Positions 1-64,000 of a DNA stretch of 64,000 nt are shown here, in pieces. This DNA is from Xanthomonas sp. NCPPB 1128. GTDB lineage: Bacteria; Pseudomonadota; Gammaproteobacteria; Xanthomonadales; Xanthomonadaceae. Below the pieces are notes generated by a model. That model was not told the DNA's origin. It ran no database searches and was given only the letters and a program-made list of their open reading frames with translations. Each line of letters begins with the position of its first letter. The first letter of the stretch is position 1. The DNA is taken from NCBI RefSeq assembly GCF_001043115.1, contig NZ_LFME01000013.1, positions 1 through 64,000 on the forward strand. Reading direction: 5' to 3'. Both the position numbers and the translations under genes were made by a program.

Positions 1-108
1 GCCGGCAAGCAAATCGTGTGTGCTGCCATGCGTAAGCTCCTGCACCTCGCCTACGGCGTCCTCAAATCGGGCACCGCGTTCGACCCGAAAAGGGCCCTTG
101 CCTGCTAG
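1..108 (+). CDS. IS110-family transposase, C-terminal end (partial)
   Basis: The window opens inside a reading frame that ends with TAG at 106-108. The 35 visible residues contain MRKLLHLAYGVLKSG and a terminal FDP motif, which is the usual end of IS110/IS116/IS902-type transposases (DEDD RuvC-like N-domain plus a C-terminal domain with a catalytic Ser). Only the extreme C-terminus is present, so catalytic residues cannot be checked and completeness is unknown. It lies immediately 3' of the RiPP-like operon on the opposite strand. Family assignment rests on this short tail alone. Confidence 0.75.
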   Translation, partial: AGKQIVCAAMRKLLHLAYGVLKSGTAFDPKRALAC

Positions 109-131
109 GGGGTAAGACGGTATCTACAACA
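1..131 (+). mobile_element. Right-hand end of an IS110-type insertion sequence
   Basis: This covers the transposase tail plus the short stretch after its stop, which carries GACGGTATCTAC, a sequence typical of IS110 ends as I remember them. The element boundary is an estimate. IS110 elements generally lack long terminal inverted repeats, so the end cannot be placed by inspection. The next gene, on the other strand, stops at 146, so the element abuts the RiPP-like operon. Confidence 0.5.
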
Positions 132-145
132 GCACAACGGCATGT

Positions 146-592
146 CTACATCGCCTGTTCGATCGACAGCGCGTAGACCTGCACGCCGTAGCGGCTGAAG
201 GTGGCGGTGGTGTCGCTGCCGATGTTCATCTCCTCCAGCGGCGTACCCTGCGCGTCGGCGAGGGTGAGCCGATAGATCGGTCCGAAACGGGTGGCGATAT
301 CGGTAGAGCTGATCTTCACCCGGTAGGTACCGTTGCCCTTGAGCGCCAGCGGCTCGGAGAGTTGGCCGGGGATCAGCTGCAGGTCGGTCGACGGCTGGCG
401 CAGGTCGCCGAGGACCTGCACCGCGAAGGTCTGCGTCTCGGGAAGCGCGCGGCCAATGGGGGACGCCGTCTGCGGAGCGCCGGCACCGATTGCCGCGGCA
501 GATGCAGCCGCGGCAGGAATCATCGCAGCAATTGCAGTCGCAGCGGTGCCGAAGAGGAAGCTGCGGCGGCTATCGTTCGTATGCGTTGTCAT
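146..592 (-). CDS. Tat-exported small protein of the RiPP-like operon, function unknown
   Basis: A 148-residue protein. The N-terminus has a twin-arginine signal (SRRSFLF near residue 8) and a long Ala-rich hydrophobic stretch to about residue 38, so export of a folded or cofactor-bearing protein is likely. The mature part, about 105 residues, is beta-rich with no Cys and no motif I recognise. An AGGTGG Shine-Dalgarno precedes the ATG at 592. It starts 24 bases after the stop of a Cys-rich precursor and is the last gene of the four-gene minus-strand operon. A role as carrier, protease partner or immunity factor for the peptide is inference from position only. Confidence 0.8.
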   Translation of the reverse strand: MTTHTNDSRRSFLFGTAATAIAAMIPAAAASAAAIGAGAPQTASPIGRALPETQTFAVQVLGDLRQPSTDLQLIPGQLSEPLALKGNGTYRVKISSTDIATRFGPIYRLTLADAQGTPLEEMNIGSDTTATFSRYGVQVYALSIEQAM

Positions 593-616
593 GGCGATCC
601 ACCTGGTGGTTGCACG

Positions 617-874
617 TCAGCCCTGGCCTGGGCCTGGGTTGGGGGTGATGCAGGAACCTTTGTTAGTGCAGTTGGTGTTGCTCCCTAACGAGCAGTCCTT
701 CGTGTTCGTGCACGCCGGGTTGGTGCCATTGCAGACCTCGTTGGTGGCCAGCGTGCCAAAGCGCCGTGTTGCCAGTGCTTCGACTGCAGCGGCGGTAGAC
801 GCCTCTGATCTGTCGAACAGCACTTCTGCATTCTTGCCGAGCGATATTTTGTCTGGATCTATGCGGATTGGCAT
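617..874 (-). CDS. Cys-rich RiPP precursor peptide 1 (candidate)
   Basis: An 85-residue peptide from the ATG at 874; an upstream in-frame TTG lies inside the radical SAM gene and is less likely. The first 45 residues are Cys-free and leader-like (DPDKISLG near 6, helical Ala-rich middle). The C-terminal core holds five Cys at residues 48, 55, 61, 69 and 75 in a Thr/Asn/Gly-rich context, including CTNTKDC and CTNKGSC (CX5C units), and ends in a Pro/Gly tail. It begins 11 bases after the radical SAM stop. Leader and core both resemble the second precursor at 1879-2148. Modification type (thioether, C-C crosslink or other) is not readable from sequence. Confidence 0.7.
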   Translation of the reverse strand: MPIRIDPDKISLGKNAEVLFDRSEASTAAAVEALATRRFGTLATNEVCNGTNPACTNTKDCSLGSNTNCTNKGSCITPNPGPGQG

Positions 875-885
875 TGGGATGCATC

Positions 886-1869
886 TCAGGTGCTTGCCAA
901 GGTGGAAAGCGGGCAACCAAGCGTTTGTTCGGAGAGATCGGAGAATCCGCTCATCCAGCGACGCAGCTTGTCGTTTTCGATGTCGATGGTGCCGTCAGCG
1001 TGGAGGCGCCCGAGGTCGTTGCGATCATCGTTGAGCGCGACGGTGCACTTGCCGATCTTCCCGTTGGCGCGAATCATCAGCGAGTTCGGTTTTGCCGCAT
1101 AACAGATGTACCCATCCAGGTGCTCTTCCGAAATCGGGCGCTGGTCCTTGGACGGATGTTTCGTGCACGCGGTGATGTAGGCGATGGCTTCCAGGTAGCG
1201 GTCTCGCGGCAACACCTTTTCTTCGATCGTGCCGCCTGCGCTCAGATTCGAGACCTTGTGAAAGTAGACCGAGAACCGTGGATCGTCGAGCAGCTCACGA
1301 TGCAGGCTGGCATAGAGGCGTCGTACCGATTCGATGTTGCCCTGGTGCAGGTGCAGCCGCAGCGAGATGGCGAAGTTCGCCGCCAGCGAGCGGTAGGCAA
1401 TGAGGTTCGACCATATTTTCTCGAACGTGGCGCCTTTGTTTGCGGTGATCCGTGTCCTGTCGTGCCATTCCGCATCGCCGTCCAGCGTGATCTGGAACTC
1501 ACGGTGCTGGAGTTCAGTCAACCTTTGCAGTAGAGCCGGTTCCAGCAGGTAGCCATTGGTGGTAAAGCCGGCACTGAATGCAACCCCATGTTGTGCGCAT
1601 ACTGTGTTTGCGTGTTGACCGATCTCCAGGACGACATCGCGCGCCAGGAGTGGCTCCCCGCCGAACCAGGAGATGTTGAGCCGATCCAGGTGCGGTACGC
1701 GATGGGAGATCAATGCCTTGATGCCGCTGACCACACTCGGCTGCATACGGCCTATTGCAAAGTCTTCATAGCAATATGTACAGCGGAAATTGCATTTTTC
1801 GGTCGGCAAAAGGATGAGGGACAGGATGCGCGGAGAAAGCGCCTCGGCGATGGTGGCTTCGCTCAGCAT
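886..1869 (-). CDS. Radical SAM enzyme with partial SPASM-type C-terminus, RiPP maturase candidate
   Basis: A 327-residue radical SAM protein. The [4Fe-4S]-binding CX3CX2C motif is CNFRCTYC (Cys 26, 30, 33), followed by WFGGEPLL and the FTTNGYLL strand of the radical SAM barrel. The C-terminal part has a SPASM-like Cys followed by GKIGKC, then a last Cys in GCPLST eight residues before the stop. The usual final CX2CX5CX3C block is missing, so the auxiliary cluster region is shortened (Twitch-like or truncated SPASM). It sits between two Cys-rich small genes with 9- and 11-base gaps, the arrangement expected for a peptide-modifying enzyme. Substrate assignment is inference from that context. 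Confidence 0.85.
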   Translation of the reverse strand: MLSEATIAEALSPRILSLILLPTEKCNFRCTYCYEDFAIGRMQPSVVSGIKALISHRVPHLDRLNISWFGGEPLLARDVVLEIGQHANTVCAQHGVAFSAGFTTNGYLLEPALLQRLTELQHREFQITLDGDAEWHDRTRITANKGATFEKIWSNLIAYRSLAANFAISLRLHLHQGNIESVRRLYASLHRELLDDPRFSVYFHKVSNLSAGGTIEEKVLPRDRYLEAIAYITACTKHPSKDQRPISEEHLDGYICYAAKPNSLMIRANGKIGKCTVALNDDRNDLGRLHADGTIDIENDKLRRWMSGFSDLSEQTLGCPLSTLAST

Positions 1870-1878
1870 CGGCGTGTC

Positions 1879-2148
1879 TCAGCCGTTTGGCGAAGGCTGG
1901 CCGCCGGCTCGACAAGAACCGACATTGGATGCTTTGGAACAGTCACCTGTGTTGTTGCAGGTGTAATTCGTGGAGGAGCAGGTGCCGGAGTTGGTGCACG
2001 TTCCGGCATTTTCGCCCATCGGGCGAATGGTTCCCGCTGTCGCCGAAGCGATCGCCGCGGCGCGCAATCGATGGTTGGCGAAGTTGATCGACCCGTCCGG
2101 ATTCAACGTAATGCCGCGGGGATCAATATCGTGAAATGCCTTGTCCAT
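1879..2148 (-). CDS. Cys-rich RiPP precursor peptide 2 (candidate)
   Basis: An 89-residue peptide. The ATG at 2148 is chosen because GAGAGG lies just upstream. The leader (1-49) is Cys-free with DPRGITLNPDG near 9, echoing DPDKISLG in precursor 1. The core has five Cys at residues 51, 57, 64, 70 and 79, with CTNSGTC and CNNTGDC as CX5C units and many Asn, Thr, Ser and Gly. It is the first gene of the minus-strand operon and ends nine bases before the radical SAM start. Two non-identical precursors with the same Cys count and leader motif, flanking one enzyme, argue for real substrates rather than chance frames. Confidence 0.72.
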   Translation of the reverse strand: MDKAFHDIDPRGITLNPDGSINFANHRLRAAAIASATAGTIRPMGENAGTCTNSGTCSSTNYTCNNTGDCSKASNVGSCRAGGQPSPNG

Positions 2149-2154
2149 GTGCAA

Positions 2155-2188
2155 GCCGCCTCTCGAGATCCGTCGATGGGTAGGCGGC
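2155..2188 (-). promoter_or_regulatory. 5'-UTR hairpin covering the Shine-Dalgarno of precursor 2
   Basis: On the minus-strand transcript, GCCGCCT (2188-2182) can pair with AGGCGGC (2161-2155). The right arm contains the ribosome-binding purines that precede the ATG at 2148. Seven perfect G/C-rich pairs could mask the site and make translation conditional. Function is inference. Confidence 0.4.
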
Positions 2189-2215
2189 TTTGTAAAATGC
2201 AAAGCACCAAAATAA

Positions 2216-2231
2216 CGTGATGAAATTCACG
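2216..2231. promoter_or_regulatory. Inverted repeat upstream of the RiPP-like operon
   Basis: CGTGATGAAATTCACG is a dyad (CGTGA/TCACG arms) lying in a locally AT-rich stretch about 70 bases upstream of the first precursor gene. The surrounding sequence is the only plausible promoter space for that operon, so an operator is possible. No regulator gene is adjacent. Confidence 0.3.
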
Positions 2232-2320
2232 AAAATATGTTGTGTCTACGGCCGTGCATCACCGCTGTTCCAGCCCGAAGGACGTCGCACTTCATCGCTT
2301 GGCTGCGCGGCACCCGTGTG

Positions 2321-3112
2321 TTACTCGTCGTGTTCTCCTCCCGCCTTCCAATACCCCGTCGCGCGGATCCACTCCTTGGGCACGCCCAGGTGGCCTTCGA
2401 CGAACTTGCGCATCATCCGCGCGCGGGCCGATTCGCAGGCGATCCAGTAGAACGCGTCGCCATCGGGGACGTCGAAGTCGCGCAGGGCACCTTCCAGCAA
2501 CTGGCTGCTGCGCGCGTCCACGCCGTTGCGCTCCAGCCAGGTGATGCGCAGTTCGGCGTCGCAGTCCAGCGGCTGACGGTCGGCGTAGCCGGGGATCTCG
2601 ATCAGCGCGTCGACCTGCGCGTCGGCCGGCAGGGCTTCCAGCCAGCGGCCGATCGCCGGCAGCGCGGTCTCGTCGCCGATCAGCACATACGCGTCGAAGT
2701 CGTCGGCGGCCACGAACGAGCCGCGCGGCCCGCCGACCACCAGCGCATCGCCGGGGTCGGCCTGCGCCGCCCAGCGGCAGGCGGGGCCGTCGCCGTGCAA
2801 CACGAAGTCCAGGGTCAGTTCCTGTGCGTCGGCGTCGTAGTGGCGCGGGGTGTAGTCGCGGGCGGGCGAGGGCAGCGCGTCGACCGGATACACCGGGCCG
2901 TGCTCGGTCATCGTCGGCAGCACGAACGCGCCTTCGGGATTGGGGAAGAACAGCTTGACGTGGTCGTCCGGCCCGGCGCTGACGAAGCCGTCCAGCTCGG
3001 GGCCGCCGACGACGATGCGGCGCATGTGCGGGGTCAGCGGTTGCGTGCGCAGCACCTGCAGATGACGCAGGCGCAGCGGGTGGCGCAGCAGGCGGTGTTC
3101 GTGGGTCGCCAT
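2321..3112 (-). CDS. Siderophore-interacting protein (FAD/NAD(P)H ferric-siderophore reductase)
   Basis: A 263-residue cytoplasmic flavoreductase of the SIP/ViuB family, which reduces ferric siderophores to release iron. The ATG at 3112 has GAGG upstream. Family marks seen are LTPHMRRIVVGG at the start of the FAD domain, the FAD-binding RDYTPR, the nucleotide-binding region around LIGDETALPAI, and the closing WIACESARARMMRKF followed by GYWKAGGEHDE. Length is normal. It lies 83 bases downstream of a PadR regulator in the same direction, a common pairing that suggests PadR control. Confidence 0.92.
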   Translation of the reverse strand: MATHEHRLLRHPLRLRHLQVLRTQPLTPHMRRIVVGGPELDGFVSAGPDDHVKLFFPNPEGAFVLPTMTEHGPVYPVDALPSPARDYTPRHYDADAQELTLDFVLHGDGPACRWAAQADPGDALVVGGPRGSFVAADDFDAYVLIGDETALPAIGRWLEALPADAQVDALIEIPGYADRQPLDCDAELRITWLERNGVDARSSQLLEGALRDFDVPDGDAFYWIACESARARMMRKFVEGHLGVPKEWIRATGYWKAGGEHDE

Positions 3113-3195
3113 GGGAATCCTCGAAAGTGGGGGAGAGGGGTGGCGGGCGACGCGGGGCGAAACCACACAAGCACCCGCGCGCTGGCTGGAAGGAA

Positions 3196-3741
3196 TCAGG
3201 GAGTGCTGCCATCCATGCCGTCGGCGGCGGCATGCAACAGCGCGGCGATACGGTCGATCTCGTCCGGGTCCCAGCGCCCGTGCCGCGCCAGCAGGCCGTG
3301 CTTGATGCGGCGCATCGCCTCGCGCACCGGCGCCGGCACGTTGGCGCGCACCAGCGCGCGTGCGCTGTGCTGGGTGCGCTGCAGCGCCGCGTCCACCTGC
3401 GCGCGCTCGGCCCGCACGAAGGCCTGGCCGGCCTCGGTGATCGCATAGCGCTTGCGCGTGGCCTCGGCATCGGCCTGCACCAGGCCCTGCGCTTCCAGTT
3501 GCGCCAGGGTCGGGTAGACCGTGCCGGCGCTGGGCGTGTACAGGCCATGGAACAGCTCGGCGACCGCGCGGATCAACTCGTAGCCGTGGCGCGGCTGGGT
3601 CTCGATCATGGCCAACAGCAACAGCCGCAGGTCGCCGTGGCCCAGCGGGCGGGGGCCGCGTGCGCCACGGCCGCGGCCGGCTCTGTCTTCCTCGAACAGG
3701 CGGTGCGCGGGGTGCGGGCCGGGGGTGTGGGGTCGTGGCAT
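3196..3741 (-). CDS. PadR-family transcriptional regulator
   Basis: A 181-residue winged-helix regulator. The PadR domain begins near residue 35 with LRLLLLAMIETQPRHGYELI and continues with GTVYPTLAQLEAQGLV, where the recognition helix sits, then the wing (RKRYAITEAG). The C-terminal helices form the usual dimerisation region. The N-terminus is Pro/Arg/His-rich and poorly conserved in such proteins. An AT-rich palindromic region directly abuts the start codon, which fits autoregulation. It is the first gene of an operon with the flavoreductase. Confidence 0.92.
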   Translation of the reverse strand: MPRPHTPGPHPAHRLFEEDRAGRGRGARGPRPLGHGDLRLLLLAMIETQPRHGYELIRAVAELFHGLYTPSAGTVYPTLAQLEAQGLVQADAEATRKRYAITEAGQAFVRAERAQVDAALQRTQHSARALVRANVPAPVREAMRRIKHGLLARHGRWDPDEIDRIAALLHAAADGMDGSTP

Positions 3742-3780
3742 TTCGATATGTCGAATCTGGTGCGGAAACGATATATCGAA
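3742..3780. promoter_or_regulatory. Probable PadR operator region
   Basis: Two AT-rich dyads lie next to the padR start codon: TTCGATATGTCGAA (3742-3755, TTCGA/TCGAA arms) and the perfect palindrome CGATATATCG (3769-3778). The outer arms TTCGATAT and ATATCGAA also form one larger inverted repeat. The composition contrasts sharply with the G/C-rich surroundings. PadR proteins usually bind such sites over their own promoters. Confidence 0.6.
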
Positions 3781-3895
3781 GTTGGGTGGCCGGCAAGCGG
3801 GGTTGGTGCTGGGTGGAGCACGGCGCGTAGGGGTGGGTTCAGGCGCCTACGGTTCGTAGGACGCGTACCAGTTGTCCTAGATCGTATTGGCCGTC

Positions 3896-3960
3896 GTAGG
3901 AGCGGCTTCAGCCGCGACGGGCTTTCCCGGTGAAGCCATCGCGGCTGAAGCCGCTCCTAC
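3896..3960. repeat. REP-like inverted repeat, copy 1
   Basis: GTAGGAGCGGCTTCAGCCGC and its reverse complement flank a short spacer, giving a long hairpin. The same unit recurs at 4137, 25495 and 25646. This is the dispersed extragenic palindrome familiar from Xanthomonadaceae genomes. The 514 bases between the PadR start and the next gene hold only the operator, this copy and the next. Confidence 0.85.
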
Positions 3961-4136
3961 AGGAGGCGATTGCGATGGCGATCGCATGCCGTGCCGCTCC
4001 CCTGTTCTGATGTCGCTGTTGCATCTAACCCAGGGCGTCGTCCAACGCCTGCGTCGCGTGGGATACCGTCTTTGGTGTATGTCGGCGCGAGAGCAAGAGT
4101 GCGTCGCGAAGGTGTATGCCAGCCGGCAGCACCCTT

Positions 4137-4202
4137 GTAGGAGCGGTTTCAGCCGCGACGGGCGTTACCGGTGAGGCCTGTCGCGGCTGAAGCCGCTCCT
4201 AC
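4137..4202. repeat. REP-like inverted repeat, copy 2
   Basis: The same palindromic unit as copy 1, with one base change in the left arm (GGTTTCAGCC for GGCTTCAGCC). It ends about 50 bases past the 3' end of the STAS gene and could act as a transcript end for that operon. Confidence 0.85.
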
Positions 4203-4255
4203 GAAGAGCAAAAAACGCAAAGGCCGCGGGCGTACCGCACAGACGCCGCCTTGCC

Positions 4256-4642
4256 TCACCCCCCACGCGCCTGCTCCAGCACCCGCCGCTGCATCTCGTC
4301 CAGGTACTCGTCCAGTTCCTGCACCGAGGTGAAGATCTCGTTCAACGGCACCGCCTTGACCACGTCGAACACCTTGCGGATCTGCGGCTGCGGGTTTACC
4401 ACCAGCACCCGCCCGTCGCGCGCGGCCAGCACCTTGCGTGCCTTGAAGATCGAGCGGATGCCGGCGCTGCTGATGTAGTCCAGGTGCGACAGGTCCAGCA
4501 CCAGGGTGGTGATCGGCGTGGCCAGCAGCGGCGCCAGCGCTTCGTCCAGCGCCTGGTAGGTGTGCGTGTCCAGGCGCCCGCTCAGGGTCAGGCGTTGGCG
4601 CTTGTCCTGCGCCGGGTCGATCTGCAGGCTCAATGTGGTCAT
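4256..4642 (-). CDS. STAS-domain anti-sigma-factor antagonist
   Basis: A 128-residue single STAS domain, the antagonist of a partner-switching module. The signature DLSHLDYISSAGIRSI (about 50-65) carries the Ser that is normally phosphorylated by the cognate kinase. Its ATG overlaps the stop of the upstream HATPase gene (ATGA), so the two are translationally coupled. With the PP2C phosphatase it forms a complete kinase/antagonist/phosphatase set. The output target (sigma factor, cyclase or other) is not visible here. Confidence 0.93.
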   Translation of the reverse strand: MTTLSLQIDPAQDKRQRLTLSGRLDTHTYQALDEALAPLLATPITTLVLDLSHLDYISSAGIRSIFKARKVLAARDGRVLVVNPQPQIRKVFDVVKAVPLNEIFTSVQELDEYLDEMQRRVLEQARGG

Positions 4643-5079
4643 GCGGGCGACTCCTGAAGGGATGGATCGGCGGGCGGCAGCAGGACGATGCGCACGACGT
4701 TGCGGCCGCCGTCGTGGCGGTACTCCAGGCGATCGGCGAGTTGCTGCACCAGGTGCAGGCCGAGGCCGCCGATCGGGCGCTCGGCGATGTCCGCGTCCAG
4801 GTCCGGCACCGGCGCGCTGCGCGGGTCGAAGGCCGGGCCGCTGTCATGGAACTCCAGCACCAGCACGTCGGGCTGCAGGTGCACGATCACGTCCACCGGC
4901 AGCGGGGCGCGGTGCAGGTGGCCGTGTTCCAGGGCGTTGCACGCCAGTTCCTCGACGATCAGCCGGGTGCGGCTGACCTGCTCGCCGCTCACGCCGTGGC
5001 GCCGCAGCGCCGCCTCCACGCTGTCGCTCAACTGCGCCAGTGCATCGATTGCCGGTTCCATCTGCCATCGCAGCATCAT
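4639..5079 (-). CDS. HATPase_c anti-sigma/serine kinase (RsbW-like)
   Basis: A 146-residue GHKL ATPase of the RsbW/SpoIIAB type. The N-box helix is RLIVEELACNALEHG, the G1 region DSGPAFDP, and the G2 region GGLGLHLVQQLAD. Two ATGs stand in tandem at 5079 and 5076; the first overlaps the phosphatase stop. It is expected to phosphorylate the STAS protein encoded next and sequester a downstream partner. There is no membrane segment, so it is cytoplasmic. Confidence 0.9.
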   Translation of the reverse strand: MMLRWQMEPAIDALAQLSDSVEAALRRHGVSGEQVSRTRLIVEELACNALEHGHLHRAPLPVDVIVHLQPDVLVLEFHDSGPAFDPRSAPVPDLDADIAERPIGGLGLHLVQQLADRLEYRHDGGRNVVRIVLLPPADPSLQESPA

Positions 5080-6959
5080 CGCGTCGCCTCCCGTGCCGGA
5101 TCCTGGCGCAGCCGGATCGCCAGGAGCGTAATGTCGTCGGACTGCGGTGCCGGTGCGGTGAACGCCTGCACGTCGGCCAGCACCGCGGCGCACTGCGCCT
5201 GCGCGTCGGCGCCAGGCCGCAGCGCGGCCAGCAGCCTGGCCTCGCCGTACGGCTGGTCCTGCGCATCCATCGCCTCGGTGATGCCGTCGGTGTAGCTGAG
5301 CAGGGTGGCGCCGGCGGCCAGGCGCCCATGCACGACCGGGTAGCGCGATTGCGGCTCCAGCCCCAGCGGCGGGCCCGACTCCAGCGGCAGCAGCTCTGCG
5401 CGGCCGTCCGCGCCGAGCAGCAGCGGCGGCTCATGGCCGGCGCTGGACAGCCAGTAGTCGCCGCTGTGCACGTCGATCAGCCCGCACAGCACGGTGGCGA
5501 ACATGCACGGCTCGTTGCCTTCCACCAGCCGCTGCGAAGCCGCGATCAGGATCGCATCCGGGCGCGTGTGCCGGCGCGCGGCGATCTCCAGCACCGTCAT
5601 CGCCCGCGCCATGAACAGCGCCGCCGGCACGCCCTTGTCGGACACGTCGCCGACCACGAACCACAGCAGCCCCGGCTCGGTCTCGAAGAACTGGTAGAAG
5701 TCGCCGCCGACCATTTCCGCCGGTTCCAGCAGCGCGTAGGTCTCCAGGTGCTTGTGGGCGCTGTCGAAGGTGCGCCCCACCGGCAGCATCGCCTGCTGGA
5801 TGTCGCGCGCGATCGACAGCTCGCTCTGCATGCGCTGCCGCGCCTGCGCCAGCGTGGCGATCTCGTCCAGCTGGCGCTTGATCGAGCCGCGCGCGCTGTC
5901 GAAGGCGCGCGCCATCACCCCCACTTCGTCCGCGCGCTCGACGTGGCGTAGCGGATAGTCGAACGCGCCCTGGCTGAAGTGCAGCGCCGAGTCGGTCAGG
6001 TCCTCGATCGGCCGCACCAGCCGCACCGTGTAGCGGTGCAGCAGCCACAGCCGCAGCGCCAGCGCGGCGGCGCCGGCCAGCGCGCCCCACAGCACGATGC
6101 GGTCCAGCCCGGCCAGGATGTAGTCCTCCGACACGCTCAGCGCGAAGGTCCAGCCGGTGTCGCCCACCGCCGCGCTCTGCGTGAGGTAGCGGGTGCCGTC
6201 CGGCGCGGTGTGCTCGAAGCGCACCGGCCTGTGGGTATCGGCCGCCTGCGCCAGCGGCGACAGGTCCGGCCGCGCGCGCGCCACGTGCGCCTCCAGGGTG
6301 CGGCGGAAGCGCAGCGCCGGGTCCGGGTGCAGCACGAACAGCCCGTCCGGTGACAGCAGCATCGGCTGCAGCCCGCTGTTGGCCGGCAGCTCGGCGACGA
6401 TGGCCTGCAGTCGCTGCAGCGGCACGTCCACGCTCACCATGCCGATCGCCGGCGCCTGCGGCCCGTCGCCGGGCAGGCGCAGCGGCAGGTTGTAGGTGGT
6501 GAGAAAGGCGCCGCCGCTGCTGGCATCGCTGTACGGCTCGGACCACCACGGCGCCGGCGTGGCCAGGGTGCGCCGGTACCAGGGCATGCTGCGTGCGTCG
6601 AAGCCCAGCGCCTCCACCGGCTGCTCCAGCACCCCGGTGGCGGTGCGCCGCAGGTGCCAGGCGAAGCCGCGGTCGTCGCCCTTCAGCGCGCCGGGCTCGA
6701 TCACCAGCAAGGCGCCGGCGATGTCCGGGTCGCCCTGCAGCGTGGCCTGCAGCAGGTTGCGCAGGTTGAACGGCTGCCGGCCCAGCCCGCTCGCGGCCGC
6801 GGCCAGGGTGCGCCCGCTCACCTGCACCGAGCCCAGCGTGGCGTCCAGGCTGCGCGCGGTCTGCTGGGTCAGCCCGGCTACGTCCTCGCGGGCGTTGCGC
6901 ACCATCACCTCGCGCGCGCCCACGTAGAACAGCAGGGCCAGGCCCAGCAGCAGCGCCAC
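5076..6959 (-). CDS. Membrane PP2C (SpoIIE-type) phosphatase with Cache sensor and HAMP
   Basis: A 627-residue signalling phosphatase. From the N-terminus: a membrane segment (LLLGLALLFYVGA), a periplasmic dCache-like domain (about 30-285, including WYRRTLATPAPWWSEPY), a second membrane segment, a HAMP domain (about 310-365), a coiled linker, and a SpoIIE domain with GDFYQFF, VVGDVSDKGVPAALFMA and SYTDGITEAMD supplying the metal-binding Asp residues. It should dephosphorylate the STAS partner in response to an external ligand. The listed start is GTG. Coding-looking sequence continues in frame upstream (WRHSLRTRLLLWGSLLQ) without an ATG/GTG/TTG before the next stop, so the true N-terminus is uncertain. 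Confidence 0.9.
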   Translation of the reverse strand: MALLLGLALLFYVGAREVMVRNAREDVAGLTQQTARSLDATLGSVQVSGRTLAAAASGLGRQPFNLRNLLQATLQGDPDIAGALLVIEPGALKGDDRGFAWHLRRTATGVLEQPVEALGFDARSMPWYRRTLATPAPWWSEPYSDASSGGAFLTTYNLPLRLPGDGPQAPAIGMVSVDVPLQRLQAIVAELPANSGLQPMLLSPDGLFVLHPDPALRFRRTLEAHVARARPDLSPLAQAADTHRPVRFEHTAPDGTRYLTQSAAVGDTGWTFALSVSEDYILAGLDRIVLWGALAGAAALALRLWLLHRYTVRLVRPIEDLTDSALHFSQGAFDYPLRHVERADEVGVMARAFDSARGSIKRQLDEIATLAQARQRMQSELSIARDIQQAMLPVGRTFDSAHKHLETYALLEPAEMVGGDFYQFFETEPGLLWFVVGDVSDKGVPAALFMARAMTVLEIAARRHTRPDAILIAASQRLVEGNEPCMFATVLCGLIDVHSGDYWLSSAGHEPPLLLGADGRAELLPLESGPPLGLEPQSRYPVVHGRLAAGATLLSYTDGITEAMDAQDQPYGEARLLAALRPGADAQAQCAAVLADVQAFTAPAPQSDDITLLAIRLRQDPAREATR

Positions 6960-7268
6960 CTGCAGCAGGCTGCCCCACAGCAGCAGGCGCGTGCGCAGGC
7001 TGTGCCGCCAGGCGACCGCGGAGGCGTCCTGCGCTGACGAGGCAAGGGCGATGGCGGCGCTCCACGGGGGCCTGGAGCCCGATCATAAGCGCAGCCGCGG
7101 CCGCCCGGCGCAGCGGCCGTGGCCGCTGTCCCGCCACGTGTCCCGGGCCAATGTGACAGTCCGTTCCATACGCTGGCGTACGAGGTCCTGAGAGGCGGTT
7201 GCGCTACACTTGCAGGCTTCGAGAAAACACATGCCATCGCGCGCGTGCGTGCGACCTACGGGAGCGTT

Positions 7269-9959
7269 ATGAACTGGTTGAACGAGGTGCTGCAGAACGA
7301 TCCGAACCCCACTGAAACCCAGGAGTGGATCGAATCGCTCAAGGCCGTCATCGATGTCGCAGGCCCCGAGCGCGCGCATCAGCTGCTGGAGGACATGGTC
7401 GAGCTGACCCGTCGTTCCGGCGCCTACCTGCCGTTCTCGCCGACCACCGAGTACGTCAACACCATCGCCCCCGCCAACGAGGCCAAGAGCCCGGGCGATG
7501 CGGCCATCGAGTGGAAGATCCGCTCGATCATCCGCTGGAACGCGATGGCCACCGTGGTCCGCGCCAACCGCAAGCCGGGCGACCTGGGCGGCCACATCGC
7601 CTCCTTCGCCTCCAGCGCCACCCTGTACGACGTGGGCTTCAACCACTTCTGGCGCGCGCCCTCGGACAAGCACCCCGGCGACCTGCTGTACATCCAGGGC
7701 CACAGCTCCCCCGGCATCTACGCCCGCGCCTTCCTCGAAGGCCGCATCAGCGAAGACCAGCTCAACAACTTCCGCATGGAAGTGGACGGGCAGGGCATCT
7801 CCTCCTATCCGCACCCGTGGCTGATGCCGGACTTCTGGCAGACCCCCACCGTGTCGATGGGCCTGGGCCCGCTCAGCGCCATCTACCAGGCGCAGTTCAT
7901 GAAGTACCTGGAGCACCGCGGCCTGATCGAGAAGTCCGACCGCAAGGTGTGGTGCTTCATCGGCGACGGCGAGAGCGACGAGCCCGAGACCCTGGGTGCC
8001 ATCGCCCTGGCCGGCCGCGAAGGCCTGGATAACCTCATCTTCGTGGTCAACTGCAACCTGCAGCGTCTGGACGGCCCGGTGCGCGGCAACGGCAAGATCA
8101 TCCAGGAACTGGAAGGCGTGTTCCGCGGCGGCGGCTGGAACGTCATCAAGCTGCTGTGGGGCGGCTACTGGGATGCCCTGCTGGCCAAGGACACCAACGG
8201 CGTCCTCAAGAAGCTGATGATGGAAACCGTCGACGGCGAGTACCAGAACTGCAAGGCCTTCGGCGGCGCCTATACCCGCGCCAACTTCTTCGGCAAGTAC
8301 CCGGAGACCGCGGCCATGGTCGCCGGCCTGTCCGACGACGACATCTGGCGCCTGAACCGCGGCGGCCACGATCCGCACAAGGTCTACGCCGCCTACCACC
8401 AGGCGGTGAACACCAAGGGCATGCCCACCGTGATCCTGGCCAAGACCGTCAAGGGCTACGGCATGGGCTCGGCCGGTGAAGCGCTGAACCCCACCCACCA
8501 GACCAAGAAGCTGGACGACGACGCCGTGCGCGCGTTCCGCGACCGCTTCAACATCCCGCTCAGCGACAAGCAGTTGGCCGACGCCGAGCAGGTGCCGTTC
8601 TACCACCCCGGCCCGGATTCGCCGGAAGTGCAGTACCTGCAGGAGCGTCGCGCCGCGATGGGCGGCTACCTGCCGCAGCGCCGCCGCAAGGCCGACCTGT
8701 CCATCCCGGCCCCGGGCCTGGACAAGTTCGAGCGCCTGCTCAAGGACAGCGGCGAGCGCACCTACTCCACCACCATGGCCTTCGTGCAGAGCCTCAACAT
8801 CGCCCTGCGCGACAAGGAACTGGGCCCGCGCATCGTGCCGATCGTGGCCGACGAAGCCCGCACCTTCGGCATGGAAGGCATGTTCCGGCAGATCGGCATC
8901 TACGCCCCGTTCGGCCAGAAGTACAAGCCGGTGGACGCCGACCAACTGATGTTCTACCGCGAGGACCAGTCCGGCCAGGTGCTGCAGCAGGGCATCAGCG
9001 AGCCGGGTGCGATCTCCTCGTGGATGGCCGCCGGCACCAGCTACTCGGTCAGCAACGTGCCGATGCTGCCGTTCTACATCTACTACTCCATGTTCGGCTT
9101 CCAGCGCGTGGGCGACATCGCCTGGCAGGCGGCGGACATGCGCACCCGCGGCTTCCTGCTCGGCGGCACCGCCGGCCGTACCACGTTGAATGGTGAAGGC
9201 CTGCAGCACGAAGACGGCTTCAGCCAGGTCATCGCCGGCTCCATCCCCAACGTGCGCAGCTACGACCCCACCTTCGGCTACGAAGTCACCGTGGTCATGC
9301 AGTACGGCATCCAGCGGATGATGCAGGAGCAGGTGGACGAGTACTACTACATCACCCTGATGAACGAGAACTACGCCCACCCGGAAATGCCGGCGGGCGC
9401 GGAAGACGGCATCATCAAGGGCATGTACCTGCTCAAGGACGCCGGCAAGCCCAAGAAGGGCGAACTGCGCGTGCAGCTGCTGGGCTCGGGCACCATCCTG
9501 CGCGAAGCCATCGCCGCGGCGGAACTGCTGGACAAGGACTTCGGCGTCACCGCCGACATCTGGTCCTGCCCCAGCTTCAACGAACTGCGCCGCGACGGCT
9601 TCGACGCCGAGCGCTGGAACCGCCTGCATCCGGAAGGCGAACAGCGCAAGCCGTTCGTCACCCAGCTGCTGGAAGGCCGCCAGGGCCCGGCCATCGCCGC
9701 CACCGACTACGTGCGCGCCTTCGCCGACCAGATCCGCGCCTTCGTGCCGATGCACTACACCGTGTTGGGCACCGATGGCTTCGGTCGGAGCGATACTCGC
9801 GCCAACCTGCGCCGGTTCTTTGAGGTGGATCGGTACTACATCGCGCATGCCGCTATTGCGGCGTTGGCGAAGGAGGGGAAGATGACCGGGAAGGATGTGG
9901 CTCGGGCGATCAAGCAGTACAAGATCGATCCTGAGAAGGCTAATCCGGTTGGGGTTTGA
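7269..9959 (+). CDS. aceE: Pyruvate dehydrogenase E1 component, homodimeric type
   Basis: An 896-residue E1 subunit that uses thiamine diphosphate to decarboxylate pyruvate and acetylate the lipoyl groups of E2, feeding acetyl-CoA to central metabolism. The length matches the enterobacterial homodimeric enzyme (about 890). The ThDP motif GDGESDEPE runs to NLIFVVNCN (about 235-265). Start ATG 7269 is preceded by GGGAG. No E2 or E3 gene follows, so the complex is split across the genome. The last 60 or so codons (from about 9775) use GAT, GCT, GGG and CGG far more than the rest of the gene. A hairpin terminator follows the stop. Confidence 0.97.
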   Translation: MNWLNEVLQNDPNPTETQEWIESLKAVIDVAGPERAHQLLEDMVELTRRSGAYLPFSPTTEYVNTIAPANEAKSPGDAAIEWKIRSIIRWNAMATVVRANRKPGDLGGHIASFASSATLYDVGFNHFWRAPSDKHPGDLLYIQGHSSPGIYARAFLEGRISEDQLNNFRMEVDGQGISSYPHPWLMPDFWQTPTVSMGLGPLSAIYQAQFMKYLEHRGLIEKSDRKVWCFIGDGESDEPETLGAIALAGREGLDNLIFVVNCNLQRLDGPVRGNGKIIQELEGVFRGGGWNVIKLLWGGYWDALLAKDTNGVLKKLMMETVDGEYQNCKAFGGAYTRANFFGKYPETAAMVAGLSDDDIWRLNRGGHDPHKVYAAYHQAVNTKGMPTVILAKTVKGYGMGSAGEALNPTHQTKKLDDDAVRAFRDRFNIPLSDKQLADAEQVPFYHPGPDSPEVQYLQERRAAMGGYLPQRRRKADLSIPAPGLDKFERLLKDSGERTYSTTMAFVQSLNIALRDKELGPRIVPIVADEARTFGMEGMFRQIGIYAPFGQKYKPVDADQLMFYREDQSGQVLQQGISEPGAISSWMAAGTSYSVSNVPMLPFYIYYSMFGFQRVGDIAWQAADMRTRGFLLGGTAGRTTLNGEGLQHEDGFSQVIAGSIPNVRSYDPTFGYEVTVVMQYGIQRMMQEQVDEYYYITLMNENYAHPEMPAGAEDGIIKGMYLLKDAGKPKKGELRVQLLGSGTILREAIAAAELLDKDFGVTADIWSCPSFNELRRDGFDAERWNRLHPEGEQRKPFVTQLLEGRQGPAIAATDYVRAFADQIRAFVPMHYTVLGTDGFGRSDTRANLRRFFEVDRYYIAHAAIAALAKEGKMTGKDVARAIKQYKIDPEKANPVGV

Positions 9960-9978
9960 CGATTCACCATGTGATGAA

Positions 9979-10006
9979 AGAGGCGGCCCTTGGCCGCCTC
10001 TTCTTT
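9979..10006 (+). terminator. Rho-independent terminator after aceE
   Basis: AGAGGCGGCC and GGCCGCCTCT form a ten-pair G/C-rich stem with a short loop, followed by TTCTTT. It lies 20 bases after the aceE stop and only 32 bases before the next start codon, leaving little room for an independent promoter for the following cassette. Confidence 0.85.
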
Positions 10007-10038
10007 ATGTCCTAGGCCAGCAGAACTAGGGAGAGGTG

Positions 10039-10686
10039 ATGCTACGAAAATGCCATGTAACTGCATTTGTCGACTGGAATTCTCAGACATACAACGCGGG
10101 TGTGAATCGCGAGTTTGCGACAAGGGGGCGGGGGGTCGATCAGGTTACACAGTATGTCGCGCGTGTCCTTGACGAGGTTTTAGCCCCTCACAAAGAGTGG
10201 GATCGATTCGATATCGATGTTCGTTTGTATTACGGTTGGCATGCTGGCCTTACCAAGACCAAGAGTCGTATCGAATTGGAACGGATGTCAGGCGATGGTG
10301 AGCTGCCTAGCTCACGGGGGCGCTGTACCTACAACTGGTCTGCGCTATTTGGCGATAAACTTTTAGCAGCTTTAGATCGTCGTCTTCATCGGAAGCTGAA
10401 TCTTCATCTGCCGGATACCTTTCGTGCAGATGAAGAGGGGAAGTTCAGGGAAAAGATGATCGATACTGCTCTTGTAGCAGATCTTCTCTCAGTTACCAGA
10501 AGTGATGCAGCAAGTTGGAAAGTTGTGCTTGCGGAAGATGATGACGTTGTTCCTGGTGTGCTTGTTGCTGAAAAGTGGAGTCACGAGAAAGGAGGGCGAT
10601 GCATCCTTGCCCGAAGACGTCAGGACATGGGGCATCTAAGGATCGATGAGCTGCTGTGTAGAATTAAAGGTGCTAAAGATGAATAA
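10039..10686 (+). CDS. NYN/PIN-like nuclease-domain protein, candidate defence effector
   Basis: A 215-residue protein with the layout of an NYN (PIN-fold) RNase. The first strand, TAFVDWN (Asp12, Asn14), stands for the usual Asp-x-Asn motif. The later block MIDTALVADLL (Asp142, Asp148) and the strand VVLAEDDDVVPGVLVAE (Asp167-169, Pro172) match the conserved acidic positions around SxDxDF.P in the family. GGAGAGG precedes the ATG. Base composition is much less G/C-rich than aceE or the flagellar genes, pointing to transfer. Its 3' end overlaps the NTPase gene by eight bases, so both are made together. RNase activity is inferred from fold motifs only. Confidence 0.72.
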   Translation: MLRKCHVTAFVDWNSQTYNAGVNREFATRGRGVDQVTQYVARVLDEVLAPHKEWDRFDIDVRLYYGWHAGLTKTKSRIELERMSGDGELPSSRGRCTYNWSALFGDKLLAALDRRLHRKLNLHLPDTFRADEEGKFREKMIDTALVADLLSVTRSDAASWKVVLAEDDDVVPGVLVAEKWSHEKGGRCILARRRQDMGHLRIDELLCRIKGAKDE

Positions 10687-12904
10687 GCAAGATTACTTAA
10701 AAGAACTTAGCCTTTTCTCTGATCTTGGCTCAGAGCCGAAAGCCGGCTCCGAGGGAAATTTTTACACAATAAAATTCACGCAAAACACAGTCGCTGTCGA
10801 GGTGAGGATCGCAAAAGATGGATCGTCTGTAGTGGAGATTCGTGGCGGTTCGAGGCGCGTTTACCAAAGTTACAAGGCATTGCTGGCCTCGCCCGGTTTC
10901 GGAAACATAAAACGGGTTGCTGACGCCCAGCGTGCATTTATTAAATATGAAGCCCCTTATGTGGAGAATAAATCGGCTCACCTGCCCGTCGTTGGCGCCC
11001 TTTCGATCGGTGGCGACGAAAAAGAAGATGGCGTTCTTCTAGAAAGAATTAATAAGTGGCTATCCCAAACAGACGAGAGTGACGGCTCCAGCAGCAATGT
11101 CCGTGCTCTTGTTGTAGATGGTCCAGCTGGAATCGGCAAGACACATCTGATTAGACTCCTTGCATTTGAAAGAAACGGAGATTATGGCATCGCCTCCCTG
11201 GCTCCCATCCTCCACGTTCAAAGTCGGGGCAGGAAGCTAACTACACTAAATGACGTGTTGGCGGGGACTTTGCAAGCTCTCCGGGTGGGGTTAACTTTTG
11301 ATCAGGTTCCAGTGATGGTTAGACATGGACTTCTCGTGGTTGCCATTGATGGTTTTGATGAGCTAGCGGATCCGCATGGATACGATACCGCATGGGGATC
11401 TTTACGTGACTTCGTAGAAGAGCTGAATGGCCAAGGCTCTATAATACTCGCCGGGCGCGACACGTTCATAAACGCTGATAGCATAAGGCGCTCGGTAGTA
11501 CTCCTGGATTCGGATAAAACAATCGCAGTGCATTTGCGTCCCCTGTTGCCGCAGGAGGCTCGCCATTGGTTGATGGCAAAAAAATGGGCTGCGCCTCGCG
11601 TTGATCAGCTTGAATCGTTAGGGTTGTTTGAGGGTAATTCATATGCGCTGAGGCCGTTCTTTCTCGCAAAGATATCTGATGTCGCCAAAGATGGGAGAAG
11701 CTTTAATGAGTTTTCCGAGGCGCCGCTGACGTACTTGGTTAATACGATGCTTGAGCGTGAGGCAAAAATCGCTGCCAAGAAGGTGGCCGGGGTGGAGTTC
11801 TCAGCTATCTATCGCGATTTTCTGATGGAAGTCGCGCGGGACATGGCGGACTCAGAGGTTGAGTCCATTGACGTGTCTACACTCAGTCTCATTGCTGAAA
11901 TTGTGTTCAGTAAATTTCTTTCGGGTGACGACCTGGCCATATTCATTAATAGGGCGTCAACCATTAGCTTGCTTGAGGGGGACGCTAAATCTGGTAGTCG
12001 GGCATTTCCGCACACCGAGATACAGAATTTCTTTTTGTCGCTTGCCTACAAAGAGCTTATTGTTGCAGGGGAGTTCCCTAAGTCAGTTCGTCGAGGAATT
12101 GTTGGCAGAGATTTTTTGGCTACTTTTAGTGATGTAGTTACCGCAGAGAAAAAGACTGCGGCTCGAGATTTTTGCATCGCGGCTCAAGATGCGCTTGATC
12201 GGAGGTTGCTTGATGGGCGTGGAGGGCGAAATGTTTGCTCGCTGCTTCTTTCGGTTCTTGATGTAGATGTCTTAGATTCTGATTTCAGGTTGTCAGCGCA
12301 GCAACTAGATGAAGGTTTGGTGCGAGGAGTCTTGCCAAACGGTAGCTTTTCTTCAGTTGAATTCTCAATGTTAGACGTTCGTGGGGGAGATCTATCGCGC
12401 GCTGCTTTCGTTAATTGCAGTATCGCTCAGTTGATAGTAGATGAGACAACTAAGTTGCCGGTTGAATTTCCTCGGCCTGGTCAATTGATGGTGGATGATG
12501 GTGGCTCCGCAGATAGTCTTGAGCAAGAAGAAATTCCTCAATGGCTTGAAAAACACACCGTTTCTCGAGATAGACTAACTAAATCGGGATCACATTGGTT
12601 GCTATTTGAACGTATTTGTCGGGCGATTATGCGGCAGTTTTGGATCCGATCCGCAGGGGATGATCCTGCTGCTAGGCTGCTCGCGAAAGATGAATGGTAC
12701 GATATTAAAGAAGTGCTTGAGCAAGAAGGTGTTCTAAGGGTTAGGACAAACGTGGCGGTTGGCGGGCCGAAGTCTGAGTTTTATCGTCTTGAGAACTCAC
12801 GAGATTATTTGGCTGCTACGCCAGCATCTGATGCCGTTAGAAGAGTGGTTGCACGCGTGTGTGCACTTGATGAGGATCAAAAGTTAAGGCGCGGCGATAG
12901 CTAA
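10679..12904 (+). CDS. STAND/NACHT-like P-loop NTPase, candidate defence sensor
   Basis: A 741-residue protein. The N-terminal 110 residues are unassigned. Then comes a P-loop NTPase: Walker A GPAGIGKTH (148-156), Walker B LLVVAIDGFDELAD (about 218-231), and IILAGRDTF as sensor-like strand, the order found in NACHT/STAND ATPases. Helical repeats follow, with a short pentapeptide-like stretch (FSSVEFSMLDVRGGDLSRAAF) near 560 and a winged-helix-like C-terminus (WYDIKEVLEQEGVLRV). ATG 10679 overlaps the nuclease stop at 10686. Composition is low in G/C like its partner. A sensor-plus-effector pair fits known antiviral STAND systems in general design, but I recognise no named system. Confidence 0.75.
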   Translation: MNKQDYLKELSLFSDLGSEPKAGSEGNFYTIKFTQNTVAVEVRIAKDGSSVVEIRGGSRRVYQSYKALLASPGFGNIKRVADAQRAFIKYEAPYVENKSAHLPVVGALSIGGDEKEDGVLLERINKWLSQTDESDGSSSNVRALVVDGPAGIGKTHLIRLLAFERNGDYGIASLAPILHVQSRGRKLTTLNDVLAGTLQALRVGLTFDQVPVMVRHGLLVVAIDGFDELADPHGYDTAWGSLRDFVEELNGQGSIILAGRDTFINADSIRRSVVLLDSDKTIAVHLRPLLPQEARHWLMAKKWAAPRVDQLESLGLFEGNSYALRPFFLAKISDVAKDGRSFNEFSEAPLTYLVNTMLEREAKIAAKKVAGVEFSAIYRDFLMEVARDMADSEVESIDVSTLSLIAEIVFSKFLSGDDLAIFINRASTISLLEGDAKSGSRAFPHTEIQNFFLSLAYKELIVAGEFPKSVRRGIVGRDFLATFSDVVTAEKKTAARDFCIAAQDALDRRLLDGRGGRNVCSLLLSVLDVDVLDSDFRLSAQQLDEGLVRGVLPNGSFSSVEFSMLDVRGGDLSRAAFVNCSIAQLIVDETTKLPVEFPRPGQLMVDDGGSADSLEQEEIPQWLEKHTVSRDRLTKSGSHWLLFERICRAIMRQFWIRSAGDDPAARLLAKDEWYDIKEVLEQEGVLRVRTNVAVGGPKSEFYRLENSRDYLAATPASDAVRRVVARVCALDEDQKLRRGDS

Positions 12905-13314
12905 ACTGGTGGTTCATAGCGTTCATGCTTCACGAGGTACACATGACCTTTGAGGGCGAAAGACACAGGGATTAGCGGTGCCGTTGAGTGCCATTAAAAT
13001 TTACGACGATCAGGTCTTGCACGATCATCGTGTGGCGTCCAGCGTTTAGAGCGAAGCTAGGATGCTGTCGCTCGGCCTGCCCCGCAGTAATGCGGCAGCG
13101 CGGAATAAAGGGTTCAGGTTCGCTTCTGGCTGTAAGTGAGCCTGACCCTGTTTCCACTATCTAATGTGGGGACAGGAGTCAGAGTGTGCTTGCCTCGTGC
13201 ACTTTGGTTTTGTAGTTGTTCCTGGTCGATTAACTGAGGCAAAGGAGCCCGAATGCAGCTTCCTCTACTGTTAATGACCTTCACAACTCAGTAAATCGTA
13301 CGGGCGGATCTACT
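12905..13314. other. Intergenic stretch downstream of the NYN-NTPase cassette
   Basis: I see no gene I can support in these 410 bases. The segment 13120-13190 contains GTGAGCCTGACCCTGTTTCC-like and GGGGACAGGAGTCAGAG-like text of the kind seen in dispersed Xanthomonadaceae repeats, so it may be a repeat remnant marking the edge of the acquired cassette. A 61-codon minus-strand frame here (12972-13157) has no support. Confidence 0.4.
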
Positions 13315-13824
13315 GTGCTCAGTCTCGAAAGTCCGCGCTGGTCTGACCTGCAGCACGCATATGGCTCAGCCGGCGACATCCCTGCGTTGTTGGGGCAGCT
13401 ACAGACGGTACCCTCATCCATGGATGGATCGGAGCCGTGGTTCACCTTGTGGAGCGCCCTTGCGCATCAAGGCGACGTCTATACGGCTTCCTTCGCGGCT
13501 GTTCCGCATGTCATCCATGCGCTGGCACGCGCACCCGACAAAGCGGATTACGGGTACTTCCAGTTCCCCGCCTGGGTCGAGGTCTGCCGCGCGAAAAGCC
13601 AGGCCGAGATCCCCGAGGATCTTCGGGCCGCTTACCTGCATTCCCTCGCTCAACTTCCCGCCTTGGCCGCGGCTGCGGCCTCTCGCGCCTGGGATCCGGA
13701 GTTCCTTGCTTGTGCTCTAGCCGCGGTCGCCGCGGCAAAGGGACAGCACGCGGTCGCGGAGGCCGCCCTCGAACTTACGCCCGACGTCGCCGAGGAGTTC
13801 ATGGAGTGGTTCTCTAAGCGATGA
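13315..13824 (+). CDS. Conserved hypothetical protein, immunity/HEAT-like
   Basis: A 169-residue protein starting at GTG. It is helical and Ala-rich. The segment PWFTLWSALAHQGDVYTAS followed by AAVPHVIHALA resembles small proteins often found near toxin genes in actinobacteria and proteobacteria, but I cannot name a family with certainty. There is no signal peptide or membrane segment. G/C-rich codons resemble the host, not the preceding cassette. It converges on the next gene with a five-base gap. Confidence 0.65.
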   Translation: MLSLESPRWSDLQHAYGSAGDIPALLGQLQTVPSSMDGSEPWFTLWSALAHQGDVYTASFAAVPHVIHALARAPDKADYGYFQFPAWVEVCRAKSQAEIPEDLRAAYLHSLAQLPALAAAAASRAWDPEFLACALAAVAAAKGQHAVAEAALELTPDVAEEFMEWFSKR

Positions 13825-13829
13825 GGCGT

Positions 13830-14555
13830 TCAACCACTCGCGACAGTGTCTTGCCGGTTCGCTTCACCAAGCAACTGCTCGTATGTCTGCACGCGAACGC
13901 GCAATCGGATCAGGTGCCAGGACAGCGCGTAAGCGAACAGCAGCAAGAACGCGAGAACGCTCTGCATGATCGTGATCTTGCTCAAAACACTCCAGTCACC
14001 CCAGCGCCAGTCCTTGAACTGCAGATAGAGCGCGAGCAGCACCGGCATGATCCCGAGCTTCTCCATTCCGCCGGTGAACAAGCCAAGCCGCTCATGCATG
14101 TTCGTCCGGCGGTCACGCATGAAGGTCTCGCGTTGACGGCGCTGCTCAAGCGGAAACGCGCGTAGTGCCGTGACGATGTCTTCGTACTGAGAAAACTCCT
14201 GCTCCATCTGCTCTGCATGCTTGGCATGCGGATGTCTAACGCCAGGCAGCTCACGCTTGATCTGCAAAATGGCGGCGACTGCAAAGCAAATGAGCTCGAT
14301 GCTGACTCCCGCTGCCGCACAGACGAACCCTGCCCTGCCATCCAGCACAGTGCCGAACAACATGCCAAACCCCGCGCCCAACAAGCCAACGATGAAACTC
14401 CACCGTTCCACCGGGCCAGCGCGGTTCTGCTCGGTTACTTGCGAGTAGTGGCTCATCACCGCGGCGAGCCAAGGAAAGCTGAGCTCATGCGATGCCGCAC
14501 TCTCTTCGGAATTTTTAGCAGGCGCTGCGGTTATTTCTTCCATTGCGTTCGCCAT
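13830..14555 (-). CDS. Four-helix membrane protein, function unknown
   Basis: A 241-residue protein with two membrane helices near 55-75 (FIVGLLGAGFGMLFG) and 83-105 (VSIELICFAVAAILQI), a charged cytoplasmic stretch of about 65 residues rich in Glu, Gln and Arg, and two more helices near 165-180 and 195-220 (SVLAFLLLFAYALSW). No catalytic motif is visible. It is transcribed convergently with the preceding small gene. Confidence 0.7.
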   Translation of the reverse strand: MANAMEEITAAPAKNSEESAASHELSFPWLAAVMSHYSQVTEQNRAGPVERWSFIVGLLGAGFGMLFGTVLDGRAGFVCAAAGVSIELICFAVAAILQIKRELPGVRHPHAKHAEQMEQEFSQYEDIVTALRAFPLEQRRQRETFMRDRRTNMHERLGLFTGGMEKLGIMPVLLALYLQFKDWRWGDWSVLSKITIMQSVLAFLLLFAYALSWHLIRLRVRVQTYEQLLGEANRQDTVASG

Positions 14556-14674
14556 GTCTCTACCTTCGAGCGTCCAGCTAAGGCTGTCTGCAGCAAGTAT
14601 TCCGTAGCCACTGACATCGCGCTAGAGCAATCCGATTGCCCAATGTAAGGTCTACAAATCGCTATTGACACGCG

Positions 14675-14761
14675 GTGGAGTACAGTAGCAATCTCCACTT
14701 CAAGGAGCGTCGAAACTCCTCTAAGAGCGGTACCCACCTCCGACAAACTGGTGGGTTTTTT
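14675..14761 (+). ncRNA. Probable small RNA ending in a strong terminator
   Basis: Between divergent genes there are three stems in a row: GTGGAG/CTCCAC (14675-14698), AGGAG/CTCCT (14703-14720) and the terminator ACCCACC/GGTGGG followed by six T. A TTGACA box at 14665-14670 with TAGCAAT 15 bases on is a plausible but imperfect promoter. No reading frame of note fits. The arrangement recalls phage-type C4 antisense RNAs, but that is memory of general shape and not a match I can verify. Confidence 0.5.
14732..14761 (+). terminator. Rho-independent terminator of the putative small RNA
   Basis: CCCACC (14733-14738) pairs with GGTGGG (14750-14755) across an 11-base loop and is followed by TTTTTT. 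No coding gene ends upstream on this strand, so it implies a short non-coding transcript. Confidence 0.8.
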
Positions 14762-14763
14762 GT

Positions 14764-14900
14764 GCCCGAAGCTCGGGCGCAAGCCGACGCGATGCCTGCG
14801 TCGGGAGGGCGGCTAATACAACACCCTTCGGGGAAATACGCCCGCCGGCTCTTAGCGGTTTCGAACCTCCCGACTTCCCGTCCGCCATGCGTGGCGGACG
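14764..14900 (+). promoter_or_regulatory. Structured leader upstream of the XAC0095-like gene
   Basis: A chain of hairpins precedes the gene at 14929: GCCCGAAGCTCGGGC (14764-14778), CCGACGC/GCGTCGG (14784-14804), a nested stem GGGCG/CGCCC enclosing CCC-TTCG-GGG (14807-14843), and CGTCCGCC/GGCGGACG (14879-14900). TCGGGAGG (14801-14808) can alternatively pair with CCTCCCGA (14866-14873), which would break the second hairpin. Competing folds suggest a regulatory leader. Confidence 0.45.
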
Positions 14901-14928
14901 GACCCCTTCATGGAACGAGGAGGCAACG

Positions 14929-15528
14929 ATGGCGCACGACCGTTTGGACGACGACGACATGCCCGGCTATTTCCTGCCGGAGGACAGCCAGTTCCGCCTG
15001 GCGAAGCTACGCGATCACGTGCGCTTCCTGGTCCGGCTGGCACAGCCACGCACGCAGGCCGAGGAGCGCGCCGCCGAACCCAAGGTGCGCATGAGCGAGC
15101 TGGCGCTCTGCCTGGAGCTGTTGGCCGAGCAAGTGGAGCTTGTGCTGGGCGCAATGTCCTACCCCGCCCAGCGGACCGACACCATGCGCGACGCCTGGTC
15201 CGATGCCACTGTCCAGGCAGCCCCGGACGCCGGCAGCGGCACGTTCCGGGTGACGCAGCAGCAGATCGACAGGCTCACTCAGCTGGCCGAGATCGTCTCG
15301 GCCAATGCCCAGGTTCTGACGGTTGCCGATGGCAGCGAGCACGCCGGCCAAGCGTTGCCGCAAGCGAGCGAGGTGCTCTGCAATGCAGCGAACGCAATGC
15401 GTGCGCTGCTGGAGCGCATCGAGCGCCAGCCGCTGCACGACGTCGCGCCCAACGTGGTGCGGGAGGAGCGGGCAGTCTATGAGCTGGAGCCGGCTGCTTC
15501 GGCTGCAGACTGTGGCTGGCTTCATTGA
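14929..15528 (+). CDS. XAC0095-like family protein
   Basis: A 199-residue cytoplasmic protein starting at an ATG with GAGGAGG upstream. The opening GYFLPEDSQFRLAKLRDHVRF followed by LVRLAQPRTQAEE is the pattern I associate with the Xanthomonadaceae XAC0095 family, whose function is unknown. A second, looser helical half (about 100-170, RVTQQQIDRLTQLAEIVSAN) may be a divergent repeat. It follows a highly structured leader. Confidence 0.65.
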   Translation: MAHDRLDDDDMPGYFLPEDSQFRLAKLRDHVRFLVRLAQPRTQAEERAAEPKVRMSELALCLELLAEQVELVLGAMSYPAQRTDTMRDAWSDATVQAAPDAGSGTFRVTQQQIDRLTQLAEIVSANAQVLTVADGSEHAGQALPQASEVLCNAANAMRALLERIERQPLHDVAPNVVREERAVYELEPAASAADCGWLH

Positions 15529-15711
15529 GCCTGGCAGCACTGGGGCAAAGTGCGCCGGCCCGTGACGGCGGGCAGGGCGAGCGCAGGGTATGGCCCATGG
15601 CAGCCGCGCACCGACTGGTCGCCGCAGCGGCCCCGCGTCGCCCAGATGCTCGCGTTCAGCAGATGCCCGATACTGCGGCCTGCGATTCAAACGTTCGAGC
15701 GCGAGGGTGCG

Positions 15712-17448
15712 ATGCGATGCTACGGATGGGGTGCGCTGTTGTGGTTGCTGCTGTTGCCGTCGGTCGGCGCCGCGGAAACGCCGGCCGATCAGGCCTATGC
15801 GCGGGCCACCGCCTTCCGCGACCGTGCAGGTCAGTTCAGCGAGCACGGCGCCAAGAGCGCGCGTGAGGACCTGCTGCAGGCACGCGACGCCCTGCAGCAG
15901 GGCTTGCAGTATCTGGACGATCCTGCGGTCGCGGCGCTCGCCGAGGGCAGCACGACGCTGCGCTTTCGCCGCCTGAACCTGCTGGGCGATCTGGTGCGGG
16001 TGCAGGTGTGGCTCGGCGACCGCAACGCGGCGGTGGCGGCCTGGCGCGCACTGGACGCGATGTCCTGGCATGAAGGGCTGATCGACTTCGTGGTGGACAA
16101 GGACCCGGCAACGGCGGCGTTGCTGGACGACCCGCGCCTGGCCGAGGTGCGGCGCCACGAAGCGCTGGCGGTGCGCGATGCCACGGCGCCCTCGATCGTA
16201 GTGCCTTACGCCGTGCAGCTGACCGAAGCCCAGCGCGTGGCCGGGTTGTCGCAGGTGTGGATGGCCGCGCGCGAGCGCTTCGTCTGGTTCGACCACGTGC
16301 CCGACCTGGACTGGGACCGCCTGTACCTGGAGACGCTGCCGCTGGTCCAGCGCGCGGCCGATACCGACGCCTACTACCGCGTGCTGGCACGGTTCCTGGC
16401 GCAGTTGCGCGACGGGCACACCGGGATCCTGCCGCCCAAGGAACTGGAGGACCATTGGTATGCCCGCCCCGGGCTGCGGACGGTGTGGCTGGACGGCGAA
16501 GTGGTGGTGACCTCGGTCAGCGATGCCGCGCTGCGCCGCCAAGGGGTGGCACGTGGTGACCGCATCCTGGCGATCGACGGCGAGCCGGTGGTGGAGTACG
16601 CGCAGCGGGTGGTGCGTCCACAGCTCAGTAGCTCCACCCCGCAAGACCTGCAGTTACGCATGTACACCTATGCCTTGCTGTCCGGCGATGCTGCTACCCC
16701 GATGCAACTGTCGGTGGAGCACGCCGACGGGCACCGCATCGAGGTGCGTGCCGCCCGCAGCGGCTACACCGCGGTGAAGGTGCCGGAGGAGCCGCTGCTG
16801 CGCATTCGCCGCGATGGCGTGGCGGTGCTGCGCGTGCCGCAGTTGGAGAACGATGCCAGCCTGCAGGCGCTCAAGCAGGCATTGCCCCGCGTGCGTGCCG
16901 CGCGCGGACTGATCCTGGACCTGCGCGGCAATGGCGGCGGCAACACCTGGTTCGGCCTGCAGATCCTGCGCTACGTCGCCGCGGCACCGCTGCCCTCGCT
17001 GCGCTCTGTCGAGCGCAACAACGGCTCATCGCTGGCGCAGGCACGCGGGGGCAGGTTGATCGAGTGGCGGCCGGTGCAACAAGAGCCGGTGGCACCGGAA
17101 CCGAACGCCTATTCCGGCCTGGTGGCGATGCTGGTGGACGCGGGCACGTTCTCCGCCGGCGAGGACACGGCGGCAGTGTTCCGGCTGATGCGGCGCGGCC
17201 CGTTGGTGGGGCAGGCGACCGGCGGGAGCACTGGCCAGCCGTTGCTGCTGGCGCTGCCCGGCGGCGGCTCGGCGCGGATCTGCGTCAAACGCGACAGCTA
17301 CCCCGACGGCACCGACTTCGTCGGCGTCGGCGTACTGCCGGACCTCGTGGCCGCGCCGACCCGCACAGACGTACGCGACGGCAAGGACCCCGTGCTGGAA
17401 CGCGCCGTGGCGGCGCTGGGCCAGGAGTGGCCATCGACGTCGCGCTGA
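15712..17448 (+). CDS. S41-family peptidase (C-terminal processing type), exported
   Basis: A 578-residue protein with a signal peptide (LLWLLLLPSVGAAE). After a helical N-terminal region come a PDZ-like segment (QGVARGDRILAIDGEPVVEYA, about 280-300) and the S41 catalytic core: LILDLRGNGGGN (about 400-412) and AGTFSAGEDTA (about 480), where the Ser is the expected nucleophile. It should act in the periplasm on unfolded or secreted proteins. The ATG at 15712 gives a clean signal peptide; longer starts do not. Its 3' end overlaps the next gene by 22 bases. Confidence 0.85.
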   Translation: MRCYGWGALLWLLLLPSVGAAETPADQAYARATAFRDRAGQFSEHGAKSAREDLLQARDALQQGLQYLDDPAVAALAEGSTTLRFRRLNLLGDLVRVQVWLGDRNAAVAAWRALDAMSWHEGLIDFVVDKDPATAALLDDPRLAEVRRHEALAVRDATAPSIVVPYAVQLTEAQRVAGLSQVWMAARERFVWFDHVPDLDWDRLYLETLPLVQRAADTDAYYRVLARFLAQLRDGHTGILPPKELEDHWYARPGLRTVWLDGEVVVTSVSDAALRRQGVARGDRILAIDGEPVVEYAQRVVRPQLSSSTPQDLQLRMYTYALLSGDAATPMQLSVEHADGHRIEVRAARSGYTAVKVPEEPLLRIRRDGVAVLRVPQLENDASLQALKQALPRVRAARGLILDLRGNGGGNTWFGLQILRYVAAAPLPSLRSVERNNGSSLAQARGGRLIEWRPVQQEPVAPEPNAYSGLVAMLVDAGTFSAGEDTAAVFRLMRRGPLVGQATGGSTGQPLLLALPGGGSARICVKRDSYPDGTDFVGVGVLPDLVAAPTRTDVRDGKDPVLERAVAALGQEWPSTSR

Positions 17449-18275
17449 CACGGGATGCGCCGCGTGCGGTGCGGTGGCATGTCGGCGCCGTCGCACTGGC
17501 GACGGCGCTTTTGCTGTTGCCTGCCTGCGCCTCGATCGAGGTGCCACCTGCCAACTTGATTGTCAAGGAGGGCGCGCATGCCACGGCGGTGACCAAGATT
17601 GGGCCGGTGTTTGTCGTCAGAACCGTGAGCGTGTTGCCTGGTGGTTCGCGCGTGGCCGAAAAGTTCACTGTCACTGACGAGTGTCGCAGCGGAAAGCTGC
17701 ACGTCGCCTTGCGACGACAAGAGAGTGCAGCAGCCTATGCTGCTCCCGCCTGTGCCGCAGTGCTGGCGGGAATTCAGTACGCCGTCGCCGCGTCCACCTT
17801 GTCTGACGTGGAGTTGGAACTGACTGTGGATCTGGTCAGTCCCGGTCGGCAGCTCATTGCCCGCACGTCATCGTTGGCGATGGCGGCTAGCGCAAGCGCG
17901 CGCTATGCGTTCGCACTAGATAAGGAACGCGATCTGGCTGCCGCGAATGTCGTCTCCACGACAGCGCACGAAACATTCCACCTACTGCGTGGCCTCAGCG
18001 GCACGACGTCGGGAATACAGGAGGAAGAACGCCTCGCTTACACGATGGGTGCATGCGCGCAACTGCAGGCCCTGGGATGGGTGAGGAGCGAGGATCTGCC
18101 TTCGATTGCTCTTGCTCCTTACGCCGAAGGCGTCTCGGAAAGTGTCGCGGCATCCAATGCCGTGGGTCTTTCGGTGACGAGAGACTTGATGCCGTTCTTG
18201 CGCAATGGTGCGGTGACCAAAGCATTGCAAGAAGGCAAAGCGATGCAGCAGTTCTGCCTGAAAGCCCTTCGCTGA
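17427..18275 (+). CDS. Putative metallopeptidase-like lipoprotein with HETFH motif
   Basis: A 282-residue protein from GTG 17427, which has AGGA directly before it; a second GTG at 17469 is possible. A hydrophobic stretch ends in LLLLPACA, a usable lipobox. Near residue 190 is AHETFHLLRG, a zincin-type HExxH motif, with an acidic IQEEERLAY a little further on that could supply the third ligand. No family is recognised. Overlap with the S41 peptidase gene implies coupled translation and perhaps joint action in the periplasm. Confidence 0.6.
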   Translation: MAIDVALTRDAPRAVRWHVGAVALATALLLLPACASIEVPPANLIVKEGAHATAVTKIGPVFVVRTVSVLPGGSRVAEKFTVTDECRSGKLHVALRRQESAAAYAAPACAAVLAGIQYAVAASTLSDVELELTVDLVSPGRQLIARTSSLAMAASASARYAFALDKERDLAAANVVSTTAHETFHLLRGLSGTTSGIQEEERLAYTMGACAQLQALGWVRSEDLPSIALAPYAEGVSESVAASNAVGLSVTRDLMPFLRNGAVTKALQEGKAMQQFCLKALR

Positions 18276-18512
18276 GGCAGCAGTGGCGTCGCCATACTGT
18301 AGTCGCTTGTAGTTCCTGCGAACTATCCCAACGCTTGTGCGTCGGTCAGCGGTGTCATCCGAGCCGTTCGGCCATGCGGAACCGAGTGGTCGTCACTATG
18401 CGAACCGGTTTGAGCGCGGACACGAAGGACAAGTTTCCAGGCGGTCCTGCGGCTGTGCCGCCAGCGCAATTGGAGCTTTACCGACGATGCGACCGCGCTC
18501 AGCGTATGTCGC

Positions 18513-20594
18513 TCACACCGTTCTGGTAGCTGTGTCCTGCGCCCGCTGCTGCCGTTGAGTCTCATCTTGTTGCTGCGCGATCGCCTGTTGTTGGTTGAGT
18601 GCCAGTGTTTGCTGCGCGGTTTCCTGCAGTGGCGGCATTGGTTGTGAAACGTCCACCAAGCCACGGAAGCCGGGCGTCGTCCCGTTCACCACAAGACGGT
18701 CTCCCAACATGTGCACACTATCAATCTTGGAAGCGTCCGCTATGCCATCCTGCTTCGCTGCATAAAGCGCCTTTGCCACCACGTCGTCCGAAAGATGGGC
18801 GGGTGTCGCGCCTCGGATCTTGTCAAACATCTGCCGATCCTCGGGCGGTAGCAGCGCCAATGCCTGGCTTTGCTCGGGCGTTCGCTCGGCCGCTGGTGCG
18901 TTGCTGGCGTAATGGGACGAGCGCGCTTGTGACCACTGCGCGGCATAGGTTTCCATGCTTCCCGACTGAGCGCTTTGCGGATCCACATTCACACGTTTCT
19001 CAGATTCGAAGGCGTTGTAGCGCGCGACACCCTGCACTTGGCCATCGGCTCGCATCTCGACGTTGGTGATGCCTTGCTTGTTTCGTTCCGCTTCTACCAG
19101 CAGTGCAGCGGCGACCTTCTCGCTGTGCGGTCCATGCGGAATGCTTTGCCCATCTTCCATGCGGTGGACCTCGCCGAGTGTGCGCTGAAATGCCGCGTTT
19201 CCGGGATGCGCGGGATCGCGCAGGTCTGTCGGCAAGAGTGGCGCTGGGCTGGATTCAATGGCCCCTTGTCGTTCACCACCGCGCTCTCCCGTCCCCGGGA
19301 GCGGCGCCTGCTGCGCAGGTGTGGGTGGTGCCTGATCGACCGGGCCCGTTGCTGGTTGCGGCGGACGCAAGACCGGTGCATTCGGATCCAGGTGGAGCAG
19401 CCGATCGGTGGTGCCGCCGCGGCTGATGTTCAGATCGACGGTGCCGTCGTGGTTATTGACGCGCGTGAGGTCGGCACGATTCACGTCGCTCCAAGCGCCG
19501 CCGATGTAGGCCTTCCCCACTCCGTTTCCATCCATCACGACGAAGTCGTCGCCCGAGGCATACAGGCTGGTGGACTGCGGCCGGGGACGCCCCTGACGAT
19601 CAGGGACGTTGTAGCCGTAGGCTCCTCCCTGGTCCAACGCTTCGATCAGCGCAGGGGCATTGCTCTTCTGCAGGAACAGATTCTTGACCGTCGTGTATTC
19701 CGCGCTGAGATTCGGCCTTGCTGCGTCCTGCCCTGTCTGCGTGGGATTGACCAGTGGATTGGCCAATACGTTTTGCCATGGTTGATATAGCGGGCTGCGC
19801 GCGTCCGCATTGCGCAAGGCGTTGAAGACATCTGTCGCTTCAAGGGCGTGCGCAGCGCCGGTCTCGATGTAATCGGGCTCGGTTCGGCTTCGCCCACCAC
19901 GATTGGGCAGAAATCCGTTGACGACGGTTTGCGCGTCTGCAGCGCTCGTAATCGTTCCCTTACTGATGCCGTCGATGATCCTTGGGTAATAGCGCTCCCC
20001 GCCTTGGTTCTCCAGCTTCAGCACGATGGTGGCCAGTTTGGCCTGCTCGTCCAGTGTCGCGCCTTGGTAGAGCGCTGTCTCCCGGAGCTGGTTGACCCCG
20101 CTACCGGGCCGCATCAACAAGTTGACCTGGGCAGTGTCACGCTCGTGGACGTAGGTGAGGCCCGCATCCGAAGTGAGGAAGGTATCCAGGTGCGATTTGA
20201 CGGTCGCGTCCAAGGCCCGACCGTGCTGGGCAGTGATCGTGCGCCCGTTGCGGCCGAGGTCGCTGGCCGTTTGGGTCTGCTGCGCTTCGGTGAGCACCCA
20301 GTCCGGATGGGTCCTGCCTGCCCAGGTCTGATAGGCCTCCACTAAGGACGCGGCCACCTCCGGATGCTGGCCCAAATCCGTCTGCAAGGTGCCGATGGAA
20401 TAGCCGCTGTTTCCCACTGGGGTCATCACCCCATTGCGAACATTGCCGGCGAAGGAGAGTTGATAGGAGACGTTCTTCCCGCTGTCGCCTCCTTCTGATC
20501 CAATGCCCACGCCAAAGTAGGCCAGTGCGCGCAGCTCCGAATCCGTCAGTGTGGTCGCCGGCGGCGGCGTGGTGCCCTCATTTCCTTCTGCCAT
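18513..20594 (-). CDS. T4SS-secreted antibacterial effector with XVIPCD tail
   Basis: A 693-residue protein without a signal peptide. The last 220 or so residues have marks of the Xanthomonadales VirD4-interacting domain: LRDPAHPGNAAFQRTL with VHRMEDGQ, an ARYNAFESEKRVNVD block, KIDSVHMLGDRLVVNG, and a Gln-rich end (NQQQAIAQQQ). This domain targets effectors to the X-T4SS for killing neighbouring bacteria. The N-terminal half (GNSGYSIGTLQTDLG near 65) may be a peptidoglycan-acting enzyme, but I cannot assign it. GAGGGAG precedes the ATG. Immediately upstream is a lipoprotein of the kind that protects against such effectors. Confidence 0.8.
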   Translation of the reverse strand: MAEGNEGTTPPPATTLTDSELRALAYFGVGIGSEGGDSGKNVSYQLSFAGNVRNGVMTPVGNSGYSIGTLQTDLGQHPEVAASLVEAYQTWAGRTHPDWVLTEAQQTQTASDLGRNGRTITAQHGRALDATVKSHLDTFLTSDAGLTYVHERDTAQVNLLMRPGSGVNQLRETALYQGATLDEQAKLATIVLKLENQGGERYYPRIIDGISKGTITSAADAQTVVNGFLPNRGGRSRTEPDYIETGAAHALEATDVFNALRNADARSPLYQPWQNVLANPLVNPTQTGQDAARPNLSAEYTTVKNLFLQKSNAPALIEALDQGGAYGYNVPDRQGRPRPQSTSLYASGDDFVVMDGNGVGKAYIGGAWSDVNRADLTRVNNHDGTVDLNISRGGTTDRLLHLDPNAPVLRPPQPATGPVDQAPPTPAQQAPLPGTGERGGERQGAIESSPAPLLPTDLRDPAHPGNAAFQRTLGEVHRMEDGQSIPHGPHSEKVAAALLVEAERNKQGITNVEMRADGQVQGVARYNAFESEKRVNVDPQSAQSGSMETYAAQWSQARSSHYASNAPAAERTPEQSQALALLPPEDRQMFDKIRGATPAHLSDDVVAKALYAAKQDGIADASKIDSVHMLGDRLVVNGTTPGFRGLVDVSQPMPPLQETAQQTLALNQQQAIAQQQDETQRQQRAQDTATRTV

Positions 20595-20615
20595 GACACT
20601 CCCTCGCGTTGGAGG

Positions 20616-21431
20616 CTACTTCTTCGTTGCGCCTTTGCGGCACAGGCCGATGTTGGTTCTCGCTGCGCGCACGATGGCCAGGTAGCGGTCCGCCAGCATT
20701 GGCGTCCATCCTTCCACGGCCGCGTCGTCGTCCTTTGCGGCGTCCTCGGCATACTTGTCGAGTGTGGCCAGGCACTGCGCATACAGGCCATTTTTGTACT
20801 GGGTGATGGCCAGATCGTTACGAATGGCGCCTTCGTCTTCCCATTCCAGCGTAGGCAGGCAACTCGGCACGACTGGCGACAAGGTAGCAAGCGCCGCCTT
20901 GTAGTCTTTCGCATCATAGAGACGCTTGAAGGTCGTCCGTGTGCGGTCCAGCGCGTCCCGGCCGCAGCCATCCTTGACCCGCAGGTAGGGGGCCTCGAAA
21001 TCCCCGTTGTAGCCGCAGAAGGTCTTGCATTCGGCGGGCGTGGCGGCCGCTACATCAATGCCCTGCGGCGTATTGGCGAACTTCACCTGGCAGTTGGATT
21101 GGCCCTTGTTCCACTTGGCGACGCCGGTGTGCCCCTCTATCGCGCCATTCAGCTCGCACACGTCCTCCCCAGTGGTGCTTTCCAGGGAGAAGGTCAATGC
21201 TCCGTTTTGCTGCTTGATCAGTAGGCGACCCCATCCCTTGTCGGTGATGTACTCGCCCGGTGGAGGAGCGTTGTCGGGCACAACTTGCGGCGCCGCCACG
21301 GCAGGCTGTTCCTTGCGCACTGCCGGCTTCGGGGCAGCGGCCGGTGGTTGCGCCGAACAGGCGGCTGTGGACAGCGTGGCGATCGCAGCGCAGACCAGCC
21401 AGGTCATCTTCAGCGGACGTGTTTTCGCCAT
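20616..21431 (-). CDS. Lipoprotein, probable immunity protein for the adjacent T4SS effector
   Basis: A 271-residue lipoprotein: hydrophobic signal ending ATLSTAAC, then a Pro/Ala linker and a beta-rich domain with paired Cys (about 65-160, including GWGRLLIKQQNG and CELNGAIEG), resembling lysozyme-inhibitor-like folds that guard the periplasm. A helical Cys-containing domain follows. It is the promoter-proximal gene, with 21 bases to the effector. X-T4SS effector genes are typically paired with a lipoprotein inhibitor, so the role is well supported by context. Confidence 0.75.
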   Translation of the reverse strand: MAKTRPLKMTWLVCAAIATLSTAACSAQPPAAAPKPAVRKEQPAVAAPQVVPDNAPPPGEYITDKGWGRLLIKQQNGALTFSLESTTGEDVCELNGAIEGHTGVAKWNKGQSNCQVKFANTPQGIDVAAATPAECKTFCGYNGDFEAPYLRVKDGCGRDALDRTRTTFKRLYDAKDYKAALATLSPVVPSCLPTLEWEDEGAIRNDLAITQYKNGLYAQCLATLDKYAEDAAKDDDAAVEGWTPMLADRYLAIVRAARTNIGLCRKGATKK

Positions 21432-21614
21432 ATCCTTTCGCCGATCCTGTCTTCCCTACTGCTCTTTAACGCGCGATGCGGCCATGCGTCAAGTCGGTGT
21501 GCCCCTGCGCAGGCTGGCCTGCGGGTGGATATCTGGTGGGAGGCCGGTGGAGCGCAGTGAGACCGATTGCTATCTTCCCTGCCTACGAGCCACAGGCCAT
21601 GTAAGGGGTGACCG

Positions 21615-22112
21615 ATGATGAAGCAGCACCGATGCGGGTGGCGCTTGTCGCTGGTCGCGCGAGTTGTGGCGATGGGGTTGATGACCTCGTGTGCGGGTTC
21701 CGCTTACGCAAGCAACTCCACCACATTATCCGGCGAGTGGGGTTATGCCAAGAGATGCGACTTGGGCCATTACGTGAGCCTGCATCTGCAGCAGCATGGC
21801 GATCGCGTTACCGGAGATTGGAGCGAGGGAACCAACGCGCACGGCCATGATGGGCAGTTGCAGGGGGAAGTACGCGGGGGCACGTTGTATATCCGCTATT
21901 GCAGTGGAGATGGAGGAAAAAGCTACGCCGCATGCCCCGCGTTCTCAGGACCAGAAGATCGGTTCCGGCTACAAAATGGACTGCTTGTTCGCTATCAGAA
22001 GTACGGTTCCGGCTATCGGCGCGACGTTGCGCTTCATCCGAGTGTCGCAGGGAAGGATGTGCCTTTCGATCAAGAATGCATGGATCAAGACGATGGGCTC
22101 GACCAGCCCTGA
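21615..22112 (+). CDS. Small exported protein near the T4SS effector pair, function unknown
   Basis: A 165-residue protein with a signal sequence (SLVARVVAMGLMTSC to SAYA). The mature part, GEWGYAKRCDLGHYVSLHLQQ with HGDRVTGDWSEGT, repeated G-x-L-x-G turns and several Cys, is a small beta-rich domain reminiscent of the N-domain of the neighbouring lipoprotein. It is divergent from that gene across 183 bases. Two ATGs stand together at 21615 and 21618 after AAGGGG. Confidence 0.65.
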   Translation: MMKQHRCGWRLSLVARVVAMGLMTSCAGSAYASNSTTLSGEWGYAKRCDLGHYVSLHLQQHGDRVTGDWSEGTNAHGHDGQLQGEVRGGTLYIRYCSGDGGKSYAACPAFSGPEDRFRLQNGLLVRYQKYGSGYRRDVALHPSVAGKDVPFDQECMDQDDGLDQP

Positions 22113-22204
22113 CAATTCCTTGCGCCCGAAGCAGCCAGCGTCTCTGCGCGCTAGCGCTAGAATGCAATTCGGCGCTTCTATGGAATAAGCATTGAGGTGA
22201 TTTC

Positions 22205-22858
22205 ATGACGAAATCGAAGCAAGCGCTTTGCATGGTCTTCATCGCCGCGACGTTGCAACTGACAGCATGCCAGCCCGAGTCGGCTCAATCAGTGGCGTCC
22301 AGCCGAGCGCCACATGGCAATGAGTCACCTGCAGCGAGGACGATCGTGCCGCTGGTCAGGAAACTCAGTCCGCAACTCCTGTCTGATGCCATCACACTCG
22401 ATTTCGCGGTTCCTCCCCAAGAGGATGACCCTGAGCCGCCGATCTTCATCGGATTGCGGGTCGCTGCTGCAGATGGGGAGGCTGCAGCGGCTAAGGTCGA
22501 TCGCCTACGCGATGCCGGCGTGACCGCTCAGTTGCACCTCTATCGATTGACAGAGGCAGGCGAGCAACCGGTGTTACTGCAGCGAAGCGAAGAAATAGGA
22601 CGTACCGAATATCGAATCGTGGCCTTGGGCCGCGATGGGCATGTGCCACGTATCTTCGCGGCAGATGCGGACGTCACAACGATGGAAGCCGCGGGGTTGA
22701 TTGCTCCGAATGTCACCTACCGCGAATTGGACATGGCTTTTATACGGGATACGCCGCCCGGCCGATACCGGGTGTCCGTCCGCTTCGAGGGTAACGTCGG
22801 TGCCTTGGAGGAAGCCGGATCGGAACTGTTGATCGCCTTCACGAGAAAAGCGAAATAG
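22205..22858 (+). CDS. Lipoprotein, function unknown (possible DUF5625-type)
   Basis: A 217-residue lipoprotein with GAGGTGA before the ATG and a lipobox ending QLTAC. The mature domain is beta-rich (LDFAVPPQEDD, IFIGLRVA, YRELDMAFIRDTPPGRYRVSVRFEGN), consistent with an immunoglobulin-like sandwich and similar to proteins I associate with DUF5625, though this is a weak recollection. It lies in a run of small exported proteins next to an effector/immunity pair, so an orphan immunity role is possible. Confidence 0.6.
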   Translation: MTKSKQALCMVFIAATLQLTACQPESAQSVASSRAPHGNESPAARTIVPLVRKLSPQLLSDAITLDFAVPPQEDDPEPPIFIGLRVAAADGEAAAAKVDRLRDAGVTAQLHLYRLTEAGEQPVLLQRSEEIGRTEYRIVALGRDGHVPRIFAADADVTTMEAAGLIAPNVTYRELDMAFIRDTPPGRYRVSVRFEGNVGALEEAGSELLIAFTRKAK

Positions 22859-22948
22859 GGGCGCGCCCCGCGATGGGCCACAGCAGGTCAGGTTTTGGCT
22901 AGTTGGAAGGGCAATTTCACAGATGATAGATCGACTAAGGCGGGAGGA

Positions 22949-23428
22949 ATGACGGAAGTGCGATGGTGGCTGATCGTGGCCTTCCTGGGTGGAGGCATGA
23001 TTGTTTCTGCTGCCCGCGCCGTCGAAGTAGATCGGGGCGATCTACTTTGCAGCCAAGCCAGCGATTGGACTGATGGAGCGGCGGTGGGTGTAAAACAGAT
23101 GATCCCGATGGTCGTAGAAAGTGATGCAGGCCGTACCTATCATTTCGCTCTGGACGGAAGCGCCGGACTTCAAACGCTGGACGCTAGCTGCGGGTTGGGA
23201 AGCTACGCAGAGTGCCTCTTCACTGCTCGCCGGTCGAACGGCGGGACTTACCGGTTCTCGGACCTCTCTAGCTTTGGCCTATGGAGAACCACGGATGGTC
23301 TTTACCTGCTGTACCGCATCGTGTCTCCCAAGGGAGAGGCGGATGCCCGCAAGCGCCGCATAGTGAAGTTGGCTGATCCACCTGAAGAGGTATGCAACCA
23401 GATCGGCGACTATTCGGATCTCATGTAG
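22949..23428 (+). CDS. Small exported protein, function unknown
   Basis: A 159-residue protein from the ATG at 22949, with a strong GGGAGGA; an upstream in-frame start lacks one. The signal peptide is WWLIVAFLGGGMIV to AARA. The mature domain has Cys residues (LLCSQAS, ASCGLG, ECLF, EVCNQ) likely paired in the periplasm. No family is recognised. Confidence 0.6.
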   Translation: MTEVRWWLIVAFLGGGMIVSAARAVEVDRGDLLCSQASDWTDGAAVGVKQMIPMVVESDAGRTYHFALDGSAGLQTLDASCGLGSYAECLFTARRSNGGTYRFSDLSSFGLWRTTDGLYLLYRIVSPKGEADARKRRIVKLADPPEEVCNQIGDYSDLM

Positions 23429-23538
23429 GTCCATGGGCGGTCTATCTGCCCATGCCCAAGTAGATGCCGTGCCCACCACGATGCGCTAGCATCCCCCGCA
23501 CACGACGGCGCGCGGCGTCGTCCTTCAGGGGGACATCG

Positions 23539-24330
23539 ATGAAGCATTCCATCCTGGCCGCCGCTGTGGCGGCCTTGCTGTGTGGTTGTACCGTGGTCTC
23601 GCCCGATCCGGGTCAGCAGGCGGTGCTGGTGGACAAGCCGCTGCTGTTCGGCAAGGGCGGCATCCGCCTGGACGACGTGCGCGATCCCGGCCGCACCTAC
23701 ACGTGGATGACGACGTCGGCGGTGTACGTGGACACCACGCCGCAGACGGTGCAGGTGGCGTTCGACGACTTCTCGTCCAGCGACAACATCCTGCTGGACT
23801 TCTCCACGCAGATCCAATACCGGATCACCGCGCCGGCGCGGCTGCTGTCCGGCTTCGGCCAGGACTGGTTCAAGAACAACGTCGCCAGCCAGTACGCGGC
23901 GATCGTGCGCGACCAGGTCAAGCGCTACGACATGACCAAGATGATGAGCGACCCGGACAGTGCACGGAAGATCGACGAGGCGGTGACCGAGAACGTGCGC
24001 GCCCTGGTCAAGGAGCAGGGCCTGCCGATCCAGATCCAGAACATCACCCTCGGCCGCGCCCGTCCCAATCCCGACGTGCTGCAGCAGATGAACCTGACTG
24101 CGGCGCAACAGCAGCGGGTCAAGACCCTGGTGGAAGCCACCACCGCCGAGCGCCAGCGCGAGCAGGAGCAGGTGGCCAAGGCCGATGCGGACAACGCCTA
24201 CCGCAACCGCATGGGCCTGACCCCGGAGCAGTACCTGGCCAGCCAGATCGCCGAGATCAACGCCGAGGCCTGTGCAAAGGCGCAGGCCTGCTACATGGTG
24301 CCGTCGGGGACGTCGGTGATCGCCAAGTAG
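23539..24330 (+). CDS. SPFH/Band-7 domain lipoprotein
   Basis: A 263-residue protein with a lipobox (AALLCGC). The mature part reads as an SPFH (stomatin/prohibitin) domain: PGQQAVLVDKPLLFG at the start, VDTTPQTVQVAFDD, then FSTQIQYRI and a helical tail (QQQRVKTLVEATTAERQRE). Such proteins form membrane-associated ring assemblies. Outer-membrane or periplasmic anchoring by lipidation is less usual than a membrane helix. AGGGGG precedes the ATG. Confidence 0.8.
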   Translation: MKHSILAAAVAALLCGCTVVSPDPGQQAVLVDKPLLFGKGGIRLDDVRDPGRTYTWMTTSAVYVDTTPQTVQVAFDDFSSSDNILLDFSTQIQYRITAPARLLSGFGQDWFKNNVASQYAAIVRDQVKRYDMTKMMSDPDSARKIDEAVTENVRALVKEQGLPIQIQNITLGRARPNPDVLQQMNLTAAQQQRVKTLVEATTAERQREQEQVAKADADNAYRNRMGLTPEQYLASQIAEINAEACAKAQACYMVPSGTSVIAK

Positions 24331-24481
24331 TGCGGCGCTGCTAAAAGGCGAGCCCGGGATGCTCGCCGCGAGCGGAATACGGTTGCACTGAGCGCGTTGC
24401 CGATGCGGCGCGTCGGCAGCGGTTGTCGCCGTGCCGCGGGTCTGCCACTGTGGCGGCCGTGTCCTGCGAGGAGATCCGCAG

Positions 24482-25402
24482 ATGGAGTCCGCCCCGTCCT
24501 CAATGCCGCAGCGCCCGCCGGCGACCCGTTTGTTCGCTCTGCTGGCGCGCGAGGCGCGCACCGGCGTGATCTTCCGCCGCGGACCGAGCAAGCAGGTGCA
24601 GTTGATCCACTGGGATCTGCGCGACGATACCTTCGTGCACGGACAGTGGCTCAAGGGCCGCATCTACGAACGGCGTTGCGATCTGTCGCCGTCGGGGCGA
24701 TTGCTTGTGTACTTCGCCTCCACGCAACGGGGCGACTACGGCACCTGGACGGCGCTATCGCGGCCGCCGTTCTTCACCGCGCTGGCGCTGTGGCCGAAAG
24801 GCGACAGCTGGGGCGGTGGCGGGATGTTCGAAGACGAGCGGACCTTGTTGTTGAACCATCAGCCACGCGACGGGCGCGATCCTTTCCCGATGCCGAGCGG
24901 CTTCCAGTTGCCGCACGATCTGCAGGTGCGTTCGTTCGGCAAGTACTCGGGCGGCGGTGAGGACGCGCCGATCGACGGCGTGTTGCGCGAGCGCGATGGT
25001 TGGCAGTTGCGCGATGACGGCGAGGGCGAACGTGGTGGGTTGCGCAGCGACGCATTGTTCCGCTTCAGCCGCCCACGCGTGCGCGAGAAGCTCGGCGCCA
25101 ATGGCCGCCGCCTGCAGTCGCTATTGCATGTGGTCGGCCAGGACAATCATGCATGGTACGGCCTGGATCATCGGGTGCTGGACCGTGAGGGCAACGTGCT
25201 GGTCGATCTGCCAGGCAGCGACTGGGCCGATTGGGATGGCGGCGACCTGGTGTTCGCGCGCGATGGCGGGCTGTATCGATTGCGCAAGAGCGACTTCCGC
25301 GAGGTGGCGCAGCGGGGCGCGCAGGCCTCCCAGTTGCTGCACGATTTCAGTCGAGCGCGCTTCGCACCATTGGCGCCGACGGCGGATGCGCTGAAGTATT
25401 GA
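24482..25402 (+). CDS. Conserved hypothetical protein, cytoplasmic
   Basis: A 306-residue protein without signal or membrane segment, start ATG 24482 after GAGGAG. It is rich in Trp, Arg and Asp with repeated strand-turn units (LDREGNVLVDLPGSDW, LVFARDGGLYRLRKSDF), suggesting a beta-propeller-like fold. No family is recognised. It is followed by two REP-like repeats. Confidence 0.65.
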   Translation: MESAPSSMPQRPPATRLFALLAREARTGVIFRRGPSKQVQLIHWDLRDDTFVHGQWLKGRIYERRCDLSPSGRLLVYFASTQRGDYGTWTALSRPPFFTALALWPKGDSWGGGGMFEDERTLLLNHQPRDGRDPFPMPSGFQLPHDLQVRSFGKYSGGGEDAPIDGVLRERDGWQLRDDGEGERGGLRSDALFRFSRPRVREKLGANGRRLQSLLHVVGQDNHAWYGLDHRVLDREGNVLVDLPGSDWADWDGGDLVFARDGGLYRLRKSDFREVAQRGAQASQLLHDFSRARFAPLAPTADALKY

Positions 25403-25494
25403 GGCGATCTGTGCTTGGCGCGTTCACCAAGCCACTGCGAACGACGCGCCGGGCCATGACTTCAGGGGTTCTCCAGGAAAGGCGGAGGCCACTG

Positions 25495-25559
25495 GTAGGG
25501 GCGGCTTCAGCCGCGACGCGTGTAATCGGAAATCCTGTCGCGGCTGAAGCCGCTCCTAC
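25495..25559. repeat. REP-like inverted repeat, copy 3
   Basis: The palindromic unit shared with the copies at 3896 and 4137, with GTAGGGGC in place of GTAGGAGC in the left arm. With copy 4 it fills much of the 436-base gap between the two convergent genes around it. Confidence 0.85.
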
Positions 25560-25645
25560 AAGAGAGCGATGTGTCTCTGTGGGGTGCAGAAACCTCGCTA
25601 TTGGAGAGGCTCTACAGGCAGCCCATGACCACCGGAAGCGCAGGT

Positions 25646-25710
25646 GTAGGAGCGGCTTCAGCCGCGACAGGTTTTCCCGGGACGGCGGTCGTGGCTGAAG
25701 CCGCTCCTAC
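25646..25710. repeat. REP-like inverted repeat, copy 4
   Basis: The fourth copy of the unit, 86 bases after copy 3. As at 3.9-4.2 kb, the palindromes come as a close pair. Confidence 0.85.
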
Positions 25711-25838
25711 GAGACATGCCATGTGTGACGAGAGCCGGACCGCCGCCGCTGAGAATCCCAGCGAAGCCTGAAGGTCGCTGCGAAGAGGCCACGACGCGTC
25801 AGGCCGTGTCCAGACAAAAGCGCGCGACGCGATGCCCT

Positions 25839-27686
25839 TCAGCGCTGCGCGCCCGTCTGTGCACCGTGCCTACGGTGCTGCGCATCCCGCGCCTGGCGCA
25901 GCCGCTGCGCATGTGCGGCCAACAAATCGCCGCGGGTGAGGATGCCGACCATCGCATGCGGTGCGTTGCGGCCAAGCACCACGAGCCGGCCAACCTCGGC
26001 TTCCACCATATGGTCGGCGGCCTCGCGTAATGAATGATCCTCGCGCACGGCCAACAGCGGGCGGCGGAGCAAGGCGGCCAGGCGCAGGTCGTCGTGGTGC
26101 GTTGGGTCAAGCAGGTCGCGGCGGGTGAGCATGCCGATCGGGTGCCCATCGGCATCCAGCACCGGGAAGCCCTGATGCTTGAAGGCGGTCTCGCCCGAGG
26201 CGATACGTGCACGCACGTCACGCAGGGATTCGTCGCTGCGCACTGCCACCACGTTGCGGCTGCAGGCGTCGCCAGCGGCGATCTGGTCGAGGAAATCGGC
26301 GGCGTAGTCGCTGGGGACGCGCACGCCGCGGCGTGCGATCTTCTCGGTCATGATGGTGTGGCGCATGCTCAGGCCGGACACCAGGTAGGCCGCGGCGCAG
26401 GCGCCGAGCAGCGGCAGTAGCGCATGCGGCTGCTGGGTGGTCTCGAAGGCGAACAGCACCGAGGTCAGGAAGGCGCGCGAGGCGCCGGCGAACACTGCGG
26501 CCATGCACACCAGTGCGGCCATGTGCGGGTCCACGTGCAACCAAGGAGCCTGCGCCGCCAGCACCGCGCCGAGCACACCGCCCAACGCACTGCCGATGGT
26601 GAACAGCGGGGCAAGTGTGCCGCCGGATGTGCCGCTGCCCAATGCAATCGACCACGACAACAGCTTCGCTACGCATAGCGCCAACAAGGTCGAGACCGCC
26701 AGGTGGCCAGCGATGGCACCGGCGATGTTGTCGTAGCCCACGCCGAGGGTGAGCGGCATCCACCAGCCGATCAGCCCGACTGCAATGCCACCGAGCGCCG
26801 GCCACCACATCCAGTGGATGGGAAGATGCTCGAAGCCATCCTCGATGGCATAGGTGAGCTTGGTGATGCCGACACCGGCGAGACCGCAGAGCAGGCCGAG
26901 CGCCACGTAGGCCATCACTGCCAGCACATCCGGTGCGGCCAGCGCGGGCACTGCGAACATCGGTGCGCTGCCCTCCAGCGCCAGATGCGCGCTGGCGCCG
27001 ACCGCCGCGGCCAGCGCCACCGGGATCAGCGAGCGCGCGCGCCATTCGAACAGCAGCAGTTCGATCGCCAGCAGCACGGCGGAGATCGGCGCGGCGAACA
27101 CCGCGGCGGTGCCGGCGGCGGCGCCGGCTGCGAGCAGGATCTTGCGTTCGTCGGCGGTGACGCGCAGCCATTGCCCGAACAGCGAGCCCAGCGCGCCGCC
27201 GGTGGCGATGATCGGCCCTTCTGCACCGAACGGCCCGCCGGTGCCGATGGCCACCGCCGAGGACACCGGCTTGAGCCAGATCATCCGCGGCGGGATGCGG
27301 CTTTCGTTGCGCAGCACCTGCTCCATCGCCTCGGGAATGCCGTGGCCGCGGATTGCACGCGAGCCCCAGCGCGCCATCGCGCCGACGATCAGGCCGCCGA
27401 CCACAGGTAGCCCGATCGCCCAGGTGCCGAGGTGGTGCCCGGCGGGGCTGGCCGCTTCGATGCTCCAGCGGCCGTAGTAGGCGAGGTTGGTGGCGAGCGC
27501 GATCAATGCGATCAGCACGTGCGCGGCCAGTGCCACCAGTGCGCCGACCAGCAGCGCCAAGGCGCAGAGACGCAACACGCGCCGGTCCAGTGGCGCGAAC
27601 CGGCGTGGCATGTGCGCGGCGGCCAGCGCAGGCGCGAGCGAGGGCGCCGGCGACAGCGGCGTATGCGAAGACGAAGCAGGAGACAT
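25839..27686 (-). CDS. CLC-family chloride channel/transporter with C-terminal CBS pair
   Basis: A 615-residue membrane protein. CLC signatures are GHGIPEA (about 114-120), GTGGPFGAEGPI with the gating Glu156, and GSGTSGGTLAPLF (about 350). The Arg/Lys normally found before the gating Glu is Ala here (GAEGP). About ten membrane helices are followed by two CBS domains (about 465-600; GFPVLDADGHPIGMLTRRDLL and GRLVVLGRNAPHAMVG) that usually bind nucleotides and regulate transport. An internal Met at residue 26 could be the real start, since the first 25 residues are low-complexity. Confidence 0.93.
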   Translation of the reverse strand: MSPASSSHTPLSPAPSLAPALAAAHMPRRFAPLDRRVLRLCALALLVGALVALAAHVLIALIALATNLAYYGRWSIEAASPAGHHLGTWAIGLPVVGGLIVGAMARWGSRAIRGHGIPEAMEQVLRNESRIPPRMIWLKPVSSAVAIGTGGPFGAEGPIIATGGALGSLFGQWLRVTADERKILLAAGAAAGTAAVFAAPISAVLLAIELLLFEWRARSLIPVALAAAVGASAHLALEGSAPMFAVPALAAPDVLAVMAYVALGLLCGLAGVGITKLTYAIEDGFEHLPIHWMWWPALGGIAVGLIGWWMPLTLGVGYDNIAGAIAGHLAVSTLLALCVAKLLSWSIALGSGTSGGTLAPLFTIGSALGGVLGAVLAAQAPWLHVDPHMAALVCMAAVFAGASRAFLTSVLFAFETTQQPHALLPLLGACAAAYLVSGLSMRHTIMTEKIARRGVRVPSDYAADFLDQIAAGDACSRNVVAVRSDESLRDVRARIASGETAFKHQGFPVLDADGHPIGMLTRRDLLDPTHHDDLRLAALLRRPLLAVREDHSLREAADHMVEAEVGRLVVLGRNAPHAMVGILTRGDLLAAHAQRLRQARDAQHRRHGAQTGAQR

Positions 27687-28060
27687 CGAAGGCGCCTGGC
27701 ACGAAACGAACGTGGGAGGCGGGCAAGGTTACGCGGATGCCGGCGCAGTGGCTGGCTCGAAAATGAACAGCTATCGGGCGTCGCCGAGGTGAGGTCGGTG
27801 CCTTTCGCGATCGTGATCTTGTCTGCGTCGACCTGAGCCGCAGCGTCCAGCGGGGCGTTCCCACCGCCGCCTCAGGGCACCTCCTGCGACCCGCTCAAAT
27901 CCAAGCGAAGCATGCGCAACAGATCGATTGCGCAAAGTCTGCAGCCGCTGGAATCATTGCGTTTGAAGACGAGTTGCAGCCGCCAGCGCTTGACGCCGGT
28001 GCGCCAAACGCGCGTGCAGAGGATCGATACGACACATCTGGCAAGCGGCGTCGCGGGACC
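27687..28060. other. Intergenic region without a recognised feature
   Basis: 374 bases lie between the CLC gene start and the 3' end of the esterase gene, both on the minus strand. The promoter of the CLC gene should be here, but no convincing boxes were seen. No gene, repeat or RNA is supported. Confidence 0.4.
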
Positions 28061-29029
28061 TCACTGCCGCGGAACACCCAGCAGGGACTTCAATCCATGC
28101 GTGAGGCCGCGCGGTGCGACGCTCAGGTGATCCTCGTCGGCGAGCACGTCCAGCTGCAGGCGCAGCGACGGATAATGCCGCCCGCGCAGGGTCTGCGCCA
28201 TCTGCTGCGCGTCGGTCACCATGTCGTAGCGCTTGCCGTAGCGGCGCTGTTCGTACTCGCCAACATACATGTAGACCTGTGCCGGCAGATCGCGGTGACT
28301 TGAGGCGAAGCGCGCTTCCTCGGCGCGCATGGCATGCGCGCCGAACCAGTACGACGGGCTGCCCAGGATGTAGCCGGAGAACAGCTCCGGCGTGTTCAGC
28401 AGGATCTGTGTGCCGAGCAGGCCGCCATACGAGTGACCAAGGAACAGGCGCCGCGCTTCGTCGGTGCGATAGCGCTGCGCGACGAACGGCAACGCCCGGT
28501 CGCGCAGATAGGCGATGTAGGTGTTGGCGCTCCCATGCGTGGCACCAGCGGAAGCGGCGTCGCCGTCCTCGGTGGTGGGCGTGTAGTCGCGGCGCCGGCT
28601 CGGCATCGGCTCATCGCCGAGTGCATACGACAGGCCGACCAGGATGAAGTCCTCGATGGCCAGCCCTTCGCCGTTCAAGCGCCGCGCGATCTGTCGCGCC
28701 ACCGGAAACGCATAGTCGGCATCGGTGGCATACAGCACCGGGTAGTGCCGCTCGGGATGGTCCGCATAGCCGGCAGGCAGCGCCACGAATACCTGATAGG
28801 TGCGGCCGGACACGGGATCGGGAACATCCCATACCTCGGTCCCGACCAGTTCGTAGGGCGCACCGCTGCCGAGCTGCCCGCCGAGCTGCGTCGCCACCGT
28901 GCGTGCGGCAGGTGCCGCCGGCTGCGTGGTGACTTCCTTCGCTACCACTCCCGTTGCGGGTGCCTGCGCCGTGTTCGTGCACCCGGCCAGCAGCAGGGAT
29001 GTCCAGACCAGCCAAAATCCTTTCCTCAT
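28061..29029 (-). CDS. Esterase-D-type alpha/beta hydrolase lipoprotein
   Basis: A 322-residue protein from the ATG at 29029. The N-terminus is a lipoprotein signal (WTSLLLAGC), then a linker and an alpha/beta hydrolase of the PF00756 esterase type. YPVLYATDADYAF leads to the nucleophile elbow GHSYGG (about 210-215), and DEDHLSVAP near the end supplies the catalytic His. Related proteins hydrolyse siderophore esters, S-formylglutathione or acyl esters; the substrate is unknown here. It is divergent from the next gene. Confidence 0.85.
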   Translation of the reverse strand: MRKGFWLVWTSLLLAGCTNTAQAPATGVVAKEVTTQPAAPAARTVATQLGGQLGSGAPYELVGTEVWDVPDPVSGRTYQVFVALPAGYADHPERHYPVLYATDADYAFPVARQIARRLNGEGLAIEDFILVGLSYALGDEPMPSRRRDYTPTTEDGDAASAGATHGSANTYIAYLRDRALPFVAQRYRTDEARRLFLGHSYGGLLGTQILLNTPELFSGYILGSPSYWFGAHAMRAEEARFASSHRDLPAQVYMYVGEYEQRRYGKRYDMVTDAQQMAQTLRGRHYPSLRLQLDVLADEDHLSVAPRGLTHGLKSLLGVPRQ

Positions 29030-29295
29030 TCCGTCGTTTCCGTTTGCTTGTAGCTCGCGCGCAAGTCGGCGCTCCTGATGGTGCCATGCACGCGCGAGGT
29101 GCGCGCATTGGCGCGTTACATCGTATGCGCCTGCATGCGCGAGTGCGCTTGCCGCTTGTGTTGTGCATCGCTCGCAAACCTGCTCCGCCAGCCCCACGGC
29201 CCGTTTCGGTCGGAGCAGTGGGCAGGGATTCCTGTCCTGGCCTCTTCCCTCTGCATGAAAGGTGGACTACGTTGCCTGCACCTGGGGGGAATCGC

Positions 29296-30105
29296 ATGCG
29301 AATCGCGTTGGTCATCGCCGTTGCCGTGGCATCGCTCTGGCTGCTTGTCGTAGAGGGCGCGGCGGCGCCGGCCGGACAGCAAGACCCGATCAGAATCGCG
29401 TCGGTCTCTATCCAGTACACGTACATGGGGTGGGGGTACGTCGATGAAAGGTTCCACCTGGTTCCGGCGCGTAACGGCATGGGGTTCATCATGCGGTGGA
29501 CGGACAAGGATGGCACGGGGCACGCCGAGCAGCAGGTCGCCACGGACAAAGTGATGGCGTTGTTCGCAGCAGCGCGTGCTCCCCGCATCGATCGCGCGAC
29601 CGGGCTGGGCGTAGTGCAGCAGCGGGCGATGGCGCCAGCGACAATCGCCAGAATCCGCAATAGGCTATTTGCTGCTCGGGATTGCTCACCTCTGCAGCAA
29701 CGTCAGTGGCGCGCCGCACAAGCGACTGCGGACAGCGTGAGGACAGAGCTCGAGCAACTCTATCGCGAAACTATTCCATGGACCGACGATAGCCCGTCCA
29801 TGACGGTCCGCATCGTGCCAGAGCGTGGTGCGCCGCTGGTGTTCCATTCGCAGTCGCAGAAGCCATTCATGCTGGCGTGGATCCACGGCATGCCAAGTGG
29901 CCGAAGAGATGAGGAGATGGATGGTCCCAAGGCGACCTGGTCGCTGCCGCTCAGCGATGCGCTTGTGGAGATCCTGCCGGCCCTGTCGCCTGCACGAAAG
30001 CGCTTGGCGCGCGAGCAACTGGTGAAGGTGTTGGCTCGGAACCTGGAACGCCGCTCTCCTTTATCCTGCTCGCAGGATCGTGGCAACGCGCACGCAGGGA
30101 GTTGA
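29296..30105 (+). CDS. Exported hypothetical protein
   Basis: A 269-residue protein with a signal peptide (LVIAVAVASLWLLVVEG to AAAP) and a strong GGGGGGA ribosome site. The mature part contains WGYVDERFHLVPARN and FIMRWTDKDG and a helical second half with an IPWTDDSPSMTVRIVPE strand. No family is recognised and no catalytic motif is seen. Confidence 0.6.
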   Translation: MRIALVIAVAVASLWLLVVEGAAAPAGQQDPIRIASVSIQYTYMGWGYVDERFHLVPARNGMGFIMRWTDKDGTGHAEQQVATDKVMALFAAARAPRIDRATGLGVVQQRAMAPATIARIRNRLFAARDCSPLQQRQWRAAQATADSVRTELEQLYRETIPWTDDSPSMTVRIVPERGAPLVFHSQSQKPFMLAWIHGMPSGRRDEEMDGPKATWSLPLSDALVEILPALSPARKRLAREQLVKVLARNLERRSPLSCSQDRGNAHAGS

Positions 30106-30228
30106 ATCTTCGGAGCCTGGCTCTTGCAGGTGAGTCGGCCAGGCAGGGCGTGCAACCAGCTGACAGGTGCTCCTTGGTGTCGCCCGCATGTGTGCGTATA
30201 GACTGGCAACTCCATACTGGGGCGTCCG

Positions 30229-31197
30229 ATGAGAGTACTTCGCTGCCTGTTGCTGCCGGCCCTGCTGTGCGTTGCCGCATTCGCCCAGGCGCAGGACGAC
30301 ACCGGCCGCATCGCGGTGACCATCGACGACCTGCCGTGGCAACGCATCGAGCAGACGCCGCCGGCGCAATTGCCGGCGCTGCATGCGCAGTTGATGGCCT
30401 CGCTGCGGCAGGCGCAGGTGCCCATCGTCGGCTTCATCAACGAGGACAAGCTCGAGCAGGACGGTCAGGTGCAGCCGCAACGGGTGGCGATGCTGCGCGA
30501 TTGGCTGGACGCCGGCTATGCGCTGGGCAACCACACCTACGGCCATGTGAACCTGCATCAGGTCGGTGTGCCGGCGTACGAGGACGCGATCATGCGCGGC
30601 GAGCGCACGTTGCGGCCGTTGCTGGCCGAACGTGGCCAGCCGCTGCAGTGGTTCCGTCACCCGTATCTGGCCACCGGCCGCAGTGTCGCCGACCGCGAGG
30701 CGGTCAACGCCTTCCTCGGCGCGCACGGCTATCGTGTCGCGCCGGTGACGGTGGACAGCGGCGAGTGGGTGTGGGCGTTCGCCTACGCGCATGTGCTGGA
30801 CGAGCCGCCAGGCCCGGCGCGCGACGCCATGCTGCTGCGGCTGCGCAAGGGCTACGTGCCGTACATGCTCAACAAGCTGGATTACTTCGAGCGCGAATCG
30901 CAGGCCCTGTTCGGCCGCCGCATCCCGCAGGTGTGGTTGATGCACGCCAACGCCCTCAACGCTGCGGCCTTCCCGGATCTGGTCGCAGCCACGCGCCGCC
31001 GCGGCTATGCCTTCATCGGCCTGGACGAGGCGCTGCGCGATCCTGCCTACACCCACGCCGAGGGCTACACCGGCCCCGGCGGGATCAGCTGGCTGCACCG
31101 CTGGGCGATGGCCGAGGACAAGCCGAAGGACTTCTACGCCGGTGAACCGGTGGTGCCGCGCTGGGTGTTCGCGCTGGCCGGGGTGGATTCCGAGTAG
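30229..31197 (+). CDS. Polysaccharide deacetylase (NodB-like), exported
   Basis: A 322-residue protein with a signal peptide ending AFAQAQ. It has the NodB homology motifs: VTIDDLPW with the catalytic Asp and metal-binding Asp (about 27-34), GNHTYGHVNLHQ with the two metal-binding His (about 103-114), and WFRHPYL (about 144). Likely substrates are periplasmic or surface polysaccharides or peptidoglycan sugars. Confidence 0.9.
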   Translation: MRVLRCLLLPALLCVAAFAQAQDDTGRIAVTIDDLPWQRIEQTPPAQLPALHAQLMASLRQAQVPIVGFINEDKLEQDGQVQPQRVAMLRDWLDAGYALGNHTYGHVNLHQVGVPAYEDAIMRGERTLRPLLAERGQPLQWFRHPYLATGRSVADREAVNAFLGAHGYRVAPVTVDSGEWVWAFAYAHVLDEPPGPARDAMLLRLRKGYVPYMLNKLDYFERESQALFGRRIPQVWLMHANALNAAAFPDLVAATRRRGYAFIGLDEALRDPAYTHAEGYTGPGGISWLHRWAMAEDKPKDFYAGEPVVPRWVFALAGVDSE

Positions 31198-31301
31198 CAT
31201 GCGGGCGCGCCACCTGCGGGGATCTTGCCTGGCGCCTGCCCTTGCCGATCAGCCGTCGGGCAGGCCCCTGTCCCCCAGACGGGCCGGCCCGGGAGGAGGG
31301 G

Positions 31302-31329
31302 CTAAACTTCTTGCCGTAGACAGGGATAG
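31302..31329 (+). promoter_or_regulatory. Putative flagellar-type (sigma-28-like) promoter, TPR gene
   Basis: CTAAACTT is followed 13 bases later by GGGATA. This fits TAAA-N15-GCCGATAA loosely (GATA retained). The same two blocks with identical spacing occur upstream of the RHS gene at 32560, which is the main support. Assignment to FliA is inference. Confidence 0.5.
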
Positions 31330-31399
31330 TAAGTCCAAGGGACAAGCCTCGCCTATGCGGCGCGTGTCCGGCAGCGTCATCCAGCAACCGGAGAACGAA

Positions 31400-31963
31400 G
31401 TGAGCGTGCAGATCGACAGGAATGATGCACTCGCGTTGGCGCTCAGCGCCATGCAGGGCGCGCGCGACGACGAAGCCATGACCTTGCTGAGGGCGCTGGC
31501 GGAGGCTGAGCCCGATTTCGCCGAGGCGCATTATCTGCTCGCCGCCCAGTACGCGCAGCTCGGTGACATGGCCGCGGCCGAGGCCGGCTTTCGCCATGTG
31601 CTGCGCCTGTCGCCACAGCAGTCGATGGCGCGGTTCCAGCTCGGCCAGTTGCTGGCGCTGGCTGGCCGGCCGGCGGAGGCCATCGAGGTGCTGGCGCCGC
31701 TCGCGCATGCGGGGGAGGGCGCCTTGGCAGCGTATGCCGCGGCAATCAGTTGCTGGGCGGCGGCGGACATCTCGGGTGCCATTGCGCTGTTGCGCCAAGG
31801 CCTGTCCGAGCCGCAGCAGTTCGACGCGCTCAGGCAGGACATGATGCAGTTGGATGGGCGCCTGACCGCCATCGCGGCCGGCACTGGCGAGGGCATCGCG
31901 ATGGAAGATGCCTCCGTTCACGGCGCTTCGCTGTATCTGTCCAACTATCGGCGCTACAACTGA
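31400..31963 (+). CDS. TPR-repeat protein, first gene of the RHS locus
   Basis: A 187-residue helical repeat protein. GTG 31400 is chosen because GGAG lies six bases upstream; an ATG at 31355 in the same frame lacks a ribosome site. At least two TPR units are clear (AHYLLAAQYAQLGDMAAAEAGF and ARFQLGQLLALAGRPAEAIEVL). It is likely a chaperone or adaptor. It is five bases from the next gene and carries the same type of promoter element as the RHS gene, suggesting a chaperone role for this locus. Confidence 0.75.
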   Translation: MSVQIDRNDALALALSAMQGARDDEAMTLLRALAEAEPDFAEAHYLLAAQYAQLGDMAAAEAGFRHVLRLSPQQSMARFQLGQLLALAGRPAEAIEVLAPLAHAGEGALAAYAAAISCWAAADISGAIALLRQGLSEPQQFDALRQDMMQLDGRLTAIAAGTGEGIAMEDASVHGASLYLSNYRRYN

Positions 31964-31968
31964 ATTCC

Positions 31969-32367
31969 ATGGCGATCGACCGGCTCTCTCCGACCGCAGC
32001 GCTGATCGCCGCCATCCGCGGCGAAGCCGTCAAGCGCGGTGGCGTGGGCAAGCCGGGCGCCGCGAGCAAGACGCACACGGCGGCGGCGGAGCAGCAAGGC
32101 CGCGGGGATCGCCCGTCGGTGGCCCAGCTTCGCAGCCAACTGTCCGACCTGGTCGCCTCGGTTGCGGCTGAGGACCCGGCCGCGGTCAAACGGATACGCC
32201 CCGCCCTTATCCGGACCGTGCTGCTGTGGCAGTTCGGCCCGCAACTGCGCGAGCGTCCGCAGTGGCAGGCGCTTATGGAACGCATCGAGCAGGAACTCGA
32301 CCGCCGTGACCCGATGATGCAGTCGCTCGGCGCTCTGGTGCGGGACCTGCAGAAGGGATCGGGCTAA
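31969..32367 (+). CDS. Small protein of the RHS locus, function unknown
   Basis: A 132-residue protein translated directly after the TPR gene. The first 60 residues are low-complexity (Ala/Gly/Lys/Gln), the rest helical (RPALIRTVLLWQFGPQL, WQALMERIEQELDRRDP). No signal peptide is present. Its place between the TPR gene and the giant RHS gene points to a structural or accessory role in assembling or delivering the RHS protein; this is inference. Confidence 0.65.
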   Translation: MAIDRLSPTAALIAAIRGEAVKRGGVGKPGAASKTHTAAAEQQGRGDRPSVAQLRSQLSDLVASVAAEDPAAVKRIRPALIRTVLLWQFGPQLRERPQWQALMERIEQELDRRDPMMQSLGALVRDLQKGSG

Positions 32368-32559
32368 CCGTCGTTCGGCGGCGCCTGCACGCACGATGGC
32401 GGTCGGCGCGACACCCCGCCCATGGAAGGCGTTTGGTTCGGCTGGCACGCGCCATGGCGACCGTGTACACGCAGCGTTCTCCTTTCCCCTTTTGAATCAT
32501 TGACTTGAATCGAGGTCCGGGCGCTGCCGAGGCGGCTCCTGGAGGGGGTGGCCAGGCCG

Positions 32560-32587
32560 CTAAACTTAATTCCGCTTCCTGGGATTG
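32560..32587 (+). promoter_or_regulatory. Putative flagellar-type (sigma-28-like) promoter, RHS gene
   Basis: CTAAACTT-N13-GGGATT, with the same blocks and spacing as at 31302. It lies 55 bases before the RHS start codon, leaving a normal leader with AAGGAG. Confidence 0.5.
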
Positions 32588-32642
32588 ATAGAGGAGTAGG
32601 GGCAAGAAGCGCCCCCTTCCGATCAACCAAGGAGCGATTCAC

Positions 32643-35600
32643 ATGGTGGCTGTCTTCACGGGAAATGGGCTGGGTCTGTTCGACAGCTCGCTGTCCAAGC
32701 TGGGTTCCGCAAACGGCGGGGCGGCAGGCCTGGGGCGTGGACAGGATCGGCAGTTCATCAATGTGGCCAACGGCAACCTGGTGCTGCAGGGGCGCGACGA
32801 GTTCCTGAATTTCCGTGGACTGCCCATCTCGATGGTGCGCACCTACAACAGCTTCGGCCAGGTGTCGGACACGGGCAATGACGGCTGGGTGACCGGCTTC
32901 GAGCGGCGCGTGGAACTGGTCGGGACGCTGGGCGCCAGCGACAGCAAGGTCCGCCTGCAAATGGGCGATGGCCAGTCCGTCGAGTTCCTCTACGACGCCA
33001 ACAGCCAGACCTACCAGACCACGGCGGGTAGTGGGGCGAAGGACAGCATCGCCTGGGACGCCAGCGCCAAGACCTGGACCTACACCGAGGGCAGCACCCG
33101 GCAGCAGGAGGTGTATGCGGACCACGCCGACAGCCAGTTGCGCGGGCGTCTGCTGAAGATTGTCTCTACCACCACCGATGCGGCGGCGCCGGCGGAATTC
33201 GATCTCGTCTACGACAGCGCCGGCCATGTCACCGAGGTGCGGGCCGCCAACGGATCGCAGGCCGGCGATGCCATGCTGTTCGCCTACGATGCGCAAGGCC
33301 GGCTGACCGGCCTGTCCACGCGCGAGAGTGGCGTGGTCCTGACCCAGGCGATGTATGAATACGATGCACTGGGCAGATTGACCGCGGTGGTCACCGATCT
33401 GACCCCCGGCGACGCCACGGACAATACCTGGGACGAGACCACCCTCGCCAACAACGACGGCCTGCGCTTCCGCACCGAATACACCTATGCGGGCGACAGC
33501 CTGCGCATCGCCAGCGTGCGCCAGAGCGATGGCTTCCTCGTCAGCTACGACTACTACGCCGACGGCAAGGTCAAGAGCGTCCTCTATGGCGCAGGCGACC
33601 AAGCGCAGAAGACCAGCTTCTCCTACGACGCATCGACGCTCACCACGCAGGTGACCGACGGCAACGGCCAGTCCTGGAGCTACCAATACGACAGCGCCGG
33701 CCGCCTGGTGCAGCAGGCGGGTCCGGCGGTCGATGGCTTGCGCGACCTGACGACTTACAGCTACGACGCCGCGGGCAACCTGCTGCAGAGCAAGCAGACG
33801 CGTGGCGGCGACGTGCTGGCGCGGGTGGACAATCTCTACGACGACCGCGGCAACCGCCTGTGGCAATGGGACGGCGAGGGGCGCGGCACGCTGCGGGTCT
33901 ACAGCGCCACCAACCAGATATTGAGCGAAACCACCTACACCCACGCCGATGTCGGCAGGACGGGGGTGCAAGAGAACTTCGTCAATACCAAGACCAACTA
34001 CATCTATGACGAGCGCGACCGCGTCCGCTTCATCGTCACGTCCTACGGCGGGGTGACCGAGATCCAGTACGCGACCTCGGGCAACGGCATCGGGCAGAAA
34101 AGCGCAGTCATCACCTACAACGGCGGAAACGGCTTTGCGCAGTACACCGGGTCGCTGGCTTCGCCGACCGTGGCGGATCTGGCGCAGTGGGCGCAGGACC
34201 ATAAAGCAATCGGCAACACCACCACCTACGCCTACGACGCGCGTGGGCAGCTGGCGCAGGAAGTGCAGTACCAAAGTGTGGATGCGTCGGGCGTCGGCGT
34301 GTTGAACGTCTTTGCACGAATCACCCGCTACACGTACGACGCGCAAGGATTGCTGCGTCAGCAGGTGGTCGTGCACGGCGACACCCGCTCCGCTGACCCC
34401 ACGGCCGCCGTCGATCCGCTCAGCGAAATCACCGACTACGTCTACGACGGCATGGGCCGCCTGCTGAGCACGCTGCGTCGCGGCTCCGCTGCCACCGCGG
34501 ACCTGGCCAAGAGCGATCCTGCCGCCTACGACGCGATGACGCTGCAGACGACGTACTTCTATGCCGACTCCGCGCACCAGACCCGGATCACCTCCGATGC
34601 CGGCGTGGTCAGCACCACGACCCGTAACGATCAGGGGCAGGTGATCTCGACCAGCGAAGCCGGGCTGAGTAACGGCGTAGTGGAGACGCATGTTAGCCAG
34701 AACTTCTACGATGCGCTCGGGCGGCTGCGTGCGACTCAGGATCCCATGGGTGGGAGGCAGTACTTCTTCTACGACGCGAAGGGGCGGCTGGCCGCGACGG
34801 TGGACGCGACCGGCGCTGTGTCCGTCAACGCCTACGATGGGGCCGATCGGCGCATTCTGTCCACCGCCTATGCCAACCGCGTCGATACGTCGCAATGGCT
34901 GAGCGATGGCAAGGTCGTCCCGCAGCAGGTGGCGCAGATCGGAATCGTCGCGGACGCGGCCAACGATCGTTCGACGCAGTCCAGTTACGACGACAGTGGG
35001 CTGCTGATCGGTCAGATCGACGGCGACGGTAAAGTGCTGAGCTATCAGTACGATGGCAAGCGCCAGCTGATCCGGATGACCCAGGGTACCGGGGACGATG
35101 CGCGGGTGACGCGCTACTTCTACGATGCCCTCGGCAATCTGGAGGGGACCCTCGATCCCGAGGGCTATCTGGTCCGGCGGATCAACACCTACTACGGCCA
35201 GACGATCCATGAGATCCGGCACGCCACCAAGGTCGATCCCGCGCTTCGCGAAAAGGAACTGATGAGTGATCTGATTCCGCCGAGTTCTACGGCGGATCAA
35301 AAGACCACGTACTACTACATCGGCCAGGGGACCGTCGCCGGCATCCTCGACAGCGAAGGCTACCTGACCCGCTTCATCGAGAGGAACGATACCAATACCA
35401 AGATCGTCCAGATCGCCAAGCTGCCGGTCGCCGAGTCCTATCGGGAAACCAGCTTCGCGAGCGCATGGAGTGCCATGCTCACGTCGGCACCGCCGACGCA
35501 GACGATGACGTACCGCGCGGAGCGTCGTAACCAGCTGGGACAGCTCGTTTCGGTCGAGACCAACAACGCCAACGTTGCGGCGGATGCGAAGGTCACGCAG

Positions 35601-38600
35601 CGCTATGTCTATGACGACGCTGGCCGCCTGCAGTCGACCTCGTTGCAGGACGTGAACGGAACGAAGGGCTTGTCGTTCCAGCGCTACGACGCGTTCGGCA
35701 ACGTGGTCCTCGAAATCGGTGCGCGCGGCGCATCGTGGCTGCGGACTGACTCGAGTCCAGAATCCATGCAGATGGTCATCGACTATCTCGGGACGACGAA
35801 CAAATATGACGCTGCGGGGCGCTTGATCGAAACCACCGCCCCAGGCGGTGCCAAGACATGGTACTTCCGTGATGCCAACGGGCGCCTGCGCTACACGGTG
35901 AGCGGCGTCGCCGACGCCGCGGGCGTGGCCAATGCGCAGGGCGAAGTCGTGGAACTGCGCTACGACGCGTTCGGCGATGTCAGCGAGAAGATCGCCTATG
36001 GGCAGCGGGTGACCTTGCAGACGCCGGGAAGCCGCGATAGCGCCTCGCAGGCGCTCGGCGTACTGAGCTACGCCGCCTCCCGTGATGTCCACCAGACCTG
36101 GTCCTACAGCAAGGCCGGCAAGGTGTTGTCGCAGGTCGATACGCTGGGCACGCTCACGCGCTACCAGTACAACCAGTTCGGCGAGCTGGTGGATACCCAG
36201 AGAGCGCCCGGTACGGCGCTGGAGACCAAGGCCCACTCCACCTACGACAAGCGCGGGCTGTTGACCAGCCAGGTCGAGGACGCCGGCAGCGGCAAGTTGA
36301 ACCTCACCAAGACCTTCCAGTACGACGCCTTTGGCCGCGTGGTCGCAGAGGTCGATCCGCGCGGGAACACCGTGTTGCACAGCTACGATCGCCTGGGACG
36401 GGAAGTCGCGACCACGCGCGTCGTCGGCGGGGTCGGTGCGACCACCACCATCGCCTATGACGGTTTGTCGCGCATTACCCGGCAGACGGACCCGATGGGC
36501 AACGTCACCACCTACATCTACGACGACACGATCAATTCGGTCAAGGCGACCTCGGCCGAAGGACGTGTCACCGAGACGCGTCGCGATTCCCAGGGGCGTA
36601 TCGTCAGCGTCACCGGCGTGGACAACCACTCCTATACGTATGACGAGGATGGGCGCGTCATCTCCGACAACGACCCCAAGCTCGGGGAGATCACCTACAC
36701 CTACGATGGCCGCGGTCGGCTCACTCAGCAGCAAGGGCGCGGCAAGACCACTACCTACAGCTACGATGACCAGGGCCGTCTGACGCAGACGACCGTGGAC
36801 CCCGCCGATGCATCCGGTGGCTCGGATCACCTGGCGCTGACCACGTCCTACAGCTACGACGCGCTGGGCAGAAACGTCAGGACCGTCGATGCCTCGGGTC
36901 GCGTGACGGCGATGCAGTACGATGCCGCCGGACATCTCGTGGAGACCATCCAGGATCCGGATGGGCTGGCGCTGCGGACCACCTACACCTGGGATGCACT
37001 GGGGCATCAGTTGTCGGTGACGCAGGGTGCCGGTACGACGGACGCGCGGACCACAGCCTACGCCTACGATGCGGCTGGGCGCCGGGTCAGCGAGACCGTC
37101 GCGCCGGGAAGTCTCAATCTGGTGACCACCTACAGCTACGACAGCAACGGCAACGTCGTCGCCAAGACCGATCCCGCGGGCCGGGTCCAGCGCTTCGTCT
37201 ACGACGAGGCCAATCATGTGGTGTTCGCCGTGGATGCCGCTGGTGGCGTCGTCCGCAACTACTACGATGCTGCCGGGCGCGTGGTCGCGTCGCGGCGGTA
37301 TGCGCAGGCGATCGACCTATCGGGCGCTTCGCTCGCCGTCAGCTTCGCCTATGTCGATGGCAAAGTGCAGCGCAACGATGCCAAGGACATTCAGACGTTC
37401 AACGTCTTCGGCAAAGACGGCTATCTGAACTACACGGTCGATGGCGTGGGCGCCGTTCGATCCTTCAAATACGACACGGCTGGTCGCCTGTTCAAAACGC
37501 GCGATCTGGCAACTGCTGTTTCTCTGTCCGACGACCTGCGGGCGAAACTGCAGTCAGGCGTGGCCGATGCATTGGCCCTCGGCCTGGTCGAGAACGACGG
37601 CAAAGACAAGATCACCTGGAGCGTCTACGACGGCAATGGCCGTTTGGCCTATACGTTTGATGGCACGGGGGCGTTCTCCCAGTACCTCTATGACACTGCG
37701 GGTAGGGTGAAGGCGTTCCGCCAGTTCGACAACAGATTCTCCCCAGACAAGGCGCTGGATGGATCGACTGAAACCGGAGCGCAATACGCAAGCTATAGGG
37801 ATTTCTTCGATTCCGGTAAAGCAGATGTCGCAACGCTGGACAAGTTCGTCGATTGGCAGCGGTATCTCTGGGAGGGGCGATTCAAGGAGTCGACCTATCA
37901 CTACGACGGCGCTGGCCGAATTAAGTATGAGGTCGACAAGGTTGGTGCCGGTTCCGATGGTGGTGGTGGTGCAGTTGAATATGTTTATGACGGCTCCGGC
38001 AACGTCGTTGACAAGATCGAGTATGGGAAGATCCTGGCTAGCTGGGGAATGCCTACATTTGCGGAGTGGGACAATGGGCAGATATCCAGCAGCATCAACG
38101 GAAGCAACTGGAATGATCTGCCCGCCTCGCCGGACCGGCACACCTACGCGTTGTTCGACGCGGCAGGGCGCAAGGTCTATACGATCGATGAAGGCGGTCG
38201 CATCGACCAATCCATCTACAACAGCGCTGGCGATGTCGTAGAGATCCGTACGTTCTCCAAGAAGAACGACGCAGCACCAGGAACCCTGGAAGCGCTGTCC
38301 ACGGCGCTGCAGGGCGTCGACTTCGTCACGAACAAGATCCAATATGATGCCGCAGGCAGGGCTGTCGCCAAGACCGACGGACTCAATCACTCCGAACTGC
38401 TGACCTACGACGGTGCCGGATTGGTGACGAGCCGGCAGGACCGCAACGGCAATGTCTGGACCTATCAGTACGATGCTGCGGGTCGGCGCATCGCCGAAAT
38501 CGCGCCGCCGACGGATGTGGCGTCCGCTGCGAAGGACGGAAGCGTGTCGACGGTGCGCCGTGCGGTCGTCACGCGTACGTTCTATGACGCGCAGGGCAAT

Positions 38601-41600
38601 GTCATCGCCCGCTACGAAGACGCCGACAGCGGTGCGCCGCGCATCACGCGCTACGAGTATGACAACCGCGGGCATCAGATCCGGACCATCTTCCCCGATG
38701 CCGGCGTCCTGCAGGCCGACGGCACGATCGCGCCATCCGGCGTCCATCCGACCGTCGAAGTGACCTACGATGCCATGGGGCGCGCGGTCATGCAGAAGGA
38801 CGTGCGCGGCAACTACACCTACAAGGCTTACGACGAGCGTGGGCTGCTCGTCTACGATGTCGATCAGAATGGCGGCGTCACCGGCTACGGCTATGACGCG
38901 CTGGGCAATCAGGTCATCCTCACGCGCTTTGCAAACACGATCGCGTTGCCCGCAGGGCAGGTGGCCAGTAGCTTCGATATCGCTAGCCGCATCACTGTTT
39001 CGGCCGACCTGGATCGCACGGTCTATACCGAATACAACATGGGCGGTTACAAGGCCAACGTCTTCACCCTTCCCGCCGGGACGCATCCACAGACGGATGG
39101 CAAGAACTTCTACTATGCGCTAGGTAACGCGGTGACGCGGACCGCATACCGATATGACGTCTTCGGTAACGTCGTGAAGCAGTCTGTGCTGTTGCGTCAG
39201 GATCAGGGGAGCTACGATCAGGACCTGGGAAGCGGTATCTGGGCGAGCAGCTACAACTACTACGACGGAGATAACCGCAAGATTGCGTCCGTCGACGCGG
39301 AGCGCTATCTCACCACCTACGCCTATTCGGCAAAAGGCGAGCTGATCGAGCAGGTCGAGTACACCCAGCCGGTACAGGAAGAAATATCCCTGGCACCCCC
39401 CCCCGCACCGGCCACGCCGGTGGAGGGAACGACAGTCTGGAATCGCCGTACCACCTGGAGCTACGACGCCGCTGGCCGCAAGATCAGCGAGTCGGTCGAT
39501 CGCTACCTGCCTCAGGGTTCGCCAGCGGACATTGGTGCGACGCAGGCACCGTCGTCCGTCAGTACCTTCGCGTACGACGCAGAGGGTCACCTGCAGCAGT
39601 CCACCGTGAACGGCGCGACGGTGAACATGACCTACGACGCCTCGGGCAAGGTGACCTCTACCAAGGAAGGCGCCCGCAATGTCGTGGCGACCGGTGCCGG
39701 CTCAGCGCTGGCGACCGGTAATTTCGCCGATCTCGATGACGTCGCGCTGTATCAGTCTGCTTCGCCGTATACGCGGATGTGGTACGACGCCTTCGGCAAT
39801 CTGGTGCAGTCGCGGGCGTATGCGCTCGGCTTGCGCGCGGGCGATGCGGCGCCGCAGGAGTCCAGCGCCGATGCCGTGCAGAGCTTCGGCTACGACCGGC
39901 AAGGACGCAACGTATGGGAACGCACCGCCTCCGGTGCAGTGAAGACCCGCACGTTCGATGCCGCGGACCGCGTCCTGTCGGAAACCTATCGCCTGGACGG
40001 CAACGACGGCCGCTGGGCCGACATCGCCACGTCTTACACCTACGATGCGGTGGGCCGCCAGCTGACCACGCAGACGGCACGCCAGAACTTCGTTGGCGGA
40101 GCGGCTGTCGGCGTACAGATCGATGCCAGCGAGCAGGTTCAATACAACTCCTTCGGCGAGATCGCACACAAGCGCTCGGCGATCGGGGCGTCGAACCAGG
40201 TCGCCGACTATGCCGAGCACTACACCTACGATGCCTATGGACGCCTGCTGAGTTCCAATGCCGGCGATGGCGTGGTGCGGACGTACAGCTACGATGCGGC
40301 AGGCCGGCAGATCAGCGAGCAACATGCGGTCACGCCGGCTTCCGGCAGTGCAGCCATCGTGGTCACGACCGTCAACACCTTCGACAATCTTGGGCGCATG
40401 ATTCGCCAGGATCGCCCGGGACTTGATGCGGGTACCACCGTCAGCACTAGCCAGAGTTACGATCGCTCGGGCAATGTCGTGTCCAGCACGGATGCACGCG
40501 GCGCAACGACCTACTACGATTACAACGAGCTCAATCAGGTCGTATTCGAGGCTCGCCCCGGGGTTAAGGTCGTCAGCGCCAGCGGCGAAGAGGCCATGCG
40601 GTGGCCGCAGACATCCTGGTACTACGATGCCGCCGGCCGCCTCATCGCCACCCGCGATGCCAATGGCAACGTCCGCCGCTACGAGTACGAGAACGGCCTG
40701 CTCAAACGCCAGATCGATGGCACCGGCAGCGTCATCAAGTTCGCCTACGACGCGCTGGGGCGGCAAATCCTCGCGCAGGATCCGATGGGCCGCATCACCC
40801 GGCGCGACTACAATGGCGCCGGCCAGATCGTCGCGTTCAGTGACACCACCGCAGGCGGCAACAGCTACACCTGGGCGCCGTTGGAACGCCATACCCTGGA
40901 CCAGAATGGCAACCGGCTCACGGTGACCGATGCTCAGGGCAAGACGGTTTCCAACGACTACGACAGCAAGGGACGCCTACTGCGGACGCGGTCCGCGGAA
41001 GGCGTGGCCATGGCCTACGCGTACGATGTCCACGGCAACAAGATCCGCGAGACCAATGCCCTGGCCGACTTCAGCCTTGCTGGCGGCAGCGGCGGTTCGG
41101 CATCGATCACCGACCGCGACGGCGAGCAGGTGCGGCTCAACGAGCAGACCTGGGATTACGACTACTTCAATCGCGTGGTCGACCACAACGACCTGAGTGG
41201 TGACGACTACAACTACGTCTACGATGCGGCGAGTGGGCAGTTGCTGTCGCAGTCGGTCGACAACGGCCAAGGCCAAAGCACGCAAACCGCCACCACGCAA
41301 AGCGCCAGCGGCTCCGACGGGCAGGATGGCGAGCCGCCCGCCCCGCCGACCACGGTCAGCACCCAGGGCACGCGCAACTACAAGTACGCGGCCAATGGCC
41401 TGCTGCTGGAGGTGTCCGAGCAGACCTCGTCCGGTACGACCAACCGGACCCGCTACGACTACGACGCCAACGGCAACCGGACCCTGGAAGAGACCCAGGC
41501 CACCGACGCCAGCGGCCGCCCCCTGCACCTGCGCACCATCATCACCTACGACGCGCACAACCGCATCGAGGGCATCGTCCAGGACGACCTGGTCGATGGC

Positions 41601-44243
41601 CGGCGCATGCTGGATACGCGGTACAGCTACGACGCGGTCGGCAACCGGCGCCGCATCGAGGTCGGCAGTTTCTACAATCCCGCGGGCGAGCAGCCGCTCA
41701 ACGCCGGTTTCGAGGACGGCGACCGCAACTGGATCCTGGGCGAGAGCTGGAGCATCCGCCAGGAGACCGATGGCGGGCAGGCCTACACCGGCACCTGGGG
41801 TGCGCGCTTCGACGGCACCAGGAACGGGCCGCAGAGCATCGTCAACAAGAAGCGCATCGCCGTCCTGCCTGGGCAGACCGCGACCGCCAGCGTGCAGGTT
41901 CAACAGGGCGCCTCTTCCGCCGGCGATGCCGCCGCGCGCGTACTGATCATCTGGTACGACGGCGACGGCAACATGCTGCCCGGTGGCGAGGACAAGTCGT
42001 GGTCGGCCGGCAACCTGATCGACAGCGGCTCCAACGGCGAATGGAAGAAGTCGTCGGTGACGGTGAAGGTGCCAGCCGGCGCGGCCTACATGGGCATCGG
42101 GGCGAGTGCCAAGAAGAACCCGGGCGCCGCGCTGAACGTGGATGACTTCACCTGGGGCCTGACTTCCGACGGCACAGGCAGCACGCTGCCCACCCAGACC
42201 TACTGGTACGACTACGACGCCGAGAACCGGATGACGGTGAGCAACGGCGCGTTGGTGAACGGGCAGATCGTCGCCTCTACCGAGGACGTGAGCTTCGCCC
42301 AGAACTACGATGCCGCCGGCAACGTGGCCACGCGCAGCTTCTACGACAACGGCACGCTCAAGCGCCAGCAGATGGTCTATGACGCGCGCGGGCACCTGAC
42401 CCAGGTGCTGCAGCAGATGCCGGACAACGTCTGGCGGGTGCTGGAGACCAGCAGTTACGACGGCAACGGGCGGGTGCTGGAGCGGCGCACGTACGACGAC
42501 ACCGGCGCGCCCAAGCACATCGACGTCAGCCAGTACGACGGCGATGGCCGCCTGATCGCGCAGCAGGCCTACGGTCGCCCGCTCAACGACTCGGGCAACG
42601 GCTCGGCGCCGGCCGACGGCTACGAAGGCCTGACCCTGCTGAGCACGGTGACCTACCAGCAACAGGGTGATACCAGCATCGGCTACGACACGGCCGGCCG
42701 GCTGCGCGGCTACCGCTACACGTTGCTGCACAACGAGAAGAGCAGCGGCGTGTCCTCCGACGAGGGCTACACCCACACCTACCGCAACAGCTACATCGGC
42801 CGCGATGGCTACCTGCAGCAGGTGGTGAGCGGCAGCAGCAGCAACAGCAAGTTCAAGACCAGCAACAGCACCAGCAGCTACGACGACTGGGGGCGGTTGC
42901 TGGCAGTGCGCGAGCAGACCCCCGGCAGCAAGATCGACGACCGGGTGCGCTACTTCGGGCTGGATCAGAACGGCAACATCCTGCGCCGCACCGAGGGCAC
43001 CATCAAGAACGGTGCCTTCACCCAGGACGATGCGGCGGTGCTGCGCACGCAGGTCTATGCCTACGTCAATGGGCAGAACGTGGCGTCCGGTCGTTACGAC
43101 GGCAAGGTGGACGTACTCGGCCGGACCTCGGCCTACGACGTCAACGAGACCGGCACGACCAAGGCCACGGTGCAGGCCGGCGACACGCTGCGCAGCCTGG
43201 CGCAGCGCCTGTATGGCAACGCCAACCTGTGGTACGTGCTGGCCGATGCCAATGCGCTGGATGACGACAGCGGCCTGGTGGTCGGCGCGACGCTGACGGT
43301 GCCGGACGTGACCAGTTCGGCCAACGACGCGCGCACCTTCAAGCCGTTCAACGCCAGCGAGGCGGTGGGCTCGACCAGCCCGGAACTGCCGTATATCCAG
43401 CCGCCGAGCAGCCACGGCTGCGGCTCGCTGGCGACGATCATCATGGTCGCCGTGGCGGTGGTGGTGACGGTGTATACGGCGGGTGCGGCGCTGGGTAGCG
43501 TAGCTTCGACGGCGGGTGGTGCGACCGCGGCAACGGCTGCAGGCGTCAGCACCGCGGCGGGCATGACGGCCGGGGCAACGCTCAGTGCGGGCGCCGGCGT
43601 GCTGGCCGGCACCTACGGCACGACGGCCGCGATCGTCGGTGGCGCAGCAGGCGCGTTCGCCGGTAGCGTGGCGAGCCAGGGCGTGGGCAGCGCGATGGGC
43701 GCGACCAGCTTCAGCTGGCGCAACGTGGCGGCCAGCACGGTGGCCGGCGCAGTGACGGCCGGGTTCGGCGCGGCGACCAGCGGTGCTGCAGCGCTATCCA
43801 ACCCGGTGGTACAGGCGATGGCGACAGGAGCGGTGGGCAACCTCAGCACTTACGCTGCCAACCAACTGGTCGGCAACGATGTCGGGTTCAGCTGGCGCAG
43901 CGTGGCCGCCAGCGTCGTCAGCGCAGCGATCACGGCGGAGGTTGTTCCCGCGCTGGGTTCAGCACTCCAGATCGACCCGAACTCGATGCCGGGCGATCTG
44001 TTGGCTGGCATCACCGGCGGTGTGGTGAGTGCGCATGTGCGTCAAGGCCTGGTCGGCGGTGGTGTGGACTACGGCGCGATCGCTGCTGATGCGTTCGGCA
44101 ATGCGTTGGCTAATGCGGCTGGACGTTCCGCGAGTGCTGCCACAGCTGTGGTTGATGGGAGAGATTTCCGAAGCCGCTATCCATATGCGCTGGCATCGCT
44201 TGACGGTGGCGGAACTGCAATCACCGATCTGGATCCGATCTAG
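32643..44243 (+). CDS. Giant RHS/YD-repeat protein with jelly-roll-like insert and LysM domain
   Basis: A 3866-residue protein. The N-terminus (VNGNLVLQGRDEFLN-type FINVANGNLVLQGRDE, then RGLPISMVRTYNSFGQ) is typical of long RHS shells. Dozens of YD repeats follow (YSYDAAGNLL, YTYDALGRL patterns) to about residue 2980 and again after an insert. The insert (about 3015-3180, NAGFEDGDRNWILGESW to ALNVDDFTW) looks like a carbohydrate-binding jelly roll. A LysM domain (about 3507-3555, AGDTLRSLAQRLYGNANLWYV) and a Gly/Ala-rich hydrophobic region (about 3592-3800) close the protein. I see no DPxGL core motif before the end. There is no signal peptide. It ends at TAG 44241-44243, and the next frame continues directly. 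Confidence 0.93.
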   Translation: MVAVFTGNGLGLFDSSLSKLGSANGGAAGLGRGQDRQFINVANGNLVLQGRDEFLNFRGLPISMVRTYNSFGQVSDTGNDGWVTGFERRVELVGTLGASDSKVRLQMGDGQSVEFLYDANSQTYQTTAGSGAKDSIAWDASAKTWTYTEGSTRQQEVYADHADSQLRGRLLKIVSTTTDAAAPAEFDLVYDSAGHVTEVRAANGSQAGDAMLFAYDAQGRLTGLSTRESGVVLTQAMYEYDALGRLTAVVTDLTPGDATDNTWDETTLANNDGLRFRTEYTYAGDSLRIASVRQSDGFLVSYDYYADGKVKSVLYGAGDQAQKTSFSYDASTLTTQVTDGNGQSWSYQYDSAGRLVQQAGPAVDGLRDLTTYSYDAAGNLLQSKQTRGGDVLARVDNLYDDRGNRLWQWDGEGRGTLRVYSATNQILSETTYTHADVGRTGVQENFVNTKTNYIYDERDRVRFIVTSYGGVTEIQYATSGNGIGQKSAVITYNGGNGFAQYTGSLASPTVADLAQWAQDHKAIGNTTTYAYDARGQLAQEVQYQSVDASGVGVLNVFARITRYTYDAQGLLRQQVVVHGDTRSADPTAAVDPLSEITDYVYDGMGRLLSTLRRGSAATADLAKSDPAAYDAMTLQTTYFYADSAHQTRITSDAGVVSTTTRNDQGQVISTSEAGLSNGVVETHVSQNFYDALGRLRATQDPMGGRQYFFYDAKGRLAATVDATGAVSVNAYDGADRRILSTAYANRVDTSQWLSDGKVVPQQVAQIGIVADAANDRSTQSSYDDSGLLIGQIDGDGKVLSYQYDGKRQLIRMTQGTGDDARVTRYFYDALGNLEGTLDPEGYLVRRINTYYGQTIHEIRHATKVDPALREKELMSDLIPPSSTADQKTTYYYIGQGTVAGILDSEGYLTRFIERNDTNTKIVQIAKLPVAESYRETSFASAWSAMLTSAPPTQTMTYRAERRNQLGQLVSVETNNANVAADAKVTQRYVYDDAGRLQSTSLQDVNGTKGLSFQRYDAFGNVVLEIGARGASWLRTDSSPESMQMVIDYLGTTNKYDAAGRLIETTAPGGAKTWYFRDANGRLRYTVSGVADAAGVANAQGEVVELRYDAFGDVSEKIAYGQRVTLQTPGSRDSASQALGVLSYAASRDVHQTWSYSKAGKVLSQVDTLGTLTRYQYNQFGELVDTQRAPGTALETKAHSTYDKRGLLTSQVEDAGSGKLNLTKTFQYDAFGRVVAEVDPRGNTVLHSYDRLGREVATTRVVGGVGATTTIAYDGLSRITRQTDPMGNVTTYIYDDTINSVKATSAEGRVTETRRDSQGRIVSVTGVDNHSYTYDEDGRVISDNDPKLGEITYTYDGRGRLTQQQGRGKTTTYSYDDQGRLTQTTVDPADASGGSDHLALTTSYSYDALGRNVRTVDASGRVTAMQYDAAGHLVETIQDPDGLALRTTYTWDALGHQLSVTQGAGTTDARTTAYAYDAAGRRVSETVAPGSLNLVTTYSYDSNGNVVAKTDPAGRVQRFVYDEANHVVFAVDAAGGVVRNYYDAAGRVVASRRYAQAIDLSGASLAVSFAYVDGKVQRNDAKDIQTFNVFGKDGYLNYTVDGVGAVRSFKYDTAGRLFKTRDLATAVSLSDDLRAKLQSGVADALALGLVENDGKDKITWSVYDGNGRLAYTFDGTGAFSQYLYDTAGRVKAFRQFDNRFSPDKALDGSTETGAQYASYRDFFDSGKADVATLDKFVDWQRYLWEGRFKESTYHYDGAGRIKYEVDKVGAGSDGGGGAVEYVYDGSGNVVDKIEYGKILASWGMPTFAEWDNGQISSSINGSNWNDLPASPDRHTYALFDAAGRKVYTIDEGGRIDQSIYNSAGDVVEIRTFSKKNDAAPGTLEALSTALQGVDFVTNKIQYDAAGRAVAKTDGLNHSELLTYDGAGLVTSRQDRNGNVWTYQYDAAGRRIAEIAPPTDVASAAKDGSVSTVRRAVVTRTFYDAQGNVIARYEDADSGAPRITRYEYDNRGHQIRTIFPDAGVLQADGTIAPSGVHPTVEVTYDAMGRAVMQKDVRGNYTYKAYDERGLLVYDVDQNGGVTGYGYDALGNQVILTRFANTIALPAGQVASSFDIASRITVSADLDRTVYTEYNMGGYKANVFTLPAGTHPQTDGKNFYYALGNAVTRTAYRYDVFGNVVKQSVLLRQDQGSYDQDLGSGIWASSYNYYDGDNRKIASVDAERYLTTYAYSAKGELIEQVEYTQPVQEEISLAPPPAPATPVEGTTVWNRRTTWSYDAAGRKISESVDRYLPQGSPADIGATQAPSSVSTFAYDAEGHLQQSTVNGATVNMTYDASGKVTSTKEGARNVVATGAGSALATGNFADLDDVALYQSASPYTRMWYDAFGNLVQSRAYALGLRAGDAAPQESSADAVQSFGYDRQGRNVWERTASGAVKTRTFDAADRVLSETYRLDGNDGRWADIATSYTYDAVGRQLTTQTARQNFVGGAAVGVQIDASEQVQYNSFGEIAHKRSAIGASNQVADYAEHYTYDAYGRLLSSNAGDGVVRTYSYDAAGRQISEQHAVTPASGSAAIVVTTVNTFDNLGRMIRQDRPGLDAGTTVSTSQSYDRSGNVVSSTDARGATTYYDYNELNQVVFEARPGVKVVSASGEEAMRWPQTSWYYDAAGRLIATRDANGNVRRYEYENGLLKRQIDGTGSVIKFAYDALGRQILAQDPMGRITRRDYNGAGQIVAFSDTTAGGNSYTWAPLERHTLDQNGNRLTVTDAQGKTVSNDYDSKGRLLRTRSAEGVAMAYAYDVHGNKIRETNALADFSLAGGSGGSASITDRDGEQVRLNEQTWDYDYFNRVVDHNDLSGDDYNYVYDAASGQLLSQSVDNGQGQSTQTATTQSASGSDGQDGEPPAPPTTVSTQGTRNYKYAANGLLLEVSEQTSSGTTNRTRYDYDANGNRTLEETQATDASGRPLHLRTIITYDAHNRIEGIVQDDLVDGRRMLDTRYSYDAVGNRRRIEVGSFYNPAGEQPLNAGFEDGDRNWILGESWSIRQETDGGQAYTGTWGARFDGTRNGPQSIVNKKRIAVLPGQTATASVQVQQGASSAGDAAARVLIIWYDGDGNMLPGGEDKSWSAGNLIDSGSNGEWKKSSVTVKVPAGAAYMGIGASAKKNPGAALNVDDFTWGLTSDGTGSTLPTQTYWYDYDAENRMTVSNGALVNGQIVASTEDVSFAQNYDAAGNVATRSFYDNGTLKRQQMVYDARGHLTQVLQQMPDNVWRVLETSSYDGNGRVLERRTYDDTGAPKHIDVSQYDGDGRLIAQQAYGRPLNDSGNGSAPADGYEGLTLLSTVTYQQQGDTSIGYDTAGRLRGYRYTLLHNEKSSGVSSDEGYTHTYRNSYIGRDGYLQQVVSGSSSNSKFKTSNSTSSYDDWGRLLAVREQTPGSKIDDRVRYFGLDQNGNILRRTEGTIKNGAFTQDDAAVLRTQVYAYVNGQNVASGRYDGKVDVLGRTSAYDVNETGTTKATVQAGDTLRSLAQRLYGNANLWYVLADANALDDDSGLVVGATLTVPDVTSSANDARTFKPFNASEAVGSTSPELPYIQPPSSHGCGSLATIIMVAVAVVVTVYTAGAALGSVASTAGGATAATAAGVSTAAGMTAGATLSAGAGVLAGTYGTTAAIVGGAAGAFAGSVASQGVGSAMGATSFSWRNVAASTVAGAVTAGFGAATSGAAALSNPVVQAMATGAVGNLSTYAANQLVGNDVGFSWRSVAASVVSAAITAEVVPALGSALQIDPNSMPGDLLAGITGGVVSAHVRQGLVGGGVDYGAIAADAFGNALANAAGRSASAATAVVDGRDFRSRYPYALASLDGGGTAITDLDPI

Positions 44244-45494
44244 GTGAGCCTGCATCGCGACGCAGTGACGGGCGACTGGGACAGCGCGGTATGGAATGCG
44301 GAGAACCGGCGTTGGATCACCTCATCGCAGGTGATGTTGAACGTCGGTCGTTCCTCGCGCGAGCAGACGGTCGAGGCGTGGAGTCGTCCTCCGGCCAGTT
44401 GGACCAATGGCTACGGTGCTGGGGTGGATGCGCGTGCTTGGCAGATGTCGCGTATGCAGCCGCAGCCGCAAGCGCCAAAGACCTATGGCTTCCCGGGGAT
44501 TGGCATCACATCGGGTCTGAACACGCTGGTCGACGCCTACAACGCACGTAGCTTGCAAAGCCGCGCCATGCTCTCTGAGATGGGCTTGCCGTTTACTGAC
44601 AAGACGCTGGGGCAGACCGAGATCGGGCAGCGGTACCTGGATGCAGCGACGGTCCAACTGCCGCATATCAGTGGCGAGGGCATCGTCAGAGGCCTCGTGG
44701 GTGGGTTAGTGCCAAATGTGCATGCTTGGGCGGAGAATGGGTACGCGATGCCGGACTCGCCGCTGGACCTGACGGTGGGTCAATGGAAGGGCGGCATCAA
44801 TCTCCTCAGCGACAGTGCCGAAGGCTTCGTGAACATGTCGTCGGCCGGAAAGCTGACGCAGGTGCTGACTGGCTATCGGATGGACCTGCCGCGGTTCGAT
44901 ATCCCGGCCGATCAGCAGATGGGCGCGACAATGTTCGATGTGGGCATGGCGGTCGTCAGTGTGCTTGCGCCTGAGGCACGTCTGGGACAAGCTGCTAAAC
45001 TCAATGCGGCCGCTGCTGAAGGTGCAAGCAGAGTGGCGCTTGTGGATTTTTCTTCGGGTGAAATCCCGCCTGGATTTTACAGGGCAGATCCACGGCAGCT
45101 CAGATTTACTCAGTCCGATGCATCGCCCAACTTCATTGATCCCGTTACAAAGCGACCCATTGGAACAATCACTAGTTTGGTGGATGACCTGCGTGCGGGT
45201 AGAATAACATCTGATGAGGTTGGTAAGCCTTTGCAGGTTGTTATTTATGAGAGGAATCCGTTTTCGACTGATAATAGGCGTTTGGCTGCGTTTAATGCTG
45301 CAGGAGTCCAAGATGTTTCGATCGAGATCGTGAGTCTCAAGGATTCTGCAGTTGCAGCACGGTTCTTCAATCGCTTCGATCCGATTCGTGGAGAGGGCTA
45401 CAACATTGTGATCACGCCAACTTCGGGGCGCGTTTCAGCGCAAACGTTGTTACGTGATAGAGGATTAATTAAGGGGGTACAGCTTGGAAATTGA
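44244..45494 (+). CDS. Toxin-bearing continuation of the RHS frame (ParB/sulfiredoxin-like C-domain)
   Basis: 416 codons in the same frame as the RHS gene, separated from it by one TAG. A GTG directly follows the stop, but no clear ribosome site precedes it. The N-terminal 270 residues are a linker-like region (GFPGIGITSGLNTLV, a GLVGGLVPNVHAW helix). The C-terminal 140 residues (FTQSDASPNF, IGTITSLVDDLRAGRI, QVVIYERNPFSTDNRRLAAF, VSIEIVSL) resemble the ParB/sulfiredoxin-like fold used by some polymorphic nuclease toxins, with DNRRLAAF as the most telling element. Codon composition drops in G/C over this part. A small overlapping gene follows, as expected for immunity. Confidence 0.72.
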   Translation: MSLHRDAVTGDWDSAVWNAENRRWITSSQVMLNVGRSSREQTVEAWSRPPASWTNGYGAGVDARAWQMSRMQPQPQAPKTYGFPGIGITSGLNTLVDAYNARSLQSRAMLSEMGLPFTDKTLGQTEIGQRYLDAATVQLPHISGEGIVRGLVGGLVPNVHAWAENGYAMPDSPLDLTVGQWKGGINLLSDSAEGFVNMSSAGKLTQVLTGYRMDLPRFDIPADQQMGATMFDVGMAVVSVLAPEARLGQAAKLNAAAAEGASRVALVDFSSGEIPPGFYRADPRQLRFTQSDASPNFIDPVTKRPIGTITSLVDDLRAGRITSDEVGKPLQVVIYERNPFSTDNRRLAAFNAAGVQDVSIEIVSLKDSAVAARFFNRFDPIRGEGYNIVITPTSGRVSAQTLLRDRGLIKGVQLGN

Positions 45495-45891
45495 TGGGAA
45501 AATTAACCTGAGTCCTGCGGATTTTGATTTTTGCCCTGCTTGGAGATATGACGAGGACAGTGATCTCTTCTTTCCCGTAAGATGCGAGCAGGAGTTGCCT
45601 GAGCTTGCTCGGGATTTGAGCATTCGTGCTCAATTTATCGGGCCGACCGGAGAGCAGTTTGAGGGTTATATCGTGGGCGTGGATAGAGTATTTTCTATAG
45701 GGCTTTTTTGTGACGGTTGCGTTTTTTACGTCAACAAAAACATGCCAGGCGCATCTAAAGAGCAAATAGATAATTTTTTGCTAATGATGGGGAGGTCTCT
45801 CGATTTTTATTCAATGTTTCCATTGAGTTTTGAAACGCGCTGGGGAAATGAGATTTTTTCGAATTTTTCAGGAATTTTTTCTATGCAATAA
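45484..45891 (+). CDS. Probable immunity protein for the RHS-linked toxin
   Basis: A 135-residue acidic cytoplasmic protein. It starts with TTG at 45484, inside the end of the toxin frame, preceded by AAGGGGG; the overlap ensures co-translation. Composition is strongly A/T-rich (runs of T-rich Phe codons), unlike all neighbours, which is common for immunity genes exchanged with toxin tips. It contains DFDFCPAWRYDEDSDLFFPV and an FCDGCVFYVNK segment. No family is recognised; the role follows from position. Confidence 0.7.
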   Translation: MEIDGKINLSPADFDFCPAWRYDEDSDLFFPVRCEQELPELARDLSIRAQFIGPTGEQFEGYIVGVDRVFSIGLFCDGCVFYVNKNMPGASKEQIDNFLLMMGRSLDFYSMFPLSFETRWGNEIFSNFSGIFSMQ

Positions 45892-45964
45892 AGTTTGTAG
45901 AGTGTTGATTAGAGGTGATGCCTCTGCATACTCGATAGGCCAAGCGAAATCTTCTGAAAGAACG

Positions 45965-46003
45965 CGAAGCCCTAACGATGCATCCGCGGGGCTTCGATCT
46001 TTA
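45965..46003 (+). terminator. Possible terminator after the toxin-immunity genes
   Basis: CGAAGCCC (45965-45972) pairs with GGGCTTCG (45988-45995) and is followed by ATCTTT. The stem is good, the loop is 15 bases and the T tract is short. The remainder of the 739-base gap to the next gene holds no supported gene apart from the promoter at 46428. Confidence 0.45.
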
Positions 46004-46427
46004 GGACGACGGATTTGCCAAAGCGCCAGCCGATTGCCATTAACAGATCCGGTTCTGGCCGCCTTCGCGGCTATCGCGATACACTGCTGTATAAAATAGA
46101 AAGGCAACGGCATGTCCTCCGATGAGGAGCGCTCACATCGACCTTAATGGCTGCCTAAAACGCGACAACTGTCTGCCTCAGCGCACAGCATCAAAAGCTA
46201 AGTCCAAAACTTGCCACAGCGTCGGATCAAAAAAGCGGGCATCATTTAATAACATTTTTTTGAGGCGCCCATCACATTAATGTGCCATGTGCAAGCGCCC
46301 AGCCATCCATTCCGGGTTCTGCTTGCCAAGACGCGCTGCGCCCAACGGCCAAAAGTGCAACCTTTATAGCAGAGTGCGGATCTACCATACTCGCGTGGCC
46401 ATTCGTCAAGCTCTTCTTCACGATCGC

Positions 46428-46456
46428 TTGACAGGCATCCCGGTATGGGCTGTAAA
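46428..46456 (+). promoter_or_regulatory. Candidate sigma-70 promoter of the flagellar operon
   Basis: TTGACA (46428-46433) and TGTAAA (46451-46456) are separated by exactly 17 bases. It is the best promoter-like pair in the gap and lies 175 bases before the first gene of the long operon. No sigma-54 GG-N10-GC element was found nearby. Confidence 0.45.
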
Positions 46457-46630
46457 GTGGCCGCGTTGTCAGGGGGGACACGCCGAAGACTTCATCAATG
46501 ACACGCATCGTCCGCGAAGGCGCGCTGCGTGATGGCGTTGATGTGCTTGCGGGTCTTGGCGTTTCAGGAATTGCCAGTTGTCGTGCCGTCCACAGGACGG
46601 GCGCAGCTGTTTGTCGCATGGATGTAACAG

Positions 46631-47782
46631 ATGTCGTCGATCGATCGACTTGGCGCGTTTCTGGCACAGGACCCCGCCAACCCGCTGCTTGCGTGCCAGC
46701 TGTGCGATGCGCTGATCGCGGCCGGGCAGGTTGCGGCTGCGGATCGGGTGCTGGCGCAGTTGCCGGACGCCAGCCGGGACGATCCCGGCGTCGCCTTTCG
46801 TAGCGCGCGGGTCGACCTGCTGAGTGGGCGCTATGGGTCCGCCGAAGCGACCTTGCGGACACTGATACAGCGCACGCCTGCGCCAGCCATCGCGCATGAC
46901 ATCGCCTTTGCGCAGCTCTGCCAACGCGATCTTGTCGGTGCGACCGCCACCTTGGCCGAGGCGAGGCAGCTTCACGGACCCTCGGCCGATTTCGCTGTGT
47001 TGGCCGCGCGCGTTGCGTTGATGCAGCACGACGAGGCGGCTGCCGATGCGGCGCTGGACGAGGCGTTGCAGCTCGATCCCGGCCACGCCACGGCGTTGGG
47101 CCTGCGCGCGTTGGCGCAGTTGGACGCCGACCGTCCGCAGCAGGCATGGGACACCGCGGTTGCTTGCCTGGCCGAGTACCCGGATCAGCACGAGGCGCTG
47201 CTGACGATCGGCAGCGTGCGTCTTTATCATCAAGATGCCGACCGAGCGGCGGCCGACTTCGAACGCGCGCTCGCGCGCTTCCCGCATTCCGGCCGTGCGC
47301 TGTCCGGGTTGGGCCAAGCGTGCATGCTGCAAGGAAACCTGGAACGTGCCCGCGCCTTGTTGGAGGCCGCCACGCGTGCGATGCCCGATCACATCGGGAC
47401 ATGGCATGCGTTGGGCTGGCTGCAATTGTTGAGTGGAGAGCGCAGCGAAGCCGAGAGCAGCTACCGCCAGGCTTACGCACTGGATCGCAATTTTGCCGAA
47501 TCTCACGGCGGGTTGGCGGTAGTGGCGTTGCTGGAAGGGCGCGAGGAAGGCGAGGCCCTGATGCGCATCGCGCTGCGGCTGGATCCGCGCAGCATCAGCG
47601 GGCGCTATGCGCGCACGCTGTGGCTGCAAGACCGCGGCGATGCGGCGACCGCGGCGGCGGAGTTTGCCGTCCTGGTCGCTGAAGGCGCGCTGGCCGGCGC
47701 GATCGAGGTGCCCGACGCGGATCCGGCGCAGATGGCCATGCGCCTGCGCGCCCGTCTGTCGGCGCCGCGGCACGCTGGCTGA
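46631..47782 (+). CDS. TPR-repeat protein heading the flagellar operon
   Basis: A 383-residue protein made of about ten TPR-like helical pairs (for example LACQLCDALIAAGQVAAADR, ALGLRALAQLDADRPQQAWD and ALSGLGQACMLQGNLERARA). There is no signal peptide. It ends nine bases before fliQ, so it belongs to the operon. A chaperone or assembly platform for the export apparatus or its substrates is plausible. TPR proteins are also found beside the RHS gene at 31400, though the two proteins are not obviously close paralogues. Confidence 0.78.
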   Translation: MSSIDRLGAFLAQDPANPLLACQLCDALIAAGQVAAADRVLAQLPDASRDDPGVAFRSARVDLLSGRYGSAEATLRTLIQRTPAPAIAHDIAFAQLCQRDLVGATATLAEARQLHGPSADFAVLAARVALMQHDEAAADAALDEALQLDPGHATALGLRALAQLDADRPQQAWDTAVACLAEYPDQHEALLTIGSVRLYHQDADRAAADFERALARFPHSGRALSGLGQACMLQGNLERARALLEAATRAMPDHIGTWHALGWLQLLSGERSEAESSYRQAYALDRNFAESHGGLAVVALLEGREEGEALMRIALRLDPRSISGRYARTLWLQDRGDAATAAAEFAVLVAEGALAGAIEVPDADPAQMAMRLRARLSAPRHAG

Positions 47783-47791
47783 GGGGCAAGG

Positions 47792-48055
47792 ATGGACGCC
47801 GATACCGCCATGCAACTGCTGGCCGAGACGCTGCTTGCCGCGGCCAAGGTGTCCGCGCCGATCCTGCTGGTGACGCTGGTGGTTGGGCTGCTGATCTCGA
47901 TCCTGCAGGTGGTGACGCAGGTGCAGGAGATGACCCTCACCTTCATCCCCAAGCTGATCGCCGTCGGCGTGGTGGTCGTGATGTTGGGAAGCTGGATGAT
48001 CCTGACCTCGGTCGAGCTGGCCAAGCGCATGTTCGACATCGCCGCGAGCATGTGA
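47792..48055 (+). CDS. fliQ: Flagellar export-gate protein FliQ
   Basis: An 87-residue two-helix membrane protein (APILLVTLVVGLLISILQ and KLIAVGVVVVMLGSWMIL) with the signature TQVQEMTLTFIPK between them. FliQ surrounds FliP/FliR in the type III export gate. Length is standard. Stop overlaps the fliR start. Confidence 0.95.
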   Translation: MDADTAMQLLAETLLAAAKVSAPILLVTLVVGLLISILQVVTQVQEMTLTFIPKLIAVGVVVVMLGSWMILTSVELAKRMFDIAASM

Positions 48056-48828
48056 GCATGGACGCGATCGCCGCCCTGGCCGTGTTGTTCGGATTCGCCT
48101 CGCTGCGCTATCTGCCGCTGACCGTGCTCCCGGGGTTGTCTCCGCTGTCCTGGGCGCCGCTGTTGGTGCGGATTGTGGTGATGCTGGCGTTCGCGTGGTT
48201 GACCGTGTTGTCGTTGCCCGATGGGCAGGTGTTGCCGTTGCTGCATCAGCCCTTGCTGCTCCTGCTTGCGGCGTTGGGAGAGCTGTTGCTGGGCGGCGTC
48301 TTCGGCCTGGCGTTCCTGCTTCCCAATGGCGCCTTGCACAAGAGCGGGTGGCTGCTGGACATGCAGGCCGGACTCAGCGCCGGTGCGCTGCTCAATCCCG
48401 GATCGGGCGACACCCAGGAATCCCTGCTCGGTCACGCCTTGATGCTCGCGGCGACCGTACTGTTCTTCGCCCTCAATCTGCATCTGGTGTTGTTCAAGGC
48501 GGTAGCGTCGAGCGTGCAGCTCATTCCGTTGGGACGGGTGACCCGGCCGCTGAATCCCGATGCGCTGCTGGCCATGCTGGGGAGCAGCTTCGTGGGTGGG
48601 CTGGCCGTGGTGGCGCCGGTGGTACTGGGCCTGTTTTGCGTCGATGTGGCGGTGGGGTATGCATCCAGGTCGATGCCGCAGGCCAACATCTATTTCCTGG
48701 CACTGCCGCTCAAGGTCGCGGTGGCGATGGGCTTGCTGGCGTTGACGCTGGCCTATGCGCCAGCGTTGATCGGCCGGCTGTTCGCACAGGCCATCGATGC
48801 AGTGCCGACCGTATTGGGAGCGCCGTGA
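48052..48828 (+). CDS. fliR: Flagellar export-gate protein FliR
   Basis: A 258-residue protein with about six hydrophobic segments and the family motif LLLLAALGELLLGGVFGLAF. The GTG at 48052 overlaps the fliQ stop; an ATG two codons on is equally possible. FliR forms the gate with FliP and FliQ. fliP is not in this window and should lie downstream or elsewhere. Sequence is divergent from primary-flagellum FliR proteins (LNPGSGDTQESLL in place of more usual text). Confidence 0.9.
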   Translation: MSMDAIAALAVLFGFASLRYLPLTVLPGLSPLSWAPLLVRIVVMLAFAWLTVLSLPDGQVLPLLHQPLLLLLAALGELLLGGVFGLAFLLPNGALHKSGWLLDMQAGLSAGALLNPGSGDTQESLLGHALMLAATVLFFALNLHLVLFKAVASSVQLIPLGRVTRPLNPDALLAMLGSSFVGGLAVVAPVVLGLFCVDVAVGYASRSMPQANIYFLALPLKVAVAMGLLALTLAYAPALIGRLFAQAIDAVPTVLGAP

Positions 48829-49895
48829 TGGCCGGCGACCAGGACAAGACCGAGCAGCCGACCCAGCATCGCCTGGAGGAAGCGCGGAACAAGGGCGAGG
48901 TGGCGAAAAGCAGCGACATGGTCGGCATGGTGGGATTGATCGCCTTTGCATTGACGCTGATGCTGACCGTGCGCTCGATCGCGGTCGCGCTGACGCAGGC
49001 AACCGAGCGCACCCTGCTGTTGGCCGGTACCCGCCCGATCATCGGGTCGGGGCTGTTCCGCTGGCTGGAGGGAACCTACTTCGGCCTGCTGCAGGCAGTG
49101 ATGCCGATGGTGCTGGCCCTGCTGGTGGTGGGCGTGGTCGCCAACCTCGTGCAGACCGGGCCGATCCTCACCGCCTTCCCGCTGAAGCCTAGCGCCCAGC
49201 GGCTGAATCCGGCGACGACGGTCAAGCGGCTGTTCTCGATGCGTAGCCTGTGGGAACTGGGCAAGCTCGTGGTGAAGTTGCTGTTGCTGGCGTTGATCGC
49301 CTATGCGGCGGCGAAGGCCGCGGCTAGCTTCGTCGGCCGTATCGCGTTGAGTCCGGTCACAGACCTGCCGGAGCGGCTGAAGGACGGCTTCTGGACGACC
49401 TCGCTCTATCTGTTGTCGGCGCTGCTGGTGGTGGCGTTCGCCGACCTGCTGTTCGTGCGCAAGGATCATGGCAAGCGCATGCGCATGAGCCGCCGCGAAG
49501 TCCGCGACGATGCCAAGCGCCGCGACGGCGATCCGGAGGTCAAGTCGCGGCAACGGCGGCAGATCCGCGAGTTGTTGAAGAAGGTGCGTGCGTTGCCGCG
49601 TGCGGCCGATGCCGACGTGATCCTGACCAATCCCACGCACTACGCGGTCGCGGTGAAGTACCGTCCGCGCAGCATGCGCGCGCCGGTGGTGCTGGCCAAG
49701 GGCCGCGGCTTCATGGCCGCGCGCGTCCGCGGGGTCGGAACGCGTGCGGGCGTGCCGGTCATTCGCGTTCCGGCGCTGGCACGCGCGCTGTACCGCGCCT
49801 GCGACATCGATGCGCCGGTGCCCGAGGATCTCTACGGGCAACTGGCGCCGATCTATCGGCAGCTGTACGCGCAAGGCCTGGGGAAGGCGGCATGA
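48828..49895 (+). CDS. flhB: Flagellar export switch protein FlhB
   Basis: A 355-residue protein: N-terminal DKTEQPTQHRLEEARNKGEV typical of FlhB, four membrane segments, and a cytoplasmic domain with the autocleavage site NPTH in NPTHYAVAVKY (about 265). The cleavage motif is intact, so substrate-specificity switching is possible. The start overlaps the fliR stop (TGATG). Confidence 0.97.
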   Translation: MAGDQDKTEQPTQHRLEEARNKGEVAKSSDMVGMVGLIAFALTLMLTVRSIAVALTQATERTLLLAGTRPIIGSGLFRWLEGTYFGLLQAVMPMVLALLVVGVVANLVQTGPILTAFPLKPSAQRLNPATTVKRLFSMRSLWELGKLVVKLLLLALIAYAAAKAAASFVGRIALSPVTDLPERLKDGFWTTSLYLLSALLVVAFADLLFVRKDHGKRMRMSRREVRDDAKRRDGDPEVKSRQRRQIRELLKKVRALPRAADADVILTNPTHYAVAVKYRPRSMRAPVVLAKGRGFMAARVRGVGTRAGVPVIRVPALARALYRACDIDAPVPEDLYGQLAPIYRQLYAQGLGKAA

Positions 49896-51949
49896 AGGAG
49901 CTGCTGGCGCCGCTGCTGCAGGACAAGCGCGACCTGGCCCTGGTGGGCTTGGTCGTGGGCGTGCTCATGGTGCTGTTCGTGCCGGTGCCGTCGGTGGTGC
50001 TGGATCTGCTGTTGATCATCAACATCAGCCTGGCGCTACTGATCCTGCTGGTGACTTTCTTCACCGAGTCGCCGCTCAACTTCTCCACGTTCCCGACCTT
50101 GCTGCTGCTGGCGACGATGTTCCGCCTGGCACTGAATGTGTCGGCCACACGCCTGATCCTCGATGGCGCCGATGCTGGCCGCGTCATCGCCGCGATCGGC
50201 TCGTTCGTGATCCGCGGCAACTACGTCGTGGGCATCGTGGTGTTCCTGATCCTGGTGGTGGTGCAGTACGTGGTGGTCACCACCGGCGCGCAGCGTGTCG
50301 CCGAGGTGGCCGCACGTTTCACCCTGGACAGCATGCCCGGCAAGCAGATGAGCATCGACGCCGACATGAACATGGGGCTCATCGACGAGCACGAGGCGCG
50401 CCGGCGTCGCAAGCAGATCGAGAAGGAAGCCAATTTCTACGGCGCGATGGACGGCGCGACCAAGTTCGTCAAGGGCGACGCCATCGCCGGCATCGTCATC
50501 GTCCTGATCAACATCGTCGGCGGTCTGGCGATCGGCATCGCGCAGATGGGGATGCCGTGGACGGAGGCGGTGCAGCGCTTCACCCTGCTGACGGTGGGCG
50601 ACGGTATCGTCACGCAGATCCCCTCCCTGGTCATCGCGGTGGCGACCGGCATCATCATCACCCGCGCCGCTGCCGATGCCCGGCTGGGCGCGGAGATCCC
50701 GCGCCAGGTCCTGTCCAACCCGAAGGCCTTGTTGGTGGTCGGGGCGGCGTTGCTGATGGTCCTGCTGCTGCCAGGCTTTCCCAAGTGGCCGGTGCTGCTG
50801 GTGCTGGCCGGTATCGCAGTGCTGATCAGGTTCAGCCGCAACAAGGAGCCAATGGCGGCGACCGAACCCGAAGAAGAGGCCGTCCCCGCCGCGCAGGACG
50901 ATCTGCAGCAGGCGATGCGGGTCGAGCCGGTCGAGATCAGGCTGGGCGGCGCAGTGCATGAAATGCTGTTGGGGCCGGCCGGCGACTTCGCCGAGCGCAT
51001 CGCCAGTCTGCGCAAACAGGTGGCGATGGATCTGGGATTCGTGTTGCCCAAGGTACAGACCAGCCTGCGCCAGGAACTGGATGCCGGCGGCTACGAGTTC
51101 CATCTCGAAGGCAACCGGGTGGCGCACGGCGTCCTGTATCCGGACCGGGTGCTGGCGATCAATCCCGGCGGCATCAAGACCAAGCTGGACGGGCTGGAAA
51201 CACGCGACCCGGCCTACGGTCTTCCGGCCCTGTGGATCCAGCCCGAGCAGCGGCAGAGCGCGCGTACCGCGGGCTACACGCTGGTGGAGCCGGACACCGT
51301 GCTGATCACCCATCTCAACGAGTTGGTGAAGATGCACAGCCCGGAGCTGCTCAGCCGTACCGAAACCGAGCGCCTGATGGCGCGGATGGGCGAGCGCGGC
51401 ACGGCGATGCTCAACGAGTTGGTGCCTGCCGTGCTCACCTATTCGGATATCCAGAAGACCCTGCAGATGCTGCTGCGCGAGCAGGTCAGCATTCGCAACC
51501 TCGAAGCGATCATCGAAGTGCTGCTCGATTGCGGCCGCACCATGAAGGCGCCGGCCGAACTGGCCGAACGCGTGCGCGAGCGACTGGGCGCAACCATCTG
51601 CCAGCGCTATGTGGACCCGCGCGGCGAACTGAACGTGCTGACCCTGGAGCCTGGCATCGAGCGGGCCTTGATGGGCAACCAGCGGGCGACGGAAGGGCGC
51701 GCTTCGCTGTTCAACGACATGGCGGAACTGGACGGTTTCGTGCGCCAGCTCTCGCGCTCCGCCGAAACGATGATGGGACGGAGCCTGCAGCCGGTGCTGC
51801 TGTGCCCATCGCCGCTGCGGCGTCCGTTGCGCGCCTTGATCCAGCGATCGCTGCCGCACGTCGCCGTGCTCGGTCTGAACGAGATCCCCTCCACCACCAT
51901 GGTCCGCTCGTTCGCGGCCGTGGGCACTTCCTTGCAGGCGGCCGCATGA
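49892..51949 (+). CDS. flhA: Flagellar export protein FlhA
   Basis: A 685-residue protein of standard length. The N-terminal half has eight membrane segments with the conserved FHIPEP-family loop (DSMPGKQMSIDADMNMGLI, about 145-165), followed by ARRRRKQIEKEANFYGAMDG. The C-terminal cytoplasmic half forms the nonameric ring that docks chaperones and FliI/FliH/FliJ. The start overlaps the flhB stop. Confidence 0.97.
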   Translation: MKELLAPLLQDKRDLALVGLVVGVLMVLFVPVPSVVLDLLLIINISLALLILLVTFFTESPLNFSTFPTLLLLATMFRLALNVSATRLILDGADAGRVIAAIGSFVIRGNYVVGIVVFLILVVVQYVVVTTGAQRVAEVAARFTLDSMPGKQMSIDADMNMGLIDEHEARRRRKQIEKEANFYGAMDGATKFVKGDAIAGIVIVLINIVGGLAIGIAQMGMPWTEAVQRFTLLTVGDGIVTQIPSLVIAVATGIIITRAAADARLGAEIPRQVLSNPKALLVVGAALLMVLLLPGFPKWPVLLVLAGIAVLIRFSRNKEPMAATEPEEEAVPAAQDDLQQAMRVEPVEIRLGGAVHEMLLGPAGDFAERIASLRKQVAMDLGFVLPKVQTSLRQELDAGGYEFHLEGNRVAHGVLYPDRVLAINPGGIKTKLDGLETRDPAYGLPALWIQPEQRQSARTAGYTLVEPDTVLITHLNELVKMHSPELLSRTETERLMARMGERGTAMLNELVPAVLTYSDIQKTLQMLLREQVSIRNLEAIIEVLLDCGRTMKAPAELAERVRERLGATICQRYVDPRGELNVLTLEPGIERALMGNQRATEGRASLFNDMAELDGFVRQLSRSAETMMGRSLQPVLLCPSPLRRPLRALIQRSLPHVAVLGLNEIPSTTMVRSFAAVGTSLQAAA

Positions 51950-52614
51950 GCGACGCGATCAATGCCATCAGCCGCAGCCTGAATGCGGATGTCGAAGGCC
52001 TCACTGCCATCAGTCGGAACGTGGCCAACATCAATACGCCGGGTTACCAGTCGGTGCGCGGCGTTCCGGATTTCGCCACCGTTTCGGGGATGCGCGGCGC
52101 GCTGCAACTGAGCGACGGGCCATTGAAGGAAACGCAGCGCGGTCTCGATCTGGCCTTGCGCGGCAATGGCTTTTTCGTGGTGCAGGACGGAGAGCAGCGG
52201 GTGCTGACGCGGTCGGGCTCGTTCGTCCGTTCGGCGGACGGCATGCTGGTGACGCGCGACGGCATGCCGGTCCTCACCGACAGCGGCCCGTTGACGTTGC
52301 CGCAGGGCGACATCCGCGTAGAGCGCGATGGCGCAGTCTGGAGCGGCGACCAGTCGCTCGGGCGCCTGCTGCTGGTGGACGTCGCCGATGCCGGCCGGTT
52401 GCTGCCCGCGGCCGGTGGCTACCGTTACGACGGGGCGCTGCAGGACTGGAACGGCACCGTCGAGCAGGGCGCGGTCGAGCAATCGAATGTCGATGCCGCG
52501 GAGCAGACATTGCAGCTGATCGAACTGACGCGCCATGCCGAATCCGTGCAACGCGTGATTTCTCTCTACGACAAGGTGCTCGATGTGGGCATCAACCGCG
52601 TCGGCGACAACTAA
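51946..52614 (+). CDS. flgF: Flagellar proximal rod protein FlgF
   Basis: A 222-residue rod/hook-family protein: N-terminal NVANINTPGYQ, internal GLDLALRGNGFFVVQDGEQR, and C-terminal EQSNVDAAEQTLQLIELTRHAESVQR. The last element matches rod proteins of the FlgF type. Overlaps flhA by four bases; flgG follows after 12 bases. Confidence 0.9.
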   Translation: MSDAINAISRSLNADVEGLTAISRNVANINTPGYQSVRGVPDFATVSGMRGALQLSDGPLKETQRGLDLALRGNGFFVVQDGEQRVLTRSGSFVRSADGMLVTRDGMPVLTDSGPLTLPQGDIRVERDGAVWSGDQSLGRLLLVDVADAGRLLPAAGGYRYDGALQDWNGTVEQGAVEQSNVDAAEQTLQLIELTRHAESVQRVISLYDKVLDVGINRVGDN

Positions 52615-52626
52615 CAGGGCACTCTC

Positions 52627-53394
52627 ATGATCGATGCGCTTTATATCTCGTCCAGCGGCCTGCGCAGCCAGCAGCAGCAGATCGACGTCATTTCCAACAA
52701 TGTCGCCAACATGCAGACGCCCGGCTTCAAGCGTGGGCGGGTGAACTTCGCCGAAATCGCCAATGTGCCGATGGCTGGCGAGAGCATCGACCAGGCGGCC
52801 ATGCTGCATGGCGGCGGCACGCGGGTCATGTCCACGACCATGGAGTTCGGCGCGGGTGCGATGCAGCCCACCCGCAACACCTTGGACGTGGCCATCGACG
52901 GGAGCGGCTTCTTCGAACTCGAAAATGCCAATGGCGAACGTTTCTACACTCGCTCGGGCCAATTCCGGCTGGACGCGCAGGGCTATCTGACGGCGGTCAA
53001 CGGCATGCGGTTGGCACCTGGCATCCAGGTCCCCAGCGGCGCGTCCGATCTGTTGATTTCCAGCGCGGGCGAAGTCAGTGCGACGTTGGAGGGAGCGCAA
53101 GAACGCAGCGTGCTGGGCACCATCGATCTGGTGACCTTCGCCTCCACCGAAGGGCTGAGCGCATATGGCGACAACGTATTCCAGGCCAGTAGCCGTTCCG
53201 GGGAGCCGATCGTCGCCACGGCAGGCGTGGATGGCGCGGGCAAGTTGCAGCAGGGCTATCTGGAGTCCGCAAACGTCGACATGATCGACGAAATGACCGG
53301 GCTGGTGCTGGCGCAGCGTGCGTATCAGCTGAATGCGCGCGTGCTGCAGGCATCCGATCAGGTGCTGGAAACCATCAACAACCTGCGCCGCTGA
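52627..53394 (+). CDS. flgG: Flagellar distal rod protein FlgG
   Basis: A 255-residue protein with NNVANMQTPGFKRGRVNF near the start, LDVAIDGSGFFELE in the middle and LESANVDMIDEMTGLVLAQRAYQLNAR at the end, all FlgG hallmarks. Length is standard (about 260). The stop overlaps the flgA start. Confidence 0.95.
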   Translation: MIDALYISSSGLRSQQQQIDVISNNVANMQTPGFKRGRVNFAEIANVPMAGESIDQAAMLHGGGTRVMSTTMEFGAGAMQPTRNTLDVAIDGSGFFELENANGERFYTRSGQFRLDAQGYLTAVNGMRLAPGIQVPSGASDLLISSAGEVSATLEGAQERSVLGTIDLVTFASTEGLSAYGDNVFQASSRSGEPIVATAGVDGAGKLQQGYLESANVDMIDEMTGLVLAQRAYQLNARVLQASDQVLETINNLRR

Positions 53395-54101
53395 TGACCC
53401 GTTTCGTGCTCCTGCTATTGGCGGTATGCCCGATGTGGGCGATCGCTGCGACGACGACCCTGGCCCCGGAGCGTCTGGTCGAGTGCGCCAGTGCCTACCT
53501 GCACGGTCTGCCGTCGTCGGTGGCCGGGCAGTTGGAGCTGGAACCGAGCGCGCCGGTCGAATCGCATCTCGACGCGGAGCCTGCCGCGGTCACGCTCGAG
53601 GCTGGCACGATCGCAGGCGCGTGGCCGCGGGCACGGGTCGGCGTGCCGGTACGGATCCTGGTCGATGGCAAGACGCAGCAGACCAGAATGGTGTGGTTCT
53701 CGGCGAAATGGTGGGCGCAGGTGCCGGTCTATGCGGACCGCTACGCCAAGGGCACGGCGTATGGCTCGCTGGCGACCCGATCCGCCCGCGTGAATGTCGC
53801 GGGCCTGGCCCAGCGCGGCCCGACCATGGCGGACGCGGCATCCGCTGCCGCACTGCGCCTGCGGCGCGAAGTGCGCGCGGGCGACGTGGTGCTGGCATCG
53901 GATTTCCAGCAGCCGCGTACGGTGGAGCAGCGCGAGCGCGTGATGTTGCGGCTGACCCAGGGGGCGGTGGTAGTACGCATGCCGGCGCTGGCCATCGATG
54001 GCGGTCAAGCCGGCGAATTGATCGCCGTGGTGCCGGAGGGCGCACACGACGCGGTCAAGGCGCGCGTCGTGGCGCGAGGGGAGGTGGCGATTGAACGCTG
54101 A
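53394..54101 (+). CDS. flgA: P-ring assembly chaperone FlgA
   Basis: A 235-residue periplasmic protein with a signal peptide (FVLLLLAVCPMWAIAA). The C-terminal SAF-type domain is seen in LRREVRAGDVVLASDFQQP and the closing AVVPEGAHDAVKARVVARGEV. FlgA helps FlgI polymerise. It overlaps flgH by 11 bases. Inclusion of flgA-flgH-flgI implies the apparatus crosses the outer membrane. Confidence 0.88.
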   Translation: MTRFVLLLLAVCPMWAIAATTTLAPERLVECASAYLHGLPSSVAGQLELEPSAPVESHLDAEPAAVTLEAGTIAGAWPRARVGVPVRILVDGKTQQTRMVWFSAKWWAQVPVYADRYAKGTAYGSLATRSARVNVAGLAQRGPTMADAASAAALRLRREVRAGDVVLASDFQQPRTVEQRERVMLRLTQGAVVVRMPALAIDGGQAGELIAVVPEGAHDAVKARVVARGEVAIER

Positions 54102-54681
54102 ACGTATGTGGTCCCGGGCAGTGCCGCTGCTGCTGGCGTTCGGTATGGCGCATGCGGCCATCGCCCAGGAAAGCCTGATCAATCCCGATACCTACCGCGG
54201 CATCGCCTCGGATCGGCGTGCCTACCGGGTGGGCGACATCCTGACGGTCAATGTGCTCGAGGCTGCGCGTGCGCGGTCCAGCGCCGCGACCGATGCCGGA
54301 TCGGACGTGCGGGTGAGCGGTACGGCGGGCAACAATGCCTATCGCGGCGCATTCGATGCGAGCCTGGCTGGCGGTACCAAGGGCAGCGGCGAAACCTCCC
54401 GCGTCGGCGAGCTTCGGACCCAGCTGTCGGTTCGGGTCACGGCGGTGCTTCCCGACGGGTCGCTGGCGGTCGAAGGCGAGCAGTCGCTGACCATCAACAA
54501 GGAAGACCAGCACATCGTGCTGAGCGGCATCGTGCGACCCGACGATATTCTTTCGGACAATACGGTCTGGTCGCATCGCCTGGCAAACGCGCATGTGCAG
54601 TTCGACGGAAAGGGCGCGGTGGCCGAATCGCAGCGGCAGAGCATGGTGTACCGGGTGCTGAAATGGCTGAGGGTGCTATGA
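54091..54681 (+). CDS. flgH: Flagellar L-ring protein FlgH, without lipobox
   Basis: A 196-residue protein from TTG 54091, which has GGGGAGGTG upstream; an ATG at 54106 has none. FlgH features are DRRAYRVGDILTVNVLEAA, GELRTQLSVRVTAVLPDGSLAV and the end RPDDILSDNTVWSHRLANA. The signal peptide (LLLAFGMAHAAIAQ) carries no Cys at its end, and none occurs elsewhere in the N-terminal region. Standard FlgH is a lipoprotein anchored in the outer membrane, so this one must be held differently. Confidence 0.9.
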   Translation: MNAERMWSRAVPLLLAFGMAHAAIAQESLINPDTYRGIASDRRAYRVGDILTVNVLEAARARSSAATDAGSDVRVSGTAGNNAYRGAFDASLAGGTKGSGETSRVGELRTQLSVRVTAVLPDGSLAVEGEQSLTINKEDQHIVLSGIVRPDDILSDNTVWSHRLANAHVQFDGKGAVAESQRQSMVYRVLKWLRVL

Positions 54682-55796
54682 AATTCCTGCATCCGTTCGT
54701 CCTGCTTGTCGGCATGTTCGCCGGCGCTGCGTCGGCGACTGAAAGCCATGAAGTCAAAGTCAAGGACGTGGCCCGTATCGCCGGCGTCCGCGAAAATCCG
54801 CTGACCGGGTATGGACTGGTGTTCGGACTGTCCGGCTCAGGCGACTCTCCGCGCAACCGCGCGACGGTGCAGTCGGTCGCCAATACGCTGCGCAACTTCG
54901 GGGTGGCGGTCGAGCTGAACGATCTGTCCAGCCGCAACGTTGCGGCCGTGCTGGTGACCGCGAAGTTGCCGGCGTTCGCGGAGCCGGGTCAACCGCTGGA
55001 CGTGCAGGTGTCCTCGGCCGGCGATGCGCGCAGCCTAACCGGTGGCACGCTCATGCTCGCGCCGCTGTCCGGCCCGGACGGCAAGGTCTATGCGATCGCG
55101 CAGGGCGCGATCTCCGTCGGCGGCTACCAGTTCGAGGCCGTCACCGCCTCGGTGCAGAAGAACCATCCGACCGTGGGCTGGATCCCCTCGGGTGCGACCG
55201 TCGAACGCGCGGCGCCGCTGGATGTTGCCGGTCAGCCCGGCACGCTCAGCGTGCTGCTGGAAGAAGCCGATTTCACCACCGCCAACCGCATCGCCGAGGC
55301 GATCACGCGCACGGTGCCGGGCGCGACCGCCACGGCAGAGCACGCGGGCAAGGTGGTCGTCCGCTTCCGCGACGATGGCAACCGCGTTGCGCGGATCTCA
55401 CAGGTCGAGAACGTCCGCGTGGCGCGAGAGCGGCCGGCACGCGTGGTCATCAATGAACGCACCGGCACCGTCGTGGCGGGAGGCGATATCCGGGTGGGCC
55501 AGGTCAGCATCTCGCATGGAGACCTGCGCGTGGAGATCGCGACGCACTACAGCGTCTCCCAGCCGGATGGCCTGCTGGTCCGCCCGGGTCCGGGCATCCG
55601 CAGCGTGCTGGTGCCCGAAAGCGAGATCAAGACCGAGGAGGGCGTTGCGCCGGTAGTGAAGATCGCCGAAGGCGCCACGGTCGCCGAGCTGATCTCGGCG
55701 CTGCGCGCGGTGAAGCTCTCCACCCGCGACGTGATCGCGGTACTGCAGTCCATCAAGTCGGCGGGCGCGCTCGACGGCGAACTGGTCATTCAATAG
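54678..55796 (+). CDS. flgI: Flagellar P-ring protein FlgI
   Basis: A 372-residue periplasmic protein with a signal peptide (LLVGMFAGAASA). Family text includes VKDVARIAGVRENPLTGYGLV, GLSGSGDS and KNVAAVLVTAKLP-like NVAAVLVTAKLPAFA, and near the end GATVAELISALRAVKLSTRDV. Length is standard. The start overlaps the flgH stop. Confidence 0.96.
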   Translation: MKFLHPFVLLVGMFAGAASATESHEVKVKDVARIAGVRENPLTGYGLVFGLSGSGDSPRNRATVQSVANTLRNFGVAVELNDLSSRNVAAVLVTAKLPAFAEPGQPLDVQVSSAGDARSLTGGTLMLAPLSGPDGKVYAIAQGAISVGGYQFEAVTASVQKNHPTVGWIPSGATVERAAPLDVAGQPGTLSVLLEEADFTTANRIAEAITRTVPGATATAEHAGKVVVRFRDDGNRVARISQVENVRVARERPARVVINERTGTVVAGGDIRVGQVSISHGDLRVEIATHYSVSQPDGLLVRPGPGIRSVLVPESEIKTEEGVAPVVKIAEGATVAELISALRAVKLSTRDVIAVLQSIKSAGALDGELVIQ

Positions 55797-55804
55797 GACA
55801 TGTC

Positions 55805-56176
55805 ATGGCGCACGATCTGACCGTCGATGCCGTACGTACGGCATTGGGCGTAAGCAAACTGAAAGCGGAAGTCGCAGGCTGGAACATCGTCAACGCGTCC
55901 GCCGCCAACGCCACCCGCTTCGTCGTCGACGATACAGAGGCCACGCGTCTGCTGGAAGCCGCAGCGGGTGCGACGCCGCAGGACGTTGCCGGGTTGCTGC
56001 ACGACCCGGTCAAGGGGTCCCTGGCAGTGGTGAACGAACGCAACGATCTGCCGCAGGCCTCGCTCGACGAACTGGTCGCCGATTCGGTGTCGGCGGGTCT
56101 CAACTATCAGGCGCTGACCGAATCGCTGAGCCGGCATTTCGGTCTGATGCGCCTGGCGATTACCGGAAGGAGCTGA
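55805..56176 (+). CDS. flgB: Flagellar rod protein FlgB (divergent)
   Basis: A 123-residue protein assigned to FlgB from its position before flgC and from the C-terminal LDELVADSVSAGLNYQALTE followed by SLSRHFGLMRLAI, matching the FlgB end. The N-terminal rod signature (normally A-NIAN-x-x-TPGY) is degenerate: GWNIVNASAANATRF. Length is close to the usual 130. A FlgJ-type rod-cap identity was considered and rejected on the C-terminal match. Confidence 0.75.
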   Translation: MAHDLTVDAVRTALGVSKLKAEVAGWNIVNASAANATRFVVDDTEATRLLEAAAGATPQDVAGLLHDPVKGSLAVVNERNDLPQASLDELVADSVSAGLNYQALTESLSRHFGLMRLAITGRS

Positions 56177-56177
56177 G

Positions 56178-56558
56178 ATGGGCATCGACGCAATCCTGGA
56201 AGCAAGCCGCGCAGGCATGCAGAACGAACGGCTGCGCATGGATGAGGCGGGGCGGCACATCGCGGTCGCCAACCGTGCCCTCGATCCGAATCAACTGACC
56301 AAGACCGGTCCGTCGTTCGCGACGCTGGTGGGACAGGACGAGGGCGTGTCCGCCGCGCGCGAGCTCGGGACGCGGACGGTGCTGGATCCGAAGCATCCGA
56401 TGGCCGACGCGAAGGGCATGGTGCACTACCCCGCGGTGGACATGGTCGGCGAAATGACCACGCTGATGACGGCCAGCCGCGGCTATGAGGCCAATGTCCG
56501 GTCCTTCAACGTATTGCGCAGCATGGTGCTGCGTGCATTGGAAATCGGGGGCAAATGA
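56178..56558 (+). CDS. flgC: Flagellar rod protein FlgC (divergent)
   Basis: A 126-residue protein with AAGGAG before its ATG. The C-terminus is clear FlgC: HPMADAKGMVHYPAVDMVGE followed by MTTLMTASRGYEANV. The N-terminal signature is altered (GRHIAVANRALDPNQ in place of AxNIANAxT). The stop overlaps the fliE start. Confidence 0.88.
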   Translation: MGIDAILEASRAGMQNERLRMDEAGRHIAVANRALDPNQLTKTGPSFATLVGQDEGVSAARELGTRTVLDPKHPMADAKGMVHYPAVDMVGEMTTLMTASRGYEANVRSFNVLRSMVLRALEIGGK

Positions 56559-56860
56559 GCATGTCGGCGATAGAGGCGGTGACATCGCTGCTGGCCCATG
56601 CCGGAACGGAAGCGCCCGTGGCGCCATCGGCGCTGCAGCCGGCCGATTTCGGCCGCATCGTCGAACAGGGTGTGGCCAAGGTCGATCAGGCGCTGGGCGC
56701 GGCGGACCAGAACGTGCGCGAGTTGGCCGCGGGCCACGATATCGCGCCGCACGACCTGATGATCTCCCTGGAAGAGGCGCGGATGCACCTGATGCTGTTC
56801 TCGGAGGTGCGGAATCGACTGGTGGAAGGCTATCAAGAGCTTTCCAGGATGCAGCTGTAA
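56555..56860 (+). CDS. fliE: Flagellar MS-ring/rod junction protein FliE
   Basis: A 101-residue helical protein in the usual fliE-fliF order. The C-terminal HDLMISLEEARMHLMLFSEV followed by RNRLVEGYQELSRMQ is the FliE signature. It joins the MS ring to the proximal rod. Confidence 0.93.
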   Translation: MSMSAIEAVTSLLAHAGTEAPVAPSALQPADFGRIVEQGVAKVDQALGAADQNVRELAAGHDIAPHDLMISLEEARMHLMLFSEVRNRLVEGYQELSRMQL

Positions 56861-56872
56861 GGACCCGGACAC

Positions 56873-58228
56873 GTGGCGCTTCTGACCAATACCTACTCCG
56901 CCTTGAGCCAGTCCCGGCGCCGCGGCCTTCTGCTTGGCTTGCTGGTGATCGTGCTGGCCACCGCCGGCGCGCTGTGGTGGGCGCTGTCCTCCCGTCAGGC
57001 GCTGCTGTTCGGGGACCTGAAGGAATCCGACGCCGCGGAGGTCTCCACGGCGCTGGACGAGTGGAAGGTGCCGCACAGCTATACCAATGATGGAAGCGGG
57101 ATCCTGGTCGAGCAATCCCAGGTGCATCCGCTGCGGATGCGCCTGGTATCGGCCGGCATTCCCAAAGGCGGACATGTCGGTTTCGAGCTGTTCGATCACA
57201 GCGAGCTGGGGGTCACCGAATTCGCGCAGCGCATCAGCTACCAACGCGCGCTGCAAGGCGAGATCGAACGGACGATCGCGACCATTCCCGGCGTGCAGAA
57301 CGTACGCGTGCATCTGTCGATCCGCCGTCCGGGCATGTTCCTGGCCGAGGATGGCGAGTCCAAGGCGTCCGTTGCCGTTGCGCTCGCGCCTGGCACACGG
57401 CTCGATGCGCGACAGGTGGCCGGCATCCGCAACCTGGTCGCCGCCGCGGTGGATGGCCTGAAGGCAGATTCGGTCATCGTCGTTGGTCCCTCGGGGTTGC
57501 AGCTCGGTGGCGGAGAGGCCGATGGTGGAGAGGCCGCCAGCGAGCGTGGTGGTGCCGCGCGCACACTCGCTGCGCAATACGAGAGCGACATCCGCAAGCT
57601 GCTGGCCAACGCACCCGGCGGCGAGAACGCTGCGGTGTCCGTCAATGTCCAGATGAACTTTGACAAGGTGCGCAAGACCAGCGAGCGGGTGGTCGACGCG
57701 CCGGGCCAAGGGGCGGGAGCCGTTGTACGCCGCAGCGCAAGTTCGGACAAGGCGACAGAGGGGGCCGGCAATGGCCTGCTCAGCGAGCAGATCGAGTACG
57801 CGCATGGAACGGACAAGGAAGAAGTGACCAAGGCGATGGGCAGGATCGAGCGCATTTCCGTCGCCGTGGTGTTGGCTGCGCCGGTCGACGCCGTGCAGCA
57901 GCAACATCTGCAGCGGCTGGTCGCAGCGGCGGTTGGTGTCGATGCAACGCGCGGCGATGTCGTGGAAATCGGGGTACTGCCCACGCCTGCACGGGTCGGA
58001 GCATCCGGAGCAGCGCCTGCGCTTGTATCGCGCTCTGCCGTGCGGTCGGCGCCGCTGCAGCGGGATGGCATTCCGATGTTGGTTGCGGTTCTGGTTGGCC
58101 TGGCGGGCATCGCGATCGGCCTCCTTGCCGGTTGGCTGATGGCCCGCCGTGCCCGCTACCTGAGTCCGCGCGAGAGCGAGGCCGCCGCGGCGCAGATTCG
58201 CGCCTGGCTGGCGGTGGCGCCGAAATGA
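56873..58228 (+). CDS. fliF: Flagellar MS-ring protein FliF (short)
   Basis: A 451-residue protein starting at GTG. Membrane segment near 18-45, then the YscJ/FliF ring-building domain with VPHSYTNDGSGILVEQSQV and QRISYQRALQGEIERTI, and a second membrane segment near 395-420 (AVLVGLAGIAIGLLAGWLM). About 100 residues shorter than standard FliF, mostly in the loop before the second helix. A short cytoplasmic tail with QIRAWL retains what looks like the FliG-binding end. Confidence 0.92.
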   Translation: MALLTNTYSALSQSRRRGLLLGLLVIVLATAGALWWALSSRQALLFGDLKESDAAEVSTALDEWKVPHSYTNDGSGILVEQSQVHPLRMRLVSAGIPKGGHVGFELFDHSELGVTEFAQRISYQRALQGEIERTIATIPGVQNVRVHLSIRRPGMFLAEDGESKASVAVALAPGTRLDARQVAGIRNLVAAAVDGLKADSVIVVGPSGLQLGGGEADGGEAASERGGAARTLAAQYESDIRKLLANAPGGENAAVSVNVQMNFDKVRKTSERVVDAPGQGAGAVVRRSASSDKATEGAGNGLLSEQIEYAHGTDKEEVTKAMGRIERISVAVVLAAPVDAVQQQHLQRLVAAAVGVDATRGDVVEIGVLPTPARVGASGAAPALVSRSAVRSAPLQRDGIPMLVAVLVGLAGIAIGLLAGWLMARRARYLSPRESEAAAAQIRAWLAVAPK

Positions 58229-58674
58229 TCGCGCCGGAACGGATCAGAATGGCCGCATTGCTGGCGAGCGTGATGCCACCGCGCGCCAGACGCGCATTGA
58301 TGGCCTCGCTACCGCCTGAGTGGGCTGAGCGCATCGAGGCGGACGCTGCGGTCGTGCGCAGGCGGCGGTGGGATAGTGGAGCGCTGGTCACGACGATCTG
58401 TGGCGGGCAGGCGCGCCACGCGCCGGGGCGCCATGGCGAGATGGATCTGGATCGCCTGGTGGCGCTGTCGCGGATGCTGGACAGCGGTTCGTACAGCCGC
58501 CTGGTTGTTGCGCTCGGAATGGACGCGTCGGATTTCCTGTTCTCGTTGATCGACGCGCGCTTCGCTGAGCGGGTGCGCCGTGACATGCGCGACTGCCCCG
58601 CATTGGCGCCGGCGGTTCGCGACGCAGTGGTGGCCGCGGCGCATGGCCGCTTGCCGGATGGGATGCCGCAGTGA
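58225..58674 (+). CDS. FliG-slot protein, minimal FliG-like (149 residues)
   Basis: A 149-residue protein exactly where fliG normally stands, between fliF and fliH, overlapping both. The N-terminal AALLASVMPPRARRALMASL followed by PPEWAERI and the later LVVALGMDASDFLFSLIDAR followed by FAERVRRDM loosely match FliG helices from the N and middle domains. A full FliG has about 330 residues, and the C-terminal torque domain with its charged ridge is absent. It could be a reduced switch adaptor or an unrelated protein in the same slot. Confidence 0.55.
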   Translation: MIAPERIRMAALLASVMPPRARRALMASLPPEWAERIEADAAVVRRRRWDSGALVTTICGGQARHAPGRHGEMDLDRLVALSRMLDSGSYSRLVVALGMDASDFLFSLIDARFAERVRRDMRDCPALAPAVRDAVVAAAHGRLPDGMPQ

Positions 58675-59330
58675 AGCGGTCCGTCTGGCAGGAGGGGCTG
58701 CATCAGCCCTGGCATACGGCGCGTTCGGCGGCGATGGAGGCCTCGTCGGGCCCATCCGCGGACGTGCTGCTGCAGGAGGCGTTCGCCGCAGCGAGCGAGC
58801 GCGGCTATCGGGAAGGATGGGCTGCTGCACAGCAGGATGCGGCCGGCGAAATTCAGCGCGAGATCGCCGCTGCCAGCGAGCAGCTGCGTGCGAGCGCTGA
58901 CGAAGCGCGTGAACGGCTTGCCCAGACGCGTCATCAGCTGGAGGCGCTCATGGCCGGCTTGACGCAGGCCATCGACGTGCAGGCCAGGAGCGCGCAGGAA
59001 ATTGCCGTCGAAGTCAGCTACGCGGCGATCGCGAAGGTGGTGGGGGAGCAGTACGCCAACCGAACCCTCATGCGATCGCTTTGCCAGCAGGCGGTACAGA
59101 CCGCGAAACACCGTGTCACCGCGATTCGCCTTGCTCCGCAAGACGCGGCGCTGGACCTGGCTGGCCTGTCGGTGGACCTGATCGCCGATCCGGCGCTGTC
59201 CGCCGGGCAGTGCGTGATCGAGACGGTCGCAGGACACTACGAACTCGGGCTCGATGTCCGCCTGGAGGCGTTGAAGGTTGCGCTGCTTGCAGGCTTCGCC
59301 ACTCACGTGGCGGAGGAGAGCGCATCGTGA
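58671..59330 (+). CDS. fliH: Flagellar export ATPase regulator FliH
   Basis: A 219-residue protein starting at a GTG that overlaps the preceding stop. The long central helix with a GYREGW element and Glu/Gln/Ala heptads and a C-terminal domain (VSYAAIAKVVGEQYANRTLM; GQCVIETVAGHYELGLDVRLEAL) are FliH-like. It dimerises and binds FliI. Confidence 0.88.
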   Translation: MKRSVWQEGLHQPWHTARSAAMEASSGPSADVLLQEAFAAASERGYREGWAAAQQDAAGEIQREIAAASEQLRASADEARERLAQTRHQLEALMAGLTQAIDVQARSAQEIAVEVSYAAIAKVVGEQYANRTLMRSLCQQAVQTAKHRVTAIRLAPQDAALDLAGLSVDLIADPALSAGQCVIETVAGHYELGLDVRLEALKVALLAGFATHVAEESAS

Positions 59331-60670
59331 CCCTGGTGTCGCACCTGCTGGCGGAGATCGAGCGACAGCCCTATGTGCTGCGCCGTGGGCGCGTCACGGC
59401 ATTCAACGGCCTGGTGATCGAGGCCGACGGGCCCGACGCCGGGATCGGCGAGGTATGCGAGATCCTCAGCGACCGTCTCCAAGAGCGCGTGCGCGCGCAG
59501 GTGGTCGGCCTGAAGAACGGACGCACGCTGTTGCTGCCCTACGACGGCGTCGCCGGTCTGTCGGTGGGCGACGACGTTCGCGCGACAGGCCGTACGCTCG
59601 ATGTGCCGGTCGGCATGGAGATGCTCGGGCGCGTGGTGGATGCCTTCTGCCATCCCCTGGACGGGTTGGGCGCCATTCGCGAAGATGTCCGCTATCCGCT
59701 GCACGCCGCTGCGCCGAATCCTCTGCACAGGCAGGAGATCGACCATGTCCTGGAAACCGGCGTGCGCGTGGTGGACGCACTCCTGACGCTGGGCCGGGGA
59801 CAGCGCATCGGCATCTTTGCCGGCAGCGGCGTAGGCAAGAGCTCGTTGCTCGGCATGCTGGCGCGCAATGTGCAGGCCGACGTCGTGGTCCTGGCGCTGA
59901 TCGGCGAGCGTGGCCGAGAGGTCGGCGACTTCGTGCGCCATTCGCTGGGTGCAGAGGGTCTCAAGCGCAGCGTGGTGGTTGCGGCCACTGCCGACCAGCC
60001 GGCGTTGGTGCGCACGCATGCCGTCCATGCCGCGCATGCGATCGCCGAGTTCTTCCGCGATCAGGGCAAGTCGGTGTTGCTTGTCGTGGATTCGATCACG
60101 CGCTTTGCGATGGCCCAGCGCGAAATCGGGCTTGCGGTTGGCGAACCTCCGACGTTCCGCGGCTATACGCCGTCGGTCTTTTCCTGGCTGCCCAAGATCG
60201 CCGAACGCTGCGGCAACCACGGCCGCGGCTCGATCACCGCGATCTACAGCGTGCTGGTGGAGGGCGACGACTTCAACGAGCCCGTGACCGACCATATGCG
60301 CGCGATCCTCGACGGCCATATCCTGCTGGACCGCGAATTGGCTGCGCGTGGGCACTACCCCGCCGTCAACGTGCTTGGCAGCGTCAGTCGCCTGATCGGC
60401 CGACTGGCATCCGAGGACGCGCTTTCCCTGGCTGCCCAGGTCCGGCGCTCGCTTGCGCTCTATGAAGCGTCCCGTGACATGATCGAGCTCGGCGCGCACC
60501 AGCGCGGTGTCAATGCCGAACTCGATCAGGCAGTGGATGTCTGGCCTGTACTCGAGCGCGTGCTGCGGCAGTCGGCACAGGCGACATCCTCCCGCACCGA
60601 GGCCCTGGAGCACTTCGCTGCTGCGCTGCGCCCTGCGGCCGGCCGCGTGGAGGCCAGTCATGCACGATAA
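59327..60670 (+). CDS. fliI: Flagellum-specific ATPase FliI
   Basis: A 447-residue F1-beta-like ATPase from a GTG with GGAGGAGAG upstream. Walker A is GIFAGSGVGKSSLLG (about 160-175), Walker B LLVVDSITRFAMAQREIGLAVGEPP is as expected for the family (read in two parts: LLVVDSITRFAM and AQREIGLA), and GYTPSVFSWLPKIAERCG follows. Catalytic residues look intact, so the export ATPase should work. Confidence 0.96.
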   Translation: MTLVSHLLAEIERQPYVLRRGRVTAFNGLVIEADGPDAGIGEVCEILSDRLQERVRAQVVGLKNGRTLLLPYDGVAGLSVGDDVRATGRTLDVPVGMEMLGRVVDAFCHPLDGLGAIREDVRYPLHAAAPNPLHRQEIDHVLETGVRVVDALLTLGRGQRIGIFAGSGVGKSSLLGMLARNVQADVVVLALIGERGREVGDFVRHSLGAEGLKRSVVVAATADQPALVRTHAVHAAHAIAEFFRDQGKSVLLVVDSITRFAMAQREIGLAVGEPPTFRGYTPSVFSWLPKIAERCGNHGRGSITAIYSVLVEGDDFNEPVTDHMRAILDGHILLDRELAARGHYPAVNVLGSVSRLIGRLASEDALSLAAQVRRSLALYEASRDMIELGAHQRGVNAELDQAVDVWPVLERVLRQSAQATSSRTEALEHFAAALRPAAGRVEASHAR

Positions 60671-61106
60671 GCGATTGAAGTCCTTGCAATCCCTCGCCAG
60701 GCTGCAGGCGCTGAGCAAGCAGCAGCAGGCGGATATCTTGCGCTTGGCAGCTGCCAGCGAGCATGGTGCGCGCGCACGAAAGGGCGAGGCAGACACGGCC
60801 GTTGCATCCATCTCCGCGTGGAAGCGGAAGACCGACGCAGCGGGAGGATTGCGCTTGGCGTTGTACGCAGAAGCCATCGTCGCCGAGTCGCTTGCCCAGT
60901 CGCATTGCGATGCGGCTGCAGAGGCGTTGCTGGCCGCGCAATCGGAGCTGGCGCTCGGCCAGCAGGACTACCGGCGTGCGGCGGCGGCGCATGAAGCGGT
61001 GCAGCGGCGCGTCGATGCCGCGCGGCGAAGCGCATTGCTGACCCGCGAGCAGCGCGCGCACGAAGAGAGCGTCGCCCTGTGGGCGAATGCTCGGGGGATC
61101 GCATGA
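60660..61106 (+). CDS. fliJ: Flagellar export chaperone FliJ
   Basis: A 148-residue, almost entirely helical protein, predicted as a two-stranded coiled coil (LQALSKQQQADILRLAAA; RVDAARRSALLTREQRAHEE). Position after fliI and length fit FliJ, which stimulates the export ATPase. It overlaps fliI by 11 bases. Confidence 0.8.
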   Translation: MHDKRLKSLQSLARLQALSKQQQADILRLAAASEHGARARKGEADTAVASISAWKRKTDAAGGLRLALYAEAIVAESLAQSHCDAAAEALLAAQSELALGQQDYRRAAAAHEAVQRRVDAARRSALLTREQRAHEESVALWANARGIA

Positions 61107-61867
61107 GCGTCCACGACGTGTTTCCCGTTGCCCGCGCGTCGCAGGACGTTGAAAGGGCACCCGCACGTGCGCGTGCGAACGACGACCAGGACCGCAAGGA
61201 TTTTCGCGAGTGGGTGGAAAATGAGGGCCATTCGCCATCTCCCGCTCCGGCCCCCCGGCAAGTAGCCGAAGTGCCGATGGCGCCCGCTGCGCCTACCGCA
61301 TTCCGCGCGGTCGCCGACCATGCGGTGGAAGCCAGTGTGCTCTACGAATGGCAAGCCACTCCGAGCTACGCATTGTCCCAGCTGTCTCGGCCGCGGGGAC
61401 TTGCCCAGATACCGGTGTCGCTGCCGGTGGCACAACAGATTGCCGCGCGCGCTGAGCCCGCACCATTCTGTGCCCCATTGCAGACGCTGCCCGCTGCGCC
61501 CGATGCGTTGCCTGAAGCGGCGGCGCTTTCCGCAGCCGTCGCCGGTGCGGGCCTGACGCGTGCTGCGTATTCGCCGGACACTTTGATCACGTCGGCGTCG
61601 GCGTCGGCGTGGGCGTCGGCGGATCGCGCGGCCCTGGTTTCCGCGACCGAGCGCTGGAGCGAGCGCTCCATCAAGCGCGTGGTGGATGCCGAGGGCGCGG
61701 CGACGATCTGGGTACGGGACTACCGCATGAGCGGTAGCGACACCGAGGCCTTGGTCGGCGCACTGCTGTCCGAGACCGCGAACAGCGCAACCCAACGGAT
61801 CATGTTCAATGGCGCCGAAGTCTGGCGCCGCCCCACGACGCGACAGGGAGACGGCAGTGGCAATTGA
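61103..61867 (+). CDS. FliK-slot protein, hook-length control candidate
   Basis: A 254-residue protein between fliJ and flgD, where fliK normally lies. The first 170 residues are Pro/Ala-rich and disordered-looking, which suits a secreted ruler. The C-terminal 80 (RWSERSIKRVVDAEGAATIW then VRDYRMSGSDTEAL) could be a small folded domain, but I do not recognise the FliK hook-control domain. A repeat of short Ala/Ser units (SASASAW) lies near 180. No signal peptide. Confidence 0.5.
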   Translation: MSVHDVFPVARASQDVERAPARARANDDQDRKDFREWVENEGHSPSPAPAPRQVAEVPMAPAAPTAFRAVADHAVEASVLYEWQATPSYALSQLSRPRGLAQIPVSLPVAQQIAARAEPAPFCAPLQTLPAAPDALPEAAALSAAVAGAGLTRAAYSPDTLITSASASAWASADRAALVSATERWSERSIKRVVDAEGAATIWVRDYRMSGSDTEALVGALLSETANSATQRIMFNGAEVWRRPTTRQGDGSGN

Positions 61868-62273
61868 TGCAATCGGTGGCGTGGTCAACAACGGCAGCGC
61901 CAGTGCACAGACCAGCAAGACCATCGACCAGGAAGGCTTCATCAAGCTGTTCCTGTCGCAGTTGCAGTTCCAGGATCCGCTGGAGCCCGTCGACAACCGC
62001 GAGTTCCTGGCGCAGTTGGCGCAGTTCAGCAACCTGGAGCAGTCGCGCCAGCTCAGCCTGAACATGGAAAGCATGCTGACCATGACGTCCTCCAGCCAGG
62101 CCTTGAGCCTGCTGAACCACGCGGTGGAGGTCTCCAAGGCGGATGGCACCACGGCGACGGGATCGATCAAGGCGGTGCAGTTCACCGCGTCCGGTCCGGA
62201 ACTGACCGTGCAGACGACCGGCGCGGTTCTGACCGGTATCCGCCTGCCGCAAATCTCCCTCGTGCGACCCTAA
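61857..62273 (+). CDS. flgD: Hook-capping scaffold protein FlgD (short)
   Basis: A 138-residue protein from GTG 61857 with AGGGAG upstream. The N-terminal domain is unmistakable: FIKLFLSQLQFQDPLEPVDN followed by REFLAQLAQFSNLEQ. Standard FlgD has about 220 or more residues, with FLN-like and Tudor-like domains; here only a short beta part remains after residue 95. Confidence 0.9.
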   Translation: MAIDAIGGVVNNGSASAQTSKTIDQEGFIKLFLSQLQFQDPLEPVDNREFLAQLAQFSNLEQSRQLSLNMESMLTMTSSSQALSLLNHAVEVSKADGTTATGSIKAVQFTASGPELTVQTTGAVLTGIRLPQISLVRP

Positions 62274-62282
62274 GGAGCTGCC

Positions 62283-63458
62283 ATGTTTCAGGCGTTGTAC
62301 AACAGCCTTTCCGGTCTCTTCAGTTTCTCCAAGAGCCTGGATACCGTCAGCAACAATGTTGCCAACATGAACACTCCGGGCTTTCGCGGCAGCGATGCGT
62401 TTCTGGAGAACCTGAGCGGCGAGCACGGTACACGTATCGCCGGTCAGGGGTTGCGTACCACGGCGGGCGATCTCAGGCAGACCGGCAACGCGACCGATGT
62501 CGCCGTGGAGGGCGCGGGTTACTTCGTCCTGCGCGACAGTGCCGGTGCGCTCCACTACACGCGCGCCGGGCAGTTCGCCTTCGACGACCGGGGCATTCTG
62601 ATCGATGGAATCAGCAAGTTCGAGGTCATGGCGATCGACACGGATGGTCGCCTCTCGCCGGTGACGCTGGAAGGGCACAGGACGCTGGCTGCCAAGCCGA
62701 CGACCGGTGTGACGCTCAGCGGCAATCTGTCGCCTACCTCCAGCGGCAGCGAGGTCAAGAACATCTCGGTCTACGATGCCGCTGGCGCCACGCATACGCT
62801 GAAAGCCGCGTTCGCCGTGGCCAACACCGGCACAGGAACGAGCACGGGGAGTTCGCGCCGGTTCACCGTCACCATCACCGACGAATCCGGCGCACAGGTC
62901 GGCAGCGGCGAACTGCGTTTCAGCACGGCCGGCTCGCTCGAGGCCGGATACGGCACGGTCGACGCCACGCTGGCGCTGCCCGGCGGGAACCAGAAGATCA
63001 CCTTCAACTTCGGAACGCCTGGTACCTTCCAGGGCACCACCAGTCTGTCGGGATTGACCGACAACGTCAGCGCCACGGTCGACGATGGCAGGCCGGTACT
63101 GGGCATCACGGCACTGGCCTTCGACGAGAAGGGGGTGCTGCAGATCACCTACAGTTCGACGGAAAAGCAGCAGGGCCAGCAGCTGGCGCTTGCGGCGTTC
63201 AAGAGCGAGAGCACCCTGAAGCTCTCCAGTGGCCGACTGCTGTCCGACGCGGAAAGCCAGCGCAGCGAACTGGGGCGTGCGGGCACCAGTGTCTTCGGCA
63301 AGATCCAGGGCGGCAGCCTGGAGATGTCGAACATCGACCTGACCCGCGAGTTCGCCGACATGTTGATCATCCAGCGCGGTTACCAGGCGAGCTCGCGGGT
63401 GATGACGGTCAGCAACGAGATGATCGAGCAGCTCTACAACAGTACGCGCGGCGGCTGA
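62283..63458 (+). CDS. flgE: Flagellar hook protein FlgE
   Basis: A 391-residue hook protein. N-terminal FQALYNSLSGLFSFSKSLDT then VSNNVANMNTPGFRGSD, internal DVAVEGAGYFVLRD, and C-terminal EMSNIDLTREFADMLIIQRG followed by YQASSRVM. Length is normal for FlgE. TAAGGAG precedes the ATG. Confidence 0.94.
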   Translation: MFQALYNSLSGLFSFSKSLDTVSNNVANMNTPGFRGSDAFLENLSGEHGTRIAGQGLRTTAGDLRQTGNATDVAVEGAGYFVLRDSAGALHYTRAGQFAFDDRGILIDGISKFEVMAIDTDGRLSPVTLEGHRTLAAKPTTGVTLSGNLSPTSSGSEVKNISVYDAAGATHTLKAAFAVANTGTGTSTGSSRRFTVTITDESGAQVGSGELRFSTAGSLEAGYGTVDATLALPGGNQKITFNFGTPGTFQGTTSLSGLTDNVSATVDDGRPVLGITALAFDEKGVLQITYSSTEKQQGQQLALAAFKSESTLKLSSGRLLSDAESQRSELGRAGTSVFGKIQGGSLEMSNIDLTREFADMLIIQRGYQASSRVMTVSNEMIEQLYNSTRGG

Positions 63459-64000
63459 TGGAAACATACCGCATTGGTTGGCAGGCGGCGGCTACGCTCG
63501 CCGAAGTGCATGGGACGCTGGCGAAGCGGCTGGCCCGCTGGCAGGCCGCCTGGCTTCCGCAGGCAAGCGCGCCCTGTGCGATCGCGCCATGTGCCGGAGA
63601 TACGCCCGCGCTGCGCGATACCTCGCTGCACTGGTTGTCGCTCGGTGCTACCGGTTCGGGACGGTTCGTGCTGGGCGTGCAACGGCCTGCATTGAGCGCC
63701 CTCGGCGCCGCCGTGCTGCAGTTGCCGAATCAGGCCGCGCCGGCGTTGGCGGCGGAGGTCGCGCTGTCGGCGCTTTCAGCGTTGGTGTGCGAACTCGGCG
63801 CGCTGCGGGAGGAGGTCGTGCAGGGCGCCGAGGGCGTTCCGCCATGGCAGGACATCGACAAGGTGGGCGGATTGGCCGGGACGGTGGCCGGACTGGCGGT
63901 GCCGCTGTGGTTCTGGGCCGACCGCCGATGGTGCGAGGCGAATGCCAAGGCGTGTGCCGTCTCCGCACAGCACCCCGGCTTGAGCTCGCGCGCCGCGCTA
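63458..64000 (+). CDS. Flagellar operon gene after flgE (partial), possible C-ring/FliM-like protein
   Basis: The first 181 codons of a gene that runs off the window, starting at an ATG that overlaps the flgE stop. The visible part is Ala/Leu/Trp-rich without signal peptide or membrane segment (RIGWQAAATLAEVHGTLAKR; LGATGSGRFVLGVQRPAL; KVGGLAGTVAGLAVPLWF). Position and the absence so far of fliM and fliN suggest a FliM/SctQ-type C-ring component, but no diagnostic motif is seen. Confidence 0.4.
   Translation, partial: METYRIGWQAAATLAEVHGTLAKRLARWQAAWLPQASAPCAIAPCAGDTPALRDTSLHWLSLGATGSGRFVLGVQRPALSALGAAVLQLPNQAAPALAAEVALSALSALVCELGALREEVVQGAEGVPPWQDIDKVGGLAGTVAGLAVPLWFWADRRWCEANAKACAVSAQHPGLSSRAAL

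What the first reader, a model, noticed from the sequence alone, without database searches (positions are those of the whole stretch)
617..2148. RiPP locus with two related Cys-rich precursors flanking one radical SAM enzyme
Seen: two small genes, each with a Cys-free leader sharing a DPxxIxL element and a core with five Cys in a Thr/Asn/Gly-rich context built around CX5C units, lie 9 and 11 bases from a gene with CX3CX2C and a reduced SPASM region. Established: radical SAM/SPASM proteins modify Cys-rich peptides (sactipeptides, ranthipeptides) and aromatic peptides (cyclophanes). Inference: the product is a crosslinked peptide; the CxNxGxC-type core fits no class I can name.
Basis: partly seen in the sequence, partly recalled or inferred. 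Interest (0 to 1): 0.85.

Follow-up and report, generated by a model that had tools for sequence, protein, structure and literature searches.

The report
Asn-Cys thioether peptide gene cluster
A Xanthomonas genome carries two small genes for asparagine- and cysteine-rich peptides around one radical enzyme that probably stitches every cysteine to an asparagine three or four residues before it, a many-ringed version of a link so far reported for single-ring streptococcal peptides.

Summary
In detail: precursor A, a 327-aa radical SAM enzyme and precursor B lie 9 and 11 bases apart on the minus strand; a Tat-signal protein gene follows. The four genes recur in other Xanthomonas and, with a weakly similar Tat protein, in Luteimonas; A-enzyme-B also occurs in a Dokdonella bin, a Planctomycetota bin and a viral-collection contig. 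A and B evolve under purifying selection. In 26 cores of this type 138 of 147 cysteines, and the first cysteine in 26 of 26, have an Asn 3 or 4 residues upstream (shuffles: mean 46 and 8). That resembles the streptococcal NxxC peptide, whose enzyme NxxcB links the Cys sulfur to the beta-carbon of the upstream Asn (reviews). Homologous enzymes found here, some beside Rgg genes, sit next to small Asn-Cys peptides, though with mixed spacing. Best reading: a ranthipeptide-like product with up to five Asn-Cys thioether rings per peptide. New: many rings, alternating short and long Cys loops, two precursors in opposite phase, an enzyme with only three C-terminal Cys (Twitch-like), no Rgg, a Tat partner. 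Function unknown.

The parts
1879..2148 (-). precursor A (89 aa): Cys-free leader with IDPRGITL..DG motif, core with five Cys, loops 5,6,5,8
   Evidence: no NCBIfam match up to E 1, one sub-threshold Pfam match
1912..2010 (-). A core from the first Asn of an N-x3-C pair (N47) to the last Cys (C79): five N-x(2,3)-C pairs
   Evidence: coordinates counted
886..1869 (-). radical SAM enzyme, 327 aa, no N-terminal extension, Twitch-like C terminus
1771..1794 (-). CX3CX2C motif for the SAM-binding 4Fe-4S cluster (C26, C30, C33)
   Evidence: invariant in A1; 77 of 78, the exception being L071
913..1104 (-). C-terminal region with the only three conserved further Cys (C256, C275, C319-P320): probable single auxiliary cluster with an open site
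   Evidence: invariant in the 66 rows of A1; 78 of 78, where L050's third Cys comes from a tail that looks frame-shifted
617..874 (-). precursor B (85 aa): leader with IDPDKISL motif, five Cys, loops 6,5,7,5, phase opposite to A
650..742 (-). B core from N45 to C75: five N-x(2,3)-C pairs
   Evidence: coordinates counted
146..592 (-). 148-aa protein with Tat signal, fourth gene in the Xanthomonas copies; weakly similar protein at the same place in Luteimonas (L006); role unknown

Best explanation
A and B are RiPP precursors. The radical SAM enzyme recognises the shared leader motif, removes a hydrogen from the beta-carbon of each core Asn and joins that carbon to the sulfur of the Cys 3 or 4 residues downstream, perhaps held on the open iron of a three-Cys auxiliary cluster. 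Up to five small thioether rings (-10 Da) would form per peptide, giving a regularly stapled rod-like peptide. Shown: the genes, their conservation, the N-x(2,3)-C rule and homology to enzymes beside small Asn-Cys peptides. Inferred: crosslinking, attachment at the beta-carbon, substrate ligation, shape. Not addressed: function, leader protease, exporter, role of the Tat protein.
For: First Cys preceded by Asn at -3/-4 in 26 of 26 cores (shuffles: mean 8.0, maximum 16 of 2000) and all Cys in 138 of 147 (mean 46.1, maximum 62); the last Cys has Asn at +2/+5 in only 4 of 26, which favours upstream pairing. Four of these cores, from viral-collection contigs and not used to define the rule, obey it at 20 of 20 Cys. 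In 34 hand-picked cores of other family members the only clearly enriched Asn offset is -3 (50 against 18.1; 0 of 1000 shuffles). Literature: NxxcB links Cys23 to the beta-carbon of Asn20 (PMC8326336, PMC13361665; passages). In a genus that I infer to be Streptococcus (genomes unnamed), profile A1 finds enzymes in 19 of 247 genomes at E 4e-71 to 8e-79 over most of the profile; 18 of their 19 loci have a small Cys peptide beside the enzyme, and L112 and L114 an Rgg regulator. The L112 peptide has Asn20-xx-Cys23. Selection. Three C-terminal Cys. The leaders hold no Cys, so a ligand on an open iron would come from the core.
Against: No chemistry was tested. Six of the window's ten pairs are N-x3-C, not N-x2-C. 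Nine of 147 Cys lack the Asn, and only 19 of 26 cores have a separate Asn for every Cys. The window enzyme is only 26-33% identical to the streptococcal-type ones, which carry the SPASM Cys (one has Tyr for the C-P Cys) and, except L102 and L103, an N-terminal extension. One search had pre-selected peptides with N-x2-C or N-x3-C. Unfiltered, of 11 distinct peptides the first Cys has Asn at -3 in five, at -2 in five and none in one (L117); L102 has no clear peptide. So that enzyme group is not purely NxxC, and which member is NxxcB is unknown. Leader-matched small Cys frames lie beside 38 of 80 loci at a lenient threshold, with an HMM built partly from those loci. B is lost or has lost a Cys in some Xanthomonas.
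Confidence: 0.58

Rival explanations
1. Same Asn-Cys pairing, but sulfur joins the alpha-carbon of Asn (sactipeptide type).
For: Asn is a known alpha-carbon acceptor in thurincin H and ruminococcin C (PMC8172795, passages); SkfB is a sactisynthase with a Twitch domain and an open site on its auxiliary cluster (PMC6231123, passages). Streptococcal QMP and GGG enzymes make small sactionine rings (PMC13361665, passages).
Against: In thurincin H and ruminococcin C the Cys lies upstream of its acceptor in a hairpin. The reported case with upstream Asn and N-xx-C spacing is beta-linked.
Confidence: 0.14
2. Each Cys pairs with a downstream Asn (C-x-N in short loops, C-x4-N in long loops), like the Cys-before-acceptor order of freyrasin.
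For: Asn sits at C+2 in 43 of 45 X4-X5 loops and at C+5 in 38 of 45 X7-X8 loops; PapB accepts Cys-Xn-Asp with n = 0-6 (PMC9413430, passages).
Against: The first Cys always has an upstream Asn outside the loops (26 of 26) and the last Cys rarely a downstream one (4 of 26). In other family cores only -3 is clearly enriched.
Confidence: 0.1
3. The peptides are disulfide-rich or metal-binding, and the enzyme does something else to them (epimerisation, C-C crosslink, oxidation).
For: Cys- and Asn-rich repeats alone could make a structural or metal-binding peptide; the enzyme is below the cut-off of each of the 25 NCBIfam models listed, so its reaction is not assigned.
Against: 17 of the 22 defining cores, 14 with five Cys, have an odd number of Cys and so cannot pair fully by internal disulfides. 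Among the relatives examined, full-length homologues sit beside small Asn-Cys peptides.
Confidence: 0.13

Closest known systems
Streptococcal NxxC RaS-RiPP (NxxcA/NxxcB; Caruso et al. 2019, cited in PMC8326336 and PMC13361665; original not held)
   Same: Asn upstream of Cys as the unit; homologous radical SAM enzymes beside small precursors in Rgg-bearing genomes.
   Different: There one thioether is reported per peptide and the family is tied to Rgg/SHP quorum sensing. Here five pairs per core, six of ten with x3 spacing, two precursors, three C-terminal Cys only, no Rgg homologue in the genome, and a Tat partner.
Freyrasin (PapA/PapB) ranthipeptide
   Same: Many small thioether rings on one peptide; the PapB model aligns with residues 15-190 (94.9 bits, cut-off 340).
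   Different: Cys-X3-Asp with Cys first (PMC8172795, PMC9413430, passages); the window cores hold no C-x3-D/E.
TIGR04463 family radical SAM/SPASM RiPP maturase (rSAM_vs_C_rich)
   Same: Best NCBIfam model (143.9 bits, residues 16-307).
   Different: Cut-off 525 not reached; that model is longer (438 positions).
SCIFF maturase CteB and sactisynthase SkfB
   Same: Radical SAM peptide enzymes with an open site on an auxiliary cluster (PMC6231123, passages). CteB (5wgg, identified from recall; the PDB entry says radical SAM domain protein) is the best PDB match, over the barrel only.
   Different: CteB has two auxiliary clusters and an RRE; in its structure the open site holds a leader Cys, while the window leaders have none.

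Membership tests
NxxC RaS-RiPP | N-x2-C in the core | tested here: met
   A has one and B three N-x2-C pairs, the other six N-x3-C (sequences; rule)
NxxC RaS-RiPP | enzyme is an NxxcB homologue | tested here: inconclusive
NxxC RaS-RiPP | Rgg regulator linked to the locus | tested here: not met
   0 Rgg matches in the own genome
NxxC RaS-RiPP | SPASM Cys set (CX2CX5CX3C) as in the streptococcal-type enzymes seen here | tested here: not met
   only three C-terminal Cys conserved in the window family against CX2C..C..CP in 18 of 19
Ranthipeptide | sulfur joined to a non-alpha carbon | not testable with these tools
   needs MS and NMR
PapB / freyrasin | Cys-X3-Asp or Glu motifs | tested here: not met
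   none in the A and B cores
PapB / freyrasin | NF047865 score at or above 340 | tested here: not met
   94.9 bits
TIGR04463 | score at or above 525 | tested here: not met
   143.9 bits
SCIFF | six Cys in about 45 residues, SCIFF maturase score above cut-off | tested here: not met
   five Cys in 28-29 residues; TIGR03974 51.9 bits, cut-off 425
Sactipeptide | sulfur-alpha-carbon link | not testable with these tools
   needs NMR

The most novel reading that the evidence does not exclude
A two-peptide system in which one single-auxiliary-cluster enzyme turns two phase-shifted precursors into regular rods of alternating short and long Asn-Cys thioether staples, working with a Tat-exported partner; one case of a multi-phylum family of poly-Asn-Cys thioether peptides in which the substrate Cys ligates the enzyme's open auxiliary cluster.
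Probability: 0.2. Interest if true: 0.78.

Novelty: new variant of a known kind. Interest (0 to 1): 0.6.

Why it matters
If right, the Asn-Cys beta-thioether, which the papers read here report for a single ring in streptococci, is a widespread chemistry used many times on one peptide, by smaller enzymes with one auxiliary cluster. That gives compact catalysts for stapling peptides at N-x(2,3)-C and a plain test of whether the open auxiliary iron holds the substrate Cys. The sequence rule also predicts ring positions from genomes.

Tried and rejected
The third auxiliary ligand rests on alignment: MAFFT puts C319 opposite the second Cys of CX2C with a gap before P320, while alignment A1 makes C319-P320 an invariant pair, which fits the C-P at the end of CX2CX5CX3C. 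Literature searches listed no paper on this locus; most subscription papers are not held, and PMC6622460 is not held. A network of this enzyme superfamily (PMC9062424, passages) may already contain these enzymes as an unnamed cluster; its supplement was not seen. A dedicated exporter was sought: the only C39 peptidase match in the own genome lies on another contig, while a neighbour group that holds a C39-ABC exporter (one member, L017, confirmed by Pfam) occurs in 30 of the 81 sources compared. CX5C and PapB/SCIFF-like readings were tested and dropped. The tree put repeat-type enzymes in one 13-row set (support 85/95, with L024 and L050, which lack a detected precursor); the larger tree did not resolve that set (L007 and L024 fall outside), so a single origin is not claimed. 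Of five viral-collection loci, L097/L098 (identical) and L099 gave precursors, L100 and L101 none. Homology of the Tat-like protein of L099 to those of the window and L006 was tested and not found. Rows dropped: L027, L076 and L080 from the enzyme set; near-copies L003, L004 and L083-L089 from the core counts; two earlier Cys of the second L020 precursor lie outside its core. The 22 and 34 cores were picked by eye, and the first-Cys Asn was noticed before it was counted.

Full report
What is there. On the minus strand, precursor A (1879-2148), a radical SAM enzyme (886-1869) and precursor B (617-874) lie 9 and 11 bases apart, followed by a 148-aa Tat-signal protein (146-592). Upstream lie genes for a siderophore-interacting protein and a PadR regulator, which look unrelated. 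The window begins at base 1 of its contig, inside what looks like an IS110-type transposase tail (1-108, label from recall), so the cluster's far side must be read in relatives.

Is it real? In the genus, 9 of 20 genomes match the enzyme at E up to 1e-30: eight full length including the own one, one fragment. A, enzyme, B and the Tat gene are collinear in L003, L083, L085-L087 and L089. dN/dS between the window and its orthologues is 0.045-0.163 for A, 0.045-0.142 for B, 0.061-0.110 for the enzyme and 0.062-0.243 for the Tat protein. All five Cys of A are kept in 8 of 8 aligned copies, those of B in 6 of 7 (one Tyr). The GPE 39 copy lacks B, and G001 has only pieces of the enzyme. Diverged A-enzyme-B sets occur in a Dokdonella bin (L005), Luteimonas (L006) and a Planctomycetota bin (L007), and in a contig of the viral collection (L099). 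The Tat proteins of the window and L006 are 26% identical (pairwise E 2e-5 without composition correction). L099 has a protein with a Tat-like start at the same place, but blastp finds no similarity to the other two. The system is rare: enzyme at E up to 1e-70 in 2 of 398 genomes of the phylum and 3 of 250 of the order, own genome included; the precursor profile found 3 of 369 genomes of the class, own included, one weak and one of another core type.

The enzyme. None of the 25 NCBIfam models listed reaches its cut-off; the best is TIGR04463 at 143.9 bits against 525. Of 78 aligned relatives (the window and 77 of 80 loci), 77 keep CX3CX2C (not L071, whose frame looks shifted). Three C-terminal Cys are in all 78 by alignment, though L050's third comes from a tail that looks frame-shifted: C256 and C275 in the C-x13-G-x4-C form of a SPASM start, and C319 followed by Pro; all three are invariant in the 66 rows of A1. 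Full-SPASM relatives have CX2CX5CX3C-P and a last Cys, so this enzyme seems to keep the ligands of auxiliary cluster I only. CteB, MoaA and SkfB show open sites there (PMC6231123, passages); in CteB the site holds a leader Cys, and the window leaders have no Cys. No structure prediction was possible.

The core rule. In 22 repeat-type cores (window and ten loci) loops between Cys alternate short (X3-X5) and long (X6 or more): 72 of 83 neighbours alternate against 48.4 in shuffles, 0 of 5000 as high. A cores of the window, L005, L006 and L099 have loop lengths 5,6,5,8 exactly, and window B starts in the opposite phase. Asn sits at -4, -3, +2 and +5 of Cys (0 of 1000 shuffles as high for each). 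The ends decide between upstream and downstream pairing. The first Cys, whose upstream Asn lies outside the loops, has it at -3/-4 in 26 of 26 cores (shuffles 8.0, maximum 16); the last Cys has a downstream Asn at +2/+5 in 4 of 26. Over all Cys 138 of 147 have Asn at -3/-4 (shuffles 46.1, maximum 62), never with another Cys between; 19 of 26 cores have a separate Asn for every Cys. Four of these cores came later from the viral collection and obey at 20 of 20 Cys. In 34 cores of other relatives, picked by eye, only -3 stands out (50 against 18.1). In two of the five L017 precursors the first Asn-Cys pair follows a GG motif, and L017 has a C39-ABC exporter gene, so that Asn would stay in the mature peptide (inference).

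What it matches. After this rule was found, reviews showed that NxxcB joins Cys23 to the beta-carbon of the upstream Asn20 (PMC8326336 and PMC13361665, passages; PMC11002830, passages; original not held). Of the 19 loci L102-L120, 12 passed a search for N-x2-C or N-x3-C peptides. Without that filter 18 of 19 have a small Cys peptide beside the enzyme; of 11 distinct ones the first Cys has Asn at -3 in five, at -2 in five and nowhere near in one. So the group is Asn-Cys rich but not purely NxxC. Among the eight loci laid out, an Rgg-like gene lies upstream in L111, L112 and L114, confirmed by Pfam for the last two; the L112 peptide has Asn20 and Cys23. The enzymes are 26-33% identical to the window's; 18 of 19 have the CX2C..C..CP Cys, and all but L102 and L103 a longer N terminus. 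CteB, by contrast, scores 105 bits over the barrel only.

Reading. The locus most likely makes two peptides with up to five Asn-Cys thioether rings each. It works like NxxC, but is not a plain member: no Rgg in the genome, no full SPASM, mixed x2 and x3 spacing, many rings, two precursors. Function, protease and exporter in Xanthomonas are open: the only C39 peptidase match in the genome is on another contig, and no exporter gene stood out beside L003 (read by eye). The loss of B in one species argues that B is not always needed. Interest rests on a clear, testable sequence rule and on a broad family of compact enzymes; it is held down because such a link is already known.

Noticed in passing
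L099 1481-2464 and 2722-4683: In a 5.8-kb contig of the viral collection A-enzyme-B and a protein with a Tat-like start sit directly after a gene that looks like a phage late-control (gpD-type) tail gene (read by eye), as if carried at a prophage edge.
   Followed up: partly
L097 4093-4374, 4694-4927: Another viral-collection contig (identical to L098 over this stretch) has the enzyme, two Asn-Cys precursors and downstream genes that look like permease components (read by eye).
   Followed up: partly
L093 1360-2077 (G371), L042 461-1233: Related precursors carry the Cys/Asn core in the middle, followed by a second leader-like segment of about 45 residues; layout unexplained.
   Followed up: no
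L014 7185-8790: Six small Cys-rich frames in a row behind one enzyme of this family, with diverse cores: a possible combinatorial precursor array.
   Followed up: no
L017 9731-10931: Four further precursors with the same leader lie beyond the exporter gene in Massilia sp. CF038, besides the one next to the enzyme.
   Followed up: partly
L020 5429-6445, L007 3017-4045, L027 7635-8651, L080: A protein of about 340 aa with a membrane-anchor-like start and no Pfam match (L020 copy tested) recurs near repeat-type clusters.
   Followed up: no
L113, L115, L119, L120, L111, L116, L109 (peptides beside the enzyme): Streptococcal-type relatives whose peptides have N-x-C rather than N-x2-C before the first Cys: perhaps a related ring size.
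   Followed up: no
window 3890-3965 and 4130-4205: Repeated palindromic GC-rich elements (GTAGGAGCGGCTTCAGCCGCGAC type) in the intergenic regions.
   Followed up: no
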